Shown here in pieces: positions 1-64,000 of a DNA stretch of 64,000 nt (position 1 is the first letter of the stretch; each line of letters opens with the position of its first letter). The translations under genes were made by a program, and so were the position numbers. The notes below the pieces were generated by a model, which was not told where the DNA came from, made no database searches, and was given only the letters and a program-made list of their open reading frames with translations. This stretch comes from a virus. Location of the stretch: the IMG/VR virus record IMGVR_UViG_3300027621_000003, positions 1 through 64,000 of that record, one strand, 5' to 3'.

Positions 1-1395
1 CTGAAGAACCTGAGCTACCACTTGAACCTGATGAACCGCTTGTTCCGCTTTCTCCACTTGAACCTGATGTTCCTGAAGAACCTGAGCTACCACTTGAACC
101 TGATGTTCCGCTAGTTCCTGAAGAACCTGAGCTACCACTTGAACCTGATGTTCCTGAAGAACCTGAGCTACCACTTGAACCTGATGAACCGCTTGTTCCG
201 CTTTCTCCACTTGAACCTGATGTCCCACTAGTTCCTGAAGAACCACTTGAACCTGATGAACCGCTTGTTCCGCTTTCTCCACTTGAACCTGATGTTCCGC
301 TAGTTCCTGAAGAACCACTTGAACCTGATGTTCCGCTAGTTCCTGAAGAACCTGAGCTACCACTTGAACCTGAAGAACCTGATGTTCCGTCTATACCTGA
401 TGTTCCTGATGAACCTGATGAACCTGAAGAACCACTTGAACCTGAAGAACCTGATGTTCCTGAAGAACCACTTGAACCTGAAGAACCTGATGTTCCTGAA
501 GAACCACTTGAACCTGAAGAACCTGATGTTCCGCTAGTTCCTGATGAACCGCTTGAACCTGAAGAACCTGATGTTCCGTCTATACCTGATGTTCCTGAAG
601 AACCTGATGAACCACTTGAACCACTTGAACCACTTGAACCTGAAGAACCACTTGTTCCGCTTTCTCCACTTGTTCCTGAGGAACCTGAAGAACCGCTTGA
701 ACCTGATGTTCCGCTAGTTCCTGATTCTCCTGATGTTCCTGAAGAACCTGAAGAACCACTTGAACCACTTGAACCTGAAGAACCACTTGAACCACTTGAA
801 CCTGAAGAACCACTTGTTCCGCTTTCTCCACTTGTTCCTGAAGAACCTGATGAACCACTTGAACCACTTGTTCCGCTTTCTCCACTTGTTCCTGAAGAAC
901 CTGAAGAACCACTTGAACCACTTGAACCTGAAGAACCACTTGAACCTGAAGAACCACTTGTTCCGCTTTCTCCACTTGTTCCTGAAGAACCTGAAGAACC
1001 GCTTGAACCTGATGAACCACTTGAACCACTAGTTCCTGATTCTCCTGATGTTCCTGAAGAACCACTTGAACCACTTGAACCTGAAGAACCACTTGAACCA
1101 CTTGAACCTGAAGAACCACTTGTTCCGCTTTCTCCACTTGTTCCTGAAGAACCACTTGAACCACTTGAACCTGAAGAACCTGAAGAACCACTTGAACCTG
1201 ATGAACCACTTGTTCCTGAAGAACCACTTGAACCTGAAGAACCACTTGTTCCGCTTTCTCCACTTGTTCCTGAAGAACCGCTTGAACCTGAAGAACCGCT
1301 TGAACCTGAAGAACCGCTTGAACCATCTATACCAGAAATACCTGATGTTCCTGATGAACCTGAAGAACCACTTGAACCTGCAGTTCCACCCGTAA
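1..1395 (-). repeat. Tandem 9-bp coding repeats (Gly-Ser/Thr collagen-like)
   Basis: About 1.4 kb of DNA is built from 9-bp units such as GGTTCAAGT, GGTTCTTCA and GGAACAAGC (minus sense). They are arranged in irregular higher-order blocks that often contain GGAGAAAGCGGAACAAGC. The repeats keep the reading frame of the collagen-like protein and explain the long spurious open frames in other phases. Slippage or recombination between units could change rod length. Confidence 0.85.
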
Positions 1396-2248
1396 AATTA
1401 ATTATTACATTACCACTTCCGTTATTAACAACTGAAGCACCTGAAAAAGTCATTCCTGTAACGTTTGTTGCCGTTACACCTGACGTGGCATCATAAACTG
1501 TAAGTGGATTACCTCCTCCACCTGATGTGAATCCTGTAACAGCTACTGAAGTACCATCACTATTGTTTAAAGTAAGCGTGCCATTACCACTATTATATGT
1601 TCCACCTGTGACAGTACCAGTAAATCCTGTAATTGTAACAGTACCACCAGTACTATTAAATAAATCTAATTCTTGTGTTCCTGAAAAATAAGTTCCACCT
1701 GTAATTTGAACATCAGAACCATAAAATATTTGCCATCTAGCATCATTTTTTGTAACACCACTAACACCTTCAATTGTTGAACCAGTCCAAGCAGCAATGA
1801 AATCTCTACCTGCTTGTGAACGAGCATTTACGGTGGTAAAAGTAGATGATTGAGTTACTGCTGATGTACCTGTAAGTCCAGATAACGAATCCCATAAAGC
1901 TGTGTAATTGGGAATAGTATATTGATAAACTGTATCATTTTCTTGTACATGGACTTGCATACCTAATCTTCTTCTACCTGAAGATATATTATCAGAATTA
2001 AGAGTTAATTGAGTGAATGACAAACCAGTATTAGGTTGTACCGCAATAGCAATTGGAATTGTATTAGCGGATAACGCTTGAGACCCTGTACCACTAAATG
2101 TTAACTTTAAATTTTCAAGATAATAAACCTCCATATATCCCCCAACTTGAGAAACTGAAAAATTAGTTCCTTGCGTACTTGTTAATGACACACCTTGGGG
2201 TGCGGATAACGTGGAATTAGCTACGGGATTTTTATAAGGAAATGACAT
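1..2248 (-). CDS. Collagen-like Gly-X-Y repeat tail fibre/adhesin (partial, C-terminus beyond left edge)
   Basis: I translated this frame directly from the ATG at 2246-2248. It stays open to base 1, giving at least 749 codons, so the C-terminus is missing. Residues 1 to about 285 form a non-repetitive, beta-rich head with many Gly-Gly-Thr and Thr-Gly-Phe turns, as in phage fibre shafts. From about residue 286 to the edge, Gly stands at every third position and the other two are almost only Ser or Thr, with Glu, Ile and Asp sprinkled in (GSSGTSGSSG, GESGTSG, GIDG). This is a collagen-like triple-helix pattern with Ser/Thr in place of proline. Such repeats occur in phage fibres and presumably trimerise into a long rod. 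The TATTTATA element lies 5 nt before the ATG. Fibre function is inferred from composition and from neighbouring adhesin-like genes. The receptor-binding tip, if present, is outside the window. Confidence 0.75.
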   Translation of the reverse strand, partial: MSFPYKNPVANSTLSAPQGVSLTSTQGTNFSVSQVGGYMEVYYLENLKLTFSGTGSQALSANTIPIAIAVQPNTGLSFTQLTLNSDNISSGRRRLGMQVHVQENDTVYQYTIPNYTALWDSLSGLTGTSAVTQSSTFTTVNARSQAGRDFIAAWTGSTIEGVSGVTKNDARWQIFYGSDVQITGGTYFSGTQELDLFNSTGGTVTITGFTGTVTGGTYNSGNGTLTLNNSDGTSVAVTGFTSGGGGNPLTVYDATSGVTATNVTGMTFSGASVVNNGSGNVIINFTGGTAGSSGSSGSSGTSGISGIDGSSGSSGSSGSSGSSGSSGTSGESGTSGSSGSSGSSGTSGSSGSSGSSGSSGSSGSSGSSGTSGESGTSGSSGSSGSSGSSGSSGSSGSSGTSGESGTSGSSGSSGSSGSSGSSGTSGESGTSGSSGSSGSSGSSGSSGSSGSSGTSGESGTSGSSGSSGSSGTSGESGTSGSSGSSGSSGSSGSSGSSGSSGSSGTSGESGTSGTSGSSGSSGSSGTSGESGTSGSSGSSGSSGSSGSSGSSGTSGIDGTSGSSGSSGSSGTSGTSGSSGSSGSSGTSGSSGSSGSSGTSGSSGSSGSSGSSGSSGTSGIDGTSGSSGSSGSSGSSGTSGTSGSSGSSGTSGTSGSSGESGTSGSSGSSGSSGTSGTSGSSGESGTSGSSGSSGSSGSSGTSGSSGSSGSSGTSGTSGSSGSSGSSGTSGSSGESGTSGSSGSSGSSGSS

Positions 2249-2253
2249 ATGAT

Positions 2254-2261
2254 TATAAATA
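2254..2261 (-). promoter_or_regulatory. TATTTATA element
   Basis: Exact TATTTATA in gene sense, 5 nt upstream of the ATG of the collagen-like gene. One of a recurring set in this window (see findings). Role unknown; promoter or leader element is proposed. Confidence 0.4.
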
Positions 2262-2289
2262 GATGATTATTTTGTTTAGTTAGTTTTGG

Positions 2290-4314
2290 TTATGTTTTTG
2301 ATGTTGCGTTATAATAATTTGAACCAGTTGCTACAGTCAATAGGAAGTTAGGTGTAACCCAAACAACTCTATAAGTTCCACTTGGAACCGCAGCTCCTGA
2401 AGTAACAGTAACGTTAAACGCATTTGTTGATGGCACTAAACTTGGTACTGCCGCCTGTACGTCATCTGCACTTGGTGATGTTCCAACATCCATAACATAA
2501 TTATTTAATGAGCCACCAATACCATCTAAAGGTAACCAAATTGAATAAAAATATGACAAAGTTGGATTTACAACACTAGATGAAACTTGGATGTTAGTAA
2601 ATAAATAATTAATTTGTGATATTGGTCCGCTTAAAGTAACAGGAGTTACGAAATCACTACCACCATTTACAAACGAAGGTTGGTGTGCGTAAATATTTAA
2701 ATCACCACTATAATTTCCTGCTCCATTATTCGGTGGTCCACCTACTGAAAAATAACTATACCATTCTTGAGCATTACTTGCTGTGGCGTAAGCTAATAAA
2801 GTTGCATCAGCTCCACTAGTTTGTGGTTCAGCAAATATGTAAGCCCTAAATGCCGCGCCAGAAGGTGTTGGAGTAGGTGTTTTCGTTGGAGTTAATGTAT
2901 TAGTTGGAGTTAATGTATTAGTTGGAGTTAATGTATTAGTTGGTGTTTGTGTAACTGTTGGTGTATTAGTCGGTGTTTCAGTCAATGTTGGTGTATTAGT
3001 ATTTGTTGGAGTATTAGTTACCGTTGGTGTTTGTGTTGGTGTTAAAGTATTTGTAGGTGTAACAGTGTTTGTCGGAGTAAGTGTATTAGTTGGCGTATTA
3101 GTTGGTGTCTGAGTTACCGTTGGCGTATTTGTTGGTGTTTCAGTAGGTGTTTGAGAAGGTGTTTTAGTCACCGTTGCTGTTACACTTGGTGTTACTGTAT
3201 TAGTTGGTGTCTGAGTTACCGTTGGTGTAACTGTCTTTGTCGGTGTTACACTTGGTGTTACAGTTTTAGTAGGTGTAATTGTGTTAGTTGGTGTAATTGT
3301 ATTGGTTGGTGTAAGCGTATTTGTTGGAGTAAGTGTATTTGTTGGTGTTAATGTTGGTGTAGGTGTCTTAGTATTTGTTGGTGTTACAGTCTGAGTTGGC
3401 GTTTCAGTATTTGTTGGTGTTAAAGTATTTGTTGGTGTTACAGTCTGAGTTGGCGTTTCAGTATTTGTTGGTGTTACTGTTGGAGTTGGTGTATTAGTAG
3501 GTGTTTCAGTATTTGTTGGTGTTAAAGTATTTGTTGGTGTTACAGTCTGAGTTGGCGTTTCAGTATTTGTTGGTGTTACTGTTGGAGTTGGTGTATTAGT
3601 AGGTGTTTCAGTATTTGTTGGTGTTACTGTCTGAGTTGGCGTTTCAGTATTTGTTGGTGTTACTGTCTGAGTTGGCGTTTCAGTATTTGTAGGTGTTACT
3701 GTCTGAGTCGGAGTAAGTGTATTAGTAGGTGTTACTGTCTGAGTTGGCGTTTCAGTATTTGTTGGTGTTACTGTAGGTGTTGATGTTTGAGAAGTTGTTG
3801 GTGTTACTGTAGGTGTTGATGTTGTTGTAACACTTGGTGTAACCGTAGGTGTTACTGTAGGTGTTGATGTTGTTGTAACACTTGGTGTAACCGTAGGTGT
3901 TAAAGTTTCAGTATTAGTTGGTGTTACTGTAGGTGTTGGAGATGGTGTTGTTGGAGCACCTGCGTTAGTGGTGGTTGGTGTTGGTGTTAATGTTGGTGTT
4001 AAAGTGTTGGTTGGCGTTAATGTTGGTGTTGGTGTAACTGTTCGTGTTGGCGTTGGTGTTAATCCTGAACAAGCCGCAGGGTCTGAAAGTATAATTTCAA
4101 CACCATTATACATGTCAGTCCTTGAAGCACCTGTATAAACTGCCGTTGTTCCTGTTGTTCCTGTGTAAATATCAAAAGGACCTACAGCATTATTTACACC
4201 ATCAAATCTTATAATAACACTTTGAGAGCACGCAGTAACTGAGTATTGTGACGAGACAGGGTTATCACAACCGCTTGCCGTATTTACTACAATAATTTCA
4301 TAATTTACCGCCAT
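2290..4314 (-). CDS. Thr-Pro stalk protein with N- and C-terminal globular domains (probable fibre/adhesin)
   Basis: A 674-residue protein in three parts. Residues 1-83 are a small domain with three Cys. Residues 84 to about 485 are a stalk of TPTxTx hexads ([20 protein letters not shown]), a rigid, extended and potentially O-glycosylatable linker. Residues about 486-674 are a beta-rich domain ending in [11 protein letters not shown] and a short tail. It has no signal peptide, which fits a virion protein rather than a secreted one. It sits between the collagen-like gene and a SprB-repeat gene that has a shorter stalk of the same type. A host-surface binding fibre or whisker is the likeliest role, but I recognise no named family in either globular end. 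Confidence 0.65.
2862..4064 (-). repeat. 18/36-bp coding repeats of the Thr-Pro stalk
   Basis: The stalk is encoded by near-identical 18-bp units (ACACCAACAAATACTGAA type, minus sense), often paired into 36-bp blocks that encode [12 protein letters not shown]. Long stretches are almost perfect duplicates (for example the blocks around 3400-3480 and 3520-3600), suggesting recent unequal exchange or slippage. Confidence 0.8.
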
Positions 4315-4332
4315 CTAATTTTTGATTTCCTA

Positions 4333-4340
4333 TATAAATA
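4333..4340 (-). promoter_or_regulatory. TATTTATA element
   Basis: Exact TATTTATA in gene sense, 18 nt upstream of the ATG of the Thr-Pro stalk gene, in an 82-bp AT-rich gap that holds no other clear signal. Confidence 0.4.
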
Positions 4341-4396
4341 CAAAGACATTATAGTTTTTAAATGAAACTTTAAATAATTTAAAATAAAAGTTAAAA

Positions 4397-4708
4397 TTAA
4401 ATAGTAAAATCACAACTTGGAGGTTCAAGAATAATATTATAAATACAATCTGAAGCAACCACTTGAATTGTAAATCCGCAACCATATCTACACTCAAGAA
4501 TTTTAAATTTTGAACATCCATTAGCATCAGTTATTTTTAACATGATTGCCGGTGCGTTATCAAATAATGTAGGAAGATAAAAATTTTCAACAGGTGGAAC
4601 CGCTCCTCCAATTGTTCCAACAAAGTATTCGTTATTACCATAAACATCAGAAACATACACCTGATATGGTGATGTACCTGTTATTGATATGATTTCTATC
4701 ATTGCCAT
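4397..4708 (-). CDS. Small SprB-module-like protein
   Basis: A 103-residue protein whose start lies 1 nt after the stop of the large SprB-repeat gene, so the two are probably co-translated. It reads like a single SprB-type module: a hydrophobic strand, a YQVYVSDVYG turn and a LKITDANGC ending, the same close seen in the repeats of its neighbour. A Cys-rich end follows (CRYGCG, SDC, PSC). No catalytic motif is visible. It may be an accessory subunit or a detached repeat of the adjacent adhesin. The family match is by pattern only. Confidence 0.55.
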   Translation of the reverse strand: MAMIEIISITGTSPYQVYVSDVYGNNEYFVGTIGGAVPPVENFYLPTLFDNAPAIMLKITDANGCSKFKILECRYGCGFTIQVVASDCIYNIILEPPSCDFTI

Positions 4709-4709
4709 T

Positions 4710-7310
4710 TTAACTCACACAATTAATATCGTATTGGATTATTAGGTCAATTATAATTTGTTGGTTTGCCAATTCACCTTCTGTGGCTATTGTTACAACA
4801 CTTGATACCGTATCTATTGTAACACTACTAACACCTGGTATTGACAATAAAATTGTTTCAACCGCATCATACCATTGTTGATTGGTTGGAATGTCTAATA
4901 ATGTTGTACCCGTATAAAAAGAATCGGTATATGTTACACCACTAACTTCCACTTGAGCAACAAAAGTTGCCGCACTTAATAAACAATTGGTGTGACCAGA
5001 TATAATATCATAATAGCCTTCATTTAACATTTGAAGAATACCTCGTTCAGTCCCTGAAGTATATTGAAATTCTCTTTCACACATTGTGTAAATTTGATAT
5101 GTTGATTCAATTGCTGTACAACTTATAATTGTACTTCTTGCTTGAACACATCCATTATCATCAACTATTGTTAAACTATATGTTCCACCCGTAAGACCTG
5201 TTACAGTTATATTTGGTGGATTACCACTAACATTATCAGACCAAGTAAATGTAAATGGTGGTGTACCTGAACTAATCAATGCCGTGATTGTACCACCTGA
5301 ACCAGTTCCACAACCTGTTGGGTATAAAGAATATTGTAATGGTGTACCGTATGATACCGTAACATTTCCTGATTGAACACAACCTGTTGTATCAGTCACC
5401 GTATAACCATAAGTACCAGTTCCTAATTCACCAAACGTTGCAGCACTAAAACTAGTGTTAACGGACTGACCTGTACTTAATTGATAGGTATATGGTGCGG
5501 TACCACCTGTTGATAATGTAAGTGTAACACTACCATTATTTAAATTACAAGTTGAACCTGAACTTGATGTTGTTACACTATAAAGATTTTCGGCTATGAT
5601 GGTTATTTCTTGTTCATATAAACAACCACTACTATCAGAAACATAAACTGTATAAGTTCCACTTTCCAAATTAACGAACTCATAAGCAGTTGAATTTGAA
5701 ACCGCATTAACTGTTGATGAATCAGGATAAACTAATGTATATGTATATGGAATTTCACCACCGTCTAATGTAATTGATATTTTACCATCACTACTACCAC
5801 AAGTAGAGTTAGTTTGAGTAACAGATAAACTATTAAATGTATTTGGCGTTTGTAAAACTGTTGAAAATGTCGCTTTACATAAAGCTGCGTCAGTAATATC
5901 TACTGAGAATGGTCCTGCCGATAATCCCGAAAAAACATATGATGTTGCATAAGTAATCGCAACGGTACCATTTGAACCTGAATAATAATAAGGCCCAGTT
6001 CCACCAGTTATAGTCAATGTAAGTGAACCATCAGCAACAAAACAAGAAGGTGTAACCGCAGTCCATGAACCTAACCCAATACTTGGGACATAATCTACTG
6101 TAGCCACTTGTGATAATACACAACCATCTGATGATGTTACTGTAACTTCGTAACCACCAGCTGTAAGACCTGTAATAGTATCTCCTGTAATACCATCAGA
6201 CCATTCATAAGTAAACGGAGCGTTACCCGTAACTCCAGTAACATACACTTTTCCTGTTGGACTAGCACATTCGGTGTCATTTACAATATAAAATCCGTAA
6301 TCAAGCGTATTTGATGAATATATTATACAAGTCTCAGAAGTTCCTGAACAACCAGCACAGTCAACTGCTGTTACTGAATAAGTTCCAGCCGATAAATTAT
6401 TAAACGTCCCAATATTTGTTGAGGTTGTTTGTGAATCAGCAAATCCATAAGCAGAATATAAATAATAGTTAATAATATTACAACTTGATGTTGCTGTTAC
6501 CGTCAATGAACCATTATTTAAACCACATGTTGTTGCAACTTCAGTTTGAAATCCAATTGTCAACCCTGAACCAATAACAACGTTAATATAAAATTCGTTA
6601 TTTGTAGGTGCTGTCGAGTCATTTGCTCTAACATAGTAAGTTCCTGCAGGTAAATTTGTTTTGTAGTCACCGGTGCCTAAGTTTGGATTATACCAATCAA
6701 ATGTATAAGGTGGTGTTCCTCCACTAGCGGTAATTAATGCCGAACCCAATCCTGTTTCACAAGCACCTGTAACTGTTAAAGTATATGCAAATGTATTACC
6801 ATTGTTATATGGTGATGATGTTGGTGTTGGAGTTAGTGGAGGTTCCGTTGGCGTAATTGTTGGTGTTATAGTCGGAGTTTGTGTAATTGTTGGTGTTACA
6901 GTCGGAGTTCGTGTAATTGTAGGCGTTTGTGTTAAAGTATTTGTTGGTGTTACAGTCGGAGTTGACGTAATTGTAGGCGTTTGTGTTACACTTGGTGTTT
7001 GTGTCGGTGTATGATTTGGGGTTCTTGTTGGAAATGGTGTTAAAGTAAGTGATGGTGTTGGTTCTGGTTCACAAGGAGGTAATAATAATCCTCCATAATT
7101 TATATATCCTGTTCCACCATCTTCAATATAAACATCGTCACTTGTTGCATAAGAACCACTTGCTTGACAACCACAAACACTATAAAATTGACCAGCACCA
7201 AATAAATTACTTAATAATGTGGTACCATCAGTACAATCATAATAATAAAATGTTTGGTCACTGTCCGATTCATTCCAAACCATCCATCTAATACAAGTAC
7301 TACAAGCCAT
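4710..7310 (-). CDS. SprB-repeat adhesin-like tail protein with Thr-Pro linker
   Basis: An 866-residue protein. Residues 1-81 form a small N-terminal domain starting MACSTCIRWMVWNESDSDQT with several Cys. Residues about 82-168 are a Thr-Pro linker. Residues about 170-730 hold seven tandem modules of about 75-85 residues with the SprB-repeat pattern: a Cys near the start, GGTPPYTYxWSDG, GLTAGTYxVTVTDxxGC. SprB repeats are known from the large surface adhesins of gliding Bacteroidota. The C-terminal 135 residues resemble the C-terminus of the next upstream protein (985 residues), including PTNxQW and an ending like YDINCVS/NIDISCQ. This suggests a shared attachment or folding module. Most likely a host-binding tail appendage; the receptor is unknown. 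Confidence 0.7.
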   Translation of the reverse strand: MACSTCIRWMVWNESDSDQTFYYYDCTDGTTLLSNLFGAGQFYSVCGCQASGSYATSDDVYIEDGGTGYINYGGLLLPPCEPEPTPSLTLTPFPTRTPNHTPTQTPSVTQTPTITSTPTVTPTNTLTQTPTITRTPTVTPTITQTPTITPTITPTEPPLTPTPTSSPYNNGNTFAYTLTVTGACETGLGSALITASGGTPPYTFDWYNPNLGTGDYKTNLPAGTYYVRANDSTAPTNNEFYINVVIGSGLTIGFQTEVATTCGLNNGSLTVTATSSCNIINYYLYSAYGFADSQTTSTNIGTFNNLSAGTYSVTAVDCAGCSGTSETCIIYSSNTLDYGFYIVNDTECASPTGKVYVTGVTGNAPFTYEWSDGITGDTITGLTAGGYEVTVTSSDGCVLSQVATVDYVPSIGLGSWTAVTPSCFVADGSLTLTITGGTGPYYYSGSNGTVAITYATSYVFSGLSAGPFSVDITDAALCKATFSTVLQTPNTFNSLSVTQTNSTCGSSDGKISITLDGGEIPYTYTLVYPDSSTVNAVSNSTAYEFVNLESGTYTVYVSDSSGCLYEQEITIIAENLYSVTTSSSGSTCNLNNGSVTLTLSTGGTAPYTYQLSTGQSVNTSFSAATFGELGTGTYGYTVTDTTGCVQSGNVTVSYGTPLQYSLYPTGCGTGSGGTITALISSGTPPFTFTWSDNVSGNPPNITVTGLTGGTYSLTIVDDNGCVQARSTIISCTAIESTYQIYTMCEREFQYTSGTERGILQMLNEGYYDIISGHTNCLLSAATFVAQVEVSGVTYTDSFYTGTTLLDIPTNQQWYDAVETILLSIPGVSSVTIDTVSSVVTIATEGELANQQIIIDLIIQYDINCVS
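6810..7065 (-). repeat. Thr-Pro linker repeats in SprB-repeat gene
   Basis: Short degenerate 12- to 18-bp units encode TPTITxTPTVTPT. They are the same stalk chemistry as at 2862-4064, but shorter and more diverged. Confidence 0.7.
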
Positions 7311-7337
7311 AACTATTAAATATTATTATAAGGTAGT

Positions 7338-10295
7338 TTACTGACAACTAATGTCTATATTAACCCCCACGTTTATTTGTAAAGTAATTGGTTCTGAACT
7401 TGAAGCACATGTCAAGTTATATATTGTAACCTCATTACCGTTCACATAAAAGAAATAACCATAATTAACTAATTGTTGTAGATTTAAAATAAGCGCTGTC
7501 TTCCATTGGTTATTTGTTGGAACTTGTCCTGTTCCATAACCATCAAAAAATTTATTTTGTATTACAGTTGCCCCATCAATCTTAACATCAACATACCATT
7601 GTGAATACAATGAGTTTGCGTTACAATCTGAAAGTAGATAACCTTGTGTGTCTAAGTAATTGTATAATACGTTATATAGAATTTGTGAGAATGATGTAAC
7701 ATCACCAGGGTTTGCACCAATCCAAGGATATATTGAACATGTTGCACTTTGTTTGGTGCAATCAAAAGAAAATAATTGACTTGTTGCCAAACATGGGTCA
7801 TTTTCAATTGGTACTAATTGACAACCTCTTTGTCTTCTATAAACATATTTTTGTCTTTGTAATGCTGAGTTTTCTAAACGGGTACCAGTATTCCATATTG
7901 TAGATGCTGGAATCATTTGTTGTGTTAATCTAATCCAATATGGACCAAGACCATCAACATATTCAATTAATTTTTGATATGTAAAATCATCATTTGGAAT
8001 TCCAACATTTTGTTCAGAAAGAAGGTAATTGTAAAAAATATTTAATAGTGTTGGATATCCACCAGTTTTACCATCTGTTGAATACCACCTGTCTCTGATA
8101 TTAATTGTATTGTTAACAAATGTTTGAGCGAATTCAAAGAATGTTTTTTTGTTTGCTTCAGGATTAATATATGTCCAATCATAAGTTTCCAAACTTGGGT
8201 ATGGCGATGTCATTCCTGAATTAGGAATTGGGTAATTATAATTCTTGGACATTGACCAAACATTATAAAGGATACCTTGACCAGGGTTCATAAACAAATC
8301 AACATTCTTGGCATTAAGAACTAATTTGTCATCTGAAACTACATAATATGCATTATACCCTGATTCAACACTAACTCTGAATGTTGGTGGTTGCCAACTT
8401 TTTTTATTGTCAGGTACAAGTTTTAAGTTATAACCCAAATTCATATATGGGAAATTCCTGAATCTATCAAAATATTCTTGTCCGTAAGTAAAAGGCTGTA
8501 ATGTTGTTTGAACATTTGGGCTATTGCCAGTAAAAACTGAAGTGGTTTGATTTACAATTTGTGGACTTCTGTGTTGTGGTGTTGATTCAAACCATCCTGC
8601 ACCTTTTTCAAAATAATAATCTGATGTTTCAATTGGTGCTCTTGGATATCCAAATTCATCAACTGGATAATCATCAATTGTTTCACCCACAAAAAAAGTT
8701 TGTGTTGATGATGTAAATGCGGTATATGTTTGACCGTAAATTGAAAATGTATTACCAGTTGCTAATGCTGTTGTATTTTCAATATATGTACCACCTGTAA
8801 TTTGAGCATATTGTTCACCAAATTGTCTCATATTAATTCTTTGGTCAGCAACATAAACGTGTTCATTAAATTCAACCAACGCTTCAGGAGCTCCAACCAA
8901 TCTTAATGTAAATTCAACTGAACGTCTTGTACCTTTAGATTTAAAAAGATATGCCGAGTTTAATATTAAGTTTCTATAAAATTGATAATTTAATTCTGAT
9001 GGTGTAAGTTCTCTTGAAAAACCAGCGTATTGTGTAACACCTGTTGACGAGTATACTGAATCTAAAAAGTTTTCATTCGTAATTGGTGATATGTTTGTAC
9101 TCCATCCTAATGTCTGTGCTAAATTTTTCAATAACATTGATGGTATGTCATTACCTGGAGTATAGTTAACCGAATTCATGTATGCCAACGCATCAATGAA
9201 TTGTTTTATTTGGTCAAAACTTCTTCCATATATTTGTAATACTTTAGCAACTCTATGGTCTGGCGTGTCAAATTCTAAAAATGATTCTGTTGTTAAAAAA
9301 CGGGTAATTAAGTTTGTTTTGAATGAATCAAAATTAATCGCAATTTCATTTAACTTCTCAAGATAAGTTGTAAATAATGGAGTTCTAATATCTAAATTCC
9401 AAAGACCATCTTTAGGCCAAGTCAATGTAGATGTTTGTATTGATACAACACCTGAGTCAGTTTCAACAGGAACATTAAATGTTGCTGTAAATGGTGGTGT
9501 CGCTAATCTATTTAACAAGAACTTTTCAACCTCATCAAAATCTTCCGAAAATCCTTTTTCGGTGTAATATGTGTTTGGTTTAATATAAATTGAATCTACC
9601 GTTGATGAAGCACCACTAAATGGTTGTCCTGTAACAATAAATTTAAGATTACCAGAATATAAACTTGTTGTTGGGTCTAAATCAATAATTGGATATTCAT
9701 TACCATTAACAAACAAACTATAATCTCGGTATCTATTTGTTAAATCCCTAATAGGTGAAAATATTTGTTCTCTGTTTTGAAGATTAATTATAGAATTAAC
9801 TGAGTAATCAATGTTGAATGGATTTTTAATCCTTGCGACATCAATTGTAAATTCAGTTTCATTTGGGACTGAACTATATATAATATTCTCAGCGGTTAAT
9901 CCTGATGTAAAATCATAATAGATTGCATCAACTTCAATTGCCGCAGGAAAAAAGTTTAATATTTTTTGTATTGATACTTCAAATCTTTTTTGTAACGAAC
10001 CAAATATTGTAAAATTAGTTACAACTGATAAATCATAATTTGGATAAACTCTATATTCTTTCGCTAACAACTCCCTTGAAGCGTTTATTGAATCTAAATC
10101 TAAATTTTCTAATGATACTGGATTTTGAAACGTTCCAATATTAAATGTTCTATTTGTTTTTTCTGAAAGTCCTAAATCAAACTCAAAATTACCTTGTGTT
10201 AATCCACCACCTTGCACAGTTTGTAACCCTACGATATTATCAAAGGGAGTTCCGGCTCCTGAAGCCGCTGTGTTAGGTATGAACGTTTTAGCCAT
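7338..10295 (-). CDS. Large baseplate/tail protein (gpI/gp7-like segment)
   Basis: A 985-residue virion-type protein with no signal peptide. Around residues 440-475 it carries AYLFKSKGTRRSVEFTLRLV. This resembles the 'KGT' helix of P2 gpI-type baseplate proteins and the N-terminal part of T4 gp7-like wedge proteins. The similarity is by eye. The C-terminal 155 residues, after the GCQLVP segment, resemble the C-terminus of the neighbouring SprB-repeat protein (PTNNQWKTAL, ending NVGVNIDISCQ). The ATG overlaps the stop of the upstream gene as TAATG, implying coupled translation. Probable role: outer baseplate wedge or platform carrying the adhesins encoded just downstream. Exact equivalence to a T4 protein is uncertain. 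Confidence 0.6.
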   Translation of the reverse strand: MAKTFIPNTAASGAGTPFDNIVGLQTVQGGGLTQGNFEFDLGLSEKTNRTFNIGTFQNPVSLENLDLDSINASRELLAKEYRVYPNYDLSVVTNFTIFGSLQKRFEVSIQKILNFFPAAIEVDAIYYDFTSGLTAENIIYSSVPNETEFTIDVARIKNPFNIDYSVNSIINLQNREQIFSPIRDLTNRYRDYSLFVNGNEYPIIDLDPTTSLYSGNLKFIVTGQPFSGASSTVDSIYIKPNTYYTEKGFSEDFDEVEKFLLNRLATPPFTATFNVPVETDSGVVSIQTSTLTWPKDGLWNLDIRTPLFTTYLEKLNEIAINFDSFKTNLITRFLTTESFLEFDTPDHRVAKVLQIYGRSFDQIKQFIDALAYMNSVNYTPGNDIPSMLLKNLAQTLGWSTNISPITNENFLDSVYSSTGVTQYAGFSRELTPSELNYQFYRNLILNSAYLFKSKGTRRSVEFTLRLVGAPEALVEFNEHVYVADQRINMRQFGEQYAQITGGTYIENTTALATGNTFSIYGQTYTAFTSSTQTFFVGETIDDYPVDEFGYPRAPIETSDYYFEKGAGWFESTPQHRSPQIVNQTTSVFTGNSPNVQTTLQPFTYGQEYFDRFRNFPYMNLGYNLKLVPDNKKSWQPPTFRVSVESGYNAYYVVSDDKLVLNAKNVDLFMNPGQGILYNVWSMSKNYNYPIPNSGMTSPYPSLETYDWTYINPEANKKTFFEFAQTFVNNTINIRDRWYSTDGKTGGYPTLLNIFYNYLLSEQNVGIPNDDFTYQKLIEYVDGLGPYWIRLTQQMIPASTIWNTGTRLENSALQRQKYVYRRQRGCQLVPIENDPCLATSQLFSFDCTKQSATCSIYPWIGANPGDVTSFSQILYNVLYNYLDTQGYLLSDCNANSLYSQWYVDVKIDGATVIQNKFFDGYGTGQVPTNNQWKTALILNLQQLVNYGYFFYVNGNEVTIYNLTCASSSEPITLQINVGVNIDISCQ

Positions 10296-11203
10296 TATTG
10301 AGCCGTAATATTTTGATAACTTTTACTGAAGTCAATATTTGTACCTCTATTATCTTTAACCTCATACAACAAGTTATTAAAGTCATCTTTAATTTCATAC
10401 AAGTTGAATTGTTGATAAATGTTGTTTTGAGCATCATAGATTGTGTAGATACCATCCTCCATAGATTTAGTTTGATTACCATAAAGAGCAATACCCAATG
10501 TATCAATGTCATATTCAGAAACTTGAACCTCTAACATTAATGGATTGAAGTAAGTATTTGATAATACAATACTCTGAGCTGGTTGTCCAATATATGGTGT
10601 GGCGTTTGGTTTGTTTGTTGGTGATGAACTTGGTGATAAAGTACAAAACACCAAATTAGTTTGACCTTCAGTATATCTATATCTAACAGCCTTTTGTAAA
10701 GTATTAGTTAAATTTTGAATAACAGGCTCACAATAAAAATTTGAAGTAACAATCCTAAAGAAGTTAGGTATTTTACTACCATCAGAGTTTAAATATTCAA
10801 TTCTAAATCCAACAAGTCCTTGAGCAACAAATTTATTAACATATTGACTTGGTACGTTACTTAAATCAATTACAATTCCTTTAACGTTTGGTAATGCTGA
10901 TAACACACCACAATCAGTAATACTTGTTCTAATTTCCGCTGGTCTTATATAAAGAGTGTAGATACCTAATTGAGTGAATGTTTCTGCGGGTAATCTAAGA
11001 TTGTATAAACCACCCAAGATTTCATTTGAGTTTCCGCCAGTTGCTGCATTATTAAAATAAGGTCTTAATATTGTTGTCGCATCCAAAGTGGTTAGAACAA
11101 AATTGTCCGTCACATCTCTTGATGGTGTATAATTCATGACGATACTTACGTCTTCGGGTGATACATCTGCCGGTCTTATTGTACCATAGGTTCCTGTAGC
11201 CAT
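10295..11203 (-). CDS. Baseplate/tail structural protein, unknown family
   Basis: A 302-residue protein starting MATGTYGTIRPADVSPEDVS. It is rich in predicted beta strands, with no membrane segment and no catalytic motif that I recognise. Residues 205-225 are a short Ser/Pro/Asn-rich linker (SPSSSPTNKPNATP). The C-terminal part (SMEDGIYTIYDAQNNIYQQF) looks like a small beta domain. It lies in a run of baseplate-like genes and is coupled by TAATG to the 985-residue gene, so a structural role in the same assembly is likely. I do not recognise the family. Confidence 0.55.
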   Translation of the reverse strand: MATGTYGTIRPADVSPEDVSIVMNYTPSRDVTDNFVLTTLDATTILRPYFNNAATGGNSNEILGGLYNLRLPAETFTQLGIYTLYIRPAEIRTSITDCGVLSALPNVKGIVIDLSNVPSQYVNKFVAQGLVGFRIEYLNSDGSKIPNFFRIVTSNFYCEPVIQNLTNTLQKAVRYRYTEGQTNLVFCTLSPSSSPTNKPNATPYIGQPAQSIVLSNTYFNPLMLEVQVSEYDIDTLGIALYGNQTKSMEDGIYTIYDAQNNIYQQFNLYEIKDDFNNLLYEVKDNRGTNIDFSKSYQNITAQ

Positions 11204-11224
11204 TTTTTTATTTTATCTATTAGT

Positions 11225-11232
11225 AATAAATA
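11225..11232 (-). promoter_or_regulatory. TATTTATT element
   Basis: TATTTATT in gene sense (7 of 8 to TATTTATA), 21 nt upstream of the ATG of the 302-residue gene. It lies in a 43-bp AT-rich gap that separates two gene groups. Confidence 0.35.
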
Positions 11233-11246
11233 CCATTTTTATTTTT

Positions 11247-12326
11247 TTATGTAACATTAAAAAAGTAATATCCATATTTTATTAAGTCTCCCAAATTATC
11301 AACCTCACCAATTCTTTGTATTCTTTCATACGCCGAATTTTTACCTCGTTCAATGAATATATTGGATTGGACTTCAGCTTGAGCAATGACACCCAACAAT
11401 AATTCATCTTTTACTAAGGGTTCTTGTACCATCCAATCTGCGGTTAAACCCGATGACTGAAGAAAGAAAATTGTAGTACCATCAGCATAGTCAACATAAT
11501 CAACATTCTGTATTGTATATGCAGTATAAACTAAATTAATTTCAGTAATAATACCATAATCAACATTATTCTTTTGAACAGGTACTAATAATTTAAATTT
11601 TGGTGTACCATAAAATGCCAAGTCGTTAATTCTTGAATCAGTATATCCACTAACAGTAAATGGTACTGAAACATATGCCGATGAAACTTGGTCTTCAACT
11701 AAATTAACACTGTCACCAGTAAAAATATAGTTGTACGATATTGGTGTTGCACTCCAAGAACCAACATTTGGTGTAAAGTATGCAGTTCCACTTGGATTAA
11801 AATCAGGAACTTCAACATATGGTGTTTGAATATTTTTAGATACCGTTGTGTTTCCCCAAGGATTATTTTGTGATAATGTAATTGTATATTCACTTGGGTT
11901 TGTATTATACGTGTGAACAATAGAATTAGGCGCGTACGTATTAATTGGTTGTAATGGTGTTCCATCACCCCAATCTAAAAAATATGTTGACAACTGAAGG
12001 TAGGCATTAAACTCAACATCTGCGGTATTATAAACATACCAAGTAAATGGATTTCCTGTTGTAGATGAAAATATAAAATTATTTACAACATTTATTTGTG
12101 AAATTGCACCATCAAATACAGAGTAATAACCCAAATCAATTGTATTTTGTGTTAAAAGAATTGGAACTGTAAGACCTGTTAAACTTGACGTGTTGTTAAC
12201 ACCACTTGTTAAAGTTTGGGTCATAGATGAATACACCCCAAATGTCTCACCTGAGTAAGTAACATCATGAATGATTGTATTCAAGACTTCGGGTGATACC
12301 CTGATATTCATTACTTGTGTATCCAT
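11247..12326 (-). CDS. Tail/baseplate protein with PKD-like domain
   Basis: A 359-residue protein. Residues about 113-170 match the PKD pattern: LDWGDGTPLQ, then HTYNTNPSEYTITL, then a second strand pair. PKD domains are Ig-like folds common on surface and fibre proteins, and they mediate protein or glycan contact. The C-terminal 60 residues (ELLLGVIAQAEVQSNIFIER and following) are non-repetitive, may be helical, and could anchor it to the baseplate. The start codon overlaps the upstream stop as TAATG. Role inferred from the domain and the neighbours; no T4 homologue recognised. Confidence 0.6.
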   Translation of the reverse strand: MDTQVMNIRVSPEVLNTIIHDVTYSGETFGVYSSMTQTLTSGVNNTSSLTGLTVPILLTQNTIDLGYYSVFDGAISQINVVNNFIFSSTTGNPFTWYVYNTADVEFNAYLQLSTYFLDWGDGTPLQPINTYAPNSIVHTYNTNPSEYTITLSQNNPWGNTTVSKNIQTPYVEVPDFNPSGTAYFTPNVGSWSATPISYNYIFTGDSVNLVEDQVSSAYVSVPFTVSGYTDSRINDLAFYGTPKFKLLVPVQKNNVDYGIITEINLVYTAYTIQNVDYVDYADGTTIFFLQSSGLTADWMVQEPLVKDELLLGVIAQAEVQSNIFIERGKNSAYERIQRIGEVDNLGDLIKYGYYFFNVT

Positions 12327-13108
12327 TATGGGTTTACGTATTCATACCATTTTATCGGATTTGAAACTGTTCCGGCTCGTACCCCTCTTGGGTAATCAAA
12401 CACTTGATATGTTTGTGTTGCATAATCTAAATCTACTTTGTAGTAAAAATATTCTTCAGATGGAAAATCATAATAGTTTGGTAAAGAACTTTGAGGTGCT
12501 TTCATCATTTTTATAAACTGTCCTGTATTACCATCAAAGAACTTGGCCGTCATATAAAAAGTATTGATATTCAAGAATTGTCTTGATTTCAACCAATAAA
12601 GAAAAAACCCTTCTTTATCACCAATGTAATCTAATTGATAACTTGGTCTTTTAATTGTAACCGCTGTTGTATTATTTAAAACTGTTGGTTGAAACTTTCC
12701 TTGTTGTACTGGTAATATTGTAGTAAAATAAGATTTTTGTGTTCTTGTAGTTGGACTATCATAAAAATCTATTTTCCAAAAAGATTTTGTAAATGATGGA
12801 CTATAATAATATACTTGGTCAGCAGTAAATTTTGCCAAGTAAGAATTTTCCCAAAAATTGTTAACCGCAAACACGGGATTGTTTAAATAAAAATCATAGT
12901 TTAAAGAACTTTTTGTTCCATCATATAACTGATGGTCAAACCTATTAACTTCGTAATCATCCCCTTGATTTAATATTTTTTCAATAATGGTTGACTCGTA
13001 TTGTTCAATGGCTTGTTGCTGACCATAGAAGTCCCACTCTTGTTGAAGAGGTATAACCAAATCTTTTGGTTGGTTATTAAACAACACTCTTATCTTATTC
13101 GCATCCAT
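12326..13108 (-). CDS. Virion structural protein, unknown family
   Basis: A 260-residue protein starting MDANKIRVLFNNQPKDLVIP, rich in aromatic residues (many Tyr, Phe and Trp) and mostly predicted beta, typical of tail appendage subunits. It overlaps the end of the 563-residue gene by 14 nt and is followed by the PKD-domain gene with a TAATG junction, so all three are co-translated. No motif identifies a function. A baseplate or fibre-connector role is likely from context. Confidence 0.5.
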   Translation of the reverse strand: MDANKIRVLFNNQPKDLVIPLQQEWDFYGQQQAIEQYESTIIEKILNQGDDYEVNRFDHQLYDGTKSSLNYDFYLNNPVFAVNNFWENSYLAKFTADQVYYYSPSFTKSFWKIDFYDSPTTRTQKSYFTTILPVQQGKFQPTVLNNTTAVTIKRPSYQLDYIGDKEGFFLYWLKSRQFLNINTFYMTAKFFDGNTGQFIKMMKAPQSSLPNYYDFPSEEYFYYKVDLDYATQTYQVFDYPRGVRAGTVSNPIKWYEYVNP

Positions 13109-14786
13109 CTATTATAGGGTCTGGTACAATTTGGTACAAATCTGTTATGTCAAATGACGCACCTTCAGGATATAATCTGAAAGTAATATCTTGGAATGGG
13201 TAGTGGGCAGTATTCAAGTATGGATAATCAACACCTCTACCTAAATTGTCAATATAACCATATTCGTAAATATCTCTCCAAAACCATAACTTGTTGTTAT
13301 CACTGAAGTAAGCCCAATATGGAATTCCTTCAGTTCCACTTTGTTCAGCAGTTTCAATATAATCTGAAAACACTTTCAAGGTAATTGGATAATGAACTTG
13401 GTAATAAAACCCACTTGGGTTTGTAGATGCGGTAGGTGCAATATCAAACGCTTTTTGGTAATAGGTCATTTTATTCATGTAGTTTGAAATAACCCTTTCT
13501 GATTGATTACTTTCATTCCACTCACACCAATCACCATACATTGTATCCCCACTATATCTTGGTAGATTAACCGTAAAATTATAAGGAACACCATTTTGTG
13601 TTTTTGTGTATCCTGATGTTGTGTTATTTTCTAATGATGTTGGATTTGTTGTTGCCCACCACGGGTTTGTTGTCTTTGGCACCATATTAAATCCCCAACC
13701 TCTTCTTAATTGATTGAACCAACCAAAGTATCCAACGTTTTGAAATGTTGCAAACACTTGTGTTAAAGGTTTTTTATTATTATCAACTTGATTTGTAACT
13801 TCCAAATCACGAGCCATGGTAATATTATATGTGTTTGAGCTTTGATAATTAACAACCCTTCCAACATTGTTTGGTGTTAATGAAGAAAATTGATAAAATG
13901 AACCATCACTAAATGGATTCAATTCAAATCCGTTTCTTGTAATGATTGAATCATGTGGATTACTAATAATCTTATGTAATCTAACATAATATTTTGATTT
14001 TGTTTCACCAGAATTATTAATGTCTATGATTCGTTTAAAGAATCCTTGATTACCACTATTAAATGTTGAACCCGTAAATCCAACATTGTATATACTAAAA
14101 ATATATTCATCTGAACCAATTGTATTATCACCCAAATAAGAAACTTGGAATGTGTTAACACCACTATAATTAAATGACAATTCAACATATTCATTAACAG
14201 ATAACCCGTGTGGAACAGGGCAAGTAAACTGAATTAACGGTGTTCCATTTTCAGTTCCTTGAGATATTTTAAATGGTATTCCATCCCCTGATACCCATGG
14301 TGTTAATGACTGACCATTTGAAAAGTAATATTGCATTGGTACCGTATAGTCATTTTCATATGGATAGGATAAAACAACATTCCAATTATATGTTGACGCA
14401 CTTTTTGCAACAAAATTTAATTGGGTTGATTCCACATCTGTTCTAATAAATTCAAATTCTTGATATGTTGGTAATCCACTCCATATCCCATTGATTACAG
14501 ACAACTCGGGATTAATATAATATAAATTATCTCTATACGGTTTGTAATTACTATAACCTACCAAGTTATTTTTGTAGATATATGATAACTTAACTGTTGG
14601 TCTAAACAATACAGATTTTTGCCTTTCAGCATCAAACAATGTTGCTAAATTAACATTAACAGTTCTATCATAATCAATTACTTGTGATTGTGTTTGATTT
14701 AATTCTGTTACAAAAGATAAATCTGCATCGGGTGCCGACTTATACCTCAAATCAGGTTTAACTACTATGTAATTACTTTCGCTCAT
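13095..14786 (-). CDS. Virion structural protein, unknown family
   Basis: A 563-residue protein, beta-rich and aromatic-rich, with many Asn-Asn and Tyr-Asn turns and no hydrophobic export signal. The middle contains CPVPHGLSVNEYVELSFNY, a pattern seen in phage baseplate and appendage proteins, which suggests an internal beta-sandwich. It overlaps the preceding giant gene as ATGA (4 nt) and the next gene by 14 nt, so its product is probably made in fixed ratio with them. A structural component of the baseplate periphery is the best guess. Confidence 0.5.
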   Translation of the reverse strand: MSESNYIVVKPDLRYKSAPDADLSFVTELNQTQSQVIDYDRTVNVNLATLFDAERQKSVLFRPTVKLSYIYKNNLVGYSNYKPYRDNLYYINPELSVINGIWSGLPTYQEFEFIRTDVESTQLNFVAKSASTYNWNVVLSYPYENDYTVPMQYYFSNGQSLTPWVSGDGIPFKISQGTENGTPLIQFTCPVPHGLSVNEYVELSFNYSGVNTFQVSYLGDNTIGSDEYIFSIYNVGFTGSTFNSGNQGFFKRIIDINNSGETKSKYYVRLHKIISNPHDSIITRNGFELNPFSDGSFYQFSSLTPNNVGRVVNYQSSNTYNITMARDLEVTNQVDNNKKPLTQVFATFQNVGYFGWFNQLRRGWGFNMVPKTTNPWWATTNPTSLENNTTSGYTKTQNGVPYNFTVNLPRYSGDTMYGDWCEWNESNQSERVISNYMNKMTYYQKAFDIAPTASTNPSGFYYQVHYPITLKVFSDYIETAEQSGTEGIPYWAYFSDNNKLWFWRDIYEYGYIDNLGRGVDYPYLNTAHYPFQDITFRLYPEGASFDITDLYQIVPDPIIDGCE

Positions 14787-17700
14787 TCTTCTGATTTAAT
14801 ATATAATTTTGTAAATTTATCCATGGCAGACGAACCTTTCTTTAAACCGAAATAAAAATACCATGGTGCACTTGTTATAGTTTCATTATTATTACCAAGT
14901 GCCGGTGATTGGGAATATTGTCCCAAACTATTTGTTTGGTAAATGTAACCTTTTCTGTTTTGAATTTGATTGTTTCCTCCAATGAACATTGGGTTTAACA
15001 TTCTATCTAAATTTTGATATTTTTCTTTGTAAGCATTACCTTCTGTATACCAATTGTTTTCCTCGTTACCAAAAATGGACGGTTGACCATCAATATATGC
15101 TGTATTTGACCATCTATAAAATGGAACTTCTTGTGATTTGGTTCCTAAATAATCAGCAATTAATGTATTTCCAGTAAATGTTCTGTCTATTCTACGTGGT
15201 GAAATTAAATCCCTTTCTTCAGTATACCCACTATAAAAAATACCAAATACCGAATTTTTTTGATTATCAACAGACACGTAAACAACATTGTCAGTTGTTG
15301 TTGCAGGGTCATCAAAATAATTATCCGCAGTATATGGTACAATACCATACTGTGAATTGATTTGTAACATCTGAGCATAATCACCATCAACCCTTAATTG
15401 GGGTCTACTGAAAAATGCAGAAATTGATGTGTCTAAACCTGTTTTGGTTGATTTTAATAGGTTAGAGTTTGATATTCTTGATATTATAAATAATTGCAAT
15501 AAATCAGACACATTGTTCCAAGATGTTGCATTGAACCTATCCATTTGATATCCAAAGTAATTTGGACTTTTGTTTACATCTTTACTCCAAATAAATTTTG
15601 GACCCAAATCCATAATTGTAGTTGGGTATAATAAGTTTCTATCATTCACTGGTGAATTAAATAGTCCTGATGGTGGGTATTGACCTATAAAATTTTGACC
15701 ATCCCATGGACTTGAACGATAATAAAAATTATTAGATTGTGGTTCGTACACTATTGTATCGGCACAAAAATTATAAAAGGCTTTATTTAAAACAACTGTT
15801 CTAACAATTGGCTCATTCTTAGCATTAAATCTAACAGCATTTTGGAATGGGAACGCAAACAATGTTCCATTTATCCAAGAGTTTACAAACGTATGTGAAA
15901 AAGTTCCTTGACATACTGCAATCATTAATCTAAGTCTTCCAATCCATTCTATAATTAATGAATAATCATTGTTCCTACCAAAGAGGGTACCAATTGGTTT
16001 GTTTACTAATATGTAACAACCCTTAACAACAACTTTATCTCCCTTTTTAGTATTAGTATTACATTCATTGGTTGCGGGTAATGCAGTAAAATTTCTACCG
16101 TCACCTTGATAACAAGACAAATCAACCATACCATTACAGGTAAATGAATTGGCGATAGCATTAAATGTCGCACCTGTTACTAAATCAGGATTTGCTGTTG
16201 GGTCACTAAAATCAAATGATGGTACAACAAGTTGGGTATTAGATGTACCATTATCATCGACAAAGGTATAAGGTAATGCGTTTGATGCTTGCCAAGCAAA
16301 GTAGTTATTAGCACTACCATCAAATATAGTACCAACAGGTAATCTATCTGACCTCATAACCATTTTTTGACTATACACAACCATTTTACCGAGTCCTCCA
16401 TTACCATAAGATGGTGCAAAATATAACCACGGTCTTGTATTATTATTATCATTACCGTTTTTATCTTTTTTAATTTTACTTAATCCCTTAGCCTTTTCTG
16501 CCCATATAAACGAACCACCTTCAATATATTCACCTTGTATATAACCTTCAGTACTACTGTTTGCAACCAATTGTCCACTTCCACCATTATACACCATCGC
16601 AGTTGTTAATAAGCTATCCTCATTATCAGAGTTGATTTTATATTTATCAACTCGGTTAAGGTCTAATGCTGAATAATAATTTTGAAGTGTAGTGGTATAA
16701 GCACTATATTGAGTACCAGCGGTGTATTGAAAAGAGTTGAAATACAAATATCCATTTGAATTGGATTGTAAGTTACTTGTTAATTCTGCATTTCTTACGG
16801 TCTTTAAACCTTGTTGGACGGGAACGTTCATGTAAAAATCACCACTAATCACTTTTTGACCGTAACTACTATAACCAAAAATTCTTGATAAATCATATTT
16901 GATTGATTTACGTCCACTGTGTGGGTCAACACCCCTAACCATAAAGACTAAACTAATTTCACCACCAATCCATTGTCCAATATATGAATCATAAAAATCA
17001 TGACCGTCTTTACCATCATTTTTAAAAAGTTCAATTTTTTGATATAATTGAGTTAATAAATTTCCTGGTAAGACCGAACCAGCAGGTGCTGGAACTGAAC
17101 AAGAATTTATATTATCTATACTGAATTTTTTTGTTGAACTTAAACTATTTTCACAAGCACATATATTTTCAGTCGCACCATAAGTTGTATTTGTGTCTTG
17201 GTCCACAACAATACCAATTGTTGCTGTTTGTGAAGTTCCATTGTAATCCGTATAATTAATGGTGATTGGATTTGTAGTTTGATTTGTTACAGTATAATTA
17301 AGGTAGTTACAAGTTGTAGTTCCTTTAGCATATGCCGCGTTTTGAGATACAAAATCATTGTAAGTAACACCAGTAATAACTTGGAAATATTCAATGTCCG
17401 TTGGGAACTTGTAAGATTTAGTTTCATTTGGTACTGTCGGGAAATTATATGTTACAGTACTATTTGATAAATTTGGTGATGTTGGATTGGCAAATGTCAT
17501 CGTTACACTTTTACCAACGTTTGTTGTTCCTGTTATCCCTGTTTCAGGTGTTGAAGTCGCACCACTTGTATTTGGGTCAGTTGATTTGGTCAACTCTTGG
17601 AAAGATAATAGTTGCCCCGAAATAAAAGTATTTTGAACATCTGGGTCAACAAATACCGCCATGATATTATCAAAGTGATTTGTATTTGAATTGTACTTTG

Positions 17701-19831
17701 GTTCTACTTGTACTTTAATTCTGTTTGAACCAGCGTAGGGGTCAGTATCAAAATATTTTGATTTTAAATTATACTTGTTGATAATTTCCCATGGTGGTAA
17801 TTTATCAATAAAATCAAAATCATTATTATCATTTTTTCTAATTGGGACTCTAACACTTTCAGTATTAAATCCTTTACCCGCAAAAACTTCTTGGTGTTCT
17901 GTTACATTAGATTGATTTGGATTCCAATTGTCATACACAAAAAAATCGGCATTTAATGATAATGAATTTTGTGCCGCGGCTTCTTGAATTGCTGTTAACT
18001 CATCATTGTCTTGTGGTACAGGTTCTTGTTTACATTCACAAAACTGACATTCAGGATATGTTAAATTTGGTAATGTTATTTTACTAAATGGATTTGTTAA
18101 TTCTTTAAAAAGATTTTGAAAATTGTATGGTTTTGGGCAATTTATTTGATTATCAGCACCACGCAGTTTATTAATCGCTTTACAAATAACTGAAACAATT
18201 GTCAAAATTGTTCCAAACACAACTTTTAATAATACACTTATAATTGGCCATATTAATGCTAACACATGGACAATAGGTAATAAAATCATAATTGTTAATG
18301 ATGCTGTATATAACAAATACGTCACTAAGGTTGGTATTATACTAAAATTTTGTCTTAACCCATCTGTTGCCGGAAATCTATTATTTTCACTTTCACATTC
18401 AGTATTAGTAATTTCTTTAATACCAATAAACTTTTTTCTATTAGTACCTTTTTTATATTCATCAATTAATTGTGATACCGTATAGACTTTATTATATTGA
18501 AACTCATAGAATGTATCTTTACAATCAATAGCATCTTGTGCGTTAGTATATCCACTCCAATCTAAACCAAAATAATAAGAACCTATTAACTCTTGATAAC
18601 CCACATTACTGTCAGGTTTATAAATTGGGTCATCGTATGGATTTGCAGTACCCCAACCATATTCTTTAATATTTGGTACTAAATAATATGCTCGTCTAAC
18701 TTCATCTTTTGCAAAGTTGGCTGGTTGTGAATATTTGATTTTAAATCTATATTTTCCTCTAGTTGGTATACCAATTTTTGGGTCAGGACTTAAAACTTGT
18801 TCACCAAATTCATTAGTGGTTACATAATCCAAATTCATTGGAACTTCTAATAACCATGTTCCATCACTATCAATTGTTTTTGCCCCTTGTGGAAATTGAG
18901 CTTGTTCTAATATAGGTCTACCTTGGGTGTCTTGAAAAATGGTTTGTCTGACACCAATGATTTCTCCAGGTGCGGTTTCTAATGAACAAAGACTTCCTAA
19001 ATCTTGTGGTGGTTTACAATTCTTTGGTAAAGCATAATCTTTACTATTTGTAATCAAAGAACCCATAAACATGGCTGTTGGAGATATATTAATACCTGAT
19101 TGACGTAAATCAAAATCAGTTCTTGTTATATCAATTTGACAAATTTCTGGTTGTCCCCAAAATGGTTGTACATTTACACTTTGGTTTAAAGTTACGATTT
19201 GTGGTAGTTCAAATAAGTTAGTTGAACTTTTAAAGTTCACACCGTCAAATTGGTCTGCGGTTGCTCTACCCATTCTGATTAAATCTTGTGGTGATAATGA
19301 GAATGGTCCGATGTCAGACAAATCCATATCCATAACAACAGTATACGTTCCGATTGGAACACCCATTATCATATAGTCACCACTACCATTTGATTTAACA
19401 GTGAATTTATAATACTTGTCATAAACCTCAATCAACGCTGGGTTTGTTAAAATATCATTTTTACTTGGGAATGTTCCTGTTGGGATATGACCTGTATGTT
19501 GTTGCTCATAAGGTAATAGATTATATCTATATCCATCAGCGTTTACATCATTAAGACTTCGGTAAGGATATAAATCATAAATTATTTCATCATTTAAATC
19601 TTCATCTGTTATTGGAATAAAAACAGAAACTCTTACATTTGGAACACCGTATCCACCATTGGCAAGAACACGACCTACAATTACACCATAGTCTGCACAC
19701 ATTCTTGTGTAGACATCTTCACTTCTGACTTTTAAAGAAAGTATCTCTAACTGGTCAAAATCTTGTTCTAATTCTATATTGACTTGTCTATCAACACCAA
19801 CTTCTGTACGTATTCTATAAGTTTTGGACAT
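14783..19831 (-). CDS. Giant baseplate-region protein with carboxypeptidase-regulatory-like domain and hydrophobic segment
   Basis: A 1682-residue protein. Residues about 45-180 fit a carboxypeptidase-D regulatory-like beta-sandwich: GRVLANGGYGVPNVRVSVF early and GDYMIMGVPIGTYTVVMDMD later. Residues about 490-555 are strikingly hydrophobic (YLLYTASLTIMILLPIVHVL, then further Ile/Val/Leu-rich stretches), enough for two or three membrane helices. They are followed by a Cys cluster near residue 597 (PECQFCECKQ). The rest is beta-rich with many aromatic and Asn residues. It opens a coupled run (ATGA overlap) of structural genes next to gp6- and gp25-like wedge genes, so it is most likely part of the baseplate or its appendages. 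The membrane-like segment in a virion protein is unusual and might insert into the host envelope; that is inference. Confidence 0.6.
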   Translation of the reverse strand: MSKTYRIRTEVGVDRQVNIELEQDFDQLEILSLKVRSEDVYTRMCADYGVIVGRVLANGGYGVPNVRVSVFIPITDEDLNDEIIYDLYPYRSLNDVNADGYRYNLLPYEQQHTGHIPTGTFPSKNDILTNPALIEVYDKYYKFTVKSNGSGDYMIMGVPIGTYTVVMDMDLSDIGPFSLSPQDLIRMGRATADQFDGVNFKSSTNLFELPQIVTLNQSVNVQPFWGQPEICQIDITRTDFDLRQSGINISPTAMFMGSLITNSKDYALPKNCKPPQDLGSLCSLETAPGEIIGVRQTIFQDTQGRPILEQAQFPQGAKTIDSDGTWLLEVPMNLDYVTTNEFGEQVLSPDPKIGIPTRGKYRFKIKYSQPANFAKDEVRRAYYLVPNIKEYGWGTANPYDDPIYKPDSNVGYQELIGSYYFGLDWSGYTNAQDAIDCKDTFYEFQYNKVYTVSQLIDEYKKGTNRKKFIGIKEITNTECESENNRFPATDGLRQNFSIIPTLVTYLLYTASLTIMILLPIVHVLALIWPIISVLLKVVFGTILTIVSVICKAINKLRGADNQINCPKPYNFQNLFKELTNPFSKITLPNLTYPECQFCECKQEPVPQDNDELTAIQEAAAQNSLSLNADFFVYDNWNPNQSNVTEHQEVFAGKGFNTESVRVPIRKNDNNDFDFIDKLPPWEIINKYNLKSKYFDTDPYAGSNRIKVQVEPKYNSNTNHFDNIMAVFVDPDVQNTFISGQLLSFQELTKSTDPNTSGATSTPETGITGTTNVGKSVTMTFANPTSPNLSNSTVTYNFPTVPNETKSYKFPTDIEYFQVITGVTYNDFVSQNAAYAKGTTTCNYLNYTVTNQTTNPITINYTDYNGTSQTATIGIVVDQDTNTTYGATENICACENSLSSTKKFSIDNINSCSVPAPAGSVLPGNLLTQLYQKIELFKNDGKDGHDFYDSYIGQWIGGEISLVFMVRGVDPHSGRKSIKYDLSRIFGYSSYGQKVISGDFYMNVPVQQGLKTVRNAELTSNLQSNSNGYLYFNSFQYTAGTQYSAYTTTLQNYYSALDLNRVDKYKINSDNEDSLLTTAMVYNGGSGQLVANSSTEGYIQGEYIEGGSFIWAEKAKGLSKIKKDKNGNDNNNTRPWLYFAPSYGNGGLGKMVVYSQKMVMRSDRLPVGTIFDGSANNYFAWQASNALPYTFVDDNGTSNTQLVVPSFDFSDPTANPDLVTGATFNAIANSFTCNGMVDLSCYQGDGRNFTALPATNECNTNTKKGDKVVVKGCYILVNKPIGTLFGRNNDYSLIIEWIGRLRLMIAVCQGTFSHTFVNSWINGTLFAFPFQNAVRFNAKNEPIVRTVVLNKAFYNFCADTIVYEPQSNNFYYRSSPWDGQNFIGQYPPSGLFNSPVNDRNLLYPTTIMDLGPKFIWSKDVNKSPNYFGYQMDRFNATSWNNVSDLLQLFIISRISNSNLLKSTKTGLDTSISAFFSRPQLRVDGDYAQMLQINSQYGIVPYTADNYFDDPATTTDNVVYVSVDNQKNSVFGIFYSGYTEERDLISPRRIDRTFTGNTLIADYLGTKSQEVPFYRWSNTAYIDGQPSIFGNEENNWYTEGNAYKEKYQNLDRMLNPMFIGGNNQIQNRKGYIYQTNSLGQYSQSPALGNNNETITSAPWYFYFGLKKGSSAMDKFTKLYIKSEE

Positions 19832-19847
19832 TCCTTTTACTTTCTAT

Positions 19848-19855
19848 CATAAATA
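19848..19855 (-). promoter_or_regulatory. TATTTATG element
   Basis: TATTTATG in gene sense, 16 nt upstream of the ATG of the 1682-residue gene. A weak 6-bp AT hairpin (19864-19879, ACTATT/AATAGT) lies just upstream, after the stop of the gp6-like gene. It has no U-tract, so I do not call it a terminator. Confidence 0.35.
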
Positions 19856-19905
19856 GTTTATACACTATTTTATAATAGTAGTTAAAGAATGAATAAAATA
19901 AATTA

Positions 19906-21747
19906 TCAAGAGAAGTTTGTTGTCTGGTAATTTTTAACTCTTACCGTGATGTCTTTGGTTGGGAAATGGACTTGGTAAATTTGATTTGGTTCTGCAAATA
20001 TTGTGTTGTCCACTAAAGAAATTTTCTTTGTTGCCACATCTTCATAAGGCATTGCTGTTTGTGCTGAACTATATTGACCACCGACTTTGTTAAATACTGA
20101 AATGTCTGTAACACTTAACACACCATTTTCGGTTTGTAATATTCTATTCAATTCTGATAGTACAATATTTTCACCCAAACCTCTTACAGTAGGACTAAAG
20201 AATGTGGTGACTCTATCCACAATGTTTGAAATAACAACTCCTTGGTTTTGTGTGGCATCTAAAACAACTGAAATGTCTAACGCCAAATCAATTACTTCAG
20301 CACTTCCAATAACAACATAATCATTAATCATTCTATAATTTGACAAATATTCCGCCAAATTTTTCTTCATAGTTTGTGAAACTTCAGATGTTAAATTACC
20401 TGTAGCATCATATGATAATACATTGATATTAATTTTATTGTTGTTTTCAGTAATAGACACTTTGGCGGGTGCTCCAAATTGACCCGGCATATTTCTTATA
20501 ATCGCTTCGTAATCATGTATTGTAACCGCTCTGTTTTGTGCTGCAAAGTTAAACGTTACATAATTTCTAACTTCTTCAGTTGATGGATATCCTGCTCCAC
20601 CAATCGCGGCCGTTACGTTATTACAAGCTAATGAATTAATTACAGAATTATTTATAATATCAGAAGGTCCATTAACAAAGAAATCAACAGAACCAATTTG
20701 TGTAATAACATTAACACCTAAGTTTGTACCTTGTCCACCACCAATTCTATATTGTATAAACATTGTTGTATTTGCTTGTGGAGCATTACCCAATGACATT
20801 GAATTGTTTTGGTATCTTTGAATCTTTAACGGTACATCAAGTGCTGTAAACTCTCTAAGTTGGTCTTCAGCAGTATTTGTTCCTCCACCAAAAGTAAGTT
20901 TTATAAAACCTTCAGGTGTGTATTCTGTAATAAATCTATCTTGTGTTTGTATATATCTTCCAACTTTAATTGCTGGGTCATCTGATGGTTTTGTAGGGTC
21001 CTCAATAAAAACTCTATCTTCAGCAAGTGCCGATACTTCATACCATCTACCTTGCACACCTAAAAATTCTTGTGCCGTTGGTACGTTAGAATAAGATGTA
21101 CCATCTCTTTGAATTATTGATGTGACTCCTAAAACATTTTTTTCAGGTAAGAAAAATTCAAAGAAAGGTCTAACATCATTTGGAGTTATAACTCTTTTGA
21201 ATACCTTTGTAATACCATTTACTACAGTTTCTCTTTTAGTGATTGTGTAGTTTATTAAGTTGTTGTTGGCATCAAAATTTGGTATCTTTAATCTATTTGG
21301 TATACCATCAGCATTAAATGGTGATGCGAAATCAATATCATATATTGTTTCAAATACTTGACCTGAACCTTGAACTTGACTTCCACGTCTTAATGTTCCC
21401 AAATATCTTTCATCTTCTTTATCACCAAATGCCGGAACTGTAATTGAAAAATCAACCAAAGCTACAGATGGTCTTTGACCAGGAATTTTTAATCCATACG
21501 TTCTTGCAATGTTATAGATTGATGAACGTTGTTGTGCATATTGAAGAACTGTTTCTTGGATACTTCTATCTATATGATAATGTAAATTGTCGGCTACGGC
21601 TGCGTTTAAATCCAAGAATACAGAAAAAACTGAAGCATCATTGAAGTTATCAATCAATTCAGGATAATAAGTTTTTGTGTAATTAATTAATTCCTGACGA
21701 ATTGCTTGGAAATCCCTTACGGTATATGATATTCTTCTTTGAGCCAT
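19906..21747 (-). CDS. Baseplate wedge protein, gp6/baseplate-J-like
   Basis: A 613-residue protein in the T4 gp6 / baseplate J family. The N-terminus MAQRRISYTVRDFQAIRQEL, with a following FNDASVFSVFLDLNAAVADN segment, is the typical J-type opening helix pair. The middle is a beta barrel. The stretch AQNRAVTIHDYEAIIRNMPG matches the conserved 'R(A)VT..DYE.....P' motif of J proteins. In T4, gp6 forms the wedge dimers that link the baseplate inner and outer rings and trigger sheath contraction. It lies directly after the gp25-like gene, the usual order in contractile systems. Length is close to T4 gp6 (about 660). Confidence 0.85.
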   Translation of the reverse strand: MAQRRISYTVRDFQAIRQELINYTKTYYPELIDNFNDASVFSVFLDLNAAVADNLHYHIDRSIQETVLQYAQQRSSIYNIARTYGLKIPGQRPSVALVDFSITVPAFGDKEDERYLGTLRRGSQVQGSGQVFETIYDIDFASPFNADGIPNRLKIPNFDANNNLINYTITKRETVVNGITKVFKRVITPNDVRPFFEFFLPEKNVLGVTSIIQRDGTSYSNVPTAQEFLGVQGRWYEVSALAEDRVFIEDPTKPSDDPAIKVGRYIQTQDRFITEYTPEGFIKLTFGGGTNTAEDQLREFTALDVPLKIQRYQNNSMSLGNAPQANTTMFIQYRIGGGQGTNLGVNVITQIGSVDFFVNGPSDIINNSVINSLACNNVTAAIGGAGYPSTEEVRNYVTFNFAAQNRAVTIHDYEAIIRNMPGQFGAPAKVSITENNNKININVLSYDATGNLTSEVSQTMKKNLAEYLSNYRMINDYVVIGSAEVIDLALDISVVLDATQNQGVVISNIVDRVTTFFSPTVRGLGENIVLSELNRILQTENGVLSVTDISVFNKVGGQYSSAQTAMPYEDVATKKISLVDNTIFAEPNQIYQVHFPTKDITVRVKNYQTTNFS

Positions 21748-21752
21748 TTATG

Positions 21753-24265
<2,513 letters not shown>

Positions 24266-24291
24266 TTTATTTAAAATACTATTTTTTTTTA

Positions 24292-25677
24292 TTAATTAAA
24301 GTTATTTGGTTGTACTCGCTCTTTTCTTTTTTCCATAAGTTCTTTGATTCTGTCTCTGTTCTTTTCTTCTTTCTTTTCTTCAAATCCTAAGAAGGTAACA
24401 GAACTTTCAGTATCAATTTCCAACAATTCGTTGTTGAACTTACAGTTTTCAAAGATAACCCCATCTTTACCCACACGAGACTTGGTAATTGCGATGGTTG
24501 CTAAATTCATTTCTTTTTGTTGTAAAGTTTTTGCCACGGAAATGATAACGTGTCCAACTTGTGCTTTTTTAATAGAACCACCCATTTGGTCGGTGGTAAC
24601 AACCTCAGAAGATATAGAGCTTCTGTTACCCTGTGTTGCGGTCCATCCTACTACGTTAAGTTCATGACACATAGATTCGTAACCTCTCATAACGGAACCC
24701 TCACTTTTCCATTCGTCTCCCATATTTTTGTCAGGTACAATACAATCAATATAATCTAAAACAATCATATCAATCTTATGTCCATCAGCAACCATCTTTC
24801 TAATCATGTTCTTGATTTGAGTCATTGTAAATTGGTCTGAAGGTAATTTTTTCAAGAACAATTTGTTGGTCATTTCTTCTTTGACCTGACGTGCTTTTTC
24901 AAGAACTTCTTCACGGTGTAATGGGAGGTCATCAGGTGGTATACCTGTCCACATTGTGAAGTGTTTACGTTGGATTACTTTTGGATTGTCCTCAAAGAAT
25001 AACTGAAGTACATTGTAACCATTATTAAACGCTGAGTTAGCAATTTTTGTAAGAACTGTAGTTTTTCCTACACCAGTTGGTGCTAAGATTACCCCCAATT
25101 CACCTTTTGCCAATCCGCCTTTTAATAACTTGTCAATACCCGTAATTCCCATTGGGATTGGGTGACGGAAATCTTCATTCAAAACATCATCCAAGTTTTG
25201 GAAAACATCTTCAATCTTATTTCCATTTTCCCCTACTTGGAGAGCACTTCTTACAAGTTCTTCAAGTTTGTCATAGTTTTCAAATTCTCCACTATCAAGT
25301 ATTTTTTGTGATTTGGTGATTGCCTTTTGAAGTTCTTGTTGTTTACAAAACTTCAATGATTTCTCTTGTACAAACGATGCCCCTTCTATAGACGCAGTTT
25401 GTATCTGTTTGATAGTGTCGTTTAGAATTTTCAACATCAACTCTTGTGGGAACTCACTTTTCACCATTTGTGAAAGTGTTTCGTATGATGGAGTACAATC
25501 ATATTTTACATAGTACTCCTTCACCAATTGGAGAAGTGTTTTGAAATATTTGTTTTCAAAGTGTGAGGATTCAATTACATCAATGATAGAATGTGAGAAG
25601 TCTTTATCTAAGATAATCTGATTTAATAATTGTAGTTGAAATGTGTTACCTAGATACTCAAAATTCTTGTTTGACAT
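24292..25677 (-). CDS. DnaB-type replicative helicase (gp41-like)
   Basis: A 461-residue protein. The N-terminal about 110 residues are helical, as in DnaB N-domains. Then follows a RecA-like core: ITGIDKLLKGGLAKGELGVI leading to Walker A APTGVGKTT near residue 200, Walker B MIVLDYIDCI near 306, a GWTATQGNRSS segment near 345 and KAQVGHVIISVAKT near 370. The last 40 residues are charged. This is the 5'-3' helicase of the replisome, the counterpart of T4 gp41 and bacterial DnaB. Neighbours are the RNase H, UvsX and gp32 genes. No primase gene is seen here. Confidence 0.85.
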   Translation of the reverse strand: MSNKNFEYLGNTFQLQLLNQIILDKDFSHSIIDVIESSHFENKYFKTLLQLVKEYYVKYDCTPSYETLSQMVKSEFPQELMLKILNDTIKQIQTASIEGASFVQEKSLKFCKQQELQKAITKSQKILDSGEFENYDKLEELVRSALQVGENGNKIEDVFQNLDDVLNEDFRHPIPMGITGIDKLLKGGLAKGELGVILAPTGVGKTTVLTKIANSAFNNGYNVLQLFFEDNPKVIQRKHFTMWTGIPPDDLPLHREEVLEKARQVKEEMTNKLFLKKLPSDQFTMTQIKNMIRKMVADGHKIDMIVLDYIDCIVPDKNMGDEWKSEGSVMRGYESMCHELNVVGWTATQGNRSSISSEVVTTDQMGGSIKKAQVGHVIISVAKTLQQKEMNLATIAITKSRVGKDGVIFENCKFNNELLEIDTESSVTFLGFEEKKEEKNRDRIKELMEKRKERVQPNNFN

Positions 25678-25701
25678 AATTAAAATTCCCTTGTTAGTTT
25701 T

Positions 25702-25709
25702 GATAAATA
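25702..25709 (-). promoter_or_regulatory. TATTTATC element
   Basis: TATTTATC in gene sense, 24 nt upstream of the helicase ATG, in a 35-bp gap. Confidence 0.35.
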
Positions 25710-25712
25710 CTA

Positions 25713-26162
25713 TTAGTTTAAGCTATAAGACATGTAACTTGTAACAAAATTTTCATCGGAAAAAATGTCAGTTAAGTCCTTTAATACACTTTTTACTTGC
25801 TGGCGTATATCTACGGTGTATCTTATTTTAGGTGGGAACAATTTCGCATCCAAAATTCTATGACAAATTGTCTGTTCTCCAACCTTTATTAAAAAATTAA
25901 ATGTTTCAGGACCATCAGTATTTGATGTTTGCAAGATACTTTGGTTCTCAAAAATTTCATCTTTATTCTCCAAAAGGTATACAACCGAACGCATCTTTTG
26001 GCCGTACTCAAACCCTTCTACAAAGTTTTTTAAATATTGATACAGTTCCATAGAACTGCGAGCTTGTGGGTTGTAATCTTTTACGTTAAAGTAACGTTGG
26101 ATTACGATGTTGTTGTTCAAGGTAATCAAGAACTCCATTTTAATTACATCTGTTTCTTTCAT
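25713..26162 (-). CDS. Hypothetical protein in replication block
   Basis: A 149-residue protein, MKETDVIKMEFLITLNNNIV at the start, with mixed alpha/beta prediction, no Cys-rich motif and no nucleotide-binding loop. It lies between the helicase and RNase H genes, 7 nt from the latter. Position suggests a replication accessory factor such as a helicase loader, but the sequence gives no direct support and I do not recognise the family. Confidence 0.5.
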   Translation of the reverse strand: MKETDVIKMEFLITLNNNIVIQRYFNVKDYNPQARSSMELYQYLKNFVEGFEYGQKMRSVVYLLENKDEIFENQSILQTSNTDGPETFNFLIKVGEQTICHRILDAKLFPPKIRYTVDIRQQVKSVLKDLTDIFSDENFVTSYMSYSLN

Positions 26163-26169
26163 AATTTTT

Positions 26170-27180
26170 TTATTTTTCTATTTGTTGTTTGTGTTGTCTT
26201 TTTTCTTTTCTTGTCAATTTCATCAAAGGTCGTATAAATTTTATAAATTCATCATCACTCTTACCGAGATATTTGAAGAATCCATCTTCTGTCATCATAC
26301 GAATTAGATTTTTGTAACCCCTACCTTCAGGGTCTAAAGTGTCGGCATAATATTGTTCAACAAGTACCCTACCTTCGTCAGAAATAAGCGGATTTTGTAA
26401 ATCCACAATTTTTTTGTTTGTTTGGTAGAATGATTCTCCGAATTCTCCGTCTTTTGTTTTTCCACTTACAATATTTTTTAAAGTTGTGTTGTTTTTGTCT
26501 TGTTCTAAAAGTTCCTGTGCCTTTGTTAAAATATGGTTATAATTAACCATAGAATCAAGCATCTCAGGAAAGTATTTTATTACACTTTTTTCACCCAATC
26601 TTAATATACCGCTGATATTGTCTGACTTATCACCAGTTAATATCTTAAGTGTCAATACGTTATAGTGTGGAAATTCGGTATCACCAAATTTAACTTTATC
26701 ACCAAGTTTAAAGGTGACTTTGGAAATTGGTGAGTATATTGATGTGTGTCCATCAATCAATTGAAAGTAATCTTTATCTGCCGATAATATTGTTTTTGAT
26801 TCTTCGTTAGCAATCTGACAATAGTAGGCGATTAAATCATCCGCTTCACATTCAATTGCTCTTACCTGACGAACGAAACATTCTTCAAGGTATTCTTTTA
26901 CTCTTTCTTTTTGGGTGTGGTATGACTCAAGTTTAAACTCGTTCATACTTTGTCTACGGTTTAACTTGTAGTTAGGATATAATTTACGTCTAACGGCTGA
27001 GTTGTCGTCACCGTCCCAAAAGACAATAATTTTGTCGTAGTTGTGTTCATCAATTTGTTTTCTGAGGGTATTGATAAAATGAAAGACACCCCCGATATGG
27101 TTTCCTTCCACGAAGAGGTCTCTGACCCCATGGAATCCGATTTTAAATAGGTTATCACCATCTACTAAGAGTGTCTTCAC
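26170..27180 (-). CDS. RNase H / 5'-3' exonuclease (FEN family, T4 Rnh-like)
   Basis: A 336-residue flap-endonuclease-family nuclease that would remove Okazaki primers. The acidic metal-binding residues are in place: LLVDGDNL (residues 4-11), FWDGDDNSAVRRKLYPNYK (about 54-72), ECEADDLIAYY (about 110-120), SADKDYFQL (about 133) and the helix-3-turn-helix region GDKSDNISGI (about 184). The start codon is GTG, 10 nt after the uvsX stop. Size is near that of T4 RNase H (305). Confidence 0.85.
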   Translation of the reverse strand: MKTLLVDGDNLFKIGFHGVRDLFVEGNHIGGVFHFINTLRKQIDEHNYDKIIVFWDGDDNSAVRRKLYPNYKLNRRQSMNEFKLESYHTQKERVKEYLEECFVRQVRAIECEADDLIAYYCQIANEESKTILSADKDYFQLIDGHTSIYSPISKVTFKLGDKVKFGDTEFPHYNVLTLKILTGDKSDNISGILRLGEKSVIKYFPEMLDSMVNYNHILTKAQELLEQDKNNTTLKNIVSGKTKDGEFGESFYQTNKKIVDLQNPLISDEGRVLVEQYYADTLDPEGRGYKNLIRMMTEDGFFKYLGKSDDEFIKFIRPLMKLTRKEKRQHKQQIEK

Positions 27181-27190
27181 AATTTATTGT

Positions 27191-28201
27191 TTATACTGTT
27201 TCACTTTCTTTTTCCTCAAACAAGCTGAAATCTCCATCAGCCCCGATAATCTCTTTCCAATACTCAGCATTTTCTTTCTTGTATTGTTCAATAGATACTT
27301 TCTCTTCAGCAGCATCTTTTCCTGCCAAGAATCCGTGTGGTGTTACGATGATTTTTCCATCTTCATAACCCAAACCATTGATGTGGTTTTTCATGACAGA
27401 AACTTTTGTACGGATTGCAAATTTAACAGTTCGTTTGTCTTTTGTTGCAGAAATTTTGTTTGTTCCTGCACCTTTTTGATTACCAAATAAGAATACCAAA
27501 GACGAATTTAACCAAATGGCTTCACCACCCTTTGCTTTAATCTTTGGTTGTCCAAATGGATTGTCAGGAAGTTCAACCCAAGGCTGATTAACAATCACCA
27601 ATGTGTTTTCATATTTTGAATCAGATTTACGAGAACCTGAAATACGTTGGTTAATACCCATTCCAATCTTGTCGGCAAGAACCGCAGCATTGTGTTGTTT
27701 ACCACCTTTACCATCAAAGGTCATCTTACAAGGAACTGAACCTACTGAATCCCAAAGGAACAATAAATCATATTCCAATTCACCTTTTTCTTGAGCGTCC
27801 AACAAACTATTAATATAATCTGTAATTTGTTCAATATAAGAGAAGTTGTTGTTGAAGATGAAAAATCCATCCCAATCCAATTCACCTGTTTCGGGGTCAA
27901 CCACTTCATCACAATCAAAACCCATAAGTCTTGCGTGTTCAAAACTCCACTTCTGTTCGGTGATAATGAACACGGGAAGAATATTCTGTTTCTGAGCTGA
28001 TACGGCCGCTTTTACGAGACCCGTTGTCTTACCTGTATCAGAGTGACCCAAGAACATGTTCAAGTGTCCTATGGCGGGTCCTGGTAGTCCTACAGCGTCC
28101 AAGAAATCTTTACCCAAGTCAAAGTATCTTTGTGGTTTATACTTCGCCGAAGTTGAGAATTTCTTCTTTACTGAATTAAAATCGTTTTTCTTGATTGCCA
28201 T
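27191..28201 (-). CDS. uvsX: UvsX/RecA-like recombinase
   Basis: A 336-residue strand-exchange ATPase. Walker A is GHSDTGKTT (residues 52-60), a catalytic Glu sits in FIITEQKWSFEH (about 80), Walker B is LLFLWDSVGS (about 145-154), and a DNA-contact loop region follows with NQRISGSRKSDSK. The C-terminus is acidic (GDFSLFEEKESET). It works in recombination-dependent replication and repair and would act with gp32. It lies downstream of the gp32-like gene across a 62-nt gap that holds a strong hairpin. Confidence 0.85.
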   Translation of the reverse strand: MAIKKNDFNSVKKKFSTSAKYKPQRYFDLGKDFLDAVGLPGPAIGHLNMFLGHSDTGKTTGLVKAAVSAQKQNILPVFIITEQKWSFEHARLMGFDCDEVVDPETGELDWDGFFIFNNNFSYIEQITDYINSLLDAQEKGELEYDLLFLWDSVGSVPCKMTFDGKGGKQHNAAVLADKIGMGINQRISGSRKSDSKYENTLVIVNQPWVELPDNPFGQPKIKAKGGEAIWLNSSLVFLFGNQKGAGTNKISATKDKRTVKFAIRTKVSVMKNHINGLGYEDGKIIVTPHGFLAGKDAAEEKVSIEQYKKENAEYWKEIIGADGDFSLFEEKESETV

Positions 28202-28216
28202 ATGTGTTGTAAATTA

Positions 28217-28252
28217 ATCATGTATGGTACCGTACATGATACCATACATGAT
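28217..28252 (-). promoter_or_regulatory. 13-bp perfect inverted repeat upstream of uvsX
   Basis: ATCATGTATGGTA (28217-28229) and TACCATACATGAT (28240-28252) form a perfect 13-bp stem with a 10-nt loop (CCGTACATGA, plus strand) that itself repeats the CGTACATG motif. The stem ends 15 nt before the uvsX ATG and starts 11 nt after the gp32 stop. There is no U-tract, so it looks like an mRNA structure or operator rather than a terminator. Confidence 0.6.
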
Positions 28253-28263
28253 GTTTTGTTTTA

Positions 28264-29112
28264 TTAGAACGGTAAGTCCTCAGCAGGTTCGTCAAATAAT
28301 TGTGGGTCTGCAGGAGCCGCGGGTGCTGATTTAGAACCACCCATCATCATATCTCCTGAATCACTGTACAAGTATTTACCTGTTTCACTATCCCAACGAG
28401 GTTCTTCACCACGAGAGATTGCTTCCAAATATTCTACAGGTTTCTTAGAGTAAACATCATTCCATGTCAACTCATCTTTCAACCACTCTTCCATAACATT
28501 AGCAGTCTCATGAAGAGGTGCTGGGTCATCATGCATAATAGTTTGGATTGTTGTGTAATCTTTTCCACCAGGAGTTTTAGATTTAACCAACTGTACAATA
28601 AGGTCTCTACCTTTTTGTGAATCAGTTACATCACCTTTCTGTCTCCAAATTGGAATGATTTTGTCAAGAATACCATCATTCTTGTAATTGTGTTTGAAAC
28701 GCCAAAACTTTACACCCTCGTCTTCAGCATCACGGTCAATAACCTTTACGATGTAAAATTTACGAGATTTGTATTGTTTAGCCAATTCTTTGTCTGACTC
28801 TTTGCCGGTAGACATCAACTCATCGTGAACCTCATTCAAAGGTGAACGTTCATTGTCATTTTTACCTGGGTCATAGAATTTTTGCCATTTACCACCCACT
28901 TGTAATTCATGGTACCAAACCTCTTTGAAAGGTGAAGAACCATCGGGTGTAGGAAGGATACGTACTCTACGTTGTCCTTGAGATTGCCCTTGTGGAAGAA
29001 TACAAGCAAAATACTTTTTCATTCTTTCCTCTTGGGACATTCGGTTAGAGTCTCCGAAAGACTGTGTGTTTTTTTCGTACTGTGAAAGTACTGCGTCAAG
29101 TGAACTCATCAT
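28264..29112 (-). CDS. gp32-like single-stranded DNA-binding protein
   Basis: A 282-residue protein. The N-terminus (SSLDAVLSQYEKN) and the core, with YFACILPQGQSQGQRRVRIL, KFYDPGKN, SRKFYIVKVIDRDAEDEGVK and FWRFKHNYKND, fit the gp32 OB-fold. The C-terminus is an Ala/Pro linker followed by the acidic tip FDEPAEDLPF, like the protein-interaction tip of bacterial SSB. There is only one Cys (YFACILP), so the zinc site of T4 gp32 is absent. It coats ssDNA and recruits the helicase and UvsX. A terminator upstream and a candidate promoter in the leader suggest its own transcript, continuing into uvsX. Two adjacent Met codons at the start are equivalent. Confidence 0.82.
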   Translation of the reverse strand: MMSSLDAVLSQYEKNTQSFGDSNRMSQEERMKKYFACILPQGQSQGQRRVRILPTPDGSSPFKEVWYHELQVGGKWQKFYDPGKNDNERSPLNEVHDELMSTGKESDKELAKQYKSRKFYIVKVIDRDAEDEGVKFWRFKHNYKNDGILDKIIPIWRQKGDVTDSQKGRDLIVQLVKSKTPGGKDYTTIQTIMHDDPAPLHETANVMEEWLKDELTWNDVYSKKPVEYLEAISRGEEPRWDSETGKYLYSDSGDMMMGGSKSAPAAPADPQLFDEPAEDLPF

Positions 29113-29140
29113 GTTTTTTGTTTAATTAGATTGTTTGTTT

Positions 29141-29174
29141 ATAAATTATAGTTGTTATTTTTCTGTTCGTCAAA
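29141..29174 (-). promoter_or_regulatory. Candidate host-type promoter for gp32 gene
   Basis: In minus sense, TTTG (29174-29171), 20 nt, then TATAATTTAT (29150-29141). This resembles the Bacteroidota promoter (TTG, about 19-20 nt, TAnnTTTG), although the final G is missing. It lies just downstream of the terminator at 29192-29214 and 28 nt before the first Met. Confidence 0.4.
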
Positions 29175-29191
29175 TTATTTCGCCAAATAAA

Positions 29192-29214
29192 AAAGGGCCA
29201 CAACGTGACCCTTT
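29192..29214 (-). terminator. Rho-independent terminator
   Basis: In minus sense, AAAGGGTCAC-GTT-GTGGCCCTTT (10-bp stem, one G-U) followed by TTTATTT. It ends the transcript of the 228-residue gene, 26 nt after its stop. Confidence 0.85.
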
Positions 29215-29239
29215 CAATATAGTAAAAAGTTGTTAAAAA

Positions 29240-29926
29240 TCAATACATTTTAAAGGATGTTCCTGTTGGTTCTGCACCATAATTATCAAATGATTTTTTA
29301 ATATCTGTAGGTACAATATCTTCAACCTCATCTGAAGTTAACACATATTCATTCTTTCCCGATTTTTCCAAATCATCTTGTTTGTCATCAAAAAAATCAG
29401 AAAGTTTTTGATTGAATGGTCCACTATCAAGACTTCTCAAGTTTAATTTTTCTTGAGGTGTTTTTGGTCTGTACTGTTCAATCTTTTCTTCCATAGAGTT
29501 TAACTTATTGAAAACATCATCCATAGCATTTAACTTGGTTTGTAATCCTTCAATTTGTTTAAACATCATATCAAAATATTCTTGTTGTTTAGTTTCTACA
29601 TTTTTTTGTGAATTAACTAAATCAGTAATATCTAATTCTTCAGAACCACTGTCACTTTCTTCACTCTTACCACTACCATCAATTTTTTCAACTTCAGTAT
29701 CAGTTGTTGTATCAATGACTTCAGGTGCCGCTGGTGCCGCTGCTAATGTCGGGTCTCCGCCAGGTGCTGCCGCAGGAGCCGCTGCAGGGTCTACAGGAGC
29801 CGCAGGGTCTTCAGGTGGTGGGGGTAAATCACCCAAGGCATCTTGTTCTACAATATACTTATTAATAGAATTGTGTCTTTTAATCTCTTCAATAATTTTT
29901 TTATCAATTGCCATTTTTTTAACCAT
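29240..29926 (-). CDS. Ala/Pro-linker acidic protein, unknown function
   Basis: A 228-residue protein (224 if the in-frame ATG at 29914, just after the preceding stop, is used; that start is A-rich and plausible). Residues about 34-70 are a low-complexity Pro/Ala linker (PPPPEDPAAPVDPAAAPAAA). Then comes an acidic Ser/Glu stretch (about 84-100) and a coiled-coil-like helix (about 105-150: QKNVETKQQEYFDMMFKQIE). The C-terminus is acidic. It overlaps the previous gene by 8 nt and is followed by a strong terminator, so it ends its transcript. The make-up suggests a scaffold or adaptor with flexible tether. No family recognised. Confidence 0.55.
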   Translation of the reverse strand: MVKKMAIDKKIIEEIKRHNSINKYIVEQDALGDLPPPPEDPAAPVDPAAAPAAAPGGDPTLAAAPAAPEVIDTTTDTEVEKIDGSGKSEESDSGSEELDITDLVNSQKNVETKQQEYFDMMFKQIEGLQTKLNAMDDVFNKLNSMEEKIEQYRPKTPQEKLNLRSLDSGPFNQKLSDFFDDKQDDLEKSGKNEYVLTSDEVEDIVPTDIKKSFDNYGAEPTGTSFKMY

Positions 29927-30143
29927 TTAATAATTGTTTAACACCTTGTGGTGTTTCAACTTGGACTCTTTTATTTGTTCTCATTGTGTTATCAACTCTT
30001 TCAATAAGACCGTCTCTGTCTCTAACTGTATAGCAATTACCAGTATCTAAATCACATACTTCGGTAAATCCATTTCCGGCATTTTTTTCTGTATATCTTG
30101 TGTTTTTACCAAGATAATTGTCTAAATGTTGTTTAATATTCAT
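29919..30143 (-). CDS. Small hypothetical protein
   Basis: A 74-residue protein, MNIKQHLDNYLGKNTRYTEK at the start. The middle (EVCDLDTGNCYTVRDRDGLIERVD) looks like a small beta-hairpin with a Cys pair, and the ending is VETPQGVKQLLNG. It overlaps the next gene by 8 nt and is preceded by a TATTTATT element. No function can be assigned. Confidence 0.5.
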   Translation of the reverse strand: MNIKQHLDNYLGKNTRYTEKNAGNGFTEVCDLDTGNCYTVRDRDGLIERVDNTMRTNKRVQVETPQGVKQLLNG

Positions 30144-30157
30144 AACTATAGTTTCTT

Positions 30158-30165
30158 AATAAATA
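30158..30165 (-). promoter_or_regulatory. TATTTATT element
   Basis: TATTTATT in gene sense, 14 nt upstream of the 74-residue gene and directly after the stop of the giant hub-like gene. Confidence 0.35.
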
Positions 30166-33100
30166 TCATTTAAAGTTAACAAGTTTATATTTAGATAATA
30201 ATTCAACTACATTTTCAGCCGATGTTCTAAAAGTATCCGCCATGTTTTTATTTGACTTAAGCCACTGAGTGTATTGGTCATCTGTTTGGAATCTTTTTTG
30301 TGGCCAATATTTAATCCACACTGTATACATATTTTCAACATAACTTTCTTTAGTATCCCAAACTAATGAACCGGTATTTCCAGTTGTAAATAATGGTGCA
30401 AATAACAAACTTTTAGATAAAACTTGTTCATTAAGATAATAGTCATTAATAAATTTAACTGAATTTGTAAATGACTCACCGGATGTACCCGTTGTAAATA
30501 CAGCACTTGGTTGGGCATATCCATTTTGGTTAGTTTTACAACCAAATTGTTTTTGGAAATATTTTTCTCTTCCTCCATAACTAATTTGTTGTGGAAAACT
30601 ACCACCACCTAATATTGTATTACCTAAATCATGATTGTATGTGTAGACGGAATTGTCATCATGACCATTAACATATGCGGTATATAAAACCATCGCTCTT
30701 GCCGGACCTAAAGTAACATTATCTCTAATTATTTTTGCCAAATCAGCAAATGATATTGATTGTTGTGTATTTTCAATTCCAAGAAATTTTTGATATTTAG
30801 GATTTGTTGATAACATATCTGCTTGACATTGTGATTGAAATGCTGACGAATATATAACATTAGTCTGAACACTATTACCAATAGTAATAACATTTACTGT
30901 TGGTTGTGTTGAGGCGACTTCAGTTTCTTTTTGTCTTTTTAATATCTGAACTAATTGTCCCAATAAATTAGCATTAATTGAAACCAATTGTTTTGTTATT
31001 AATGGTAATGAATAAATTGGCATCCTAACACCACTAAAAAATGTTTTAAAGTCACCGGCACTAATCGTATGTTCAACAGATTGAATCATATAGGGTCCTC
31101 TAAACATTGGTACATTCCTTAAGTTAAAATACATTGTAGGTTGAATCATCATATTTCCCATTGATTCTACCCTACATTCATAACTTCTATTTTTATATAA
31201 ATTATATAAACTAACGTTTTGAGTATTTGTTCTTCTACCACCAGCTTGGTTACTCATATCACTAATAACTCTGTTAGCTTCTGTTGTTGCAGCAGCATTA
31301 TTTTGGTCAAGTTGAATGCTATAAAAAACACTTTGGTTTCTAATTCCAAAATCAACATTAAATCCAACAACTTTATTTGATTGTGCCCAATCTGTTTTTG
31401 TACTTTTTAGTTCTGAAATCAATGGATTATCTGAGTTCCTTGATAAATCAAAGGCATCTGTTCTCCATCTGTAATCAGCATTTTCTCTCATATCTAAATG
31501 CTCACTTGGTTTTCCGGCATAATAACATACAAATTTTGGTTGTGACTCTCGGTAATCAACATCTAAAAAAGTACCAAATAACGAGTTTGCTAAGTCATTA
31601 GCCCTTTCTTCCTTAGGCTTAACACCTTGAGTAACTTCTCCCGCACCCCAAAAATTCATATATGCCGGTAATGGCATCATTTGAAATTGATTATCCGCAA
31701 TAATCCTACTTACAAAATCAATAATCCTTGCATCAAGTGATGTTGTTCCCGAAAAGAAATCTTTTAATTTAAAAACATCAACCAATACTTTATCACCAAT
31801 ATCCCTATTCGCCCTATCTAAGAACATAACATCTTGATATAATGTTTTATCTTTAAATTCACTTCCAGCAATCCACTTATCGTTAAATGATTTAAATGCT
31901 TCATAAAGTTCTACTTTAGGTTGCATACCGTCAATAGCGGATAATATTGGTTTTTCAGTTGTTTCTACATAATCAGGTAATTCTTTTCTCAATACAAACA
32001 TTAATTCACCCAAAACATAATTTAGATACTCATCATTATTTGTGTAAAAATCATTTATTGCTGTTATAAAATCCGTCTTTGTGTATATACCATTATTTAA
32101 TGATTTTTGAGTACCAAAAATTTTGATAAGTGGTGCAAAGTTTTTAACATTTCCTTCAGTAAACTCAACATTTAATGTTGGGAAAAAGTCAGTATAATAA
32201 CTTCCTGAATTTGAATACGTTAATCCTGTTGTTGTTGCAAATCCTACATATGTTTCCATTGCAATCCAAGCGTTTGGATATGCGGCTTTTGACTGTAATA
32301 AAGTTATTTGTGTTGCGGCTCCGTTTGTAACAGGAACACTATTTTGAACATATGCGTTATATGGATAAGGGTCAACAACTTTATTGTAGTTTGTTGTATT
32401 CAAAGTTGTAAATGTACCAAAGACACGTCTATTAAAATTACTTGGGTTTCCGTATTTAAAAACAACATCATAATTTACAAAAGATTGTATTACCGTATTG
32501 GCTTGTGTTAATTGAGCATTTCCACAATCAACAACATAATTATCCAAAGTACTTGTTAATGTGATTGTTGGAACTAACAACATTTGTGACATTAATCCTT
32601 GGAAGTTTCTATTGGCATAACTTGAGTCTGATAAATCTTCAGATGTTAAATCCGTAAATGATTTACAAAAATTTAAAAATTCAGTTTCAAATGAATCTAA
32701 AATTTCTGTTTTAAACGTTCCAAAAACATCATCAATTTTAGAATAAGTCTGACCAAATTTAACCACATCCTGTATTTCTAAATTTGGATAAACTTCTTTC
32801 ATGTATTCATTTGGTCCCGGTTTTGTAATACTTGATAATTCAAAGTATCCAAAATTAGGTGCCGCCCAAAATGGTCTAACAGAACCATTAAATACCGCTT
32901 TATTATTTTGAACTTCTTGTGTTTGTATTAATCCTGTTATTGTTTCCGTAAAACATTCACCAATAACTTGGTTGTATATGGTACCAAAACTTGGCATCAA
33001 CAAAGTCTTATATTGTTGGTTTGATTTAAATTTTGGTGAATTTTGTGTTTCAAATGTGGTAAAGAAATTGTTAAACTTTAACACTTGATTTGGTGTTGAA

Positions 33101-36100
33101 CTATATCCAGCTTGTGTTGATATTTGAGCGTTTGGTATTGCCCCAACAACTAATCCTTGACTAATTGCTGTTTGTATATCAGTATTTGTGTATCCCGTCA
33201 ACAATTCTTGGCCAGTAACTAAAAAGTATGTGTCATTAATAATCTTTGGATAAAATCCAAGATTCATTTGTACTTGTGATAAAACTAATGGTGGTTGTGA
33301 TATTGTGTCTTGAGCAACAATATTATAATTTTCATTGGTTGATGTAAATGTATATTGTTTCTGTAATGACGAACCATCGGGGTCATAAAGATTTGCAACA
33401 TTCACATTTTTCCAAACAGAATCTAAAATGTCTACATTTGTTTCAACATATGTTTTGTAACGGTGCCAAATAGAACCATATTTTATAATCCAAGCATATG
33501 GTAATTTATGTACACCACCAAATTTTGTTAGAGTGGTAAAAATATAATCTAAATCAGTAAAACCTTCTGTTGTAATGTTTTTATATTTTTCTCTTAATGT
33601 CGCAAGTGGTAATGAATTTAAAAACAAATATGCCGGTAAAACATATGGGGTTGTATTTGTATTATTTCTATCTTTATCAACACCATCTTGTAATGCGTTA
33701 ATAAAGAAAGGTGTATTTAACATTGATGTTGTTTGGAATGCATCAACATTTCCTGTTTTAGCTTGGTAATTTATTGGTCCTTCGGTTACCAAGAAACTAT
33801 TATTTAAACGTCTTTCTTTATAAAATTGATTAAAGGCCGCTAAAGTTCCTGTTGGTGCTACACCTGTAAGATTTCCCGACCCACCAACGGATAATATTGG
33901 TTTGGGTGTTGTTAATGTTTTAATGAAACAATTATTAACAAAAGGTCTATTGTTATTTAAACTATCAGCACTTTCATAATTGGTAATATATCTCTGAGTA
34001 TCATTTAAAAACAAACTTTTTGTTGTATCAAAAACATTACCTTTTGATGTTTTTACACCGGCCAAGTTTTCATTTTGCCAATCAGTAATAACAAATGGAT
34101 AAACATCCATTATGTTTGTTTGTGTTGACAATGTTGATTTAATATAATTTGATATGTTTGTTAATGATTGAATATTTTTATTCGTGGTTGGTTTTGATTT
34201 AATAAACGAACTATTTAAAATTGCGTAATCATTTTCCGTAATTGCTCTTAAATACTCAGAAGTAAATTCACCTCTAGTAAATTGTTGCCAACTAAGCCCA
34301 GTTCCGTCATTTGAAATACTTTTAAGAGCTAACGGGAAACCTTGTGGTGTAAAAGCAAAGTTTTTTAATATTTTTGTTAAACTTGGACTTGTAGAAGCAA
34401 GTGCTGTTCTTATGTTGGAAACCTCTAAATCGGATAATGTATTATATACTGATAATTGTTTTGCTCCTGATGTAGACAATCTATCCCAATATGATGCCAA
34501 TAAGACTCTCTCATAAATTTCATAAATAAATTTAACACTATCATAATCACTATACGGTATGTTTGTTGTGGGGAATTCAATACCGTTTACAGTAATTCTA
34601 CTTATAACATTGGCTTCGTTATTACTACCATTTGGGCCCATATTAATACTAGCTCTTTGAGCTAATCCTTTCATATATTCTTCAACAAATTGAACTTCAG
34701 GCCAAACCTTATAATCATTCGCTCTTGTTTTTGATATTTCTGACGGGTCACCTGGGTATCTTAATTCAAACCTTTCACCATCAGGATTGTTTGTTTCAAC
34801 AAAATATTGTGGCCAAGGATATACTGGAATATCTTTTAAAGCGTTTTGGTCCGTTTGTTGTACTAAATCTTTACTATCAGTACTAACGGAAGATTTTGTA
34901 TTATCAAACACCGCATTTTTTCTAATTGGGTTTAACCTCTGACTCCAAGCTTGACTATGTACATCATCCATTAATCTATAAAACGCTTCAACGGACGCAA
35001 ATATCATTGCCATGATATTTCTCATTGTTGGTTTAAATCCTAAACCATCATTACCTTCAATTTTTTTAGATAAAAACTCATTTAACGCAAGAACAATTTT
35101 TTCTTTTTGTTGGGACAAATCTTCAAATGTTTTATCTAAGATGTCTGAAAAGTTACCAGGTCCGTCAAATACAAAATTATAGGTTGGTGGAATAAAACTA
35201 TTTCCAGTATCATTAGAAAATGTTCTAAAGAATATTGATTCCGATGCTGTTAAACCTGAAATTTCAGCTGTACTAAGTGCTTCTCTTTTATATCTAATTT
35301 TAAATGTTTCCGCCCAGTTAATATCATTTTCACTTATACTTTTTCTAACAGAGTCCGAACCAACTAAATTAGAACTATCGTTAGTCACATCACCCATGAC
35401 TTTATTAGAACCAACTAATCCAACTACTTCTCTAACAGAAAAACCTGTTTGGAGAGATGTTTGTAGTGCAGATGGTATTATTGTTGGTTGTATAGTTAAA
35501 TTGTTAATTTTAGTAACTTTTGATGTTTGTTTTTTACCATCAATTGTAAATGTTCCCGGGTCACTTAATGTTTTATTTTTAGCCAAATCAACTTTATATC
35601 CATCAACTAATTGTTTTAGTTGTGAATACGCATTAACTTGTAATTGTAAATTAGCTCTAGTGTTATTATTGTAAATGTAAGTAAGTACACCATTTTTACC
35701 ACCAACAACACTAGGGTCTAACACAAAAATTTTTTCTTGGTCAAGATATTTCTTAGACCAACTAGTATCATCAGTTGATAACACACTATCTCTTAAACTT
35801 GTTAATAATTTAAAATATGTATCACAATCAGAAAGTGGTGTAAAATCCGTTTGTCCAAAACTTTGTTGTAAATTTTTTTCTAACGCCTCTAATCTAGCTT
35901 TTAATTCGGGAAATGAAAGTTCTGGAAGATTTGGTGAAATTAAACCTAATGCTTTATATCTTTTGTAAACATCTCTAATGGTTTGACCACCTTTTGTTAC
36001 CCTTACTGAAGATGTTGTAACATCAGGGTTTCCATTAGATGTTTGAGCCGCGTTTACACCAGGAGAATTTGGTGCGGTATTGTTAATTCTATAATCCGTT

Positions 36101-36855
36101 GTATACATAAACGGTACGGCAAACAAAGCACCAACTTGTGTTTCCGCTAAAATTGTATATTTGTAAGAATAAAATTTTAAACTAATTCTATAGTTTCCAG
36201 TATTACCTTCAAACGCCGCAGAAAAATTAGTTAAAATAAGTTGATATCTAATTGCTTTACCATAATACCCTTTTAATGTTAAATAAAATGTTGGATACGG
36301 TAAGTTAAAGAAGCAGGCATATTCTGAGTTTTCACCTTTTTCAAATAATGCTCTTCCTTGAACATCAATTAACACAACTTCAACTGTTGGTGTTAAACTT
36401 CTTGTGTTTTTAATTCTTATACTTTCAATACCTAATAAACCAGTATCTTCACTGTTAATTGTGTTTTGTTTAATATAAAAATCGTCACTTTTGTTTTGTT
36501 GTTGTACATTGGTTTTACTTGGTTGGTTTGTACCTTTACCATCAACAGTGTTTAAACCAGTAATTTCATTTAGATAATTGTTATTCAGTGTTGTTTTTCC
36601 ACCAGGTCTTAAAAAGTTAATTGATGCGATTGGTGTTGTTTGTACTGCATCTGTAAGAGCGGAACCAACGGCTAATTTTGTTCTTGGTAACATTTTTGCT
36701 TCCAAGTTGGCATACATAACAAGGTCTTCATGATGTATTGGTCTATCCATTGGTTGACCAAGACTATTCTCAACCTTATTTGGGTCAATTAAAAATATAT
36801 TATCATAATCGGATTCAATGTAGATATTGTCCGTTGTACCAAAATTATCTGCCAT
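30166..36855 (-). CDS. Giant baseplate hub-like protein
   Basis: A 2229-residue protein, the largest here. Residues about 150-245 (TPTVEVVLIDVQGRALFEKG, then FYLTLKGYYGKAIRYQLILT and RISLKFYSYKY) and about 1840-1960 (YECRVESMGNMMIQPTMYFN, MFRGPYMIQSVEHTISAGDF) look like the two halves of a gp27/gpD-type hub fold, split by a very long insertion. Residues about 2005-2229 are a separate helical domain, possibly a degenerate cell-wall hydrolase (low confidence). It follows the gp53-like gene with an 11-nt overlap. T4 gp27 is only about 390 residues, so the extra 1800 may add hub spikes or chamber walls. The hub assignment is by pattern and context. Confidence 0.6.
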   Translation of the reverse strand: MADNFGTTDNIYIESDYDNIFLIDPNKVENSLGQPMDRPIHHEDLVMYANLEAKMLPRTKLAVGSALTDAVQTTPIASINFLRPGGKTTLNNNYLNEITGLNTVDGKGTNQPSKTNVQQQNKSDDFYIKQNTINSEDTGLLGIESIRIKNTRSLTPTVEVVLIDVQGRALFEKGENSEYACFFNLPYPTFYLTLKGYYGKAIRYQLILTNFSAAFEGNTGNYRISLKFYSYKYTILAETQVGALFAVPFMYTTDYRINNTAPNSPGVNAAQTSNGNPDVTTSSVRVTKGGQTIRDVYKRYKALGLISPNLPELSFPELKARLEALEKNLQQSFGQTDFTPLSDCDTYFKLLTSLRDSVLSTDDTSWSKKYLDQEKIFVLDPSVVGGKNGVLTYIYNNNTRANLQLQVNAYSQLKQLVDGYKVDLAKNKTLSDPGTFTIDGKKQTSKVTKINNLTIQPTIIPSALQTSLQTGFSVREVVGLVGSNKVMGDVTNDSSNLVGSDSVRKSISENDINWAETFKIRYKREALSTAEISGLTASESIFFRTFSNDTGNSFIPPTYNFVFDGPGNFSDILDKTFEDLSQQKEKIVLALNEFLSKKIEGNDGLGFKPTMRNIMAMIFASVEAFYRLMDDVHSQAWSQRLNPIRKNAVFDNTKSSVSTDSKDLVQQTDQNALKDIPVYPWPQYFVETNNPDGERFELRYPGDPSEISKTRANDYKVWPEVQFVEEYMKGLAQRASINMGPNGSNNEANVISRITVNGIEFPTTNIPYSDYDSVKFIYEIYERVLLASYWDRLSTSGAKQLSVYNTLSDLEVSNIRTALASTSPSLTKILKNFAFTPQGFPLALKSISNDGTGLSWQQFTRGEFTSEYLRAITENDYAILNSSFIKSKPTTNKNIQSLTNISNYIKSTLSTQTNIMDVYPFVITDWQNENLAGVKTSKGNVFDTTKSLFLNDTQRYITNYESADSLNNNRPFVNNCFIKTLTTPKPILSVGGSGNLTGVAPTGTLAAFNQFYKERRLNNSFLVTEGPINYQAKTGNVDAFQTTSMLNTPFFINALQDGVDKDRNNTNTTPYVLPAYLFLNSLPLATLREKYKNITTEGFTDLDYIFTTLTKFGGVHKLPYAWIIKYGSIWHRYKTYVETNVDILDSVWKNVNVANLYDPDGSSLQKQYTFTSTNENYNIVAQDTISQPPLVLSQVQMNLGFYPKIINDTYFLVTGQELLTGYTNTDIQTAISQGLVVGAIPNAQISTQAGYSSTPNQVLKFNNFFTTFETQNSPKFKSNQQYKTLLMPSFGTIYNQVIGECFTETITGLIQTQEVQNNKAVFNGSVRPFWAAPNFGYFELSSITKPGPNEYMKEVYPNLEIQDVVKFGQTYSKIDDVFGTFKTEILDSFETEFLNFCKSFTDLTSEDLSDSSYANRNFQGLMSQMLLVPTITLTSTLDNYVVDCGNAQLTQANTVIQSFVNYDVVFKYGNPSNFNRRVFGTFTTLNTTNYNKVVDPYPYNAYVQNSVPVTNGAATQITLLQSKAAYPNAWIAMETYVGFATTTGLTYSNSGSYYTDFFPTLNVEFTEGNVKNFAPLIKIFGTQKSLNNGIYTKTDFITAINDFYTNNDEYLNYVLGELMFVLRKELPDYVETTEKPILSAIDGMQPKVELYEAFKSFNDKWIAGSEFKDKTLYQDVMFLDRANRDIGDKVLVDVFKLKDFFSGTTSLDARIIDFVSRIIADNQFQMMPLPAYMNFWGAGEVTQGVKPKEERANDLANSLFGTFLDVDYRESQPKFVCYYAGKPSEHLDMRENADYRWRTDAFDLSRNSDNPLISELKSTKTDWAQSNKVVGFNVDFGIRNQSVFYSIQLDQNNAAATTEANRVISDMSNQAGGRRTNTQNVSLYNLYKNRSYECRVESMGNMMIQPTMYFNLRNVPMFRGPYMIQSVEHTISAGDFKTFFSGVRMPIYSLPLITKQLVSINANLLGQLVQILKRQKETEVASTQPTVNVITIGNSVQTNVIYSSAFQSQCQADMLSTNPKYQKFLGIENTQQSISFADLAKIIRDNVTLGPARAMVLYTAYVNGHDDNSVYTYNHDLGNTILGGGSFPQQISYGGREKYFQKQFGCKTNQNGYAQPSAVFTTGTSGESFTNSVKFINDYYLNEQVLSKSLLFAPLFTTGNTGSLVWDTKESYVENMYTVWIKYWPQKRFQTDDQYTQWLKSNKNMADTFRTSAENVVELLSKYKLVNFK

Positions 36856-37165
36856 AATAGAAGAAATAGTTGTCTAAACCATTTTTATAGTCTTGTAATG
36901 AAGATATGAGTGGATATGGAATTGTCAATATAGCATTATTTGGAATATTCCATTCTAATCCACCATATTCAGGATTGCCTTGTAATATTAACCAACCAAA
37001 AAAAGGTGTTCCATAATATTGTTGGGATACTTTGTCTAACCTACTAAATCCAGTTCTGTAGATATATCTTTGGTCAGATGATTTTGACTGTAGTGGAATA
37101 AATGGAACCACAGTTTGTTCACCATTAATTGAAAATTGTTGATATCGGTTGTAATAAGCATCCAT
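36845..37165 (-). CDS. Baseplate wedge protein, gp53-like (LysM-like)
   Basis: A 106-residue protein. The core, RLDKVSQQYYGTPFFGWLIL followed by QGNPEYGGLEWNIPNNAILTIP, matches the gp53/LysM-type baseplate pattern ('D.is...YGd...w..I...N'). In T4, gp53 clamps neighbouring wedges together. Its ATG overlaps the preceding stop as TAATG, and its end overlaps the hub gene by 11 nt, so it is translationally tied to both. Confidence 0.75.
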   Translation of the reverse strand: MDAYYNRYQQFSINGEQTVVPFIPLQSKSSDQRYIYRTGFSRLDKVSQQYYGTPFFGWLILQGNPEYGGLEWNIPNNAILTIPYPLISSLQDYKNGLDNYFFYYGR

Positions 37166-40100
37166 TAATTAAATTTTTTCTTGAAGTTATATGGGTTTAT
37201 GCTTGAACTATCGTTTTTATTTGCGTAAAGATTTTGTAATTGTTTTTTAAGGTCTTCAGATGCTGCGCTATCTTCACTAAAATCAACAACTCTTTTTTGT
37301 GTTGTACCAAATGGTGGTGTATAATCAACATAATTTTTACCAGTGGTGTTTGTTTGGAATGTTGTCATTAAAGCAAGACCTGTTTGATTTAATTTTGGCC
37401 ATTGTACATATAATGAATTTGGACCTGAAAAATAATATGATTCAACTGCGAATTTGGTATAAACGTCTAACCCTTCTTGTAGTGCGTTTAAGAAATTATC
37501 TTTTGCTGATTCAATTGTTATGGCTCTTGACATTAATAAATATTCTCTTGTTTTTTCTGGTGTTGATAAAAATTCATATCCTGTTGGTGGTGTAAAAACG
37601 CCAGGTTCATTTGGTTTATAGGAACTAGTTACATATAATTGTGCTGCGGTTAAATCAGTTAAAAATTGATTGTTATTAGTTGCTATAGAAGTATAATCAT
37701 TTCTAAGGGATGTTAAAGTATCTATTGGAGTTCCATTAACAGTTTCTGTTTGACCCGTTGTTATATAAATAATTGCAATATTTTTATCATTTAATTTACC
37801 GTCATGTCCTGTTGTAGTTCCACTAGCAACAAAATTCATTCTATCAACATTATAAACATAATCTTGTTGTAGTTCTGTTAAAGTATTTACATCAGAGGTA
37901 ATTGTATTTAAAAAACTACTTCTGTAAGTTTTAACAAAATTTGAATAGTTTTTCTTGAACAATCTTTTTTGAGCCGTTGTAATTACAGATTTTGTAAATT
38001 CACCTGATGTGAATATTGGTAAGTTATCATCGTCAACATCTTTTAACAATGCTTTAAATGCTTCGTCAACATATTTTTGAGTATTAATTGGTTTACCATA
38101 AATTAAAGTAGTTGTTGATGTTGCGGAATTAAATGAACCCGTGTTATATCCTTGATTATCACCACCATAATTTAATATTGCCAACATACCATAATTATAG
38201 TTTAATAAAGCACTATTCATGGTATTCATAACACCATTATAATACGCTTTAGTTTTATCAACAAATTTGTTGGTAAATGTTGCATATTCAATAGTTCCTG
38301 TTTGTCCACTATCCGTTAAACCCGTAAATGTTGAAACACCAATAGTATTTCCACCATCATTTGTTTTATCATTTTGAATGTTGGCGACACCAACAGTTGG
38401 TGGATTTTGAGTTAACGCTTGGATAATTTGTTTATCAAGTTTACTTGTATCTTCAGTTGCTTCGGCTCTTTCATCATACATCTCAGTATTAGCATAATAG
38501 TTGAATGATAATGCGTTTTGTAATGTATCAATTGGTGCCGCCAATCCTGAACCTCCAACAAAATTAAAACTTAAATTGACATCAACAATCATAGGTTGGA
38601 AACCAATACCTTCAGGGTTCATATCAAATGTTTTATCATATGTAAAACTTAAAGATGTTGGAACAATTTTAGTGTTATAAAAATCTCCAATACGTAATAC
38701 CATGATTGGTGGTGCTCCAAACGATGTGTTTAACGCATCATTATAAAGTTTTTCACCATTGGTACCAATTGTTGGGATTGTTTCACCAGGTCTCATACAT
38801 TGTTGTAGGAAAGTTAAACGTGAGTTAAGTCCCTCAGGCGTTGTTGAGTGAAATGCTGGTTGGAAATATTTAATTTTTTCTTTAATTGAATCATAAATAA
38901 ATGGATTTTCAGCCTTTAAAACTTCAAAATAATCACACTCATTTAACAAATATCTTAATAATTTTTTGGAAGCTCCTTTATATAAATCTTTTTGTGGTTG
39001 TTGATTTACAACAGTATTAGTTTGACCTGGTTTTTGTCCTGTGTTTGGTTTTCCAGCGGCGTTGTTTGCTGCACTATTTTCAGCGGCTGTTGAGCTTGGT
39101 TCTGAGTTCTTTTCAATTGGTTTAATTTCAACATTTTTTAATAATACTGCTCTACAAGCCATTGCTCTTGTTGTATACTTTTCATTATTAAGAGCTTCGT
39201 CTTTACAATCGTAAGTACTGTAACTTTGTTTACCTCTTGGGGTTACACTTGCAACTTCACCTTTTGCAATAGTATTGAATACTAATGTTGAACCAATAAA
39301 TTGACCTAACGAATTATTATTCGCACCAAAACTATAAGTTTTAAAGAATTCAACTACAGATTCACCTCTTCTAACAGACAACTTATCGTTATAATCAATA
39401 GATGACGATGGTGATGCACTTGCCTCCAAAGTAACTAAAATACTAGAAGCTTGTTTTTGACTCAAAATATTATACATTTTTTGAGCCATTTCTTTTAATC
39501 TTGTATAGTTTTCTTCAATAACACCATCAAAAAATTGGGTTGTAACCTGTTTGTCTTTTGAGTTGTTATTATATACTTGTTTATTAGACGCTGATGTATA
39601 GTTAGCGTATGTTGTTTGAAAAGCCACTGATGTTGGGCTTGGTATATCATTATCAAAATAAAACCCAAAACCATTATATTCGTTTAATGTTGGGTTTCCT
39701 GTAGCATCATCTGTTGTTCCCCCATCCTGTAATGAGTTTGTGGCTACGGAATTGGTTGCTTTTGAAGCATCAACAATATCTGTATTTGTTGCGTTTGGAT
39801 TAGTAATTATTTCTTGCCAAGCCTGTAAATCAGTTAATGGAACTGTGTTATAAATTTTAGCAAGTTCATATAAATCATATTTTTTACAACCAGCAAAAAA
39901 CGAATCAACAATAGAATCTACTTTTTGTCTATCACCTTCATTTGCTAACACCTTATTAACAATAAGATTTAGAATTGACGGATGGTCAACAATCATCTTC
40001 CATTTCAATGTACCACTACGAGAAGTGTTTTTATAGGTATAAATTGGTTCGGGTCTACCCAAGAAGGTAGTCTCGTTAAATGATGGTCTTGTATCCTCAG

Positions 40101-42024
40101 TAAATGATAAATCATATGGTGGAAACCACATTACTCTACCACCATTAGGTCCTTTTTCACAAGCGGGTAAATCATCAACTCTATATCCCGCTCTATATCC
40201 TGTTCTCCAAGCCAAGTTTTCAATTGAGAACATGTATTTTTTAACTTTACCATTAACAACACTATCTCCACCTTTTTCAGGTGCGATATTAATGTTGAAA
40301 GTAGAGTCCATTACGGAGTATGAAAACTTACGAATATTTCCGTCTTTCTTTTGTAAGTTGTTAAAAGTATAATATGGTGTGTCTTTAGTAAAAACACGAC
40401 AATATTCAATACCCACATTGGCTTGTCCATCAGAATATCTAACAATCTGAGAACCTTTTGTAATTTCTTTATAACCATCAAAGAAAACTTTTGATGTTTG
40501 ACTAATTGCGTTACCTACGTGTCCAAATCTGGCTCCTGAATTTGGTTGTGAATCAATTAATCTTTGAGTATCATCTAAAATTGAACCTGGTTTGAATTCA
40601 TAGTTTACTGATTCAGTTGCTGTAAATTGATTTGATATTGATGGATATGCCGGGTCTTCTGTTCCGTAATCTCCACCAGGTTTTTGATACCTACCTGCGT
40701 TTGGTGCCCATTTTTGACTCACCCAACTAAAACCACCAACAATACTGCCGTCATCAACAAATGGTTTACCAGCCAAACCAAATTTAAAGTCTTTGTCAAC
40801 ACCTTCATATTCTTTCCCTAAAACATCAGGACCATAAACAGGTGCCAATACTTGAGCCCCAAATGGGTCAATAGGTACTTGACCTGGAGGAGATGTTAAA
40901 TATCCGGGTTCCCTTTCAGGACTACCCACATAATAAGTTCCTTGACTGGCGTTGTTAGCAATTGCACCTGTAATTGCGTTTCCAAGTGCCGATAAAATTC
41001 CTGTTCCACCTGTATTGTATTGTGGACGGAATCTGTTCATATCTAAGTTCTGAGTCAATTGAGCTCTTTGACCTGAACCTGTATAATCTAAAAATACTTG
41101 AGATGGTGATGTTGGTCTTGAACCAAATAAACCAAATAATCCACCTCGTTTTCCATTACCAGCCGCCTTAACCGCCGATTGGGTTGAGTTGATATCACGA
41201 GCTTCGTAATAACTTCCCGGTATTGGTGAAAATGGTAATGTAAAACCAGCAATACGTTGGACAATATCTTGACCTTGTGATAAAATATTTCCACCACCTG
41301 ATGTAATTTTCCAATCTCTATAAATTAAAGGTTTTTTTCCTGCTAAGATTAAAGATAAATTAACGGGGTCTTGAACACCATTTAATATATTTACTCTACC
41401 TAGTGTCTCAGTTCTAACATTTTGGTCTACTCTATATTGAAAAGATTGCTTTGCTCCTTTAATACCTAATCTAGCCAATTCTGAATCATCACTAGCGGGG
41501 CCATTATCACCAACGGGGTCGGCTTGTAATAAAACTGAAAATGGTGAATATGATGATGGTCTAAAACTTGGTGGGTCCCAATAAGTGGCGTTTTTCTGTA
41601 CTTTAATAACATCACCCATGTCATAATAGGTGTATTGGTTTCCTGGCGAATAAACATTTTTAATGTATTGTCTTTTTTGGAACGATACTGAGTATAATTG
41701 TAATGCTTCGGTATATGGTGGTGTTTGAGTATAAGGACCTTGGTTTGATAATGTTTGTTGTGTATTAATTAAACCATCAATATTTTTATTATACCCACCT
41801 AAAGGACCAAACGTATTGTTTGTATATAATTTGTCGGCATATGGGTCAGCATCAATTAATGCATCAGGAGAATCAATAACCGAATAATCACTTCTAATAT
41901 ATTCATCAACACCCGATACACCTACAGGAGTATACACACCAGGTTTCGCATAAGGTTTTAAATTCCTTACCAATAATGAATTTCTTACGAATTGTGTTTC
42001 AATAAAGGTTAATTTACTTGGCAT
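37165..42024 (-). CDS. Large tail-tube-junction/baseplate protein with OmpA-like segment
   Basis: A 1619-residue protein. Residues about 600-695 (GGRVMWFPPYDLSFTEDTRP, then RPEPIYTYKNTSRSGTLKWK) and about 1105-1160 (APPIMVLRIGDFYNTKIVPT, then QPMIVDVNLSFNFVGG) resemble tail-tube/tube-initiator beta modules (gp48/gp54-like). Between them, at about 840-890, ILVTLEASASPSSSIDYNDK with LSVRRGESVVEFF matches the OmpA/MotB peptidoglycan-binding motif 'N..LS..RA..V'. A low-complexity linker (about 960-1000) follows. It lies between the tape measure gene and the gp53-like gene, where tube-initiation proteins sit in T4-like phages. Family assignment is by pattern; no short T4 protein matches the whole length. 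Confidence 0.6.
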   Translation of the reverse strand: MPSKLTFIETQFVRNSLLVRNLKPYAKPGVYTPVGVSGVDEYIRSDYSVIDSPDALIDADPYADKLYTNNTFGPLGGYNKNIDGLINTQQTLSNQGPYTQTPPYTEALQLYSVSFQKRQYIKNVYSPGNQYTYYDMGDVIKVQKNATYWDPPSFRPSSYSPFSVLLQADPVGDNGPASDDSELARLGIKGAKQSFQYRVDQNVRTETLGRVNILNGVQDPVNLSLILAGKKPLIYRDWKITSGGGNILSQGQDIVQRIAGFTLPFSPIPGSYYEARDINSTQSAVKAAGNGKRGGLFGLFGSRPTSPSQVFLDYTGSGQRAQLTQNLDMNRFRPQYNTGGTGILSALGNAITGAIANNASQGTYYVGSPEREPGYLTSPPGQVPIDPFGAQVLAPVYGPDVLGKEYEGVDKDFKFGLAGKPFVDDGSIVGGFSWVSQKWAPNAGRYQKPGGDYGTEDPAYPSISNQFTATESVNYEFKPGSILDDTQRLIDSQPNSGARFGHVGNAISQTSKVFFDGYKEITKGSQIVRYSDGQANVGIEYCRVFTKDTPYYTFNNLQKKDGNIRKFSYSVMDSTFNINIAPEKGGDSVVNGKVKKYMFSIENLAWRTGYRAGYRVDDLPACEKGPNGGRVMWFPPYDLSFTEDTRPSFNETTFLGRPEPIYTYKNTSRSGTLKWKMIVDHPSILNLIVNKVLANEGDRQKVDSIVDSFFAGCKKYDLYELAKIYNTVPLTDLQAWQEIITNPNATNTDIVDASKATNSVATNSLQDGGTTDDATGNPTLNEYNGFGFYFDNDIPSPTSVAFQTTYANYTSASNKQVYNNNSKDKQVTTQFFDGVIEENYTRLKEMAQKMYNILSQKQASSILVTLEASASPSSSIDYNDKLSVRRGESVVEFFKTYSFGANNNSLGQFIGSTLVFNTIAKGEVASVTPRGKQSYSTYDCKDEALNNEKYTTRAMACRAVLLKNVEIKPIEKNSEPSSTAAENSAANNAAGKPNTGQKPGQTNTVVNQQPQKDLYKGASKKLLRYLLNECDYFEVLKAENPFIYDSIKEKIKYFQPAFHSTTPEGLNSRLTFLQQCMRPGETIPTIGTNGEKLYNDALNTSFGAPPIMVLRIGDFYNTKIVPTSLSFTYDKTFDMNPEGIGFQPMIVDVNLSFNFVGGSGLAAPIDTLQNALSFNYYANTEMYDERAEATEDTSKLDKQIIQALTQNPPTVGVANIQNDKTNDGGNTIGVSTFTGLTDSGQTGTIEYATFTNKFVDKTKAYYNGVMNTMNSALLNYNYGMLAILNYGGDNQGYNTGSFNSATSTTTLIYGKPINTQKYVDEAFKALLKDVDDDNLPIFTSGEFTKSVITTAQKRLFKKNYSNFVKTYRSSFLNTITSDVNTLTELQQDYVYNVDRMNFVASGTTTGHDGKLNDKNIAIIYITTGQTETVNGTPIDTLTSLRNDYTSIATNNNQFLTDLTAAQLYVTSSYKPNEPGVFTPPTGYEFLSTPEKTREYLLMSRAITIESAKDNFLNALQEGLDVYTKFAVESYYFSGPNSLYVQWPKLNQTGLALMTTFQTNTTGKNYVDYTPPFGTTQKRVVDFSEDSAASEDLKKQLQNLYANKNDSSSINPYNFKKKFN

Positions 42025-42038
42025 GTTGTTGTATCATC

Positions 42039-42046
42039 TATAAATA
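42039..42046 (-). promoter_or_regulatory. TATTTATA element
   Basis: Exact TATTTATA in gene sense, 14 nt upstream of the ATG of the 1619-residue gene. Confidence 0.4.
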
Positions 42047-42072
42047 GACGCGCCTTTATTTTTTTATTTAAT

Positions 42073-43911
42073 TTATCCGGTGTTGTTTGGAACAGAACTA
42101 TATGGACCCTTGACACTACCATCACTAATCATTTTATTAATTTGTTTAATAAATGTTTCGTTTTTAAATAAATCATACACTTGGGTGTCAGTTAAATTAC
42201 TAGTATTTCCATTTGGTGTTGTAACTTTAATTTCAATCGCACCTTTATAATTAATATCTTCAACTTTTATTGTTTGATTATTTGATGATTGTGATTGGTT
42301 TGCGTCCGCTTTATTTGTCATTGTTCCTGATGCGGTGGCTTTTGCTGCCAATTTTTTAAGTCCCGTAACCGCCAAATCTGCTGCTTCAGCAATTTTATTT
42401 CCTGAACTAACATATGGTTGAATAGCGGCTTTAAAATCAATACTTGTGATTGATTGTTTTATGTTAGAAAAACTTTGTTGTACATCCGCACCAGCATTTT
42501 TAAAAACTTCAGCAATTTTCGCAGGACCTCCTTCCCCTTTTAATAAATCAAGAATACTTTTACCCGTCTCATCATAAAATTTATCAATAGATGCTATAGC
42601 CCCTCTTTGGTTTCCAATTGTTTTATCGGTTGCCGCCATTCCAACTTGTGTAACACCACGACCAAATTCTCTCAGTTCTCTTGGAGCTTTTGAACCCGCT
42701 ATTGGTGCTGCGACACTATCAACTAACCTATTTATAGCTGCAAGTTGTAACTTTTCAGTATCTAATTGAGCCTTTGCAATTTCTTCAACAGTAACGGTTT
42801 CTTGTGATTTTTTTATTTCATCAAGGTCCGCAGGATTAATTTCAGAAACCAATTTATCCATTCCCCCAACTTTAACTGTAAATCCACCCTTGTCTTTGTT
42901 ATATTCGGCTACATTAGCAATAAATTGTTTGGATTCTTCATCCATTGAGTTTGTTTTGAATTCGCCTCTAATTTTGTTCAACTTTTGTTGACCTACAGAC
43001 ATCTTAACTAATTCTTCATACGCAATACCAGTTTGCTTTGCAATCTCCCTTAAATCACGTTTTGCATTTGGAAAAACTTCAAATTGTTTTGTTTTTTCGT
43101 TAAAAAATGTAAATTTTTCGGTCATCTTAACAACTTGATTCTGTAGTTCTCCCGCATCTTCAGATGCTAAATACATTAATCTAAATGGGTCCGCTAAATC
43201 ACCAGCAGCAACACCTAACCTTTGGAAGGTTGATACCATATCAACAGCACCTTCAGGGTCAAATACACTCGCCGCAAAATCAAAAATTTGATTCATATTG
43301 ATACGTAATCCTGCCGCTTGTGCCGACATTTTAGCCAAACCAGCAACACCGTTTTCAAAACCAAATTTGTTTATATTACTTAAATTGTCTTGGACAAGTT
43401 TAAATACTGCACTTGTGTTAACACCAACTTTTCTTGCGGTATCAACAGTTAGTTGAATGTTTTCTTTGATTTTTCCTGTTTGAACTCCAGCGTCTTTGAA
43501 ATCAGCAACCATCTTACCAATTTCATTTGAGTCTATTCCAACTGCCTGTCCCGCAGCATATAAATCACCTACAGTTTCTCCAAGAGTTATTACATTTGTA
43601 TTTAAACTATCGGCAATTCCTCTTTGAATATTCTGTACATCTGTTAACCTTCCACCTAAACCTATAACCAATGGTGTCGCAACCGCTAATTCAACAGCTA
43701 AACCTTTAATGGCCATTTGGGTTTGACCAAAAGTTTTAGAAATGTCTGCCGACATTATATCAAATTCTCTTACTAAAAATTTGGTTCTATCTGCTAATTT
43801 AGAATAACCCTCATCAATTTTTTTTGTAAAATCACTGATAACATCTTGAGCCGCCTGTGAAGACGCTGTACTATTATTTGGGGGATTACCTGGTGGTGGA
43901 GATGCTTGCAT
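42073..43911 (-). CDS. Tail tape measure protein
   Basis: A 612-residue, largely helical protein. A Pro/Asn/Ser-rich N-terminus (to about residue 22) is followed by long heptad-like helices, a hydrophobic Gly-rich segment (GLAVELAVATPLVIGLGGRL, about 70-88) and many Ala/Gly helices (VGDLYAAGQAVGIDSNEIGK). The C-terminal 60 residues are polar. Composition and position, between tail tube/gp26 genes and the 1619-residue tail protein, fit a tape measure that sets tail length and may cross the host membrane during ejection. T4 gp29 is 590 residues, a close size match. Confidence 0.7.
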   Translation of the reverse strand: MQASPPPGNPPNNSTASSQAAQDVISDFTKKIDEGYSKLADRTKFLVREFDIMSADISKTFGQTQMAIKGLAVELAVATPLVIGLGGRLTDVQNIQRGIADSLNTNVITLGETVGDLYAAGQAVGIDSNEIGKMVADFKDAGVQTGKIKENIQLTVDTARKVGVNTSAVFKLVQDNLSNINKFGFENGVAGLAKMSAQAAGLRINMNQIFDFAASVFDPEGAVDMVSTFQRLGVAAGDLADPFRLMYLASEDAGELQNQVVKMTEKFTFFNEKTKQFEVFPNAKRDLREIAKQTGIAYEELVKMSVGQQKLNKIRGEFKTNSMDEESKQFIANVAEYNKDKGGFTVKVGGMDKLVSEINPADLDEIKKSQETVTVEEIAKAQLDTEKLQLAAINRLVDSVAAPIAGSKAPRELREFGRGVTQVGMAATDKTIGNQRGAIASIDKFYDETGKSILDLLKGEGGPAKIAEVFKNAGADVQQSFSNIKQSITSIDFKAAIQPYVSSGNKIAEAADLAVTGLKKLAAKATASGTMTNKADANQSQSSNNQTIKVEDINYKGAIEIKVTTPNGNTSNLTDTQVYDLFKNETFIKQINKMISDGSVKGPYSSVPNNTG

Positions 43912-43916
43912 ATTCT

Positions 43917-43924
43917 AATAAATA
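43917..43924 (-). promoter_or_regulatory. TATTTATT element
   Basis: TATTTATT in gene sense, 5 nt upstream of the tape measure ATG. Confidence 0.35.
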
Positions 43925-43933
43925 GAATAAAAC

Positions 43934-44116
43934 TTATTTTTGATAAGATTCTATTAATTTGTCCACCATATACCTACGAGCATATGTTGGCATTTTTTGA
44001 AAATCTGTCCAAGACATATGTAAATCTCGGCTCAGAATAAAAAATTCGTCTAATTGAAATTTCCTATATTCAGAAGAAAACCCGAAAAAACTCCACCCCA
44101 AAGGCGATTTCAACAT
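43934..44116 (-). CDS. gp51-like small baseplate/tail assembly protein
   Basis: A 60-residue frame overlapping the end of the gp26-like gene by 47 nt in the +1 phase. Residues about 16-60 (SEYRKFQLDEFFILSRDLHM, then SWTDFQKMPTYARRYMVDKL) have the pattern of small tail/hub assembly catalysts ('F.L.Y.g..sy.dl..MP...R...v..L'). It could start at its own ATG (44116, with AGGA upstream) or be reached by +1 frameshifting at TTT TTT CGG near 44085. Both frames read ..FF at that point. In T4, genes 26 and 51 are adjacent. The protein itself looks real; its mode of expression is unsettled. Confidence 0.65.
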   Translation of the reverse strand: MLKSPLGWSFFGFSSEYRKFQLDEFFILSRDLHMSWTDFQKMPTYARRYMVDKLIESYQK

Positions 44117-44819
44117 CTACCTTGTTTCCTGACGGGGCTATAACTGTTTTAGTTAAATCTAATCTTGGTTCATTTTCATCAATAAATTTTCTAATGAATT
44201 TTGAATCCATAATTGGTAATCCTTCAACAAACTTAATAATAGTTGACTGTGTTGTGTCACCATTAACAGATACAATTTGTTTTTGAAGTTTCATTGTAAC
44301 TCTTGGAGCGACTCTTCCAGCGGGATATGAATCAGCCACCTTACTAATTTCTTGAATTTCTTTATATAGAAGTGGTTTTAATTTAACGGTTGCTTGTGAC
44401 TTTGGTAAAACAACATCAAAAGTACCATCTTCGTTGGGGTCTGTAGATGGTTTTCTAAAATCTAATTCGTCCAACAATATATCGGCAGAAAATCTTTTTC
44501 CAGTCTCAGGGTCGTTAATACTGATTTTATATTCAGGTCCAAAAGAAGTATTTCTTAAAAATATTAAAATTGCTTCAATATCTCCATTTAACATTTCATC
44601 AGGTTTTAAATCTGGTTCGTACAATTTTGAACGAACTAATGTCATAATCATATCATCGGTATTTGAACCCATAATGATATTCTCATCTGCGGCGGTCAAA
44701 TAACCAACCTTAACAGATTTTTTCTTTGATTTGTAGAATTTACCTTCAGATGGTAATTTTACCACATCGTGTGGTAAATTAAATTCTTGTTGTGCGTATT
44801 GTAATAAATTTTCGTCCAT
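44070..44819 (-). CDS. gp26-like baseplate hub assembly protein
   Basis: A 249-residue protein. The N-terminal region FNLPHDVVKLPSEGKFYKSK followed by VKVGYLTAADENIIMGS matches the 'lPS.G.fY.....v.....ta.dE.il.s' pattern of gp26-type hub assembly proteins of T4-like phages. IEAILIFLRNTSFGPEYKIS and a C-terminal GNKVDVEIAFGVEFF follow. It is needed in low amount for hub or tail assembly. Its ATG abuts the U-tract of a terminator that follows the tail tube gene. Its end overlaps the gp51-like frame by 47 nt. Confidence 0.7.
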   Translation of the reverse strand: MDENLLQYAQQEFNLPHDVVKLPSEGKFYKSKKKSVKVGYLTAADENIIMGSNTDDMIMTLVRSKLYEPDLKPDEMLNGDIEAILIFLRNTSFGPEYKISINDPETGKRFSADILLDELDFRKPSTDPNEDGTFDVVLPKSQATVKLKPLLYKEIQEISKVADSYPAGRVAPRVTMKLQKQIVSVNGDTTQSTIIKFVEGLPIMDSKFIRKFIDENEPRLDLTKTVIAPSGNKVDVEIAFGVEFFRVFF

Positions 44820-44848
44820 AAAAAAACACAGGGAATAGACCCTGTGTT
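44820..44848 (-). terminator. Terminator between tail tube and gp26-like genes
   Basis: In minus sense, AACACAGGG-TCTATT-CCCTGTGTT (perfect 9-bp stem) runs into TTTTTTT, with the gp26-like ATG following at once. It should cut expression of downstream genes relative to the abundant tail tube. Confidence 0.85.
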
Positions 44849-44896
44849 AAATATACCATATTAAATTAATTTATCAATATAAAATAAAATACAAAA

Positions 44897-45385
44897 TTAG
44901 TAAACTAAGATACAACGGTCCATTTGTAATGTAACGTCTAATCCTGCTAATTTGTCATCACTATATGATACACCATCCCAAGCGGATTTTGTAATCATAC
45001 ATTGTTCAAGAATCCATTTTTCCACAACAACACCTGTTGGGTCCAACATCTCAAGGTCAACATTCTTTTTATAACCTGCAGCATATCCCATACGACCTGT
45101 AACTGATTCAGCGTGTAAACGAACCCACTCCATAAGAGCTTGTGTTGCTGATGGACCAATTGGGTCACGGAATTTAACTGAGATTGGATTCCATTTAAAT
45201 CTACCAGCTACATATGTAGAAGTGTTCAAAAATTGTATCTCAACAGGGTTAATATCAATACTTGGTCTTCCTGATGATTCTACGAACCATTCATTAATAC
45301 CTAAAGTTGTGTCAAACCTAAGTATAAATCGGTTCGCTCTTTTTGGTTCGTAAGGAACCGGCATTTTCATTAATAAATCAGCCAT
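44897..45385 (-). CDS. Tail tube protein, gp19-like
   Basis: A 162-residue protein with the contractile tail-tube pattern: PYEPKRANRFILRFDTTLGI, VESSGRPSIDINPVEIQFLN, the strand WNPISVKFRDPIGPSATQAL, and an ending LAGLDVTLQMDRCILVY. T4 gp19 is 163 residues, an exact size match. Hexamers of this protein stack to make the inner tube. It is preceded by a TATTTATA-like leader and followed by a strong terminator, consistent with a high-level separate transcript. Confidence 0.88.
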   Translation of the reverse strand: MADLLMKMPVPYEPKRANRFILRFDTTLGINEWFVESSGRPSIDINPVEIQFLNTSTYVAGRFKWNPISVKFRDPIGPSATQALMEWVRLHAESVTGRMGYAAGYKKNVDLEMLDPTGVVVEKWILEQCMITKSAWDGVSYSDDKLAGLDVTLQMDRCILVY

Positions 45386-45426
45386 GGTATATTTTTTTTT
45401 TAGTTTTTTGTTTTAGTTTATTTATT

Positions 45427-45434
45427 TATAAATA
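45427..45434 (-). promoter_or_regulatory. TATTTATA element (palindromic context)
   Basis: TATTTATA in gene sense, 41 nt upstream of the tail tube ATG. The context TATTTATAAATA reads similarly on both strands, so orientation is ambiguous. The surrounding 103-bp gap is AT-rich with no clear terminator for the upstream HAD gene. Confidence 0.35.
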
Positions 45435-45488
45435 CTCGTTGTTTGAAAATTTTTGTGTTTACTTTGATTTTTTAAAAATTATGATTCT

Positions 45489-46325
45489 TTAGTATCTGGT
45501 TTTAGTTCCTCCAGCAGTATAATAAGTCTTTAATACTGGTTCATCTTTAAAACTCTTCTTCATTACTTCTACATTCTTTAAGTCATCATCTGAAAAACCA
45601 ATACTAGGCACAAATTTATTTTTCACATCATCTTTAACATATAATTTTTTACCCATTTCTTTAGCCTGTCCTTTTACATATGAAATAAATTCTTTCATTG
45701 CTTGGACTTTTAATTCCTCGGGGTTGGCGGCTCCTGCGTCTGTACCAAAACTAACAGGATAATATTTGTTCATATCCATATAGTCTTTTATTAATTCCAT
45801 ATCCGATTTGTCCTCCATATTTGAAAGGTCACGGAATTTTCTAAGATTCTTAATTAATAAGTCTTTATTAATACCCATATGGTCAGAAATAATAAGATTA
45901 TAAATTGCGTCTTTAATTGTCTCGGGGTTGTGTCCACGTGCGGTGATTATTGAAAAAATTGACCCGTTGTTGATTGCCTCCACAAAATCAGACCAAGCGG
46001 GACCTGGTTTACCTTTCATGGTATCAATTTTAAATTGTTTATCACCACCCGTTCTAAAATTACGAAAAGGTTCGTCAGAATATCCAACTATTTTACTACC
46101 TTTGTAATCAAATGGTTCTACACCAATTTCACTTCTATATTCTGCAAAATCTTCTGTAGACATACCAACTTCATTGTCATTTTCATCTTTAACAATAATT
46201 TTTGTTGGCATCATCATGATATTATCATCCCAATCAAAGGCATAATATTTCATGTCAGGCGTACCAACATCATCAAAACCTTCAAGTAATGATGATGTTG
46301 GATTTAGTATTTTTTTTCTAATCAT
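45489..46325 (-). CDS. HAD-superfamily-like phosphatase
   Basis: A 278-residue protein. Motif I is YYAFDWDDN (Asp31 and Asp33, the HAD nucleophile and acid). Motif II is probably SIITARGH near residue 125-132. Motif IV is GFSDDDLKNVEVM near 245-257. The C-terminus is a short TAGGTKTRY tail. HAD enzymes use the first Asp to remove phosphate from small molecules, nucleotides or polynucleotides. It sits between tail sheath and tail tube, 7 nt after the sheath stop, an odd place for an enzyme. Substrate unknown; a virion-linked or assembly role is possible. Confidence 0.65.
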   Translation of the reverse strand: MIRKKILNPTSSLLEGFDDVGTPDMKYYAFDWDDNIMMMPTKIIVKDENDNEVGMSTEDFAEYRSEIGVEPFDYKGSKIVGYSDEPFRNFRTGGDKQFKIDTMKGKPGPAWSDFVEAINNGSIFSIITARGHNPETIKDAIYNLIISDHMGINKDLLIKNLRKFRDLSNMEDKSDMELIKDYMDMNKYYPVSFGTDAGAANPEELKVQAMKEFISYVKGQAKEMGKKLYVKDDVKNKFVPSIGFSDDDLKNVEVMKKSFKDEPVLKTYYTAGGTKTRY

Positions 46326-46332
46326 TTAAAGA

Positions 46333-49300
46333 TTAAATATTTTCAAATGACGCTCCTGTTGGAGTTATTAAGAATTCAATGTCAATGAATTCCAACGCTT
46401 TTGTTGGTTTCAAGTAAATTTTACCCGACATAGTATTTCTGTCTAAATCTTCAGGTGAATTACTTACAGTAACACGGAAATCATATAAACCTCTGTCTCT
46501 TCTAATAGCGTCCAAGATAGGGTTAACTGAATCCAAGAAGTCTTGTCTTACCTTAGCGTCGTTTTGTTCAAACAATAATCTTACCGCCACCGCTGAAATT
46601 AACTTACGAGCTTGTAATAACAATCTTCTTACGTTAATTCTGTTAAGTGCTGTGTCAGCAATTTGTAATGTTTTATTACCCCAAATTACAGTTCCAACAT
46701 CTGAGAAAGTTGCGATAGGGTTAATTCTACCTTGGTACAAAGTATCTCTATCTTCTTGTGTAAGCTTCTTACGTGCTTTAACAGCATTTACCAAACCTCT
46801 TGTGTAACCCGCAGTTGCGAACCATGGGAACGAAATGTTATCAGTCAACGCTAAGTTTCTACAAACTTCATTTGTTGGTGGTATGTAAATTTGTGTGTTA
46901 TTTACAGTATCTCTTACCAAAATCCATGGGTAATAAGTTGCTGTGTAGTTAGAATCAATTCCTGTATTATCTAAGTTATTAACCGCTTCTGTTGGGTAGA
47001 TGAAATCAGCTATATTTGTTACTGGTACAAACATTGCTGTATCAGGTGTTGTACAAATGTAGATTGAATCCGCTCTATCAAATGTTACCATAGAAATTGA
47101 ATCCTCAACCAAGTTTGAGTTATTAACATAATCAATACCAGGTGTTGCAAATACATTTATGTTAACCGCTTCAGGGTTTGCGAAAGTATTAATACCTAAC
47201 AAGTATGCGTAGTAGTCAGTATTTGAATAATCTGTAAAGTTACTAATAGCAATTGGTTTGAAAGCTCCCCAACCAGTTGCGTTAGGGTATCTTGTAGTTG
47301 GACAAGCTCCCGCTTGGTATCCACTACCACCTAATATAAATCTATCTGTATTTGTTCTACTTTCACTATAAATATCCCAACCATCAAATCCACCTTGTAA
47401 TAATAATGTGAATTTTCTTGCTTGGATTTGGAAGTATGGATTTGCGGGTGTTTCAGGGTCAGATTGGAATGAAGCAACCCCACAATCAAACGCTGGTGTT
47501 CCTGAAGTAGTACCATAAGCAATATTTACAACTGTTGCTCCCGAATCCATGTGGAATCCTTTAGTTACAGTATCCCAAGGTAAAGCATCACCTTCAACAC
47601 ATAAATCAAGAGGTTTTTGTTTACCTTTATATTCAAAGAATAATGGGTCATAACCAATTTGAGATGAAATACCCAAATAAGTACTTCTTACTTTATCACC
47701 GCCAGATACCGCTTTGTTATCAAAACCTGTATATGAGAATGGTGGGTTTGTAACAATACCAAATGGTGGGTTGTAAATTACTTCACCTGGGAAGTTGTAT
47801 GCCACTTTATAAACTGGGAATGGAGAAGTTGCTGAACCGTATGTTCTAATAACATATCCTTCAAAACCACAAGGTACACTTTCAGGATTTGCTTCAGTGT
47901 TCATCTCCAACATTATGTACTTAGAATTCAATGAGTATTCTCCATCACTAGTACCAATTTTAACACCAACATAGTTATTGTTTGTTGGGTCCATAGTACA
48001 ATTTGTGTATTTTTCTATAACAACAGGATTAGCATCTGTATCAAAGAAATCACGAACCGCAATGTCAAAACTTAAGTTGTTAAATGAAATATTTTGGATT
48101 GAAATTTTAATTTGAGTGTTTGCGCTATTACCATCAGCAATTGAATAAAACTTAAACAATCTTTCAACTGTAGAACCATTAAGTTCAGATACAACCCACG
48201 GTGATTCAGGTGATTGGTATTGTTCCAAGTAGTTAGCAATTGTACCTGTAGTTACAGGGTTTCTTAAACCTGGTAAACTAATTAACGATGAGTTAATACC
48301 TCTGATGTAACCTTTGTTATAACCATAAGTCAACATTGTTTGGAATTGTTCTTCAACAAACAATGGTGTTTCAACTCTATTTTTACCGAAGTTAGAAATA
48401 CCAAATACTTTTGTAATATAATTTGTGTCGTTACTATTCATAGACGCAACAAACGAGAACGAATCTGGTGTTTCAGCGTTGTCAGTATAACCTGAAATCG
48501 CAAATTGTGCGAATGGGTTTTGAGAAATTCCTGAATAAGAACCTGAATTATCTATAATAACATCAGTTGTTCCTGTAATTTGATATTGTGGACCATGATA
48601 GTCTGATGTAAACAACGAAACACCTCTTGAACGTAAAGTTGCAACAACAACATCATTCCAACCTTCATATGCAGTACCTGAGTATGTATAAGTTTTACCT
48701 GTGATAGTTCCTGAATAGTTACCAGAACCTAAATCAGTCATTGCGGATACTACGTTAAAGAAAGAATATCCTGTATAAGTATCTCCTGTTGTAATATCAA
48801 AGTTTGCGTAATACCAAGTATCATCACTTGGTGATGTAAAGTCAGCATCATAAACAGAAAGTCCAGACACATTATAAACGTTTGTCTGAGCGGTATATCC
48901 TGGTAATAACGAATTATAATCAGATGTTGACACGGTTCCAAAAATGTATGCCGATGCTCCTGAAGTAGTTCCTGAGTTATTAATGATTGTTTGAATTTGA
49001 TTATATAAATCCGTAGTAATTGTTGATACACCACCATTATATTGTGTGTATGTATTTCCTGTTTGGATTATAGATGGGAATGATGAAGTATATGTAATAG
49101 CAGTTCCACCTGTTGTTCCCGTAAAGGTAACAGAGTATGTTGTACCTGTTGATACACTAAGACCCACAGTACTTCCGTCAACATTGGCAATTGTTGTGAT
49201 TGACCAAGATGAACCCGCATCATAACCAGATAAACCCAACACCCTTGTTACAAACAATTGGTTAGATTGTTGAAGGTATGATTTTGCTATATAAGCCAAC

Positions 49301-49527
49301 TCATATTTTGGGATTTGAGTGTTTACAAATTTTTCGGGGATGGTTCCACCGAAATATGATTCAAAATCATTATAATTTGTAATGAAGATTGGTTCGAAAG
49401 CCGGACCTGTTAATGTCTCCCCAACAAGACCAAGAGTGGTTACCCCCACACTTTGAGCTACGAAGCTAAGGTCTCTCTCTGATGTGTATACACCAGGAGA
49501 TACGAATACTTTATTTGATACTGCCAT
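46333..49527 (-). CDS. Tail sheath protein, gp18-like
   Basis: A 1064-residue contractile sheath protein. The N-terminus SNKVFVSPGVYTSERDLSFV is the classic sheath opening. GLVGETLTGPAFEPIFITNY and YFGGTIPEKFVNT follow. The C-terminal domain has LTQEDRDTLYQGRINPIATF, RRLLLQARKLISAV, a conserved RRDRGLYDFRV segment and the end IDIEFLITPTGASFENI. Typical sheath proteins are about 400-700 residues (T4 gp18 is 659), so about 400 extra residues, largely Gly/Thr/Tyr-rich beta between residues about 110 and 650, form surface domains. It is followed by the HAD gene and then the tube gene. Confidence 0.9.
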   Translation of the reverse strand: MAVSNKVFVSPGVYTSERDLSFVAQSVGVTTLGLVGETLTGPAFEPIFITNYNDFESYFGGTIPEKFVNTQIPKYELAYIAKSYLQQSNQLFVTRVLGLSGYDAGSSWSITTIANVDGSTVGLSVSTGTTYSVTFTGTTGGTAITYTSSFPSIIQTGNTYTQYNGGVSTITTDLYNQIQTIINNSGTTSGASAYIFGTVSTSDYNSLLPGYTAQTNVYNVSGLSVYDADFTSPSDDTWYYANFDITTGDTYTGYSFFNVVSAMTDLGSGNYSGTITGKTYTYSGTAYEGWNDVVVATLRSRGVSLFTSDYHGPQYQITGTTDVIIDNSGSYSGISQNPFAQFAISGYTDNAETPDSFSFVASMNSNDTNYITKVFGISNFGKNRVETPLFVEEQFQTMLTYGYNKGYIRGINSSLISLPGLRNPVTTGTIANYLEQYQSPESPWVVSELNGSTVERLFKFYSIADGNSANTQIKISIQNISFNNLSFDIAVRDFFDTDANPVVIEKYTNCTMDPTNNNYVGVKIGTSDGEYSLNSKYIMLEMNTEANPESVPCGFEGYVIRTYGSATSPFPVYKVAYNFPGEVIYNPPFGIVTNPPFSYTGFDNKAVSGGDKVRSTYLGISSQIGYDPLFFEYKGKQKPLDLCVEGDALPWDTVTKGFHMDSGATVVNIAYGTTSGTPAFDCGVASFQSDPETPANPYFQIQARKFTLLLQGGFDGWDIYSESRTNTDRFILGGSGYQAGACPTTRYPNATGWGAFKPIAISNFTDYSNTDYYAYLLGINTFANPEAVNINVFATPGIDYVNNSNLVEDSISMVTFDRADSIYICTTPDTAMFVPVTNIADFIYPTEAVNNLDNTGIDSNYTATYYPWILVRDTVNNTQIYIPPTNEVCRNLALTDNISFPWFATAGYTRGLVNAVKARKKLTQEDRDTLYQGRINPIATFSDVGTVIWGNKTLQIADTALNRINVRRLLLQARKLISAVAVRLLFEQNDAKVRQDFLDSVNPILDAIRRDRGLYDFRVTVSNSPEDLDRNTMSGKIYLKPTKALEFIDIEFLITPTGASFENI

Positions 49528-49561
49528 TTTGTTTTAGTTATTCAGTTTTATTTATTTTATA

Positions 49562-49569
49562 GATAAATA
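49562..49569 (-). promoter_or_regulatory. TATTTATC element for tail sheath
   Basis: TATTTATC in gene sense, 34 nt upstream of the tail sheath ATG. It shares an 88-bp divergent gap with a plus-strand copy at 49606-49613. Confidence 0.35.
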
Positions 49570-49605
49570 TTAACAGATTTAAGAAAAACTTTACTTTACG
49601 CCATC

Positions 49606-49613
49606 TATTTATA
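49606..49613 (+). promoter_or_regulatory. TATTTATA element (plus strand)
   Basis: Exact TATTTATA on the plus strand, 2 nt before a possible ATG at 49616 and 35 nt before the ATG at 49649. It points the opposite way to the sheath element, as expected for a divergent gene. Confidence 0.4.
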
Positions 49614-49648
49614 ATATGGGCAGATTATTTTCTGCCTTTATTCTACCT

Positions 49649-49804
49649 ATGGAAAAGAAAATAAAGAATTTGAAGATATCAATAGAGTCACACGATATTT
49701 TAAAGAAATACTGTGAAAAACACGGTATTAAGATGTATAGATTTTTGGAAAATTTGATTAAAGAAAAATGTCAAACTAAAAAAGACATTTATGGTGAATC
49801 ATGA
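49649..49804 (+). CDS. Small ribbon-helix-helix-like protein
   Basis: 51 residues from the ATG at 49649 (62 if the in-frame ATG at 49616 is used; that one sits only 2 nt after a TATTTATA element and adds an unlikely hydrophobic leader). The sequence MEKKIKNLKISIESHDILKK then YCEKHGIKMYRFLENLIKEK has a short strand, then two helices with a turn (HGIK), the layout of Arc/MetJ-type DNA-binding proteins. It is the only gene here facing away from the tail sheath, and its end overlaps the convergent 374-residue gene by 6 bp. It may be a small transcription regulator. The fold is a pattern-level call. Confidence 0.5.
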   Translation: MEKKIKNLKISIESHDILKKYCEKHGIKMYRFLENLIKEKCQTKKDIYGES

Positions 49805-50923
49805 GTGGGGATTCCCATTTGAGTTTGGTTGTGGTGGAACATCATAATTTACACCAAACAATTTGATTGCGTAATTGAATGTTGATGGTAATGTTGCATC
49901 GGGTCTACTTGTAACAACAAGTCTTAAAGTATCGTTGGTATTGACTTGTATTAATGAAACATCACTACCATAAAAATCAAAAGTTAATTGTCCTTGTGGT
50001 TTTATATACACATCAAAATCGGTAATATTTATTTTTGTTAGTAAATTAAAATCACCCGTATAATCAACCATTAAATCAGTTTGTGTTGACCCACTTGGTA
50101 CAGAAACACTTAAATTATATTCATCAATATTTTCGGGGTATTTTTTTCTTTTTGGTCTTGATGTTTGAGCAGATACTTCAAAAGTATTTAACACACGAGA
50201 AACCGCAGGGGCAACTTCAAACTCATCTTCATCCAATAAAAATCCTAACATGGTGAATTCATAATTTTGGATGTAGAATCTTCTTCTTTGAACATCAACA
50301 ACTGATTCATCAGAAATGGTACCCATAATAATTGGAATGTAATGACCGTTGATTTGTCTATAGGCTTGTCTTGACGCAAAAGTTTGAATCACATTTTTGT
50401 TAAACTCATTTAACTCCCTCATTCTATTACAAACAATTTTTACATTATAGGTAATATCAACAGGAACGGGTTGTGGAATTTTATAAATGTCCAAACCTTT
50501 GATGTTTCCATTCCAAGACGGAACGGCTGCGTAAAAATATTCTTTTCTGTTTGGAATATTATAAATGATTGCGGGATTGCTTCCGTATTTAACTTCAGGT
50601 TGACGAACAACCGTAATAAAAGGTAATGTTGGATTACCATTCAAATCTTGAATGTTCCAAGTTTCTGTAAATTGAGCCCAGTTTTGTGTAGTAATAATTA
50701 AATCAATCATTGGTATTATACTACCAGCGACCGTTGTTTGCAAATCTTCTTTAACAAAATCTAAAAACCCCCTATCTAACTCGGGATGCATTAATGACTT
50801 TGGTAAAAAAGTTCCATCTTTTTTAATATCTTCAAGCAATTGTTCTCTACGAGCCAAAAGAATTTTTTCTGGCTTGAGATTGATGGTTGGAATAATCTCT
50901 TTTCGTTTTCTTGGTAATGCCAT
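49799..50923 (-). CDS. Tail terminator/sheath-stabiliser-like protein (gp15-like)
   Basis: A 374-residue protein. Residues about 60-250 have the layout of T4 gp15-type tail completion proteins: VVRQPEVKYG, then DITYNVKIVCNRMRELNEFN (long helix), GHYIPIIMGTISDES and RRRFYIQNYEFTMLGFLLDE. Residues about 270-374 are an extra beta domain ending in a Pro/Asn-rich tail. T4 gp15 (272 residues) caps the tail and binds the neck. It is the last gene of a two-gene unit with the 171-residue gene, coupled by TAATG. The assignment rests on motif spacing, not on strong identity. Confidence 0.55.
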   Translation of the reverse strand: MALPRKRKEIIPTINLKPEKILLARREQLLEDIKKDGTFLPKSLMHPELDRGFLDFVKEDLQTTVAGSIIPMIDLIITTQNWAQFTETWNIQDLNGNPTLPFITVVRQPEVKYGSNPAIIYNIPNRKEYFYAAVPSWNGNIKGLDIYKIPQPVPVDITYNVKIVCNRMRELNEFNKNVIQTFASRQAYRQINGHYIPIIMGTISDESVVDVQRRRFYIQNYEFTMLGFLLDEDEFEVAPAVSRVLNTFEVSAQTSRPKRKKYPENIDEYNLSVSVPSGSTQTDLMVDYTGDFNLLTKINITDFDVYIKPQGQLTFDFYGSDVSLIQVNTNDTLRLVVTSRPDATLPSTFNYAIKLFGVNYDVPPQPNSNGNPHS

Positions 50924-51438
50924 TATAATCCCATAAATTCGTTTTCACTTGCAGGTGTTGCAGTGTAAGAAAAGTAAAATCCTTTATATCCACCATAAGT
51001 GTGTTTATTGTCATAGTCAGGAATACCTGCGTCCATTATTGAATAATACCTAACTTCGGATTCTGTTATCCAATACCCGATATAATCACCCAATTCAATA
51101 TCAACTTGTAAATCAGCGAGTTCTTGTTTATAAACGGAAAACTTTAACAAACCAGGTTCATTTTGAATAATTTTACTACTACCTAAAAATTGACTTGACG
51201 CTTCTTCAATCCTAACATAAGCATTAATTGATACGGGTGCTAAAAATTGTATTCCGTTTTGTTGTACCTCACCGTAAACATCATCATTAACTGTTTTTGT
51301 TCTATCAACCTTGTAAAGTACAATGGTAAAATTCATATCCCCACCAAGCCATTCACGACCCATAGAAATATCTAATGAGAAATCTTCCCCACCAAAAAAT
51401 TTACCTAATCTTGTAATTGGAACGAGTTGTTGTGCCAT
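50923..51438 (-). CDS. Neck/head-tail junction protein, possibly gp14-like
   Basis: A 171-residue beta-rich protein: MAQQLVPITRLGKFFGGEDF, DVYGEVQQNGIQFLAPVSIN, LKFSVYKQELADLQVDIELG then DYIGYWITESEVRYYSI. This weakly resembles neck proteins of the T4 gp14 type, which also have a 'GDyi.y...e..yyEI' strand pair. It is translationally coupled (TAATG) to the gp15-like gene and preceded by a TATTTATC element. The neck role is inferred mainly from position. Confidence 0.45.
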   Translation of the reverse strand: MAQQLVPITRLGKFFGGEDFSLDISMGREWLGGDMNFTIVLYKVDRTKTVNDDVYGEVQQNGIQFLAPVSINAYVRIEEASSQFLGSSKIIQNEPGLLKFSVYKQELADLQVDIELGDYIGYWITESEVRYYSIMDAGIPDYDNKHTYGGYKGFYFSYTATPASENEFMGL

Positions 51439-51442
51439 ACTT

Positions 51443-51450
51443 GATAAATA
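51443..51450 (-). promoter_or_regulatory. TATTTATC element
   Basis: TATTTATC in gene sense, 4 nt upstream of the ATG of the 171-residue gene. It lies in the 39-bp divergent gap with the SNF2 gene. Confidence 0.35.
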
Positions 51451-51477
51451 TACATAAATTGATTATCTTTTATTAGA

Positions 51478-53247
51478 TTGGAAAATACTGAAAACACATA
51501 TAATGTCTCTGTGTTAGAAAGAAGGGCTCTTGATTTGTTAGAGACATATCAGGGTGCCAATAATTACATCATACGTTTAAGACAAAAACAAATTGATAAT
51601 AAAAAGTTTTACCCAACTCGTGCTCAAGCCGAGTACATTATAAATTATCACGAAACCGCACCAAAGGTTGCGAAGAAATGGGTGGAACTTGATTCTTATT
51701 TTGCCCAAAAAATTGCTAATGACAAATTACTTTCATCTGTACCAACAAAAGTATATGTTGAAAAACTTTTGGTTGAAAAAGATACCGCCTATCATATTTG
51801 GGGAAAATATTTTGAATCAGAACAAGTCTATGACTTTTGGATTCCAAAGGTTGCGTTGATAAAAGACAATAAAGTTAAGGATGTTGTGATTGATTATGAA
51901 AAATATTCTCACCGTCCACCACTTGAACACCAAAAAGAGGCTATTAAATCTTTGGTTGAGAATAAAAAGTTTATTCTTGCTGATGATATGGGTTTGGGTA
52001 AAACAACATCAACTATTATTGCCGCTTTGGAAACAGGGGCAAAAAAGATTTTGATTATTTGTCCGGCATCTTTGAAGATTAATTGGCAACGTGAGATTGA
52101 AAATTATTCAGACAAACCAACGTCAATCATTGAAGGTAAAAAATGGGAAGATGGTACTTTTGTTATCATCAATTATGACATCATTAAAAATTTCCACGAT
52201 GAAAAAAAGAAAGATGATTCTGTTTTATTGAAAACAAAGTTTGATTTGGTGATTATTGATGAAGCACACTACATTCAAAACAAACAAGCTCAAAGAACCA
52301 AGTTAATCAATGACTTTGTATCCAATGTTGAAAGACTTTGGTTGTTAACAGGTACACCAATTACTTCAAGACCAATTAATTACTTCAATTTATTGAACTT
52401 AATTGAGTGTCCTGTAGCTAAAAATTGGATGGCTTATGTTAAAAGGTATTGTAATGGTTTTCAATTCCAAGCAGGAAGAAGAAAAATTTGGAATGTTAGT
52501 GGAGCATCCAACTTGGAAGAGTTAAGAGACCGAACCGCACCCTTGGTGTTAAGAAGATTAAAGGAAAATGTTTTAGATTTACCCGATAAAATCATTACAC
52601 CAGTTTATTTAAGATTAAAATCAAAAGAATATGAAGCCTTAATGGGTGAGTATTATGATTGGTACGATAAAAATGGTGATTCTGATTCATTAACACTTCA
52701 GTTTACCAAACTTACAAAAGTAAGACAGGTGATTGCCGAAGAAAAAGTTCCATCAACAATTGAAATTTGTGAAAACATTGTTGAACAAGGTAAGAAAGTA
52801 ATTGTTTTTACTAACTTTACCAAAACATTGGAGATGATATTAGAACATTTTGGAAAAAGTGCTGTTAGACTTGATGGACAAATGTCCCAAAAAGAAAGAC
52901 AATTGTCCGTTGACCGTTTTCAAAACGATGAGAGTGTTATGGTATTTGTTGGGAACATAAAAGCCGCTGGTGTTGGTATTACATTGACAGCGGGTGAGGC
53001 GGTTGTAATGAACGATTTGTCCTTTTTACCATCAGACCACTCTCAAGCAGAGGATAGAAGTTACCGTTATGGACAAAAAAATAATGTATTAGTTTATTAT
53101 CCAATTTTTGACAACACGGTAGAAGGAATCATCTATGACATACTCAAAAAGAAGAAAGACATCTTTGAAACCGTGATGGGTGATAAGGTAGACAATGGCG
53201 ATTATGTTCAAGAAATACTAGAACTTATAAATAATTGGAGGCGATAA
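51478..53247 (+). CDS. SNF2-family DNA helicase/translocase
   Basis: A 589-residue superfamily 2 ATPase. Motif I is ADDMGLGKTT (168-177), Ia is ICPASLKINW (194-203), II is DEAH (261-264), III is WLLTGTP (about 284), IV is VIVFTNF, V is GVGITLT and VI is QAEDRSYRYGQ. The first 140 residues are a phage-type N-terminal extension. SNF2 proteins translocate on dsDNA and may anneal, reverse forks or clear protein, much as UvsW does in T4. The start is TTG at 51478; I see no suitable ATG. It opens the plus-strand island and is followed 50 nt later by the dismutase-nuclease gene. Confidence 0.82.
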   Translation: MENTENTYNVSVLERRALDLLETYQGANNYIIRLRQKQIDNKKFYPTRAQAEYIINYHETAPKVAKKWVELDSYFAQKIANDKLLSSVPTKVYVEKLLVEKDTAYHIWGKYFESEQVYDFWIPKVALIKDNKVKDVVIDYEKYSHRPPLEHQKEAIKSLVENKKFILADDMGLGKTTSTIIAALETGAKKILIICPASLKINWQREIENYSDKPTSIIEGKKWEDGTFVIINYDIIKNFHDEKKKDDSVLLKTKFDLVIIDEAHYIQNKQAQRTKLINDFVSNVERLWLLTGTPITSRPINYFNLLNLIECPVAKNWMAYVKRYCNGFQFQAGRRKIWNVSGASNLEELRDRTAPLVLRRLKENVLDLPDKIITPVYLRLKSKEYEALMGEYYDWYDKNGDSDSLTLQFTKLTKVRQVIAEEKVPSTIEICENIVEQGKKVIVFTNFTKTLEMILEHFGKSAVRLDGQMSQKERQLSVDRFQNDESVMVFVGNIKAAGVGITLTAGEAVVMNDLSFLPSDHSQAEDRSYRYGQKNNVLVYYPIFDNTVEGIIYDILKKKKDIFETVMGDKVDNGDYVQEILELINNWRR

Positions 53248-53254
53248 TCAAACT

Positions 53255-53293
53255 TCGGCTTATTTATAATTAATAAACATTAATAAAAGCCGA
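53255..53293 (+). promoter_or_regulatory. Leader hairpin enclosing TATTTATA element
   Basis: TCGGCTT (53255-53261) pairs perfectly with AAGCCGA (53287-53293), closing a 25-nt AT-rich loop. The loop contains most of the TATTTATA copy at 53261-53268, whose first T is the last base of the stem. The stem ends 4 nt before the ATG of the dismutase-nuclease gene and may control its translation or end SNF2 transcription. Confidence 0.4.
53261..53268 (+). promoter_or_regulatory. TATTTATA element (plus strand)
   Basis: Exact TATTTATA on the plus strand, 29 nt upstream of the ATG of the dismutase-nuclease gene. Confidence 0.4.
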
Positions 53294-53297
53294 CCTT

Positions 53298-54842
53298 ATG
53301 AAGAATCTTAAAAATAGGATTGAAGTAATTGAAGAAGATTTACAAAAAAAAGAAGTTAAAAGACAACAAGAACAAAAAGTACAAAAAGTTGTCGCAGAAG
53401 CCAAAAACATTAAGATAGAAAAATTACCCTATTCTTATGCCGCACTAAAACAATTTATTGACCCCGAAACCATGAGTGTTCATTATAACAAACACTACAA
53501 AGGTTATGTTGATAAATTAAACGGAGCATTAAAAGATGATGAGGATTTAACCTTAGAAGAAATTGTTAAAACAATAGACAGTTTCAACAAATTCATTAGA
53601 AACAATGCGGGTGGTGCCTACAACCACCAATTGTTTTGGAAAATGTTAACACCAAAAACAACAAAACCGGGTCCAATCACACTTAAAAAAATTAATCAGA
53701 GTTTTTCATCATTTGCCGACTTTAAAAAGAAATTTGAAGGTCAATCAAAAGATAGGTTTGGTTCAGGATGGTGTTGGTTAGTTCTTACAAAACGAGGAAC
53801 CTTAAAAATTATGACAACCGCGAATCAAGACAATCCACTTATGGATGTTGTTGACCAAGGTGGTTATCCAATTTTAGGTTTGGATTTATGGGAACACGCA
53901 TATTATCTAAAATATAGAAATAGGAAAGACGAATACGTAAAAAACTTTTGGAGAGTTGTTAATTGGGACTACGTAGAGTCAGAACTTTCAAGAAAGTTAG
54001 ATAAAACAGTAAAAGAATCTACAACCGCTAAAGAATTTTTGACCGAAGCGGTTAAAAGTGAACCCTGTTCAACCCAAGATAAGATGGCATCAAAGTTATT
54101 GTTTAATACAAACAGAGATGTTCTTAATCTATACAAGAATGCCATCATGCAAATTTTAAAAGATACATTTGCTGATAGATACTACAACAAAGATGAATAC
54201 GAAAAAGGACAAATGTCGGGTGTTTATAATTTGGAAGGTAAAGGAAGGTCAGTTATAAATTATTTAAACACAAACTACAGTGCATTTTGTGTATTGAAAA
54301 AAGATATAAACAAATATCTTACAAAAGTAGGTGAGGAACCTATTATTTTTTCAGATAAAACACCAAAAGAACAAGTTATTGAAATGGCAAGAATGTTGAA
54401 GGTTTTAAACAAAGTTAAGTTTAGAGTATTCTCATTGGAGTCTGAAACATTAAAGACAGTTATGAGTGTAATGGGTGTAACATCAGACAAAGGTAATAAA
54501 ACTGAAGACGCTGTTGTTGAAAAACTAAAAAAACAATTTGGTGATGAAAATGTAACTCGTATTGGTGAACTTGGAAACAAAGAAGATATGATGACGGGTG
54601 TTGATGTTAAGATTATGGTTGATGGTGTTGAAAAAACCGCACAGGTAAAACCATTCAGTCACATAACAAGAAATGATGACATGTATAAAGTTGACGGAAC
54701 CGCAAATGTTAAAAAATATCAAACAAATTGGATGATTTTTATGAAACGTTTGGATGATATGGTAATCTTTGATAATTCAAATACAAAAATCATTGACGGA
54801 GTTTATTATTTCCTAATTGATGCCAAGTTGTATCAATTATAA
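53298..54842 (+). CDS. Mn-type superoxide dismutase fused to putative PD-(D/E)XK nuclease domain
   Basis: A 514-residue protein. Residues 1-38 are a charged, coiled-coil-like helix. Residues 39-232 are a full iron/manganese superoxide dismutase. The four metal ligands are His62 (VHYNKHY), His110 (NNAGGAYNHQLFW), Asp196 and His200 (GLDLWEHAYYLKYRNR). His66, Tyr70 and Trp198 are kept. Gly at 105-106 and Gln177 (TANQDNPLMD) are the Mn-type signature. Residues about 245-390 are helical. Residues about 398-514 fit a PD-(D/E)XK nuclease: Glu403 in a helix, Asp436 in GVDVKI, and Gln449-Val-Lys451 in TAQVKPF. No secretion signal. Downstream is a neck-like gene, upstream an SNF2 helicase. The dismutase call is firm; the nuclease call is by motif; the reason for the fusion is unknown. 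Confidence 0.82.
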   Translation: MKNLKNRIEVIEEDLQKKEVKRQQEQKVQKVVAEAKNIKIEKLPYSYAALKQFIDPETMSVHYNKHYKGYVDKLNGALKDDEDLTLEEIVKTIDSFNKFIRNNAGGAYNHQLFWKMLTPKTTKPGPITLKKINQSFSSFADFKKKFEGQSKDRFGSGWCWLVLTKRGTLKIMTTANQDNPLMDVVDQGGYPILGLDLWEHAYYLKYRNRKDEYVKNFWRVVNWDYVESELSRKLDKTVKESTTAKEFLTEAVKSEPCSTQDKMASKLLFNTNRDVLNLYKNAIMQILKDTFADRYYNKDEYEKGQMSGVYNLEGKGRSVINYLNTNYSAFCVLKKDINKYLTKVGEEPIIFSDKTPKEQVIEMARMLKVLNKVKFRVFSLESETLKTVMSVMGVTSDKGNKTEDAVVEKLKKQFGDENVTRIGELGNKEDMMTGVDVKIMVDGVEKTAQVKPFSHITRNDDMYKVDGTANVKKYQTNWMIFMKRLDDMVIFDNSNTKIIDGVYYFLIDAKLYQL

Positions 54843-54850
54843 TAACCTGA

Positions 54851-54858
54851 TATTTATA
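54851..54858 (+). promoter_or_regulatory. TATTTATA element (plus strand)
   Basis: Exact TATTTATA on the plus strand, 11 nt upstream of the ATG of the 371-residue neck-like gene. Confidence 0.4.
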
Positions 54859-54869
54859 TACAAAAGACT

Positions 54870-55985
54870 ATGGTAGTTATTGCTGAACCAGAAAGAACCA
54901 AACTGTATAACAGGATTTTAAATCAACTTGGAGCTCCATTAAGAGCTGTGGAATTAGAATTTGAAATGATGGATTCATTACTTGAATTATCCATCGGTGA
55001 CTATACGCAATATCTTTATGACTGGTTAATTGAATCACAATGGACAACATTGTATGGTATGAATTTGGATACCCAATCAGTAGCAAATGCTTTAATTAGA
55101 CGAAGTCTTGATTGGGAAACACAATACACTTACGCATATTCTAAAATTGTTGGTCTTCAAAACTCAGGTCCTTGGGTACTTAAAAAGGATTACTTTGAAT
55201 TACAACAAAATGTACAAATATATGAAATACCTGCGGGTCGTGAAATTAACGAACTTTTATGGTATTCACCAGCCGAGCAAAACAATTTGTTATTTGACCC
55301 TTTTTCATTGGGTAGTCTTGGTGGTATAGGTGGATTTGGTGGTGTAGGTGGGTTTGCTCAAGCGGGTAACGGTGGAGGATATTTTATGTTATCATCTTAT
55401 GATGTGTTAGCAAGACAACAAGACTTAAATCTTAAAAGAAGAATTATTCAACCCGATGTTAGTTATCGTGTAACAGCACTTCCCGATGGAAAAAGAGCGG
55501 TTATGTTGTATAACACACCTGGTGGTAGATTTGACTTTGGTGATAATGAATTAATGAGAGGCCGTGTTTGGTATTGGTATTATGACACAACTGATGCTGA
55601 CAGAGACCAATGTCTTAAAGATAATCCCGATATCGTAAAATTACCATCAGACATTCCATTAGACGAATTAAGCTGGATTGATTTAAACGACCCTGCAAGA
55701 CAATGGGTTAGAAGATGGTTCACCGCATACTGCAAAGAGACCTTGGCTCGTGTAAGGGGTAAATTCAGTGGTAATTTGAAGACACCTGATAGTGAATTAA
55801 CAATGGATTATCAGTCTCTTCAAACCGAAGCTAAAGATGAAAAAGTTTCTTTAGTGACAGAACTCCAACTAAGATTAGAAAGATTACGTCCTGAAAAACA
55901 AATGGAAAAAGAAGGTTCTATTGCTGAAAATTTAAACAAGCAATTAAAATATAGAGCAATGCCAATACCAATAACTGTTGTATAA
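54870..55985 (+). CDS. Neck/head-completion protein, possibly gp13-like
   Basis: A 371-residue protein. The N-terminus (RTKLYNRILNQLGAPLRAVE, then FEMMDSLLELSIGDYTQYLY) fits the helical opening of T4 gp13-like neck proteins, in which a 'v...LG.p...vel....id..i..al..y' pattern is common. The centre has a Gly/Phe loop (LGGIGGFGGVGGFAQAGNGG, about 149-168). The C-terminal half has Trp/Tyr-rich strands (GRVWYWYYDTTDADRD) and ends with a helix and RAMPIPITVV. Role in closing the head and joining the tail is inferred from pattern and from the neck/terminator genes nearby. Confidence 0.55.
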   Translation: MVVIAEPERTKLYNRILNQLGAPLRAVELEFEMMDSLLELSIGDYTQYLYDWLIESQWTTLYGMNLDTQSVANALIRRSLDWETQYTYAYSKIVGLQNSGPWVLKKDYFELQQNVQIYEIPAGREINELLWYSPAEQNNLLFDPFSLGSLGGIGGFGGVGGFAQAGNGGGYFMLSSYDVLARQQDLNLKRRIIQPDVSYRVTALPDGKRAVMLYNTPGGRFDFGDNELMRGRVWYWYYDTTDADRDQCLKDNPDIVKLPSDIPLDELSWIDLNDPARQWVRRWFTAYCKETLARVRGKFSGNLKTPDSELTMDYQSLQTEAKDEKVSLVTELQLRLERLRPEKQMEKEGSIAENLNKQLKYRAMPIPITVV

Positions 55986-55986
55986 T

Positions 55987-56322
55987 ATGCCAATAATTAA
56001 ATCAATACCCGCAATCAAAATCATTAATGGTGTTCAGATTAGAACTTCTGAATTAGCCATTGTTTCTGAACCACAATATACCACAAATGGAGAATATGCT
56101 ATTGTTGTTCGTGGTGTTAGTAATTGTATTTTAAAATTAAATTCATTAACTACGGATAGAGTTAAAATAAAAGCAATGACAAACGTATTAATTTTGCCTG
56201 ACATCAATTCAATTGATGAAGAGTGGGATGAAATCTCTATTGAAAAAGGTGCTTGTGTAGAATTTGTTTTTATTAACCAATCTTGGTATATCTTATCTTC
56301 AGATGGTTTGAAAATTTGGTAA
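55987..56322 (+). CDS. Small beta-rich protein, unknown function
   Basis: 111 residues from the ATG at 55987, 1 nt after the stop of the neck-like gene. A TTG three codons earlier is less likely. MPIIKSIPAIKIINGVQIRT, then a strand-rich body with GEYAIVVRGVSNCILKLN and an ending VFINQSWYILSSDGLKIW. It looks like a small beta-sandwich, as found in phage decoration or fibre-attachment proteins. It is the last gene of the plus-strand island and overlaps the convergent DNA polymerase gene by 24 bp. Confidence 0.5.
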   Translation: MPIIKSIPAIKIINGVQIRTSELAIVSEPQYTTNGEYAIVVRGVSNCILKLNSLTTDRVKIKAMTNVLILPDINSIDEEWDEISIEKGACVEFVFINQSWYILSSDGLKIW

Positions 56323-59034
56323 TCCCGTAATTTGATTTTCCCAACCTTCTTCTGCTTTTTCGTAGATATAAAAAGGTTCCAATCCACGTTTTTTCCAATA
56401 AGACATTTCCTGTTCAGAAATTGTTAACACATCGTTCAAATCATCTTGGTCACCTTCACCTAATGGATGTCCATTAATTAATTCACATTGTGCTGTTGTA
56501 AATATTCCACGTTTTTCGGGGTCAGTTACAATGAACGATTCACGAACTTCATCTTTAAACACAACCAATAATGGGTCAATACGTTTGTTAAAAGTCGCAA
56601 TTGCTCTCGCCACATTATAGTTTCCTGTTAAATCAGGATTTGCTTCCAATTCCGCAGGGTCCAACAAATAACAATTCAAAACCAAACTATCCGCCTTCTT
56701 AACCACATCACCGTGAGATGCTCTTAACCCGTTATTTACATAAGTAATCACATCACCCAAGTTAACACTTAAGTTATGGTGAATTGCAAGTTCCATATGT
56801 GCTTGACGTGACATTAATGAACCCGCTTTTGTTTTTTGAGTACAACGGAATTTATAATCACTCAAAGAATGTTTAATTCTCGCTCTTTGGGCAATTTTTG
56901 CCAGAGGAACTTTCATATCATAAATCTTTTGTAGATATTCATAGTAATACTCAATAAAATCTTTACCCTGACCTTGAAGTAACATCTTAATTCCTTTGTC
57001 CAAAAACTCTTCAATATAACCTGGTAATTTCTTTGATTTAATAGTGTTACCAACCAATTTGATTTTACCCTTATCGGTCATCAAAGCGTAATTCTTACGA
57101 GCCAAGTTAATACAAGCCGGCCAAACACCATCATTATCCAAAGCCATCTCACCTCTCATGAATATGTCATTGTATTCGGCAATATCCGCAGCCGCACCAA
57201 CGTATTCTTTACCTTCCACTACTTTCCAATTCAAACCACGACCAATGTATTTACGGTCACTAATATTAGATGGTGATGAAAAGTTCACACCATCCGTATC
57301 CATTACCAATGGTTCATAGCCACGTTTCATAAAGAAACCAATCATCTGACGCAAGTATTGTCTACCTGTACAAGTAATTTGTTCACCCATGTACATATCA
57401 CCCCAATGGAATACTTGTGGTGCTGATAACGCACCAAACATTGAGTTAATAAAGATTTTAATCGGTAACTGTTTACGGTCATATGATTTTGACTTCTTAG
57501 GGTCACTCTTTTCAAACTCTTCAGCCAATTGTTTGTACATAATACGAGAATTTCTAAAGTAACCCAATAATCCTTTCATCGCACCTGTCACATCACAATC
57601 AGGAAACACATCATGTACTAACTGAATAGATGGATAAAGTGAACTAAAGTCCAATTTCAATACAGATGTAGAATAACCAACTTTAATCAAACGAGACAAT
57701 CCACCAACAAAGTCAGTCTTATCTTGTTTAGCGGGAATAGCCAAGTTGTATTTATAAGACCAAGCCAACATAATCATCTTCCACAAAGTTGCCGTACCCA
57801 TCGTACTTACACGCTCATAAGTTGTAGGAACCAACGAAGCCAAAAGGAACGAACCTTGGTTAAACTCGTCATCTACACGTAGGGTTTCATCTAAGTCATC
57901 ATCAAGATACTGTTCTACAATTTTGTCACCAGTAGTCTTGATATATGTACCAGGAAAACGTGTATCAAGGTCATCAAATTGTGGATTATCGGCCTTTTTA
58001 TACTTTCCGTTTTTAACATTAAACCAATAATCTTCTTTTTTGGCGTACATAGGACCGATTTCAGTGTGGTCAATGTATACACGGTCTTCATCTTGAATCT
58101 CCAAGTACTGAGTTATGTATTTCAAACCCGCAGACTTAATGTTTGAGTTAATCGCTTGGGCTCTACGAACTGAGTGTAAGATATCAATGATGTTATACCC
58201 CCACATTGAGGTCTGTGGGTATCTTTCTACCTCATTGGCAAGCTTCAACATTTGTTCTTTCTGAGATATGGTACGTTGGGGGTTAAGTGACTTGGCTATC
58301 TTCTTTATATCCAATCCAAGTGCCTTGGCTCTCTCAAAAATCCACAACCAGTCAAAGTTAAATGAGTTATATCCACCAATGATAGATGGTTTAAGTTCGT
58401 TAATTGTGTCAAAGAATTTAATTAAACCCAACTTTTCAGTTTCTTCTGTATCACATTCAATTACCTCGTGGAACCCTTTGTTTGTTTTCATTCCAATCAT
58501 GAATATACGACCATCCTTTGGTTCAAGTGAGGTCGTTTCTAAGTCAAATACAAGTCGGGTTATGTCATTGTATTCTTCATATCCTTTGAATAGTCGTTTT
58601 TCTTTCTGAATAAGATATTGTTCAACGGGGGGTAACATAAGAAACTTATCTTTAGCCTTATCACCCCAAGGGTCAATACCACCATCACGGAAAAATTGAA
58701 TTAATGAACGATATCCACCAAGGCATTTAACTATATAAGTTAAACCATTCTCTAATCTTTCATTATCGTGGGTTTCTAACTTGTCAATGACAATTTTATG
58801 TCTTGACATTGCATCCTTTTGTAAACCTTTTGAACCTTGATAAAAATTTAAACCCTTTAGGTCACCGACCCAAGCAAAAGGTATAAAATTATCTTTTATG
58901 ATTTGTTTTCCCTTACCAGGAACTTCTTTAATTTTGTAGATTGCGTCTGTCACATAATCAAATTCTATGGACACAATGAATTGTTCGGGGTCGCCACCTT
59001 CCAAGAACTCTTTAATTTCTTCGTTTGATATCAT
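56299..59034 (-). CDS. Family B DNA polymerase (gp43-like)
   Basis: A 911-residue replicative polymerase with proofreading. Exo I is LVFDLETTSL (161-170), Exo II is GGYNSFNFDW (about 215-225) and Exo III lies in the YLDDDLDET region (about 378). Polymerase motif A is LDFSSLYPSI (about 463), B is KIFINSMFGALSA (about 530) and C is VMDTDGVNF (about 580), where Gly replaces the usual Ser of DTDS. Size equals T4 gp43 (898). The gene has a structured leader just upstream. The 3' end overlaps the plus-strand small gene by 24 bp. This is the phage's own polymerase; clamp and clamp-loader genes are not in the window. Confidence 0.92.
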   Translation of the reverse strand: MISNEEIKEFLEGGDPEQFIVSIEFDYVTDAIYKIKEVPGKGKQIIKDNFIPFAWVGDLKGLNFYQGSKGLQKDAMSRHKIVIDKLETHDNERLENGLTYIVKCLGGYRSLIQFFRDGGIDPWGDKAKDKFLMLPPVEQYLIQKEKRLFKGYEEYNDITRLVFDLETTSLEPKDGRIFMIGMKTNKGFHEVIECDTEETEKLGLIKFFDTINELKPSIIGGYNSFNFDWLWIFERAKALGLDIKKIAKSLNPQRTISQKEQMLKLANEVERYPQTSMWGYNIIDILHSVRRAQAINSNIKSAGLKYITQYLEIQDEDRVYIDHTEIGPMYAKKEDYWFNVKNGKYKKADNPQFDDLDTRFPGTYIKTTGDKIVEQYLDDDLDETLRVDDEFNQGSFLLASLVPTTYERVSTMGTATLWKMIMLAWSYKYNLAIPAKQDKTDFVGGLSRLIKVGYSTSVLKLDFSSLYPSIQLVHDVFPDCDVTGAMKGLLGYFRNSRIMYKQLAEEFEKSDPKKSKSYDRKQLPIKIFINSMFGALSAPQVFHWGDMYMGEQITCTGRQYLRQMIGFFMKRGYEPLVMDTDGVNFSSPSNISDRKYIGRGLNWKVVEGKEYVGAAADIAEYNDIFMRGEMALDNDGVWPACINLARKNYALMTDKGKIKLVGNTIKSKKLPGYIEEFLDKGIKMLLQGQGKDFIEYYYEYLQKIYDMKVPLAKIAQRARIKHSLSDYKFRCTQKTKAGSLMSRQAHMELAIHHNLSVNLGDVITYVNNGLRASHGDVVKKADSLVLNCYLLDPAELEANPDLTGNYNVARAIATFNKRIDPLLVVFKDEVRESFIVTDPEKRGIFTTAQCELINGHPLGEGDQDDLNDVLTISEQEMSYWKKRGLEPFYIYEKAEEGWENQITGLPNFQTI

Positions 59035-59044
59035 TTCTATAAAT

Positions 59045-59105
59045 TTTAACCGAGTGACCTATTATCTTCCGTAAAATACGGAGTTTGTCTTACTCATTGG
59101 TTAAA
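59045..59105 (-). promoter_or_regulatory. Folded mRNA leader of the DNA polymerase gene
   Basis: In minus sense, TTTAACC (59105-59099) pairs with GGTTAAA (59051-59045), and GAGTAA (59095-59090) with TCACTC (59057-59052), one G-U, with a 3-nt bulge (59098-59096). Inside is a hairpin TCCGTA-TTT-TACGGA (59082-59068). The outer stem ends 10 nt before the ATG. T4 gp43 represses its own mRNA through a hairpin at its start site, so an autogenous operator is plausible here. Confidence 0.5.
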
Positions 59106-59129
59106 GTATAGGTATTGGATTTAACCTCG

Positions 59130-59531
59130 TCAACAACAAGGACTATCTATAATAAAACTTTCTTGAACATTGATATATAACTCATCTCTTAATGGTAGAA
59201 TAAGATTTCCTTCAATTCCACCTAAAAGACCATTATTATATTTAATCAAAAATTGTCCAACATAACGACCAACACTATTTGTATCACGAGATGTGAATTT
59301 AAAATATACGTAATACTCAGGTAATGCATTTGAGTCGTCATTAACCACTTCTACAATATACGCAGGTTTTGAAACAATTTTTGGTATTCCTGTTGCTTCA
59401 TCAATCATAGAAAAGAAAATTGACGCACTACCTAAAGAATCCATAAAAGATTGGTATTCACTTCTACCGTCTCTTACCACTTGCATTTTTAAAAGTGGTA
59501 ATGTCGCGTTTTTCTTAATATTAAATTCCAT
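59130..59531 (-). CDS. Small structural-like protein (BppU-like pattern)
   Basis: A 133-residue beta-rich protein. The layout ATLPLLKMQVVRDGRSEYQS, SASIFFSMIDEATGIPKIVS, YYVYFKFTSRDTNSVGRYVG then QFLIKY and LILPLRDELYINVQES resembles N-terminal domains of baseplate upper proteins and fibre bases ('v.FsM.d..G......y.....DT...G.Y...f.v'). An SPCC ending follows. It is preceded by TATTTATA 4 nt before the ATG. A tail or baseplate role is likely but unproven. Confidence 0.5.
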   Translation of the reverse strand: MEFNIKKNATLPLLKMQVVRDGRSEYQSFMDSLGSASIFFSMIDEATGIPKIVSKPAYIVEVVNDDSNALPEYYVYFKFTSRDTNSVGRYVGQFLIKYNNGLLGGIEGNLILPLRDELYINVQESFIIDSPCC

Positions 59532-59535
59532 TACA

Positions 59536-59543
59536 TATAAATA
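59536..59543 (-). promoter_or_regulatory. TATTTATA element
   Basis: Exact TATTTATA in gene sense, 4 nt upstream of the ATG of the 133-residue gene. Confidence 0.4.
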
Positions 59544-59547
59544 CTCA

Positions 59548-61221
59548 TTAAGATTCTTTTCTTAATGAACCATCATAAAAATCAAACCTATCATGTTCAG
59601 TAGGTGTCATAAGTAAGAGTCCTGGATTGATTTCTCCCTTGATTGTTTCTTGGAAAATATAACTCATCCAAGTTTGTTCAAATGGATGTCCCCATGTTGT
59701 TTCTAAAAACATTTTCTTATTACCATGACGGGTCACAACTTGTGGCCAGTTACAATAATAAATCTCACCAGATACAAATGGAACACCATTGTGAGTCCTC
59801 ACATGTTTAAATTTTGTTCTTGGAGCATTTGGGTCTTGACCATGAACAGGTAAATTGGGTTTTTCAGGCCAGTGTTCTAATCTAAAGTTTTGTGGGACAT
59901 TGTACCACGACCATTGGATACCATTATCACCATAAAATTCGCTATAATTAAACTTTAAAAAATCAAAGTGATTGTTTTTTGTAATTTCTAAGGTGTTTTT
60001 GTATAAATTTGGAACATATCTATTAAATCCATTCCTACATACCTCACCTTTATTTGGGTAAAAGAACATATCATCTTCAAAAAAGAAATGAAAATCAAAT
60101 CCATTTTCTTCAGCATGTTCTGAAATCCATTGTCTACCACCACAGATACCTAAATTGTCTTTCTTAATATGTTCAAAACCAAATTCATTACAAATTACCG
60201 AGTATTCCTCGGTAGTTGATAAATCAGATGAATTATCCAAAAGATATTTTTTTGGTTTATCTAAAAAATCTTTATCATATTGAATCATTGATTCAATTAA
60301 TGTTTTAAATTGTTTTGGGCTATTAAATGTTATAACATATAATGCCGTGTTGTCTGTATTCAAATCATCATTAATTGGTGTAAATCCCTGTTTGTTGTTT
60401 TTCTCTAATGTTTCATTCTTTAAATCCTCAAAGAATTTCCCAAATAAACCATTTGATTCAATTTCAAAGTAGTCAATTAAATCGGCATGTTTATAACACA
60501 TGATTGAAAATATTGACTCCTCAGTCCCCATAAGTCCACGAGACAACGTAGATGATAACAAATTGTAATAAATCCCGTTAATGTCCCCTATTGTGTGTTT
60601 TGGACCACCAAAGAACCCACCACGTGCAACCATTTCCACCTTTTCACCAACAATTCCATTAAGTTGATTAAAGTTAAATCCGTGTATTTCGTTTTCAGCT
60701 TGATATGGGAAACAAACAAATGAAAATTTGTTAATATGGTTAGGTAATTTCTCTAAGACTTTATCATGTGTAAAATAACCAGGGTGAACCGTGTTTGTTA
60801 AACCAGCATCAATCCAAAACATCATGTCTGAATTAAATGGGTCCATAATTCTGGCGTCATTTAACAAAAATACCTTTGACATAACCAAAGGATTATACAT
60901 ATCTAATCTTGCTTGTGTTGATTGTGATAACCAACCCGCCTGATTATACCATTCGGGGTTTGTTCTGATTGTTTGTATTTTGTCATAAAATTCATTTTTG
61001 AACCATTCTTGACTGCGAGATATAAACAATGTATTATCTTTGTTTCGTCTTTCAAAAACAAATGATTCTAAATCAGAATCACCAAAAATTATCATTGGAT
61101 TATCAACTTTTAATAGTTGGTCAAATTTATCCAAATAATGTTGAAATGAACGTGACCAACCTTCTTCTAGTTCATCACGTTTAATATTCCAAAGTCCCGT
61201 TACTAATGTTATTTTACTCAT
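59548..61221 (-). CDS. Two-domain glycosyltransferase (HtrL/YibB-like plus GT-A-like)
   Basis: A 557-residue protein. Residues 1 to about 265 match the HtrL/YibB (WlaTC-type) glycosyltransferase family: VTGLWNIKRDELEEGW, NPMIIFGDSDLESFVFERRN, YNPLVMSKVFLLNDARI, FWIDAGLTNTVHPGYFTHDK. Residues about 285-557 are a GT-A-like domain with DNSSDLSTTEEYSVICNEFG, NLGICGGRQWISEHAE and an acidic metal motif FFFEDDMFF (about 380). It therefore may add two sugars. Its start overlaps the nucleotidyltransferase stop by 8 nt. Targets could be host surface sugars or the phage's own Ser/Thr-rich fibres. Confidence 0.7.
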   Translation of the reverse strand: MSKITLVTGLWNIKRDELEEGWSRSFQHYLDKFDQLLKVDNPMIIFGDSDLESFVFERRNKDNTLFISRSQEWFKNEFYDKIQTIRTNPEWYNQAGWLSQSTQARLDMYNPLVMSKVFLLNDARIMDPFNSDMMFWIDAGLTNTVHPGYFTHDKVLEKLPNHINKFSFVCFPYQAENEIHGFNFNQLNGIVGEKVEMVARGGFFGGPKHTIGDINGIYYNLLSSTLSRGLMGTEESIFSIMCYKHADLIDYFEIESNGLFGKFFEDLKNETLEKNNKQGFTPINDDLNTDNTALYVITFNSPKQFKTLIESMIQYDKDFLDKPKKYLLDNSSDLSTTEEYSVICNEFGFEHIKKDNLGICGGRQWISEHAEENGFDFHFFFEDDMFFYPNKGEVCRNGFNRYVPNLYKNTLEITKNNHFDFLKFNYSEFYGDNGIQWSWYNVPQNFRLEHWPEKPNLPVHGQDPNAPRTKFKHVRTHNGVPFVSGEIYYCNWPQVVTRHGNKKMFLETTWGHPFEQTWMSYIFQETIKGEINPGLLLMTPTEHDRFDFYDGSLRKES

Positions 61222-62797
61222 TTTTATTTTTTATATTTTTAAAATATTTATTCCAATAATTGTAGGTTTTATAATCGTTTGGTGTACCCCAACAGATGTA
61301 ATTTTCAACCTCAAAAACTTTAACTTTTAAACCATCTTTAATATTTTGATTTAAAACATCATCAACATAAAATTCACCATTTGTTCTTATGTTTTCATTA
61401 TAATTTTTCTGTAATCCCTCCATAAAATATGTTCCCTTCCTGAAAAACATTGTACCAATTATTGCGTGAGTGATTAAAGGGTTTTCATAAATAAATTTTT
61501 TACAAGAAACATGTTTTATGTTATCATTCTCATCAACATCTAACCACGCATATGCGTTCGGATTAGTTTTACTGGCTTGATTATTTCTAAAAGTCCAAAC
61601 TATTACATCAATAGATTCATCATTTAAAAGTTCTAAATATTTTTTTCTATCATAAAAAACACCATTATCACAAGCGGAAATTAAAATGGGGTTTTCTAAG
61701 TTTATATTTGTTTCTTCAATACCTATTTCACAAGTACATGCCTGACCTTCAGTGGTTTCATTAATTGATATAACCTCTGTATTTAAAAAATGATTTTTTA
61801 AAGTCTTATCAATACCAAAATCGTCAATATGGTCTTGTAAACAAATAAACACATTATTGTCTGACTCAGGTAAACAATCAACGGCTTGTAAAATCATGGG
61901 TAATCCATCAACATCTAAAAGTGGTTTTGGTAAATCATATCCTTCTTCAGTAAATCTTGAACCTTTACCAGCCATAGGAAGTATCAAGGTGGTGTTTGGC
62001 GGGTTTTTTATTTTTATTTGTGGGAGATTAATATTTGAGAAGTATTTTGACCAACCTTTATAATTCTCTAAATCATAAGGAGTTCCCCACTGTAACATGT
62101 TTTCAATCTCAAATATACCAACTTTAAGACCATCATTAACTAACAGGTTATAAAGTAAACTTACATAATATTCACCATTTATATTAATGTCTAAATCAAT
62201 AAGTTTTTGAGAATATTCTTTTAATAAATTACCCGATTTAAAATAATACGTACCATTTGATGCGTATTCATTCATTTTGTTGTCAGTAAAAGGTTCTTTT
62301 TCTTTTATTTGAATAAGCTCCATATTACTTTCTTTACAGAAAGCATAATTGTCACTACCTAACATATGTGGGTGAAATCCTGTATAACAAGGAATTGCAC
62401 CATCAAGATTTTTATCATTTACGTAATTAATAAAATTTTCAAAATCCCAATAAGTTCCATAATCACAATAACTCACAATTGTTTGTTTGTTATTATCAAT
62501 AAAATCAAATATTTGATGAATTGCGTTTATTGGTCCCTTTGTGTTATTAGCAACTTCAAATATTCTACAATTTGGGGAAATATCATTAAGAACTTTCCTC
62601 ATATTTGTTTGTTTTAAATGAATATCATTACAAATAAAAATAACATCCTTTACACCAGGAAATAAATCAACAACATGTTTTATTATAGGATAACCATCAA
62701 CATCAATTAATGATTTGGTTTTTTCATATCCAGCGTCTATGAACCTTTTACCAATACCTGACATTGGTATAATTAATTGAATATTATTATCAATCAT
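61214..62797 (-). CDS. Tandem sugar-nucleotidyltransferase (two NTP_transferase domains)
   Basis: 527 residues from the ATG at 62797, 1 nt after the preceding stop; a longer TTG-started form overlapping that gene is less likely. Two domains share the pyrophosphorylase opening: LIIPMSGIGKRFIDAGYEKT with KSLIDVDG near the start, and LILPMAGKGSRFTEEGYDLP with KPLLDVDG from about residue 270. Each half also closes with a WGTP(Y/N)DxxxY motif, so the gene looks like an internal duplication. Such enzymes activate sugar-1-phosphates as NDP-sugars. The first copy has Lys-Ser in place of the usual Lys-Pro and may have changed specificity. Confidence 0.75.
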   Translation of the reverse strand: MIDNNIQLIIPMSGIGKRFIDAGYEKTKSLIDVDGYPIIKHVVDLFPGVKDVIFICNDIHLKQTNMRKVLNDISPNCRIFEVANNTKGPINAIHQIFDFIDNNKQTIVSYCDYGTYWDFENFINYVNDKNLDGAIPCYTGFHPHMLGSDNYAFCKESNMELIQIKEKEPFTDNKMNEYASNGTYYFKSGNLLKEYSQKLIDLDININGEYYVSLLYNLLVNDGLKVGIFEIENMLQWGTPYDLENYKGWSKYFSNINLPQIKIKNPPNTTLILPMAGKGSRFTEEGYDLPKPLLDVDGLPMILQAVDCLPESDNNVFICLQDHIDDFGIDKTLKNHFLNTEVISINETTEGQACTCEIGIEETNINLENPILISACDNGVFYDRKKYLELLNDESIDVIVWTFRNNQASKTNPNAYAWLDVDENDNIKHVSCKKFIYENPLITHAIIGTMFFRKGTYFMEGLQKNYNENIRTNGEFYVDDVLNQNIKDGLKVKVFEVENYICWGTPNDYKTYNYWNKYFKNIKNKNE

Positions 62798-62798
62798 A

Positions 62799-63671
62799 TT
62801 AAAATGGCATATCAATGAATTTTTCGGGGTCATCAATGATTTTATTTATAATTAAATCATTCATATTGTAATTGGCTCCCTTAAAGTGGTTATAAAAACT
62901 AATAATTTTATCTTTAGTTTCTTTATTGTTGAATATTTGGCTTGTGTCGTGTGAAAAATTATAAAATTTAAGATTATAACTATCATAAACACAATTTGAC
63001 TCAAGTATGTTAGTATCTGAATATTTGTTTGGTATTTGGGGAATATTTAATCTTTCTAAGATTTGATTAGTTATCCATATATTGAAATAAGGTGTTAAAT
63101 GATTTTGTGTGACAAATAATCTCTTATCTTTATAATGTTCTAATATAAAATCAGATACTTTTATATCACAAATTTCATCTTTCTCTTTCAATAATTCCAT
63201 ACAAACATTCATTCTTTCTTCAAAATAAAAATCAATTAAACCATTGTCATACAAATTTATAATTTCATCAATTTTACGTTTTTCTAAAATCAAAGACATT
63301 ATATTTTTCCATCCACAATTAATTAATGTTTGAAGTGTCCATCTTGGCGAAGCGTCTTCCCAATAAGTGGTATAAAATGATGAGTTGTATACATAGGGAA
63401 AACTAATTTTTACACAACTGTCTTTTAACATTGATTTTAAATTCTCTGTACCATAAACTCCGTGACTTTCTCCAAGTGGTTGGTATATAAAAACATCACA
63501 GTTTTTAAGTTCATCAACATCAATATTTACTAATTTTTTTGTTTGTTCTCTATCATGATTCACATAGGATATTAAATCATAATGTTTTTTGAATTCAGGT
63601 AAATTATTTAATAATTCATAAACATAAATAATGGCCTGACAATTGCCATATAGTATACATTTTTTTTTCAT
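62799..63671 (-). CDS. WcbI-like polysaccharide biosynthesis protein (putative acyltransferase)
   Basis: A 290-residue protein. The start MKKKCILYGNCQAIIYVYEL is the WcbI hallmark (GNCQ near the N-terminus), followed by DVFIYQPLGESHGVYGTENL and later VTQNHLTPYFN. WcbI-family proteins bind CoA and take part in capsule sugar modification, probably acetylation. It lies between a partial glycosyltransferase (4 nt upstream) and the nucleotidyltransferase (1 nt downstream), so the three form a tight unit. Confidence 0.65.
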   Translation of the reverse strand: MKKKCILYGNCQAIIYVYELLNNLPEFKKHYDLISYVNHDREQTKKLVNIDVDELKNCDVFIYQPLGESHGVYGTENLKSMLKDSCVKISFPYVYNSSFYTTYWEDASPRWTLQTLINCGWKNIMSLILEKRKIDEIINLYDNGLIDFYFEERMNVCMELLKEKDEICDIKVSDFILEHYKDKRLFVTQNHLTPYFNIWITNQILERLNIPQIPNKYSDTNILESNCVYDSYNLKFYNFSHDTSQIFNNKETKDKIISFYNHFKGANYNMNDLIINKIIDDPEKFIDMPF

Positions 63672-63675
63672 TTTT

Positions 63676-64000
63676 TTAAAGTAATTTTAACCAATCTTTA
63701 TAGTAATAGATATTTTCTAATTCCGACCACTTAGTATACACAATTTGACTATCTTCTAAAAGGTATACAAAATTGTTTTTATTAATAAAGGATGAAAACA
63801 TAGAAAAACCAGAATATCTTTGAGATAATAAAACATTTTTTGAAATGGACATCAAATACATATCATAATATGTTTGTTCAAAATCAAATTCAAATGATGG
63901 GGTTTTTAAATAATAATCCTTATACATATTTTCCCATTTTAATTTTTCTTTCTCATCATCAGAACAAAATAAAATTTTTGAGTTTGGTTTTTTTTCTAAA
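63676..64000 (-). CDS. Glycosyltransferase-like protein, C-terminal part (N-terminus beyond right edge)
   Basis: The minus frame ending at 63676 stays open to base 64000, giving 107 visible codons and no clear start; the Met at 63927 is internal. The visible part, LEKKPNSKILFCSDDEKEKL, TYYDMYLMSISKNVLLSQ and SGFSMFSSFINKNNFVYLL, matches the C-terminal end of fucosyltransferase-like (GT11/NodZ-type) enzymes ('ilfcSDD...k' and 'DlylMs.ckn.I...S.fs.w.s.l'). It would transfer a sugar, perhaps fucose, to a glycan. Family call is moderate because most of the protein is missing. Confidence 0.55.
   Translation of the reverse strand, partial: LEKKPNSKILFCSDDEKEKLKWENMYKDYYLKTPSFEFDFEQTYYDMYLMSISKNVLLSQRYSGFSMFSSFINKNNFVYLLEDSQIVYTKWSELENIYYYKDWLKLL

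Follow-up and report, generated by a model that had tools for sequence, protein, structure and literature searches.

The opening 64 kb of a 294,914-base viral record, apparently from a giant bacteriophage (the stretch analyzed here, referred to as the window), carry two overlapping reading frames on the minus strand that resemble the T4 proteins gp26 and gp51, and the question they raise is how the second of these frames comes to be translated. The upstream frame (44070-44819, minus; frame 0) encodes 249 amino acids assigned to PF12322 (T4_baseplate) and to the baseplate hub family phrog_150, the T4 gp26/gp51 family. It scores 43.2 bits against the PF12322 profile, where the curated cut-off is 24.5, with residues 30-245 covering positions 10-218 of the 219 in the profile. 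The frame 0 protein ends in ..GVEFFRVFF and TGA, written in the DNA as GAG TTT TTT CGG GTT TTC TTC TGA. The +1 frame is open from 44116 to 43934 (60 amino acids, reading ..SFFGFSSEYRKF..), and from the second TTT onward it reads GFSSEYRKFQLDEFF..SYQK. The initial annotation suggested a possible +1 frameshift at TTT TTT CGG, and this site does exist, but at 44082-44090 (minus), 3 bases from the 44085-44093 that had been given. Its candidate P-site codon is the TTT at 44085-44087 and its A-site codon the presumably slow CGG at 44082-44084, and the frame 0 stop (TGA, 44070-44072, minus) lies 15 nt past the start of the P-site codon. The extension that would become readable only after a shift spans 43934-44083 (minus; 49 codons plus the stop), which would bring the long form to 294 amino acids.

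The overlap proved to recur well beyond what chance would allow, and comparison of the sequences makes a programmed +1 ribosomal frameshift very probable. Relatives were drawn from viral contigs and phage genomes and extend from 100% identity down to about 25% (25-30%); a scan of genome contigs returned no relative. The initial annotation would have abandoned the idea had relatives lacked the overlap, and instead the +1 arrangement is kept in 109 non-redundant loci. In these +1 lineages the frame 0 protein stops a few codons past a Phe-Phe pair, with its homologous C-terminal continuation encoded in the +1 frame. The slip would take place at UUU_Y in 108 of the loci, which thus follow the P-site rule of UUU_Ynn sites (UUU, then C or U), and at UUU_A in the remaining one. 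The scan behind this count demanded a TTT, and loci that read TTT CTT TGG could just as well slip at CTT_T. Among isolates the slip text is TTT CAC in Bacillus SP-15, TTT AGT in Listeria LIS04, TTC TTT CGT in Streptococcus GXN1, TTT TGG in Microcystis Mel-JY01 and Rhodothermus RM378, TTT CTT TGG in Flavobacterium immuto, and TTT CAG and TTT CGC in the Streptomyces phages LuckySocke and BRock. A TTT TTT C run, the second feature that the initial annotation expected relatives to share, is present as six or seven T in the window and many relatives, and many other members keep only a TTT plus one base. Among the annotated relative records examined a frameshift annotation is absent, and several carry a small ORF with an internal start instead.

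In the immuto-like clade (L183-L262) the slip text is TTT CTT TGG or TTT CTA TGG. The members with CTA are compatible with UUU_C alone and those with CTT with either UUU_C or CUU_U. Folding signals in this clade are weaker, and they appear both upstream and downstream of the slip site.

The codon usage of the virus fits a slip at this position. CGG, which had been proposed to be slow in this AT-rich genome, is indeed the rarest sense codon of the 295-kb genome (17 of 76,712 codons), with CGC the second rarest, and none of the 28 tRNA genes in the record reads it, while two are tRNA-Phe(GAA). These tRNA genes are located at about 130,600-156,000 of the record (L287, L288), and one has an unassigned two-letter anticodon. 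Among 209 long ORFs, TTT CGG occurs in frame exactly once, at the slip site. The second Phe codon is TTT in all 48 members of the window clade, though TTC accounts for 27% of their Phe codons. Elsewhere in the genome Phe-CGN pairs appear to avoid this combination, using TTT in 5 of 18 cases compared with 79% for all Phe (P = 5e-6). Part of this avoidance is a broader avoidance of TTT before any C-starting codon (58% versus 79% overall), an effect that AAT and TAT do not show. The proposal that a tRNA-Phe slips from UUU to UUC ahead of a slow CGG, yielding a fused assembly protein and a shorter one, is supported by the comparison across the 109 loci, with UUU_Y in 108.

A second conserved element lies just upstream of the slip site. 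We surveyed third codon positions in 48 window-clade representatives of less than 95% identity, numbering from the first base of the P-site codon as 0. Of 246 non-Met columns, 7 never vary at the third base: those of the slip TTT and of the doubly coding TTC TTC, GGG at -12 to -10, GCC/ACC at -51 to -49, GGA at -42 to -40, and one Lys/Arg column. GGG and GCC/ACC face each other in a stem RCCCCR:UGGGGY, where their third bases form a pair, and this stem encloses a second one. In the window the predicted stem-loop occupies 44095-44138 (minus), with an outer stem GCCCCG:UGGGGU, an invariant UCAGGA bulge and an inner stem. The 5' arm of the outer stem contains an invariant CCCC (44134-44137, minus; the synonymous C is kept in 48/48) and the 3' arm an invariant GGGG (44096-44099, minus; third-position G in 48/48). 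In an alignment of 29 sequences, 93.7% of cells pair, and there are 19 two-sided changes, though the cells that carry them are not independent events. Shuffling gives 5.0 ± 2.0, with none of 500 shuffles reaching 19, and slid controls give no more than 11. This covariation is located in the inner stem; the outer stem alone shows none because its core never varies. The folding energy is 2.6 standard deviations below that of codon-randomised sequence (z = -2.6), and 15 other gene windows range from -0.8 to +1.3. A covariance model of the element also detects it in L030, L031, L033 and L034, outside the set from which it was built, and finds no other match in the genome below E = 0.03 and no stem-loop in the other +1 clades. 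A comparison with Rfam gave no family, only two chance-level matches. Downstream of the slip site the window clade has no consensus structure. A pseudoknot pairing UCAGGAGAA with UUCUUCUGA (+9 to +17) fits most relatives, is incomplete in the window, and was dropped.

How the stem-loop acts may be seen in two ways. The stem could be incidental, with the GGGG pairing to the anti-Shine-Dalgarno (anti-SD) sequence of 16S rRNA as in the RF2 gene prfB, a view that bears on the stimulator only. The 48/48 invariance of the GGGG would suit it, as would the frequent GGG at the corresponding place in the immuto-like clade. We nevertheless regard it as unlikely, since the GGGG ends 8 nt ahead of the P-site codon when the SD-like element of RF2 stands 3 nt from it, this genome makes scant use of SD motifs, and pairing of the GGGG would leave both the invariant CCCC and the covarying inner stem unexplained. 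In the stem-loop reading, which we favor, the structure would re-form behind the ribosome and may pull on the mRNA, promoting a forward step.

The other way to reach the second frame is a start codon of its own. The ATG at 44114-44116 (minus), preceded by AAGG and AGGA in the window and its closest relatives, had been put forward as the simpler alternative and would, like a later TTG, yield a separate 60-amino-acid protein. This explanation did not survive the comparison. In 27 of the 109 loci the +1 frame contains no ATG, GTG or TTG upstream of the slip site, the first start codon coming at least 10 codons into the extension, and a separate start therefore does not explain the arrangement. 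In L023 and L024, whose protein is 95% identical to that of the window, GTG-GAG has become GTA-GAG, which places a TAG in the +1 frame one codon ahead of Phe-Phe and so separates the ATG from the conserved part by a stop. As protein, the +1 frame is not conserved ahead of the slip site, and both the ATG and an AAGG fall within the predicted stem-loop. The nearby AGGA is uninformative because SD-like motifs occur in the 20 nt upstream of just 11 of 206 long ORFs of the genome. Initiation in this virus thus seems to be SD-independent (11/206), as in some Bacteroidota hosts. That a separately started extension is possible at all is shown by L273 (match 1501-2196) and L279 (match 1501-2199), in which the +1 overlap has been lost and the extension stands alone as an ORF, opening with an ATG of its own and longer by about 20 N-terminal residues. 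Their sequences show a natural de-fused pair, apparently a model of what a separate gene looks like in the PF12322 family, and fusion is therefore not needed in every member. For the window, an independent start is very improbable.

Least probable is transcriptional slippage, in which RNA polymerase would omit one U on the T6 run and the fusion would be made from edited mRNA: the window and many relatives do have six or seven T, but six bases make a short run for a polymerase to slip on, many members have no run at all (TTC TTT CGN, TTT CTT TGG, CTG TTT CAG/CGC) and keep only TTT plus one base, and the constraint falls on UUU_Y and the next codon.

We therefore read the two frames as one putative tail assembly chaperone made in two lengths through a +1 slip at UUU_UUU_CGG, and give this reading a probability of roughly 0.9. 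What the comparison of relatives demonstrates is the slip site with its conserved change of frame, the RNA structure and, in part of the loci, the absence of any start codon; the occurrence and rate of the shift and the role of the stem-loop are inferred. Most ribosomes would translate 44819-44070 to give the 249-amino-acid short form. Some would pause on CGG while the P-site tRNA-Phe steps one base forward, from UUU to UUC, and decoding would continue in the +1 frame to give the 294-amino-acid long form (..VEFFGFSSEYR..YQK), for which the predicted junction peptide is VDVEIAFGVEFFGFSSEYR.

The slip site has parallels elsewhere. UUU_Ynn sites are especially prone to +1 shifts in bacteria, and UUU_CGU is the frameshift site of influenza PA-X (PMC5009743). 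The likeness to bacterial YopN-TyeA and influenza A PA-X (UCC_UUU_CGU) lies in the P-site UUU followed by a pyrimidine, and many relatives of the window use UUU_CGU itself; these sites differ in belonging to other genes, and the same review sees no evident stimulator in PA-X (PMC5009743). The CUU_UGA site of RF2 shares the +1 step of the P-site tRNA, and the TTT CTT TGG of the immuto-like phages contains CUU_U, but the A-site codon in the window is CGG rather than a stop, and its GGGG ends 8 nt upstream with no SD-like element at 3 nt. A chaperone of the archaeal myovirus HSTV-2 very likely also uses a +1 shift (PMC5009743), and it resembles the present pair in the direction of the shift in a myovirus chaperone pair, a likeness drawn from the review and not from sequence.

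Gene order and fold bear on the function of the pair. Immediately upstream is a tail tube gene (44897-45385, minus; phrog_4542, E = 3.5e-27), preceded by the sheath gene (46333-49527, minus), and downstream lies a 612-amino-acid ORF (42073-43911, minus) without a family match in our searches, which we presume from its position to be the tape measure protein. In LIS04, immuto and Cr30 an annotated tape measure gene lies one to a few genes downstream of the pair. The order is thus sheath, tube, frame pair and likely tape measure. A separate 278-amino-acid ORF between tube and sheath (45489-46325, minus) has FDWDDN near its start, by eye a HAD-type phosphatase-like motif. A structure model of the frame 0 protein alone (pLDDT 88), aligned to 991 PDB chains, has as its best 2 matches the HK97 tail assembly chaperone (Z = 5.7, 95 residues aligned, 3.9 Å) and YqbN (Z = 5.5); these scores are modest, under 8, and the next unrelated fold follows at Z = 3.5. 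Taken together, the gene order and the modelled fold, whose matches score modestly, suggest a tail assembly chaperone system of the lambda G/GT kind, and we infer a chaperone function for the pair.

The gpG/gpGT frameshift of lambda has counterparts in many long-tailed phages (PMC5009743). As in lambda, the window would use a single gene for both a short and a long chaperone, changing frame shortly before the first reading frame ends, and this gene stands between those for the tube and, judged by position, the tape measure protein; the slip-prone site close to that end and a second frame without a conserved start recur across the 109 loci, 27 of them with no upstream start. It differs from lambda, where the shift is -1, in its +1 shift at UUU_CGN, its conserved upstream stem-loop and its family, PF12322. 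By analogy with gpG/gpGT, the tape measure protein would be coated by numerous copies of the short form and a small number of the long one, whose extension would bring in the subunit of the tail tube.

Other T4 relatives appear to make the same pair by shifting in the opposite direction. In cyanophage S-PM2, gp26 ends TCT TTT TTC GCA TAA and gp51 (phrog_634) follows the heptamer T_TTT_TTC in the -1 frame, so that a matching pair of parts would be joined by a shift at the same Phe-Phe just ahead of the frame 0 stop; S-PM2 differs from the window in its -1 heptamer and in a folding signal that is downstream. The heptamer T_TTT_TTC stands at this Phe-Phe in 63 of 63 unique cyanophage-like loci. 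Over 46 such loci the mean z is -2.6 and -2.9 for sequence that starts 6-12 nt past the site, a strong folding signal, and none is seen upstream of the site; single sequences downstream out-fold codon-randomised ones, though no single consensus hairpin emerges. The -1 arrangement, with T_TTT_TTC or T_TTT_TTT, also occurs in 121Q, PA5oct, Atu_ph07, RAS14 and LR756511, and it is found again in Cr30, phiN3 and two Straboviridae, AS-szw and R10Z. In Vibrio phage 1.255.O (L383, 1498-2390) the extension is likewise in the -1 frame, but the text TCA CTT TTT CGC TAA is no standard heptamer. A profile built from +1 extensions finds the -1 extensions of LR756511 (E = 3e-9), L263 (8e-7), 121Q (0.001) and S-PM2 (0.008), the best decoy being at 0.015. 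In a tree of frame 0 proteins the two directions cluster, with at least 2 changes of direction, the deep branches being weak.

This leaves T4 itself, whose gp26 and gp51 are described as hub parts and assembly catalysts. Both proteins (208 and 249 amino acids) match PF12322 over the full length of the profile, and gp51 has about 48 residues more than gp26, reaching the end of phrog_150, which S-PM2 gp51 also matches. Since gp26 corresponds to the short form and gp51 to the short form plus an in-frame extension of about 48 residues, T4 encodes the short and the long member in two genes, while AS-szw and R10Z, which belong to its family, carry the -1 site. The T4 proteins share PF12322 and phrog_150 with the window pair, and differ from it in coming from separate genes on opposite strands, without a frameshift. 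The link from the extension to T4 gp51 runs through phrog_150 and phrog_634, the +1-extension profile giving no direct score against T4 gp51. G-T frameshifting has been reviewed as conserved "except T4" (PMC5009743). The sequences suggest that T4 probably swapped the frameshift for two genes, and such a short and long pair may explain the exception. We found no report of frameshifting in gp26/gp51 in open-access papers, and earlier recognition in subscription journals is possible.

We consider it likely that T4 is no exception to the G/GT system at all, gp26 and gp51 being its G and GT, split after a duplication, and that a single Phe-Phe pair has been used for +1 shifting by some lineages of this family and for -1 shifting by others, the RNA stimulator lying upstream in the former (window clade) and downstream in the latter (cyanophage clade). 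If so, programmed frameshifting would extend to the T4-related tail chaperones, where it was believed absent, and T4 gp26 and gp51 would gain a testable role. The family would provide a natural example of a frameshift that reversed its direction during evolution while staying at one place, its RNA stimulator being found on the other side, and hundreds of phage records would show, where the long form belongs, a small gene with a wrongly assigned start.

Follow-up and report, generated by a model that had tools for sequence, protein, structure and literature searches.

What is a superoxide dismutase (SOD) doing among the structural genes of a large phage, joined in one chain to a nuclease-like domain? 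The gene that raises this question lies in the window, the 64,000-nt stretch analysed here, which belongs to a virus record of 294,914 bases whose bases 64001-293000 were examined alongside it. The gene is a single uninterrupted frame of 514 codons that places a leader, the SOD and the nuclease-like domain in that order (Table 1), so that the joining of the two domains in one frame, proposed in an earlier note on this DNA, holds. The phage structural neighbourhood described there is equally evident: tail tube and sheath genes, identified from sequence, and a neck adaptor, identified by its PHROG match, lie nearby, and the fusion gene adjoins the neck gene and sits outside the gp21-gp23 cluster. 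Two further proteins of this region deserve mention, a HAD-like protein (YAFDWDDNI; 45489-46325, minus strand) encoded between the tail tube and sheath genes, whose N-terminus, SSLLE/G, resembles a cleavage site (the slash marking the point of cutting), and a nucleotidyltransferase-like protein with two similar halves (61214-62836, minus strand) encoded beside structural genes.

Table 1. Coordinates of the fusion gene, its parts, its neighbours and related features (window or record positions unless a handle is given).
Feature	Position	Strand	Remarks
Whole gene	53298..54842	+	514 aa, leader-SOD-nuclease-like
Leader, predicted capsid-targeting propeptide	53298..53399	+	residues 1-34; helical, disordered at end; targeting predicted
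Predicted cleavage site 1, VVAE34/A	53388..53402	+	conserved position
Mn-type superoxide dismutase domain	53412..53993	+	residues 39-232; Pfam, PDB, ligands, fold, pN/pS
Predicted cleavage site 2, FLTE250/A	54036..54050	+	L/I-x-E in linkers; letters of the T4 gp23 site
C-terminal nuclease-like domain	54048..54839	+	residues 251-514; AF2 pLDDT 86, pTM 0.78
E403, PD-(D/E)XK-type motif	54504..54506	+	invariant
D436, PD-(D/E)XK-type motif	54603..54605	+	invariant
Q449-V-K451, PD-(D/E)XK-type motif	54642..54650	+	Q and K invariant
SNF2-type helicase, conserved left (upstream) neighbour	51478..53247	+
Head-tail adaptor (neck), conserved right (downstream) neighbour	54870..55985	+	PHROG 211 E=1.6e-9; synteny
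gp21-like protease	109010-109741	-	PF03420 1.4e-24; ELNHP-, SSRG-type motifs align with T4 gp21
gp23-like capsid protein	105167-107023	-	PF07068 2.9e-64
HExxH + SOD + other domain	L346:4885-6984		also L347, L348, L352, L353

The first of the two is a complete dismutase domain. A domain search of residues 39-232 returns both Pfam families above cut-off, Sod_Fe_N (2.9e-20, residues 39-117) and Sod_Fe_C (1.9e-38, residues 129-228), all 60 matches listed in a PDB sequence search are SODs, with Mn-SODs reaching 4e-58, and the SOD part of the model superposes on the Sphingobacterium MnSOD 6gsc with a TM of 0.88 to the target and an rmsd of 1.5. The metal ligands claimed earlier (H62, H110, D196, H200) do not vary among 13 homologues reaching down to about 40% identity, and the same set also keeps H66, Y70, Q177, E199 and Y203 of the second sphere, the gateway Tyr and second-sphere Gln among them. 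AGGAYNH and the Gln of NQDNPLM are signatures of the Mn type in this family, and Mn is the predicted metal. Purifying selection on the codons of the domain is strong, with pN/pS of 0.07-0.17; it also acts on the nuclease-like domain, but in pairs at greater distance it is tighter on the SOD, which is seemingly an active enzyme. The window domain shares the complete domain structure, the ligands, the Mn-type AGG and the Gln in NQDNPLM with the Fe/Mn SOD family, whereas the SODs of this locus add the leader and the fusion, and in a tree a branch of support 100 splits them from bacterial SODs, with unresolved order at its base. The closest bacterial sequences are MnSODs of Bacteroidota, at about 50% identity, which is a hint, and no more, at the host.

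In the C-terminal domain the E...D...QVK pattern reported in the earlier note is present, and G399, E403, D430, D436, Q449, K451 and Y474 are invariant in 17 phage homologues; all seven also occur in a protein with 23% identity that a 735-kb phage encodes. This last protein (LR756501.1, L096:5743-6612) is a nuclease-like domain with neither SOD nor leader, and a search that started from it found no relatives. The domain search suggested earlier for this region gave nothing significant against Pfam, PHROG, NCBIfam or PDB profiles, and the domain has no Pfam family. In a fold search of its model the best PDB match, a weak one, is I-Ssp6803I (E=6e-3, prob 1.00), followed by Hjc Holliday-junction resolvases (prob 0.5-0.84), the TM to target being low, at 0.4-0.5, for these enzymes. 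The SOD half of the earlier reading is thus borne out in sequence and in fold, the nuclease half by its invariant E-D-QxK residues together with a weak fold match. A PD-(D/E)XK-type assignment is likely on these grounds, and the domain is a putative nuclease; the pattern is common to all three, and the window domain has an extra N-terminal helical region relative to the known enzymes.

Candidate processing sites mark both domain boundaries, each of which carries [hydrophobic]-x-E and so resembles the motif of the T4 prohead protease. Cleavage by T4 gp21 follows L/I-X-E, and the targeting propeptides of T4 may serve T4-like phages to package varied proteins (PMC9026906). Site 1 stands eight residues before the (K/R)LPY of the SOD, with E at P1 in 20 of 22 lineages, a hydrophobic residue at P3 in 21 (L/I in 18) and a variable P2. 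The propeptide ends in L/I-X-E in most lineages, that of the window in V-A-E, with V and not L/I at P3, and a few relatives depart from the motif (L301 VLIQ/T, L146 IMKE). Among 23 lineages, clustered at 80%, L/I-x-E is found in the linker before the nuclease-like domain in 21, against 7.1 expected and a maximum of 14 in 2000 shuffles. It is found in the leaders in 18 of 23 (10.9 expected), a test that is moderate by itself because 18 is also the highest of 2000 shuffles. Since the lineages share ancestry such shuffles overstate independence, and the stronger point would seem to be that P1 and P3 stay constant while P2 between them is free to change. In the AF2 model the only segments with pLDDT <50 are residues 25-44 and 242-251, each containing one predicted site. 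A leader HMM run against this genome detected no second protein above shuffled controls; a leader common to several proteins of one phage is seen for some T4 internal proteins and is not required. A scan for T4 late promoters found no clear late promoter and was uninformative.

The same genome encodes homologues of the T4 protease and capsid protein (Table 1). Residues 62-66 of T4 gp23 are FLTEA, the letters of site 2 in the window, and gp23 is cut after residue 65; where T4 gp23 has FLTE65/A, the capsid protein of this phage, once aligned, has LINE60/A. With the T4 internal head proteins (IPI-III and Alt, whose targeting sequences are cut by gp21) the locus has in common an N-terminal propeptide ending in [hydrophobic]-x-E, a gp21-like protease and gp23-like capsid protein in the genome, and a cargo that is variable and dispensable. 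It differs in that the cargo is MnSOD and a nuclease-like domain rather than an IP or an ADP-ribosyltransferase, in that two predicted cuts would yield two enzymes from behind a longer leader, and in that packaging here is a prediction. The T4 proteins serve as a working likeness, and membership of their class is not established, given the negative shared-leader test and the predicted nature of cleavage and packaging.

Searches of viral contigs recovered 76 distinct fused sequences, 29 of the nuclease-like domain alone and 9 of the SOD alone, counts that include partial and frame-broken records; the fused sequences reach down to 39% identity. Nearly all of the sequences recovered have the SNF2-type helicase on their left and the neck adaptor on their right. 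The frame is broken in L009 (6944-8484, at the SOD-nuclease linker) and in L078 (865-2266), either by sequencing error or in reality. In one clade (L079-L088) the two domains are separate genes, overlapping or adjoining (the overlap in L086 is TAATG), and a site stands near the start of each product, FVLNE/E and NIFE/A. L091 has the SOD alone at the locus, and lineages lacking the SOD retain the leader, a site and the nuclease-like domain. At the same locus, L346-L353 encode a protein of the 699-aa type in which a HExxH domain precedes the same SOD, followed in turn by a C-terminal domain unrelated to the nuclease-like one (RGFDFE...SPYDV...SCK), with FLLE/M (or equivalents) and VLLE/N at the corresponding boundaries; that this alternative domain is also a nuclease is a guess from its residues. 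A quick, unrooted tree built on the nuclease-like domain puts the forms without SOD at three separate points within fused clades, and because of this nesting loss of the SOD, about three times, is likelier than repeated gain. L311, the sister of fused L334 (support 99), reads ...SINEMKKIEIEK-LKSIISEGKSER..., the SOD having been removed in frame, and both L310 and L311 keep the two flanking sites around the deletion.

The explanation that we favour, and consider probable, is that the gene product is a capsid-targeted polyprotein. The leader would direct the precursor into the prohead core, where the gp21-like prohead protease would cut after E34 and after E250 and so free an Mn-superoxide dismutase (about residues 35-250) and a PD-(D/E)XK-type nuclease (251-514). 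Both enzymes would remain in the head through DNA packaging and then be injected with the DNA in the manner of T4 internal proteins, the dismutase most likely clearing superoxide from the surroundings of the phage DNA, either in the virion or as infection passes through its first minutes, and the nuclease most likely working on DNA inside the new host. Each step, from targeting through cleavage and packaging to injection, is what we infer from the comparisons above, as are the two enzyme activities. Weighing against this reading are the shortness of the L/I-x-E motif, the V at P3 of site 1 in the window, the relatives that depart from the motif, the failure to detect the leader on a second protein of this genome or to find a clear late promoter, and the position of the gene away from the gp21-gp23 cluster. 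A SOD depends on neither a reductant nor a supplied cofactor and could therefore function within the capsid. Of the roles suggested in the earlier note, that of a virion-bound enzyme is the best supported. The broader proposition, that large T4-like aquatic phages widely package an active MnSOD and a nuclease in their heads from one protease-split precursor, inject both and keep the locus for exchangeable cargo, we hold to be slightly more probable than otherwise.

The alternatives differ greatly in their standing. An assembly frameshift joining two genes, a concern raised in the earlier note, is excluded by the occurrence of the same fusion on dozens of independent contigs, among 76 distinct fused sequences that lie in the same gene order; we found no point in support of a chimera, and its probability is negligible. 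Reuse of the SOD fold as a non-catalytic, metal-binding structural domain would suit a gene standing among structural genes, and is nevertheless very improbable in view of the invariance of ligand, gateway and other second-sphere residues, the low pN/pS, and the loss of the SOD in lineages that keep the locus; this suggestion too came from the earlier note and is not favoured.

Two readings that take the SOD as an enzyme require more thought. The protein might act uncut in the infected cell as a true bifunctional enzyme, the SOD shielding DNA or the nuclease from superoxide and the nuclease processing DNA as heads and tails are joined, and it is consistent with this that most lineages are fused, that the gene adjoins the neck gene and the helicase, that purifying selection acts on both domains and that AF2 gives both folds in one chain. 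Physical linkage is however not needed, since the domains also occur as separate genes, as nuclease alone, as SOD alone and, in the same place, as SOD joined to different domains, and protease-type sites stand at both boundaries. The earlier note did not describe the leader, these two sites, the forms with separate genes or without SOD, or the alternative fusion; together they favour a polyprotein whose parts act separately, and we regard a bifunctional enzyme as unlikely. It might also be argued that the SOD is a cytoplasmic auxiliary metabolic enzyme, as the stand-alone SODs of jumbo phages appear to be, to which a nuclease was fused by chance. Such genes exist in Wroclawvirus (Callisto) and Vibrio phage 2.275.O, where their neighbours are genes of chaperone, protease-adaptor or translation type, and both they and the fusion are encoded by jumbo phages, but they are annotated at 549-570 bp, lie on a distant branch, are 28-29% identical to the window SOD and occupy different neighbourhoods. 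The fusion locus lies among structural genes and its leader survives loss of the SOD, so that the auxiliary role appears quite improbable, less probable than the bifunctional enzyme.

If the packaged polyprotein is real, it would be a first sign that an antioxidant enzyme travels within phage virions, and delivery of the T4 internal-protein type would then include polyproteins whose enzymes can be exchanged. Superoxide would seem to be of consequence for the phage genome, either inside the virion or on entry, and [hydrophobic]-x-E at domain boundaries would become a sequence signature by which the packaged cargo of uncultured jumbo phages can be recognised. A search of the open-access literature, which left most subscription journals outside its reach, gave no precedent for a head-packaged SOD, and in the sequence records searched phages encode their SODs as stand-alone genes. 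Several phage-labelled records carry host-like bacterial SODs, probably through bacterial contamination. Elsewhere in this genome, outside the window (182259-194437, 226063-228620 and 252876-253166), many unrelated small proteins start with short tags such as MKIIISESQ, MKKIIRLTESDL...VISE and MNLQENI.RIK.MMG, with [ILVF]xE[SGANQ] occurring 30 times in residues 2-12 against 8 expected, and these are possibly capsid-targeting tags as well.
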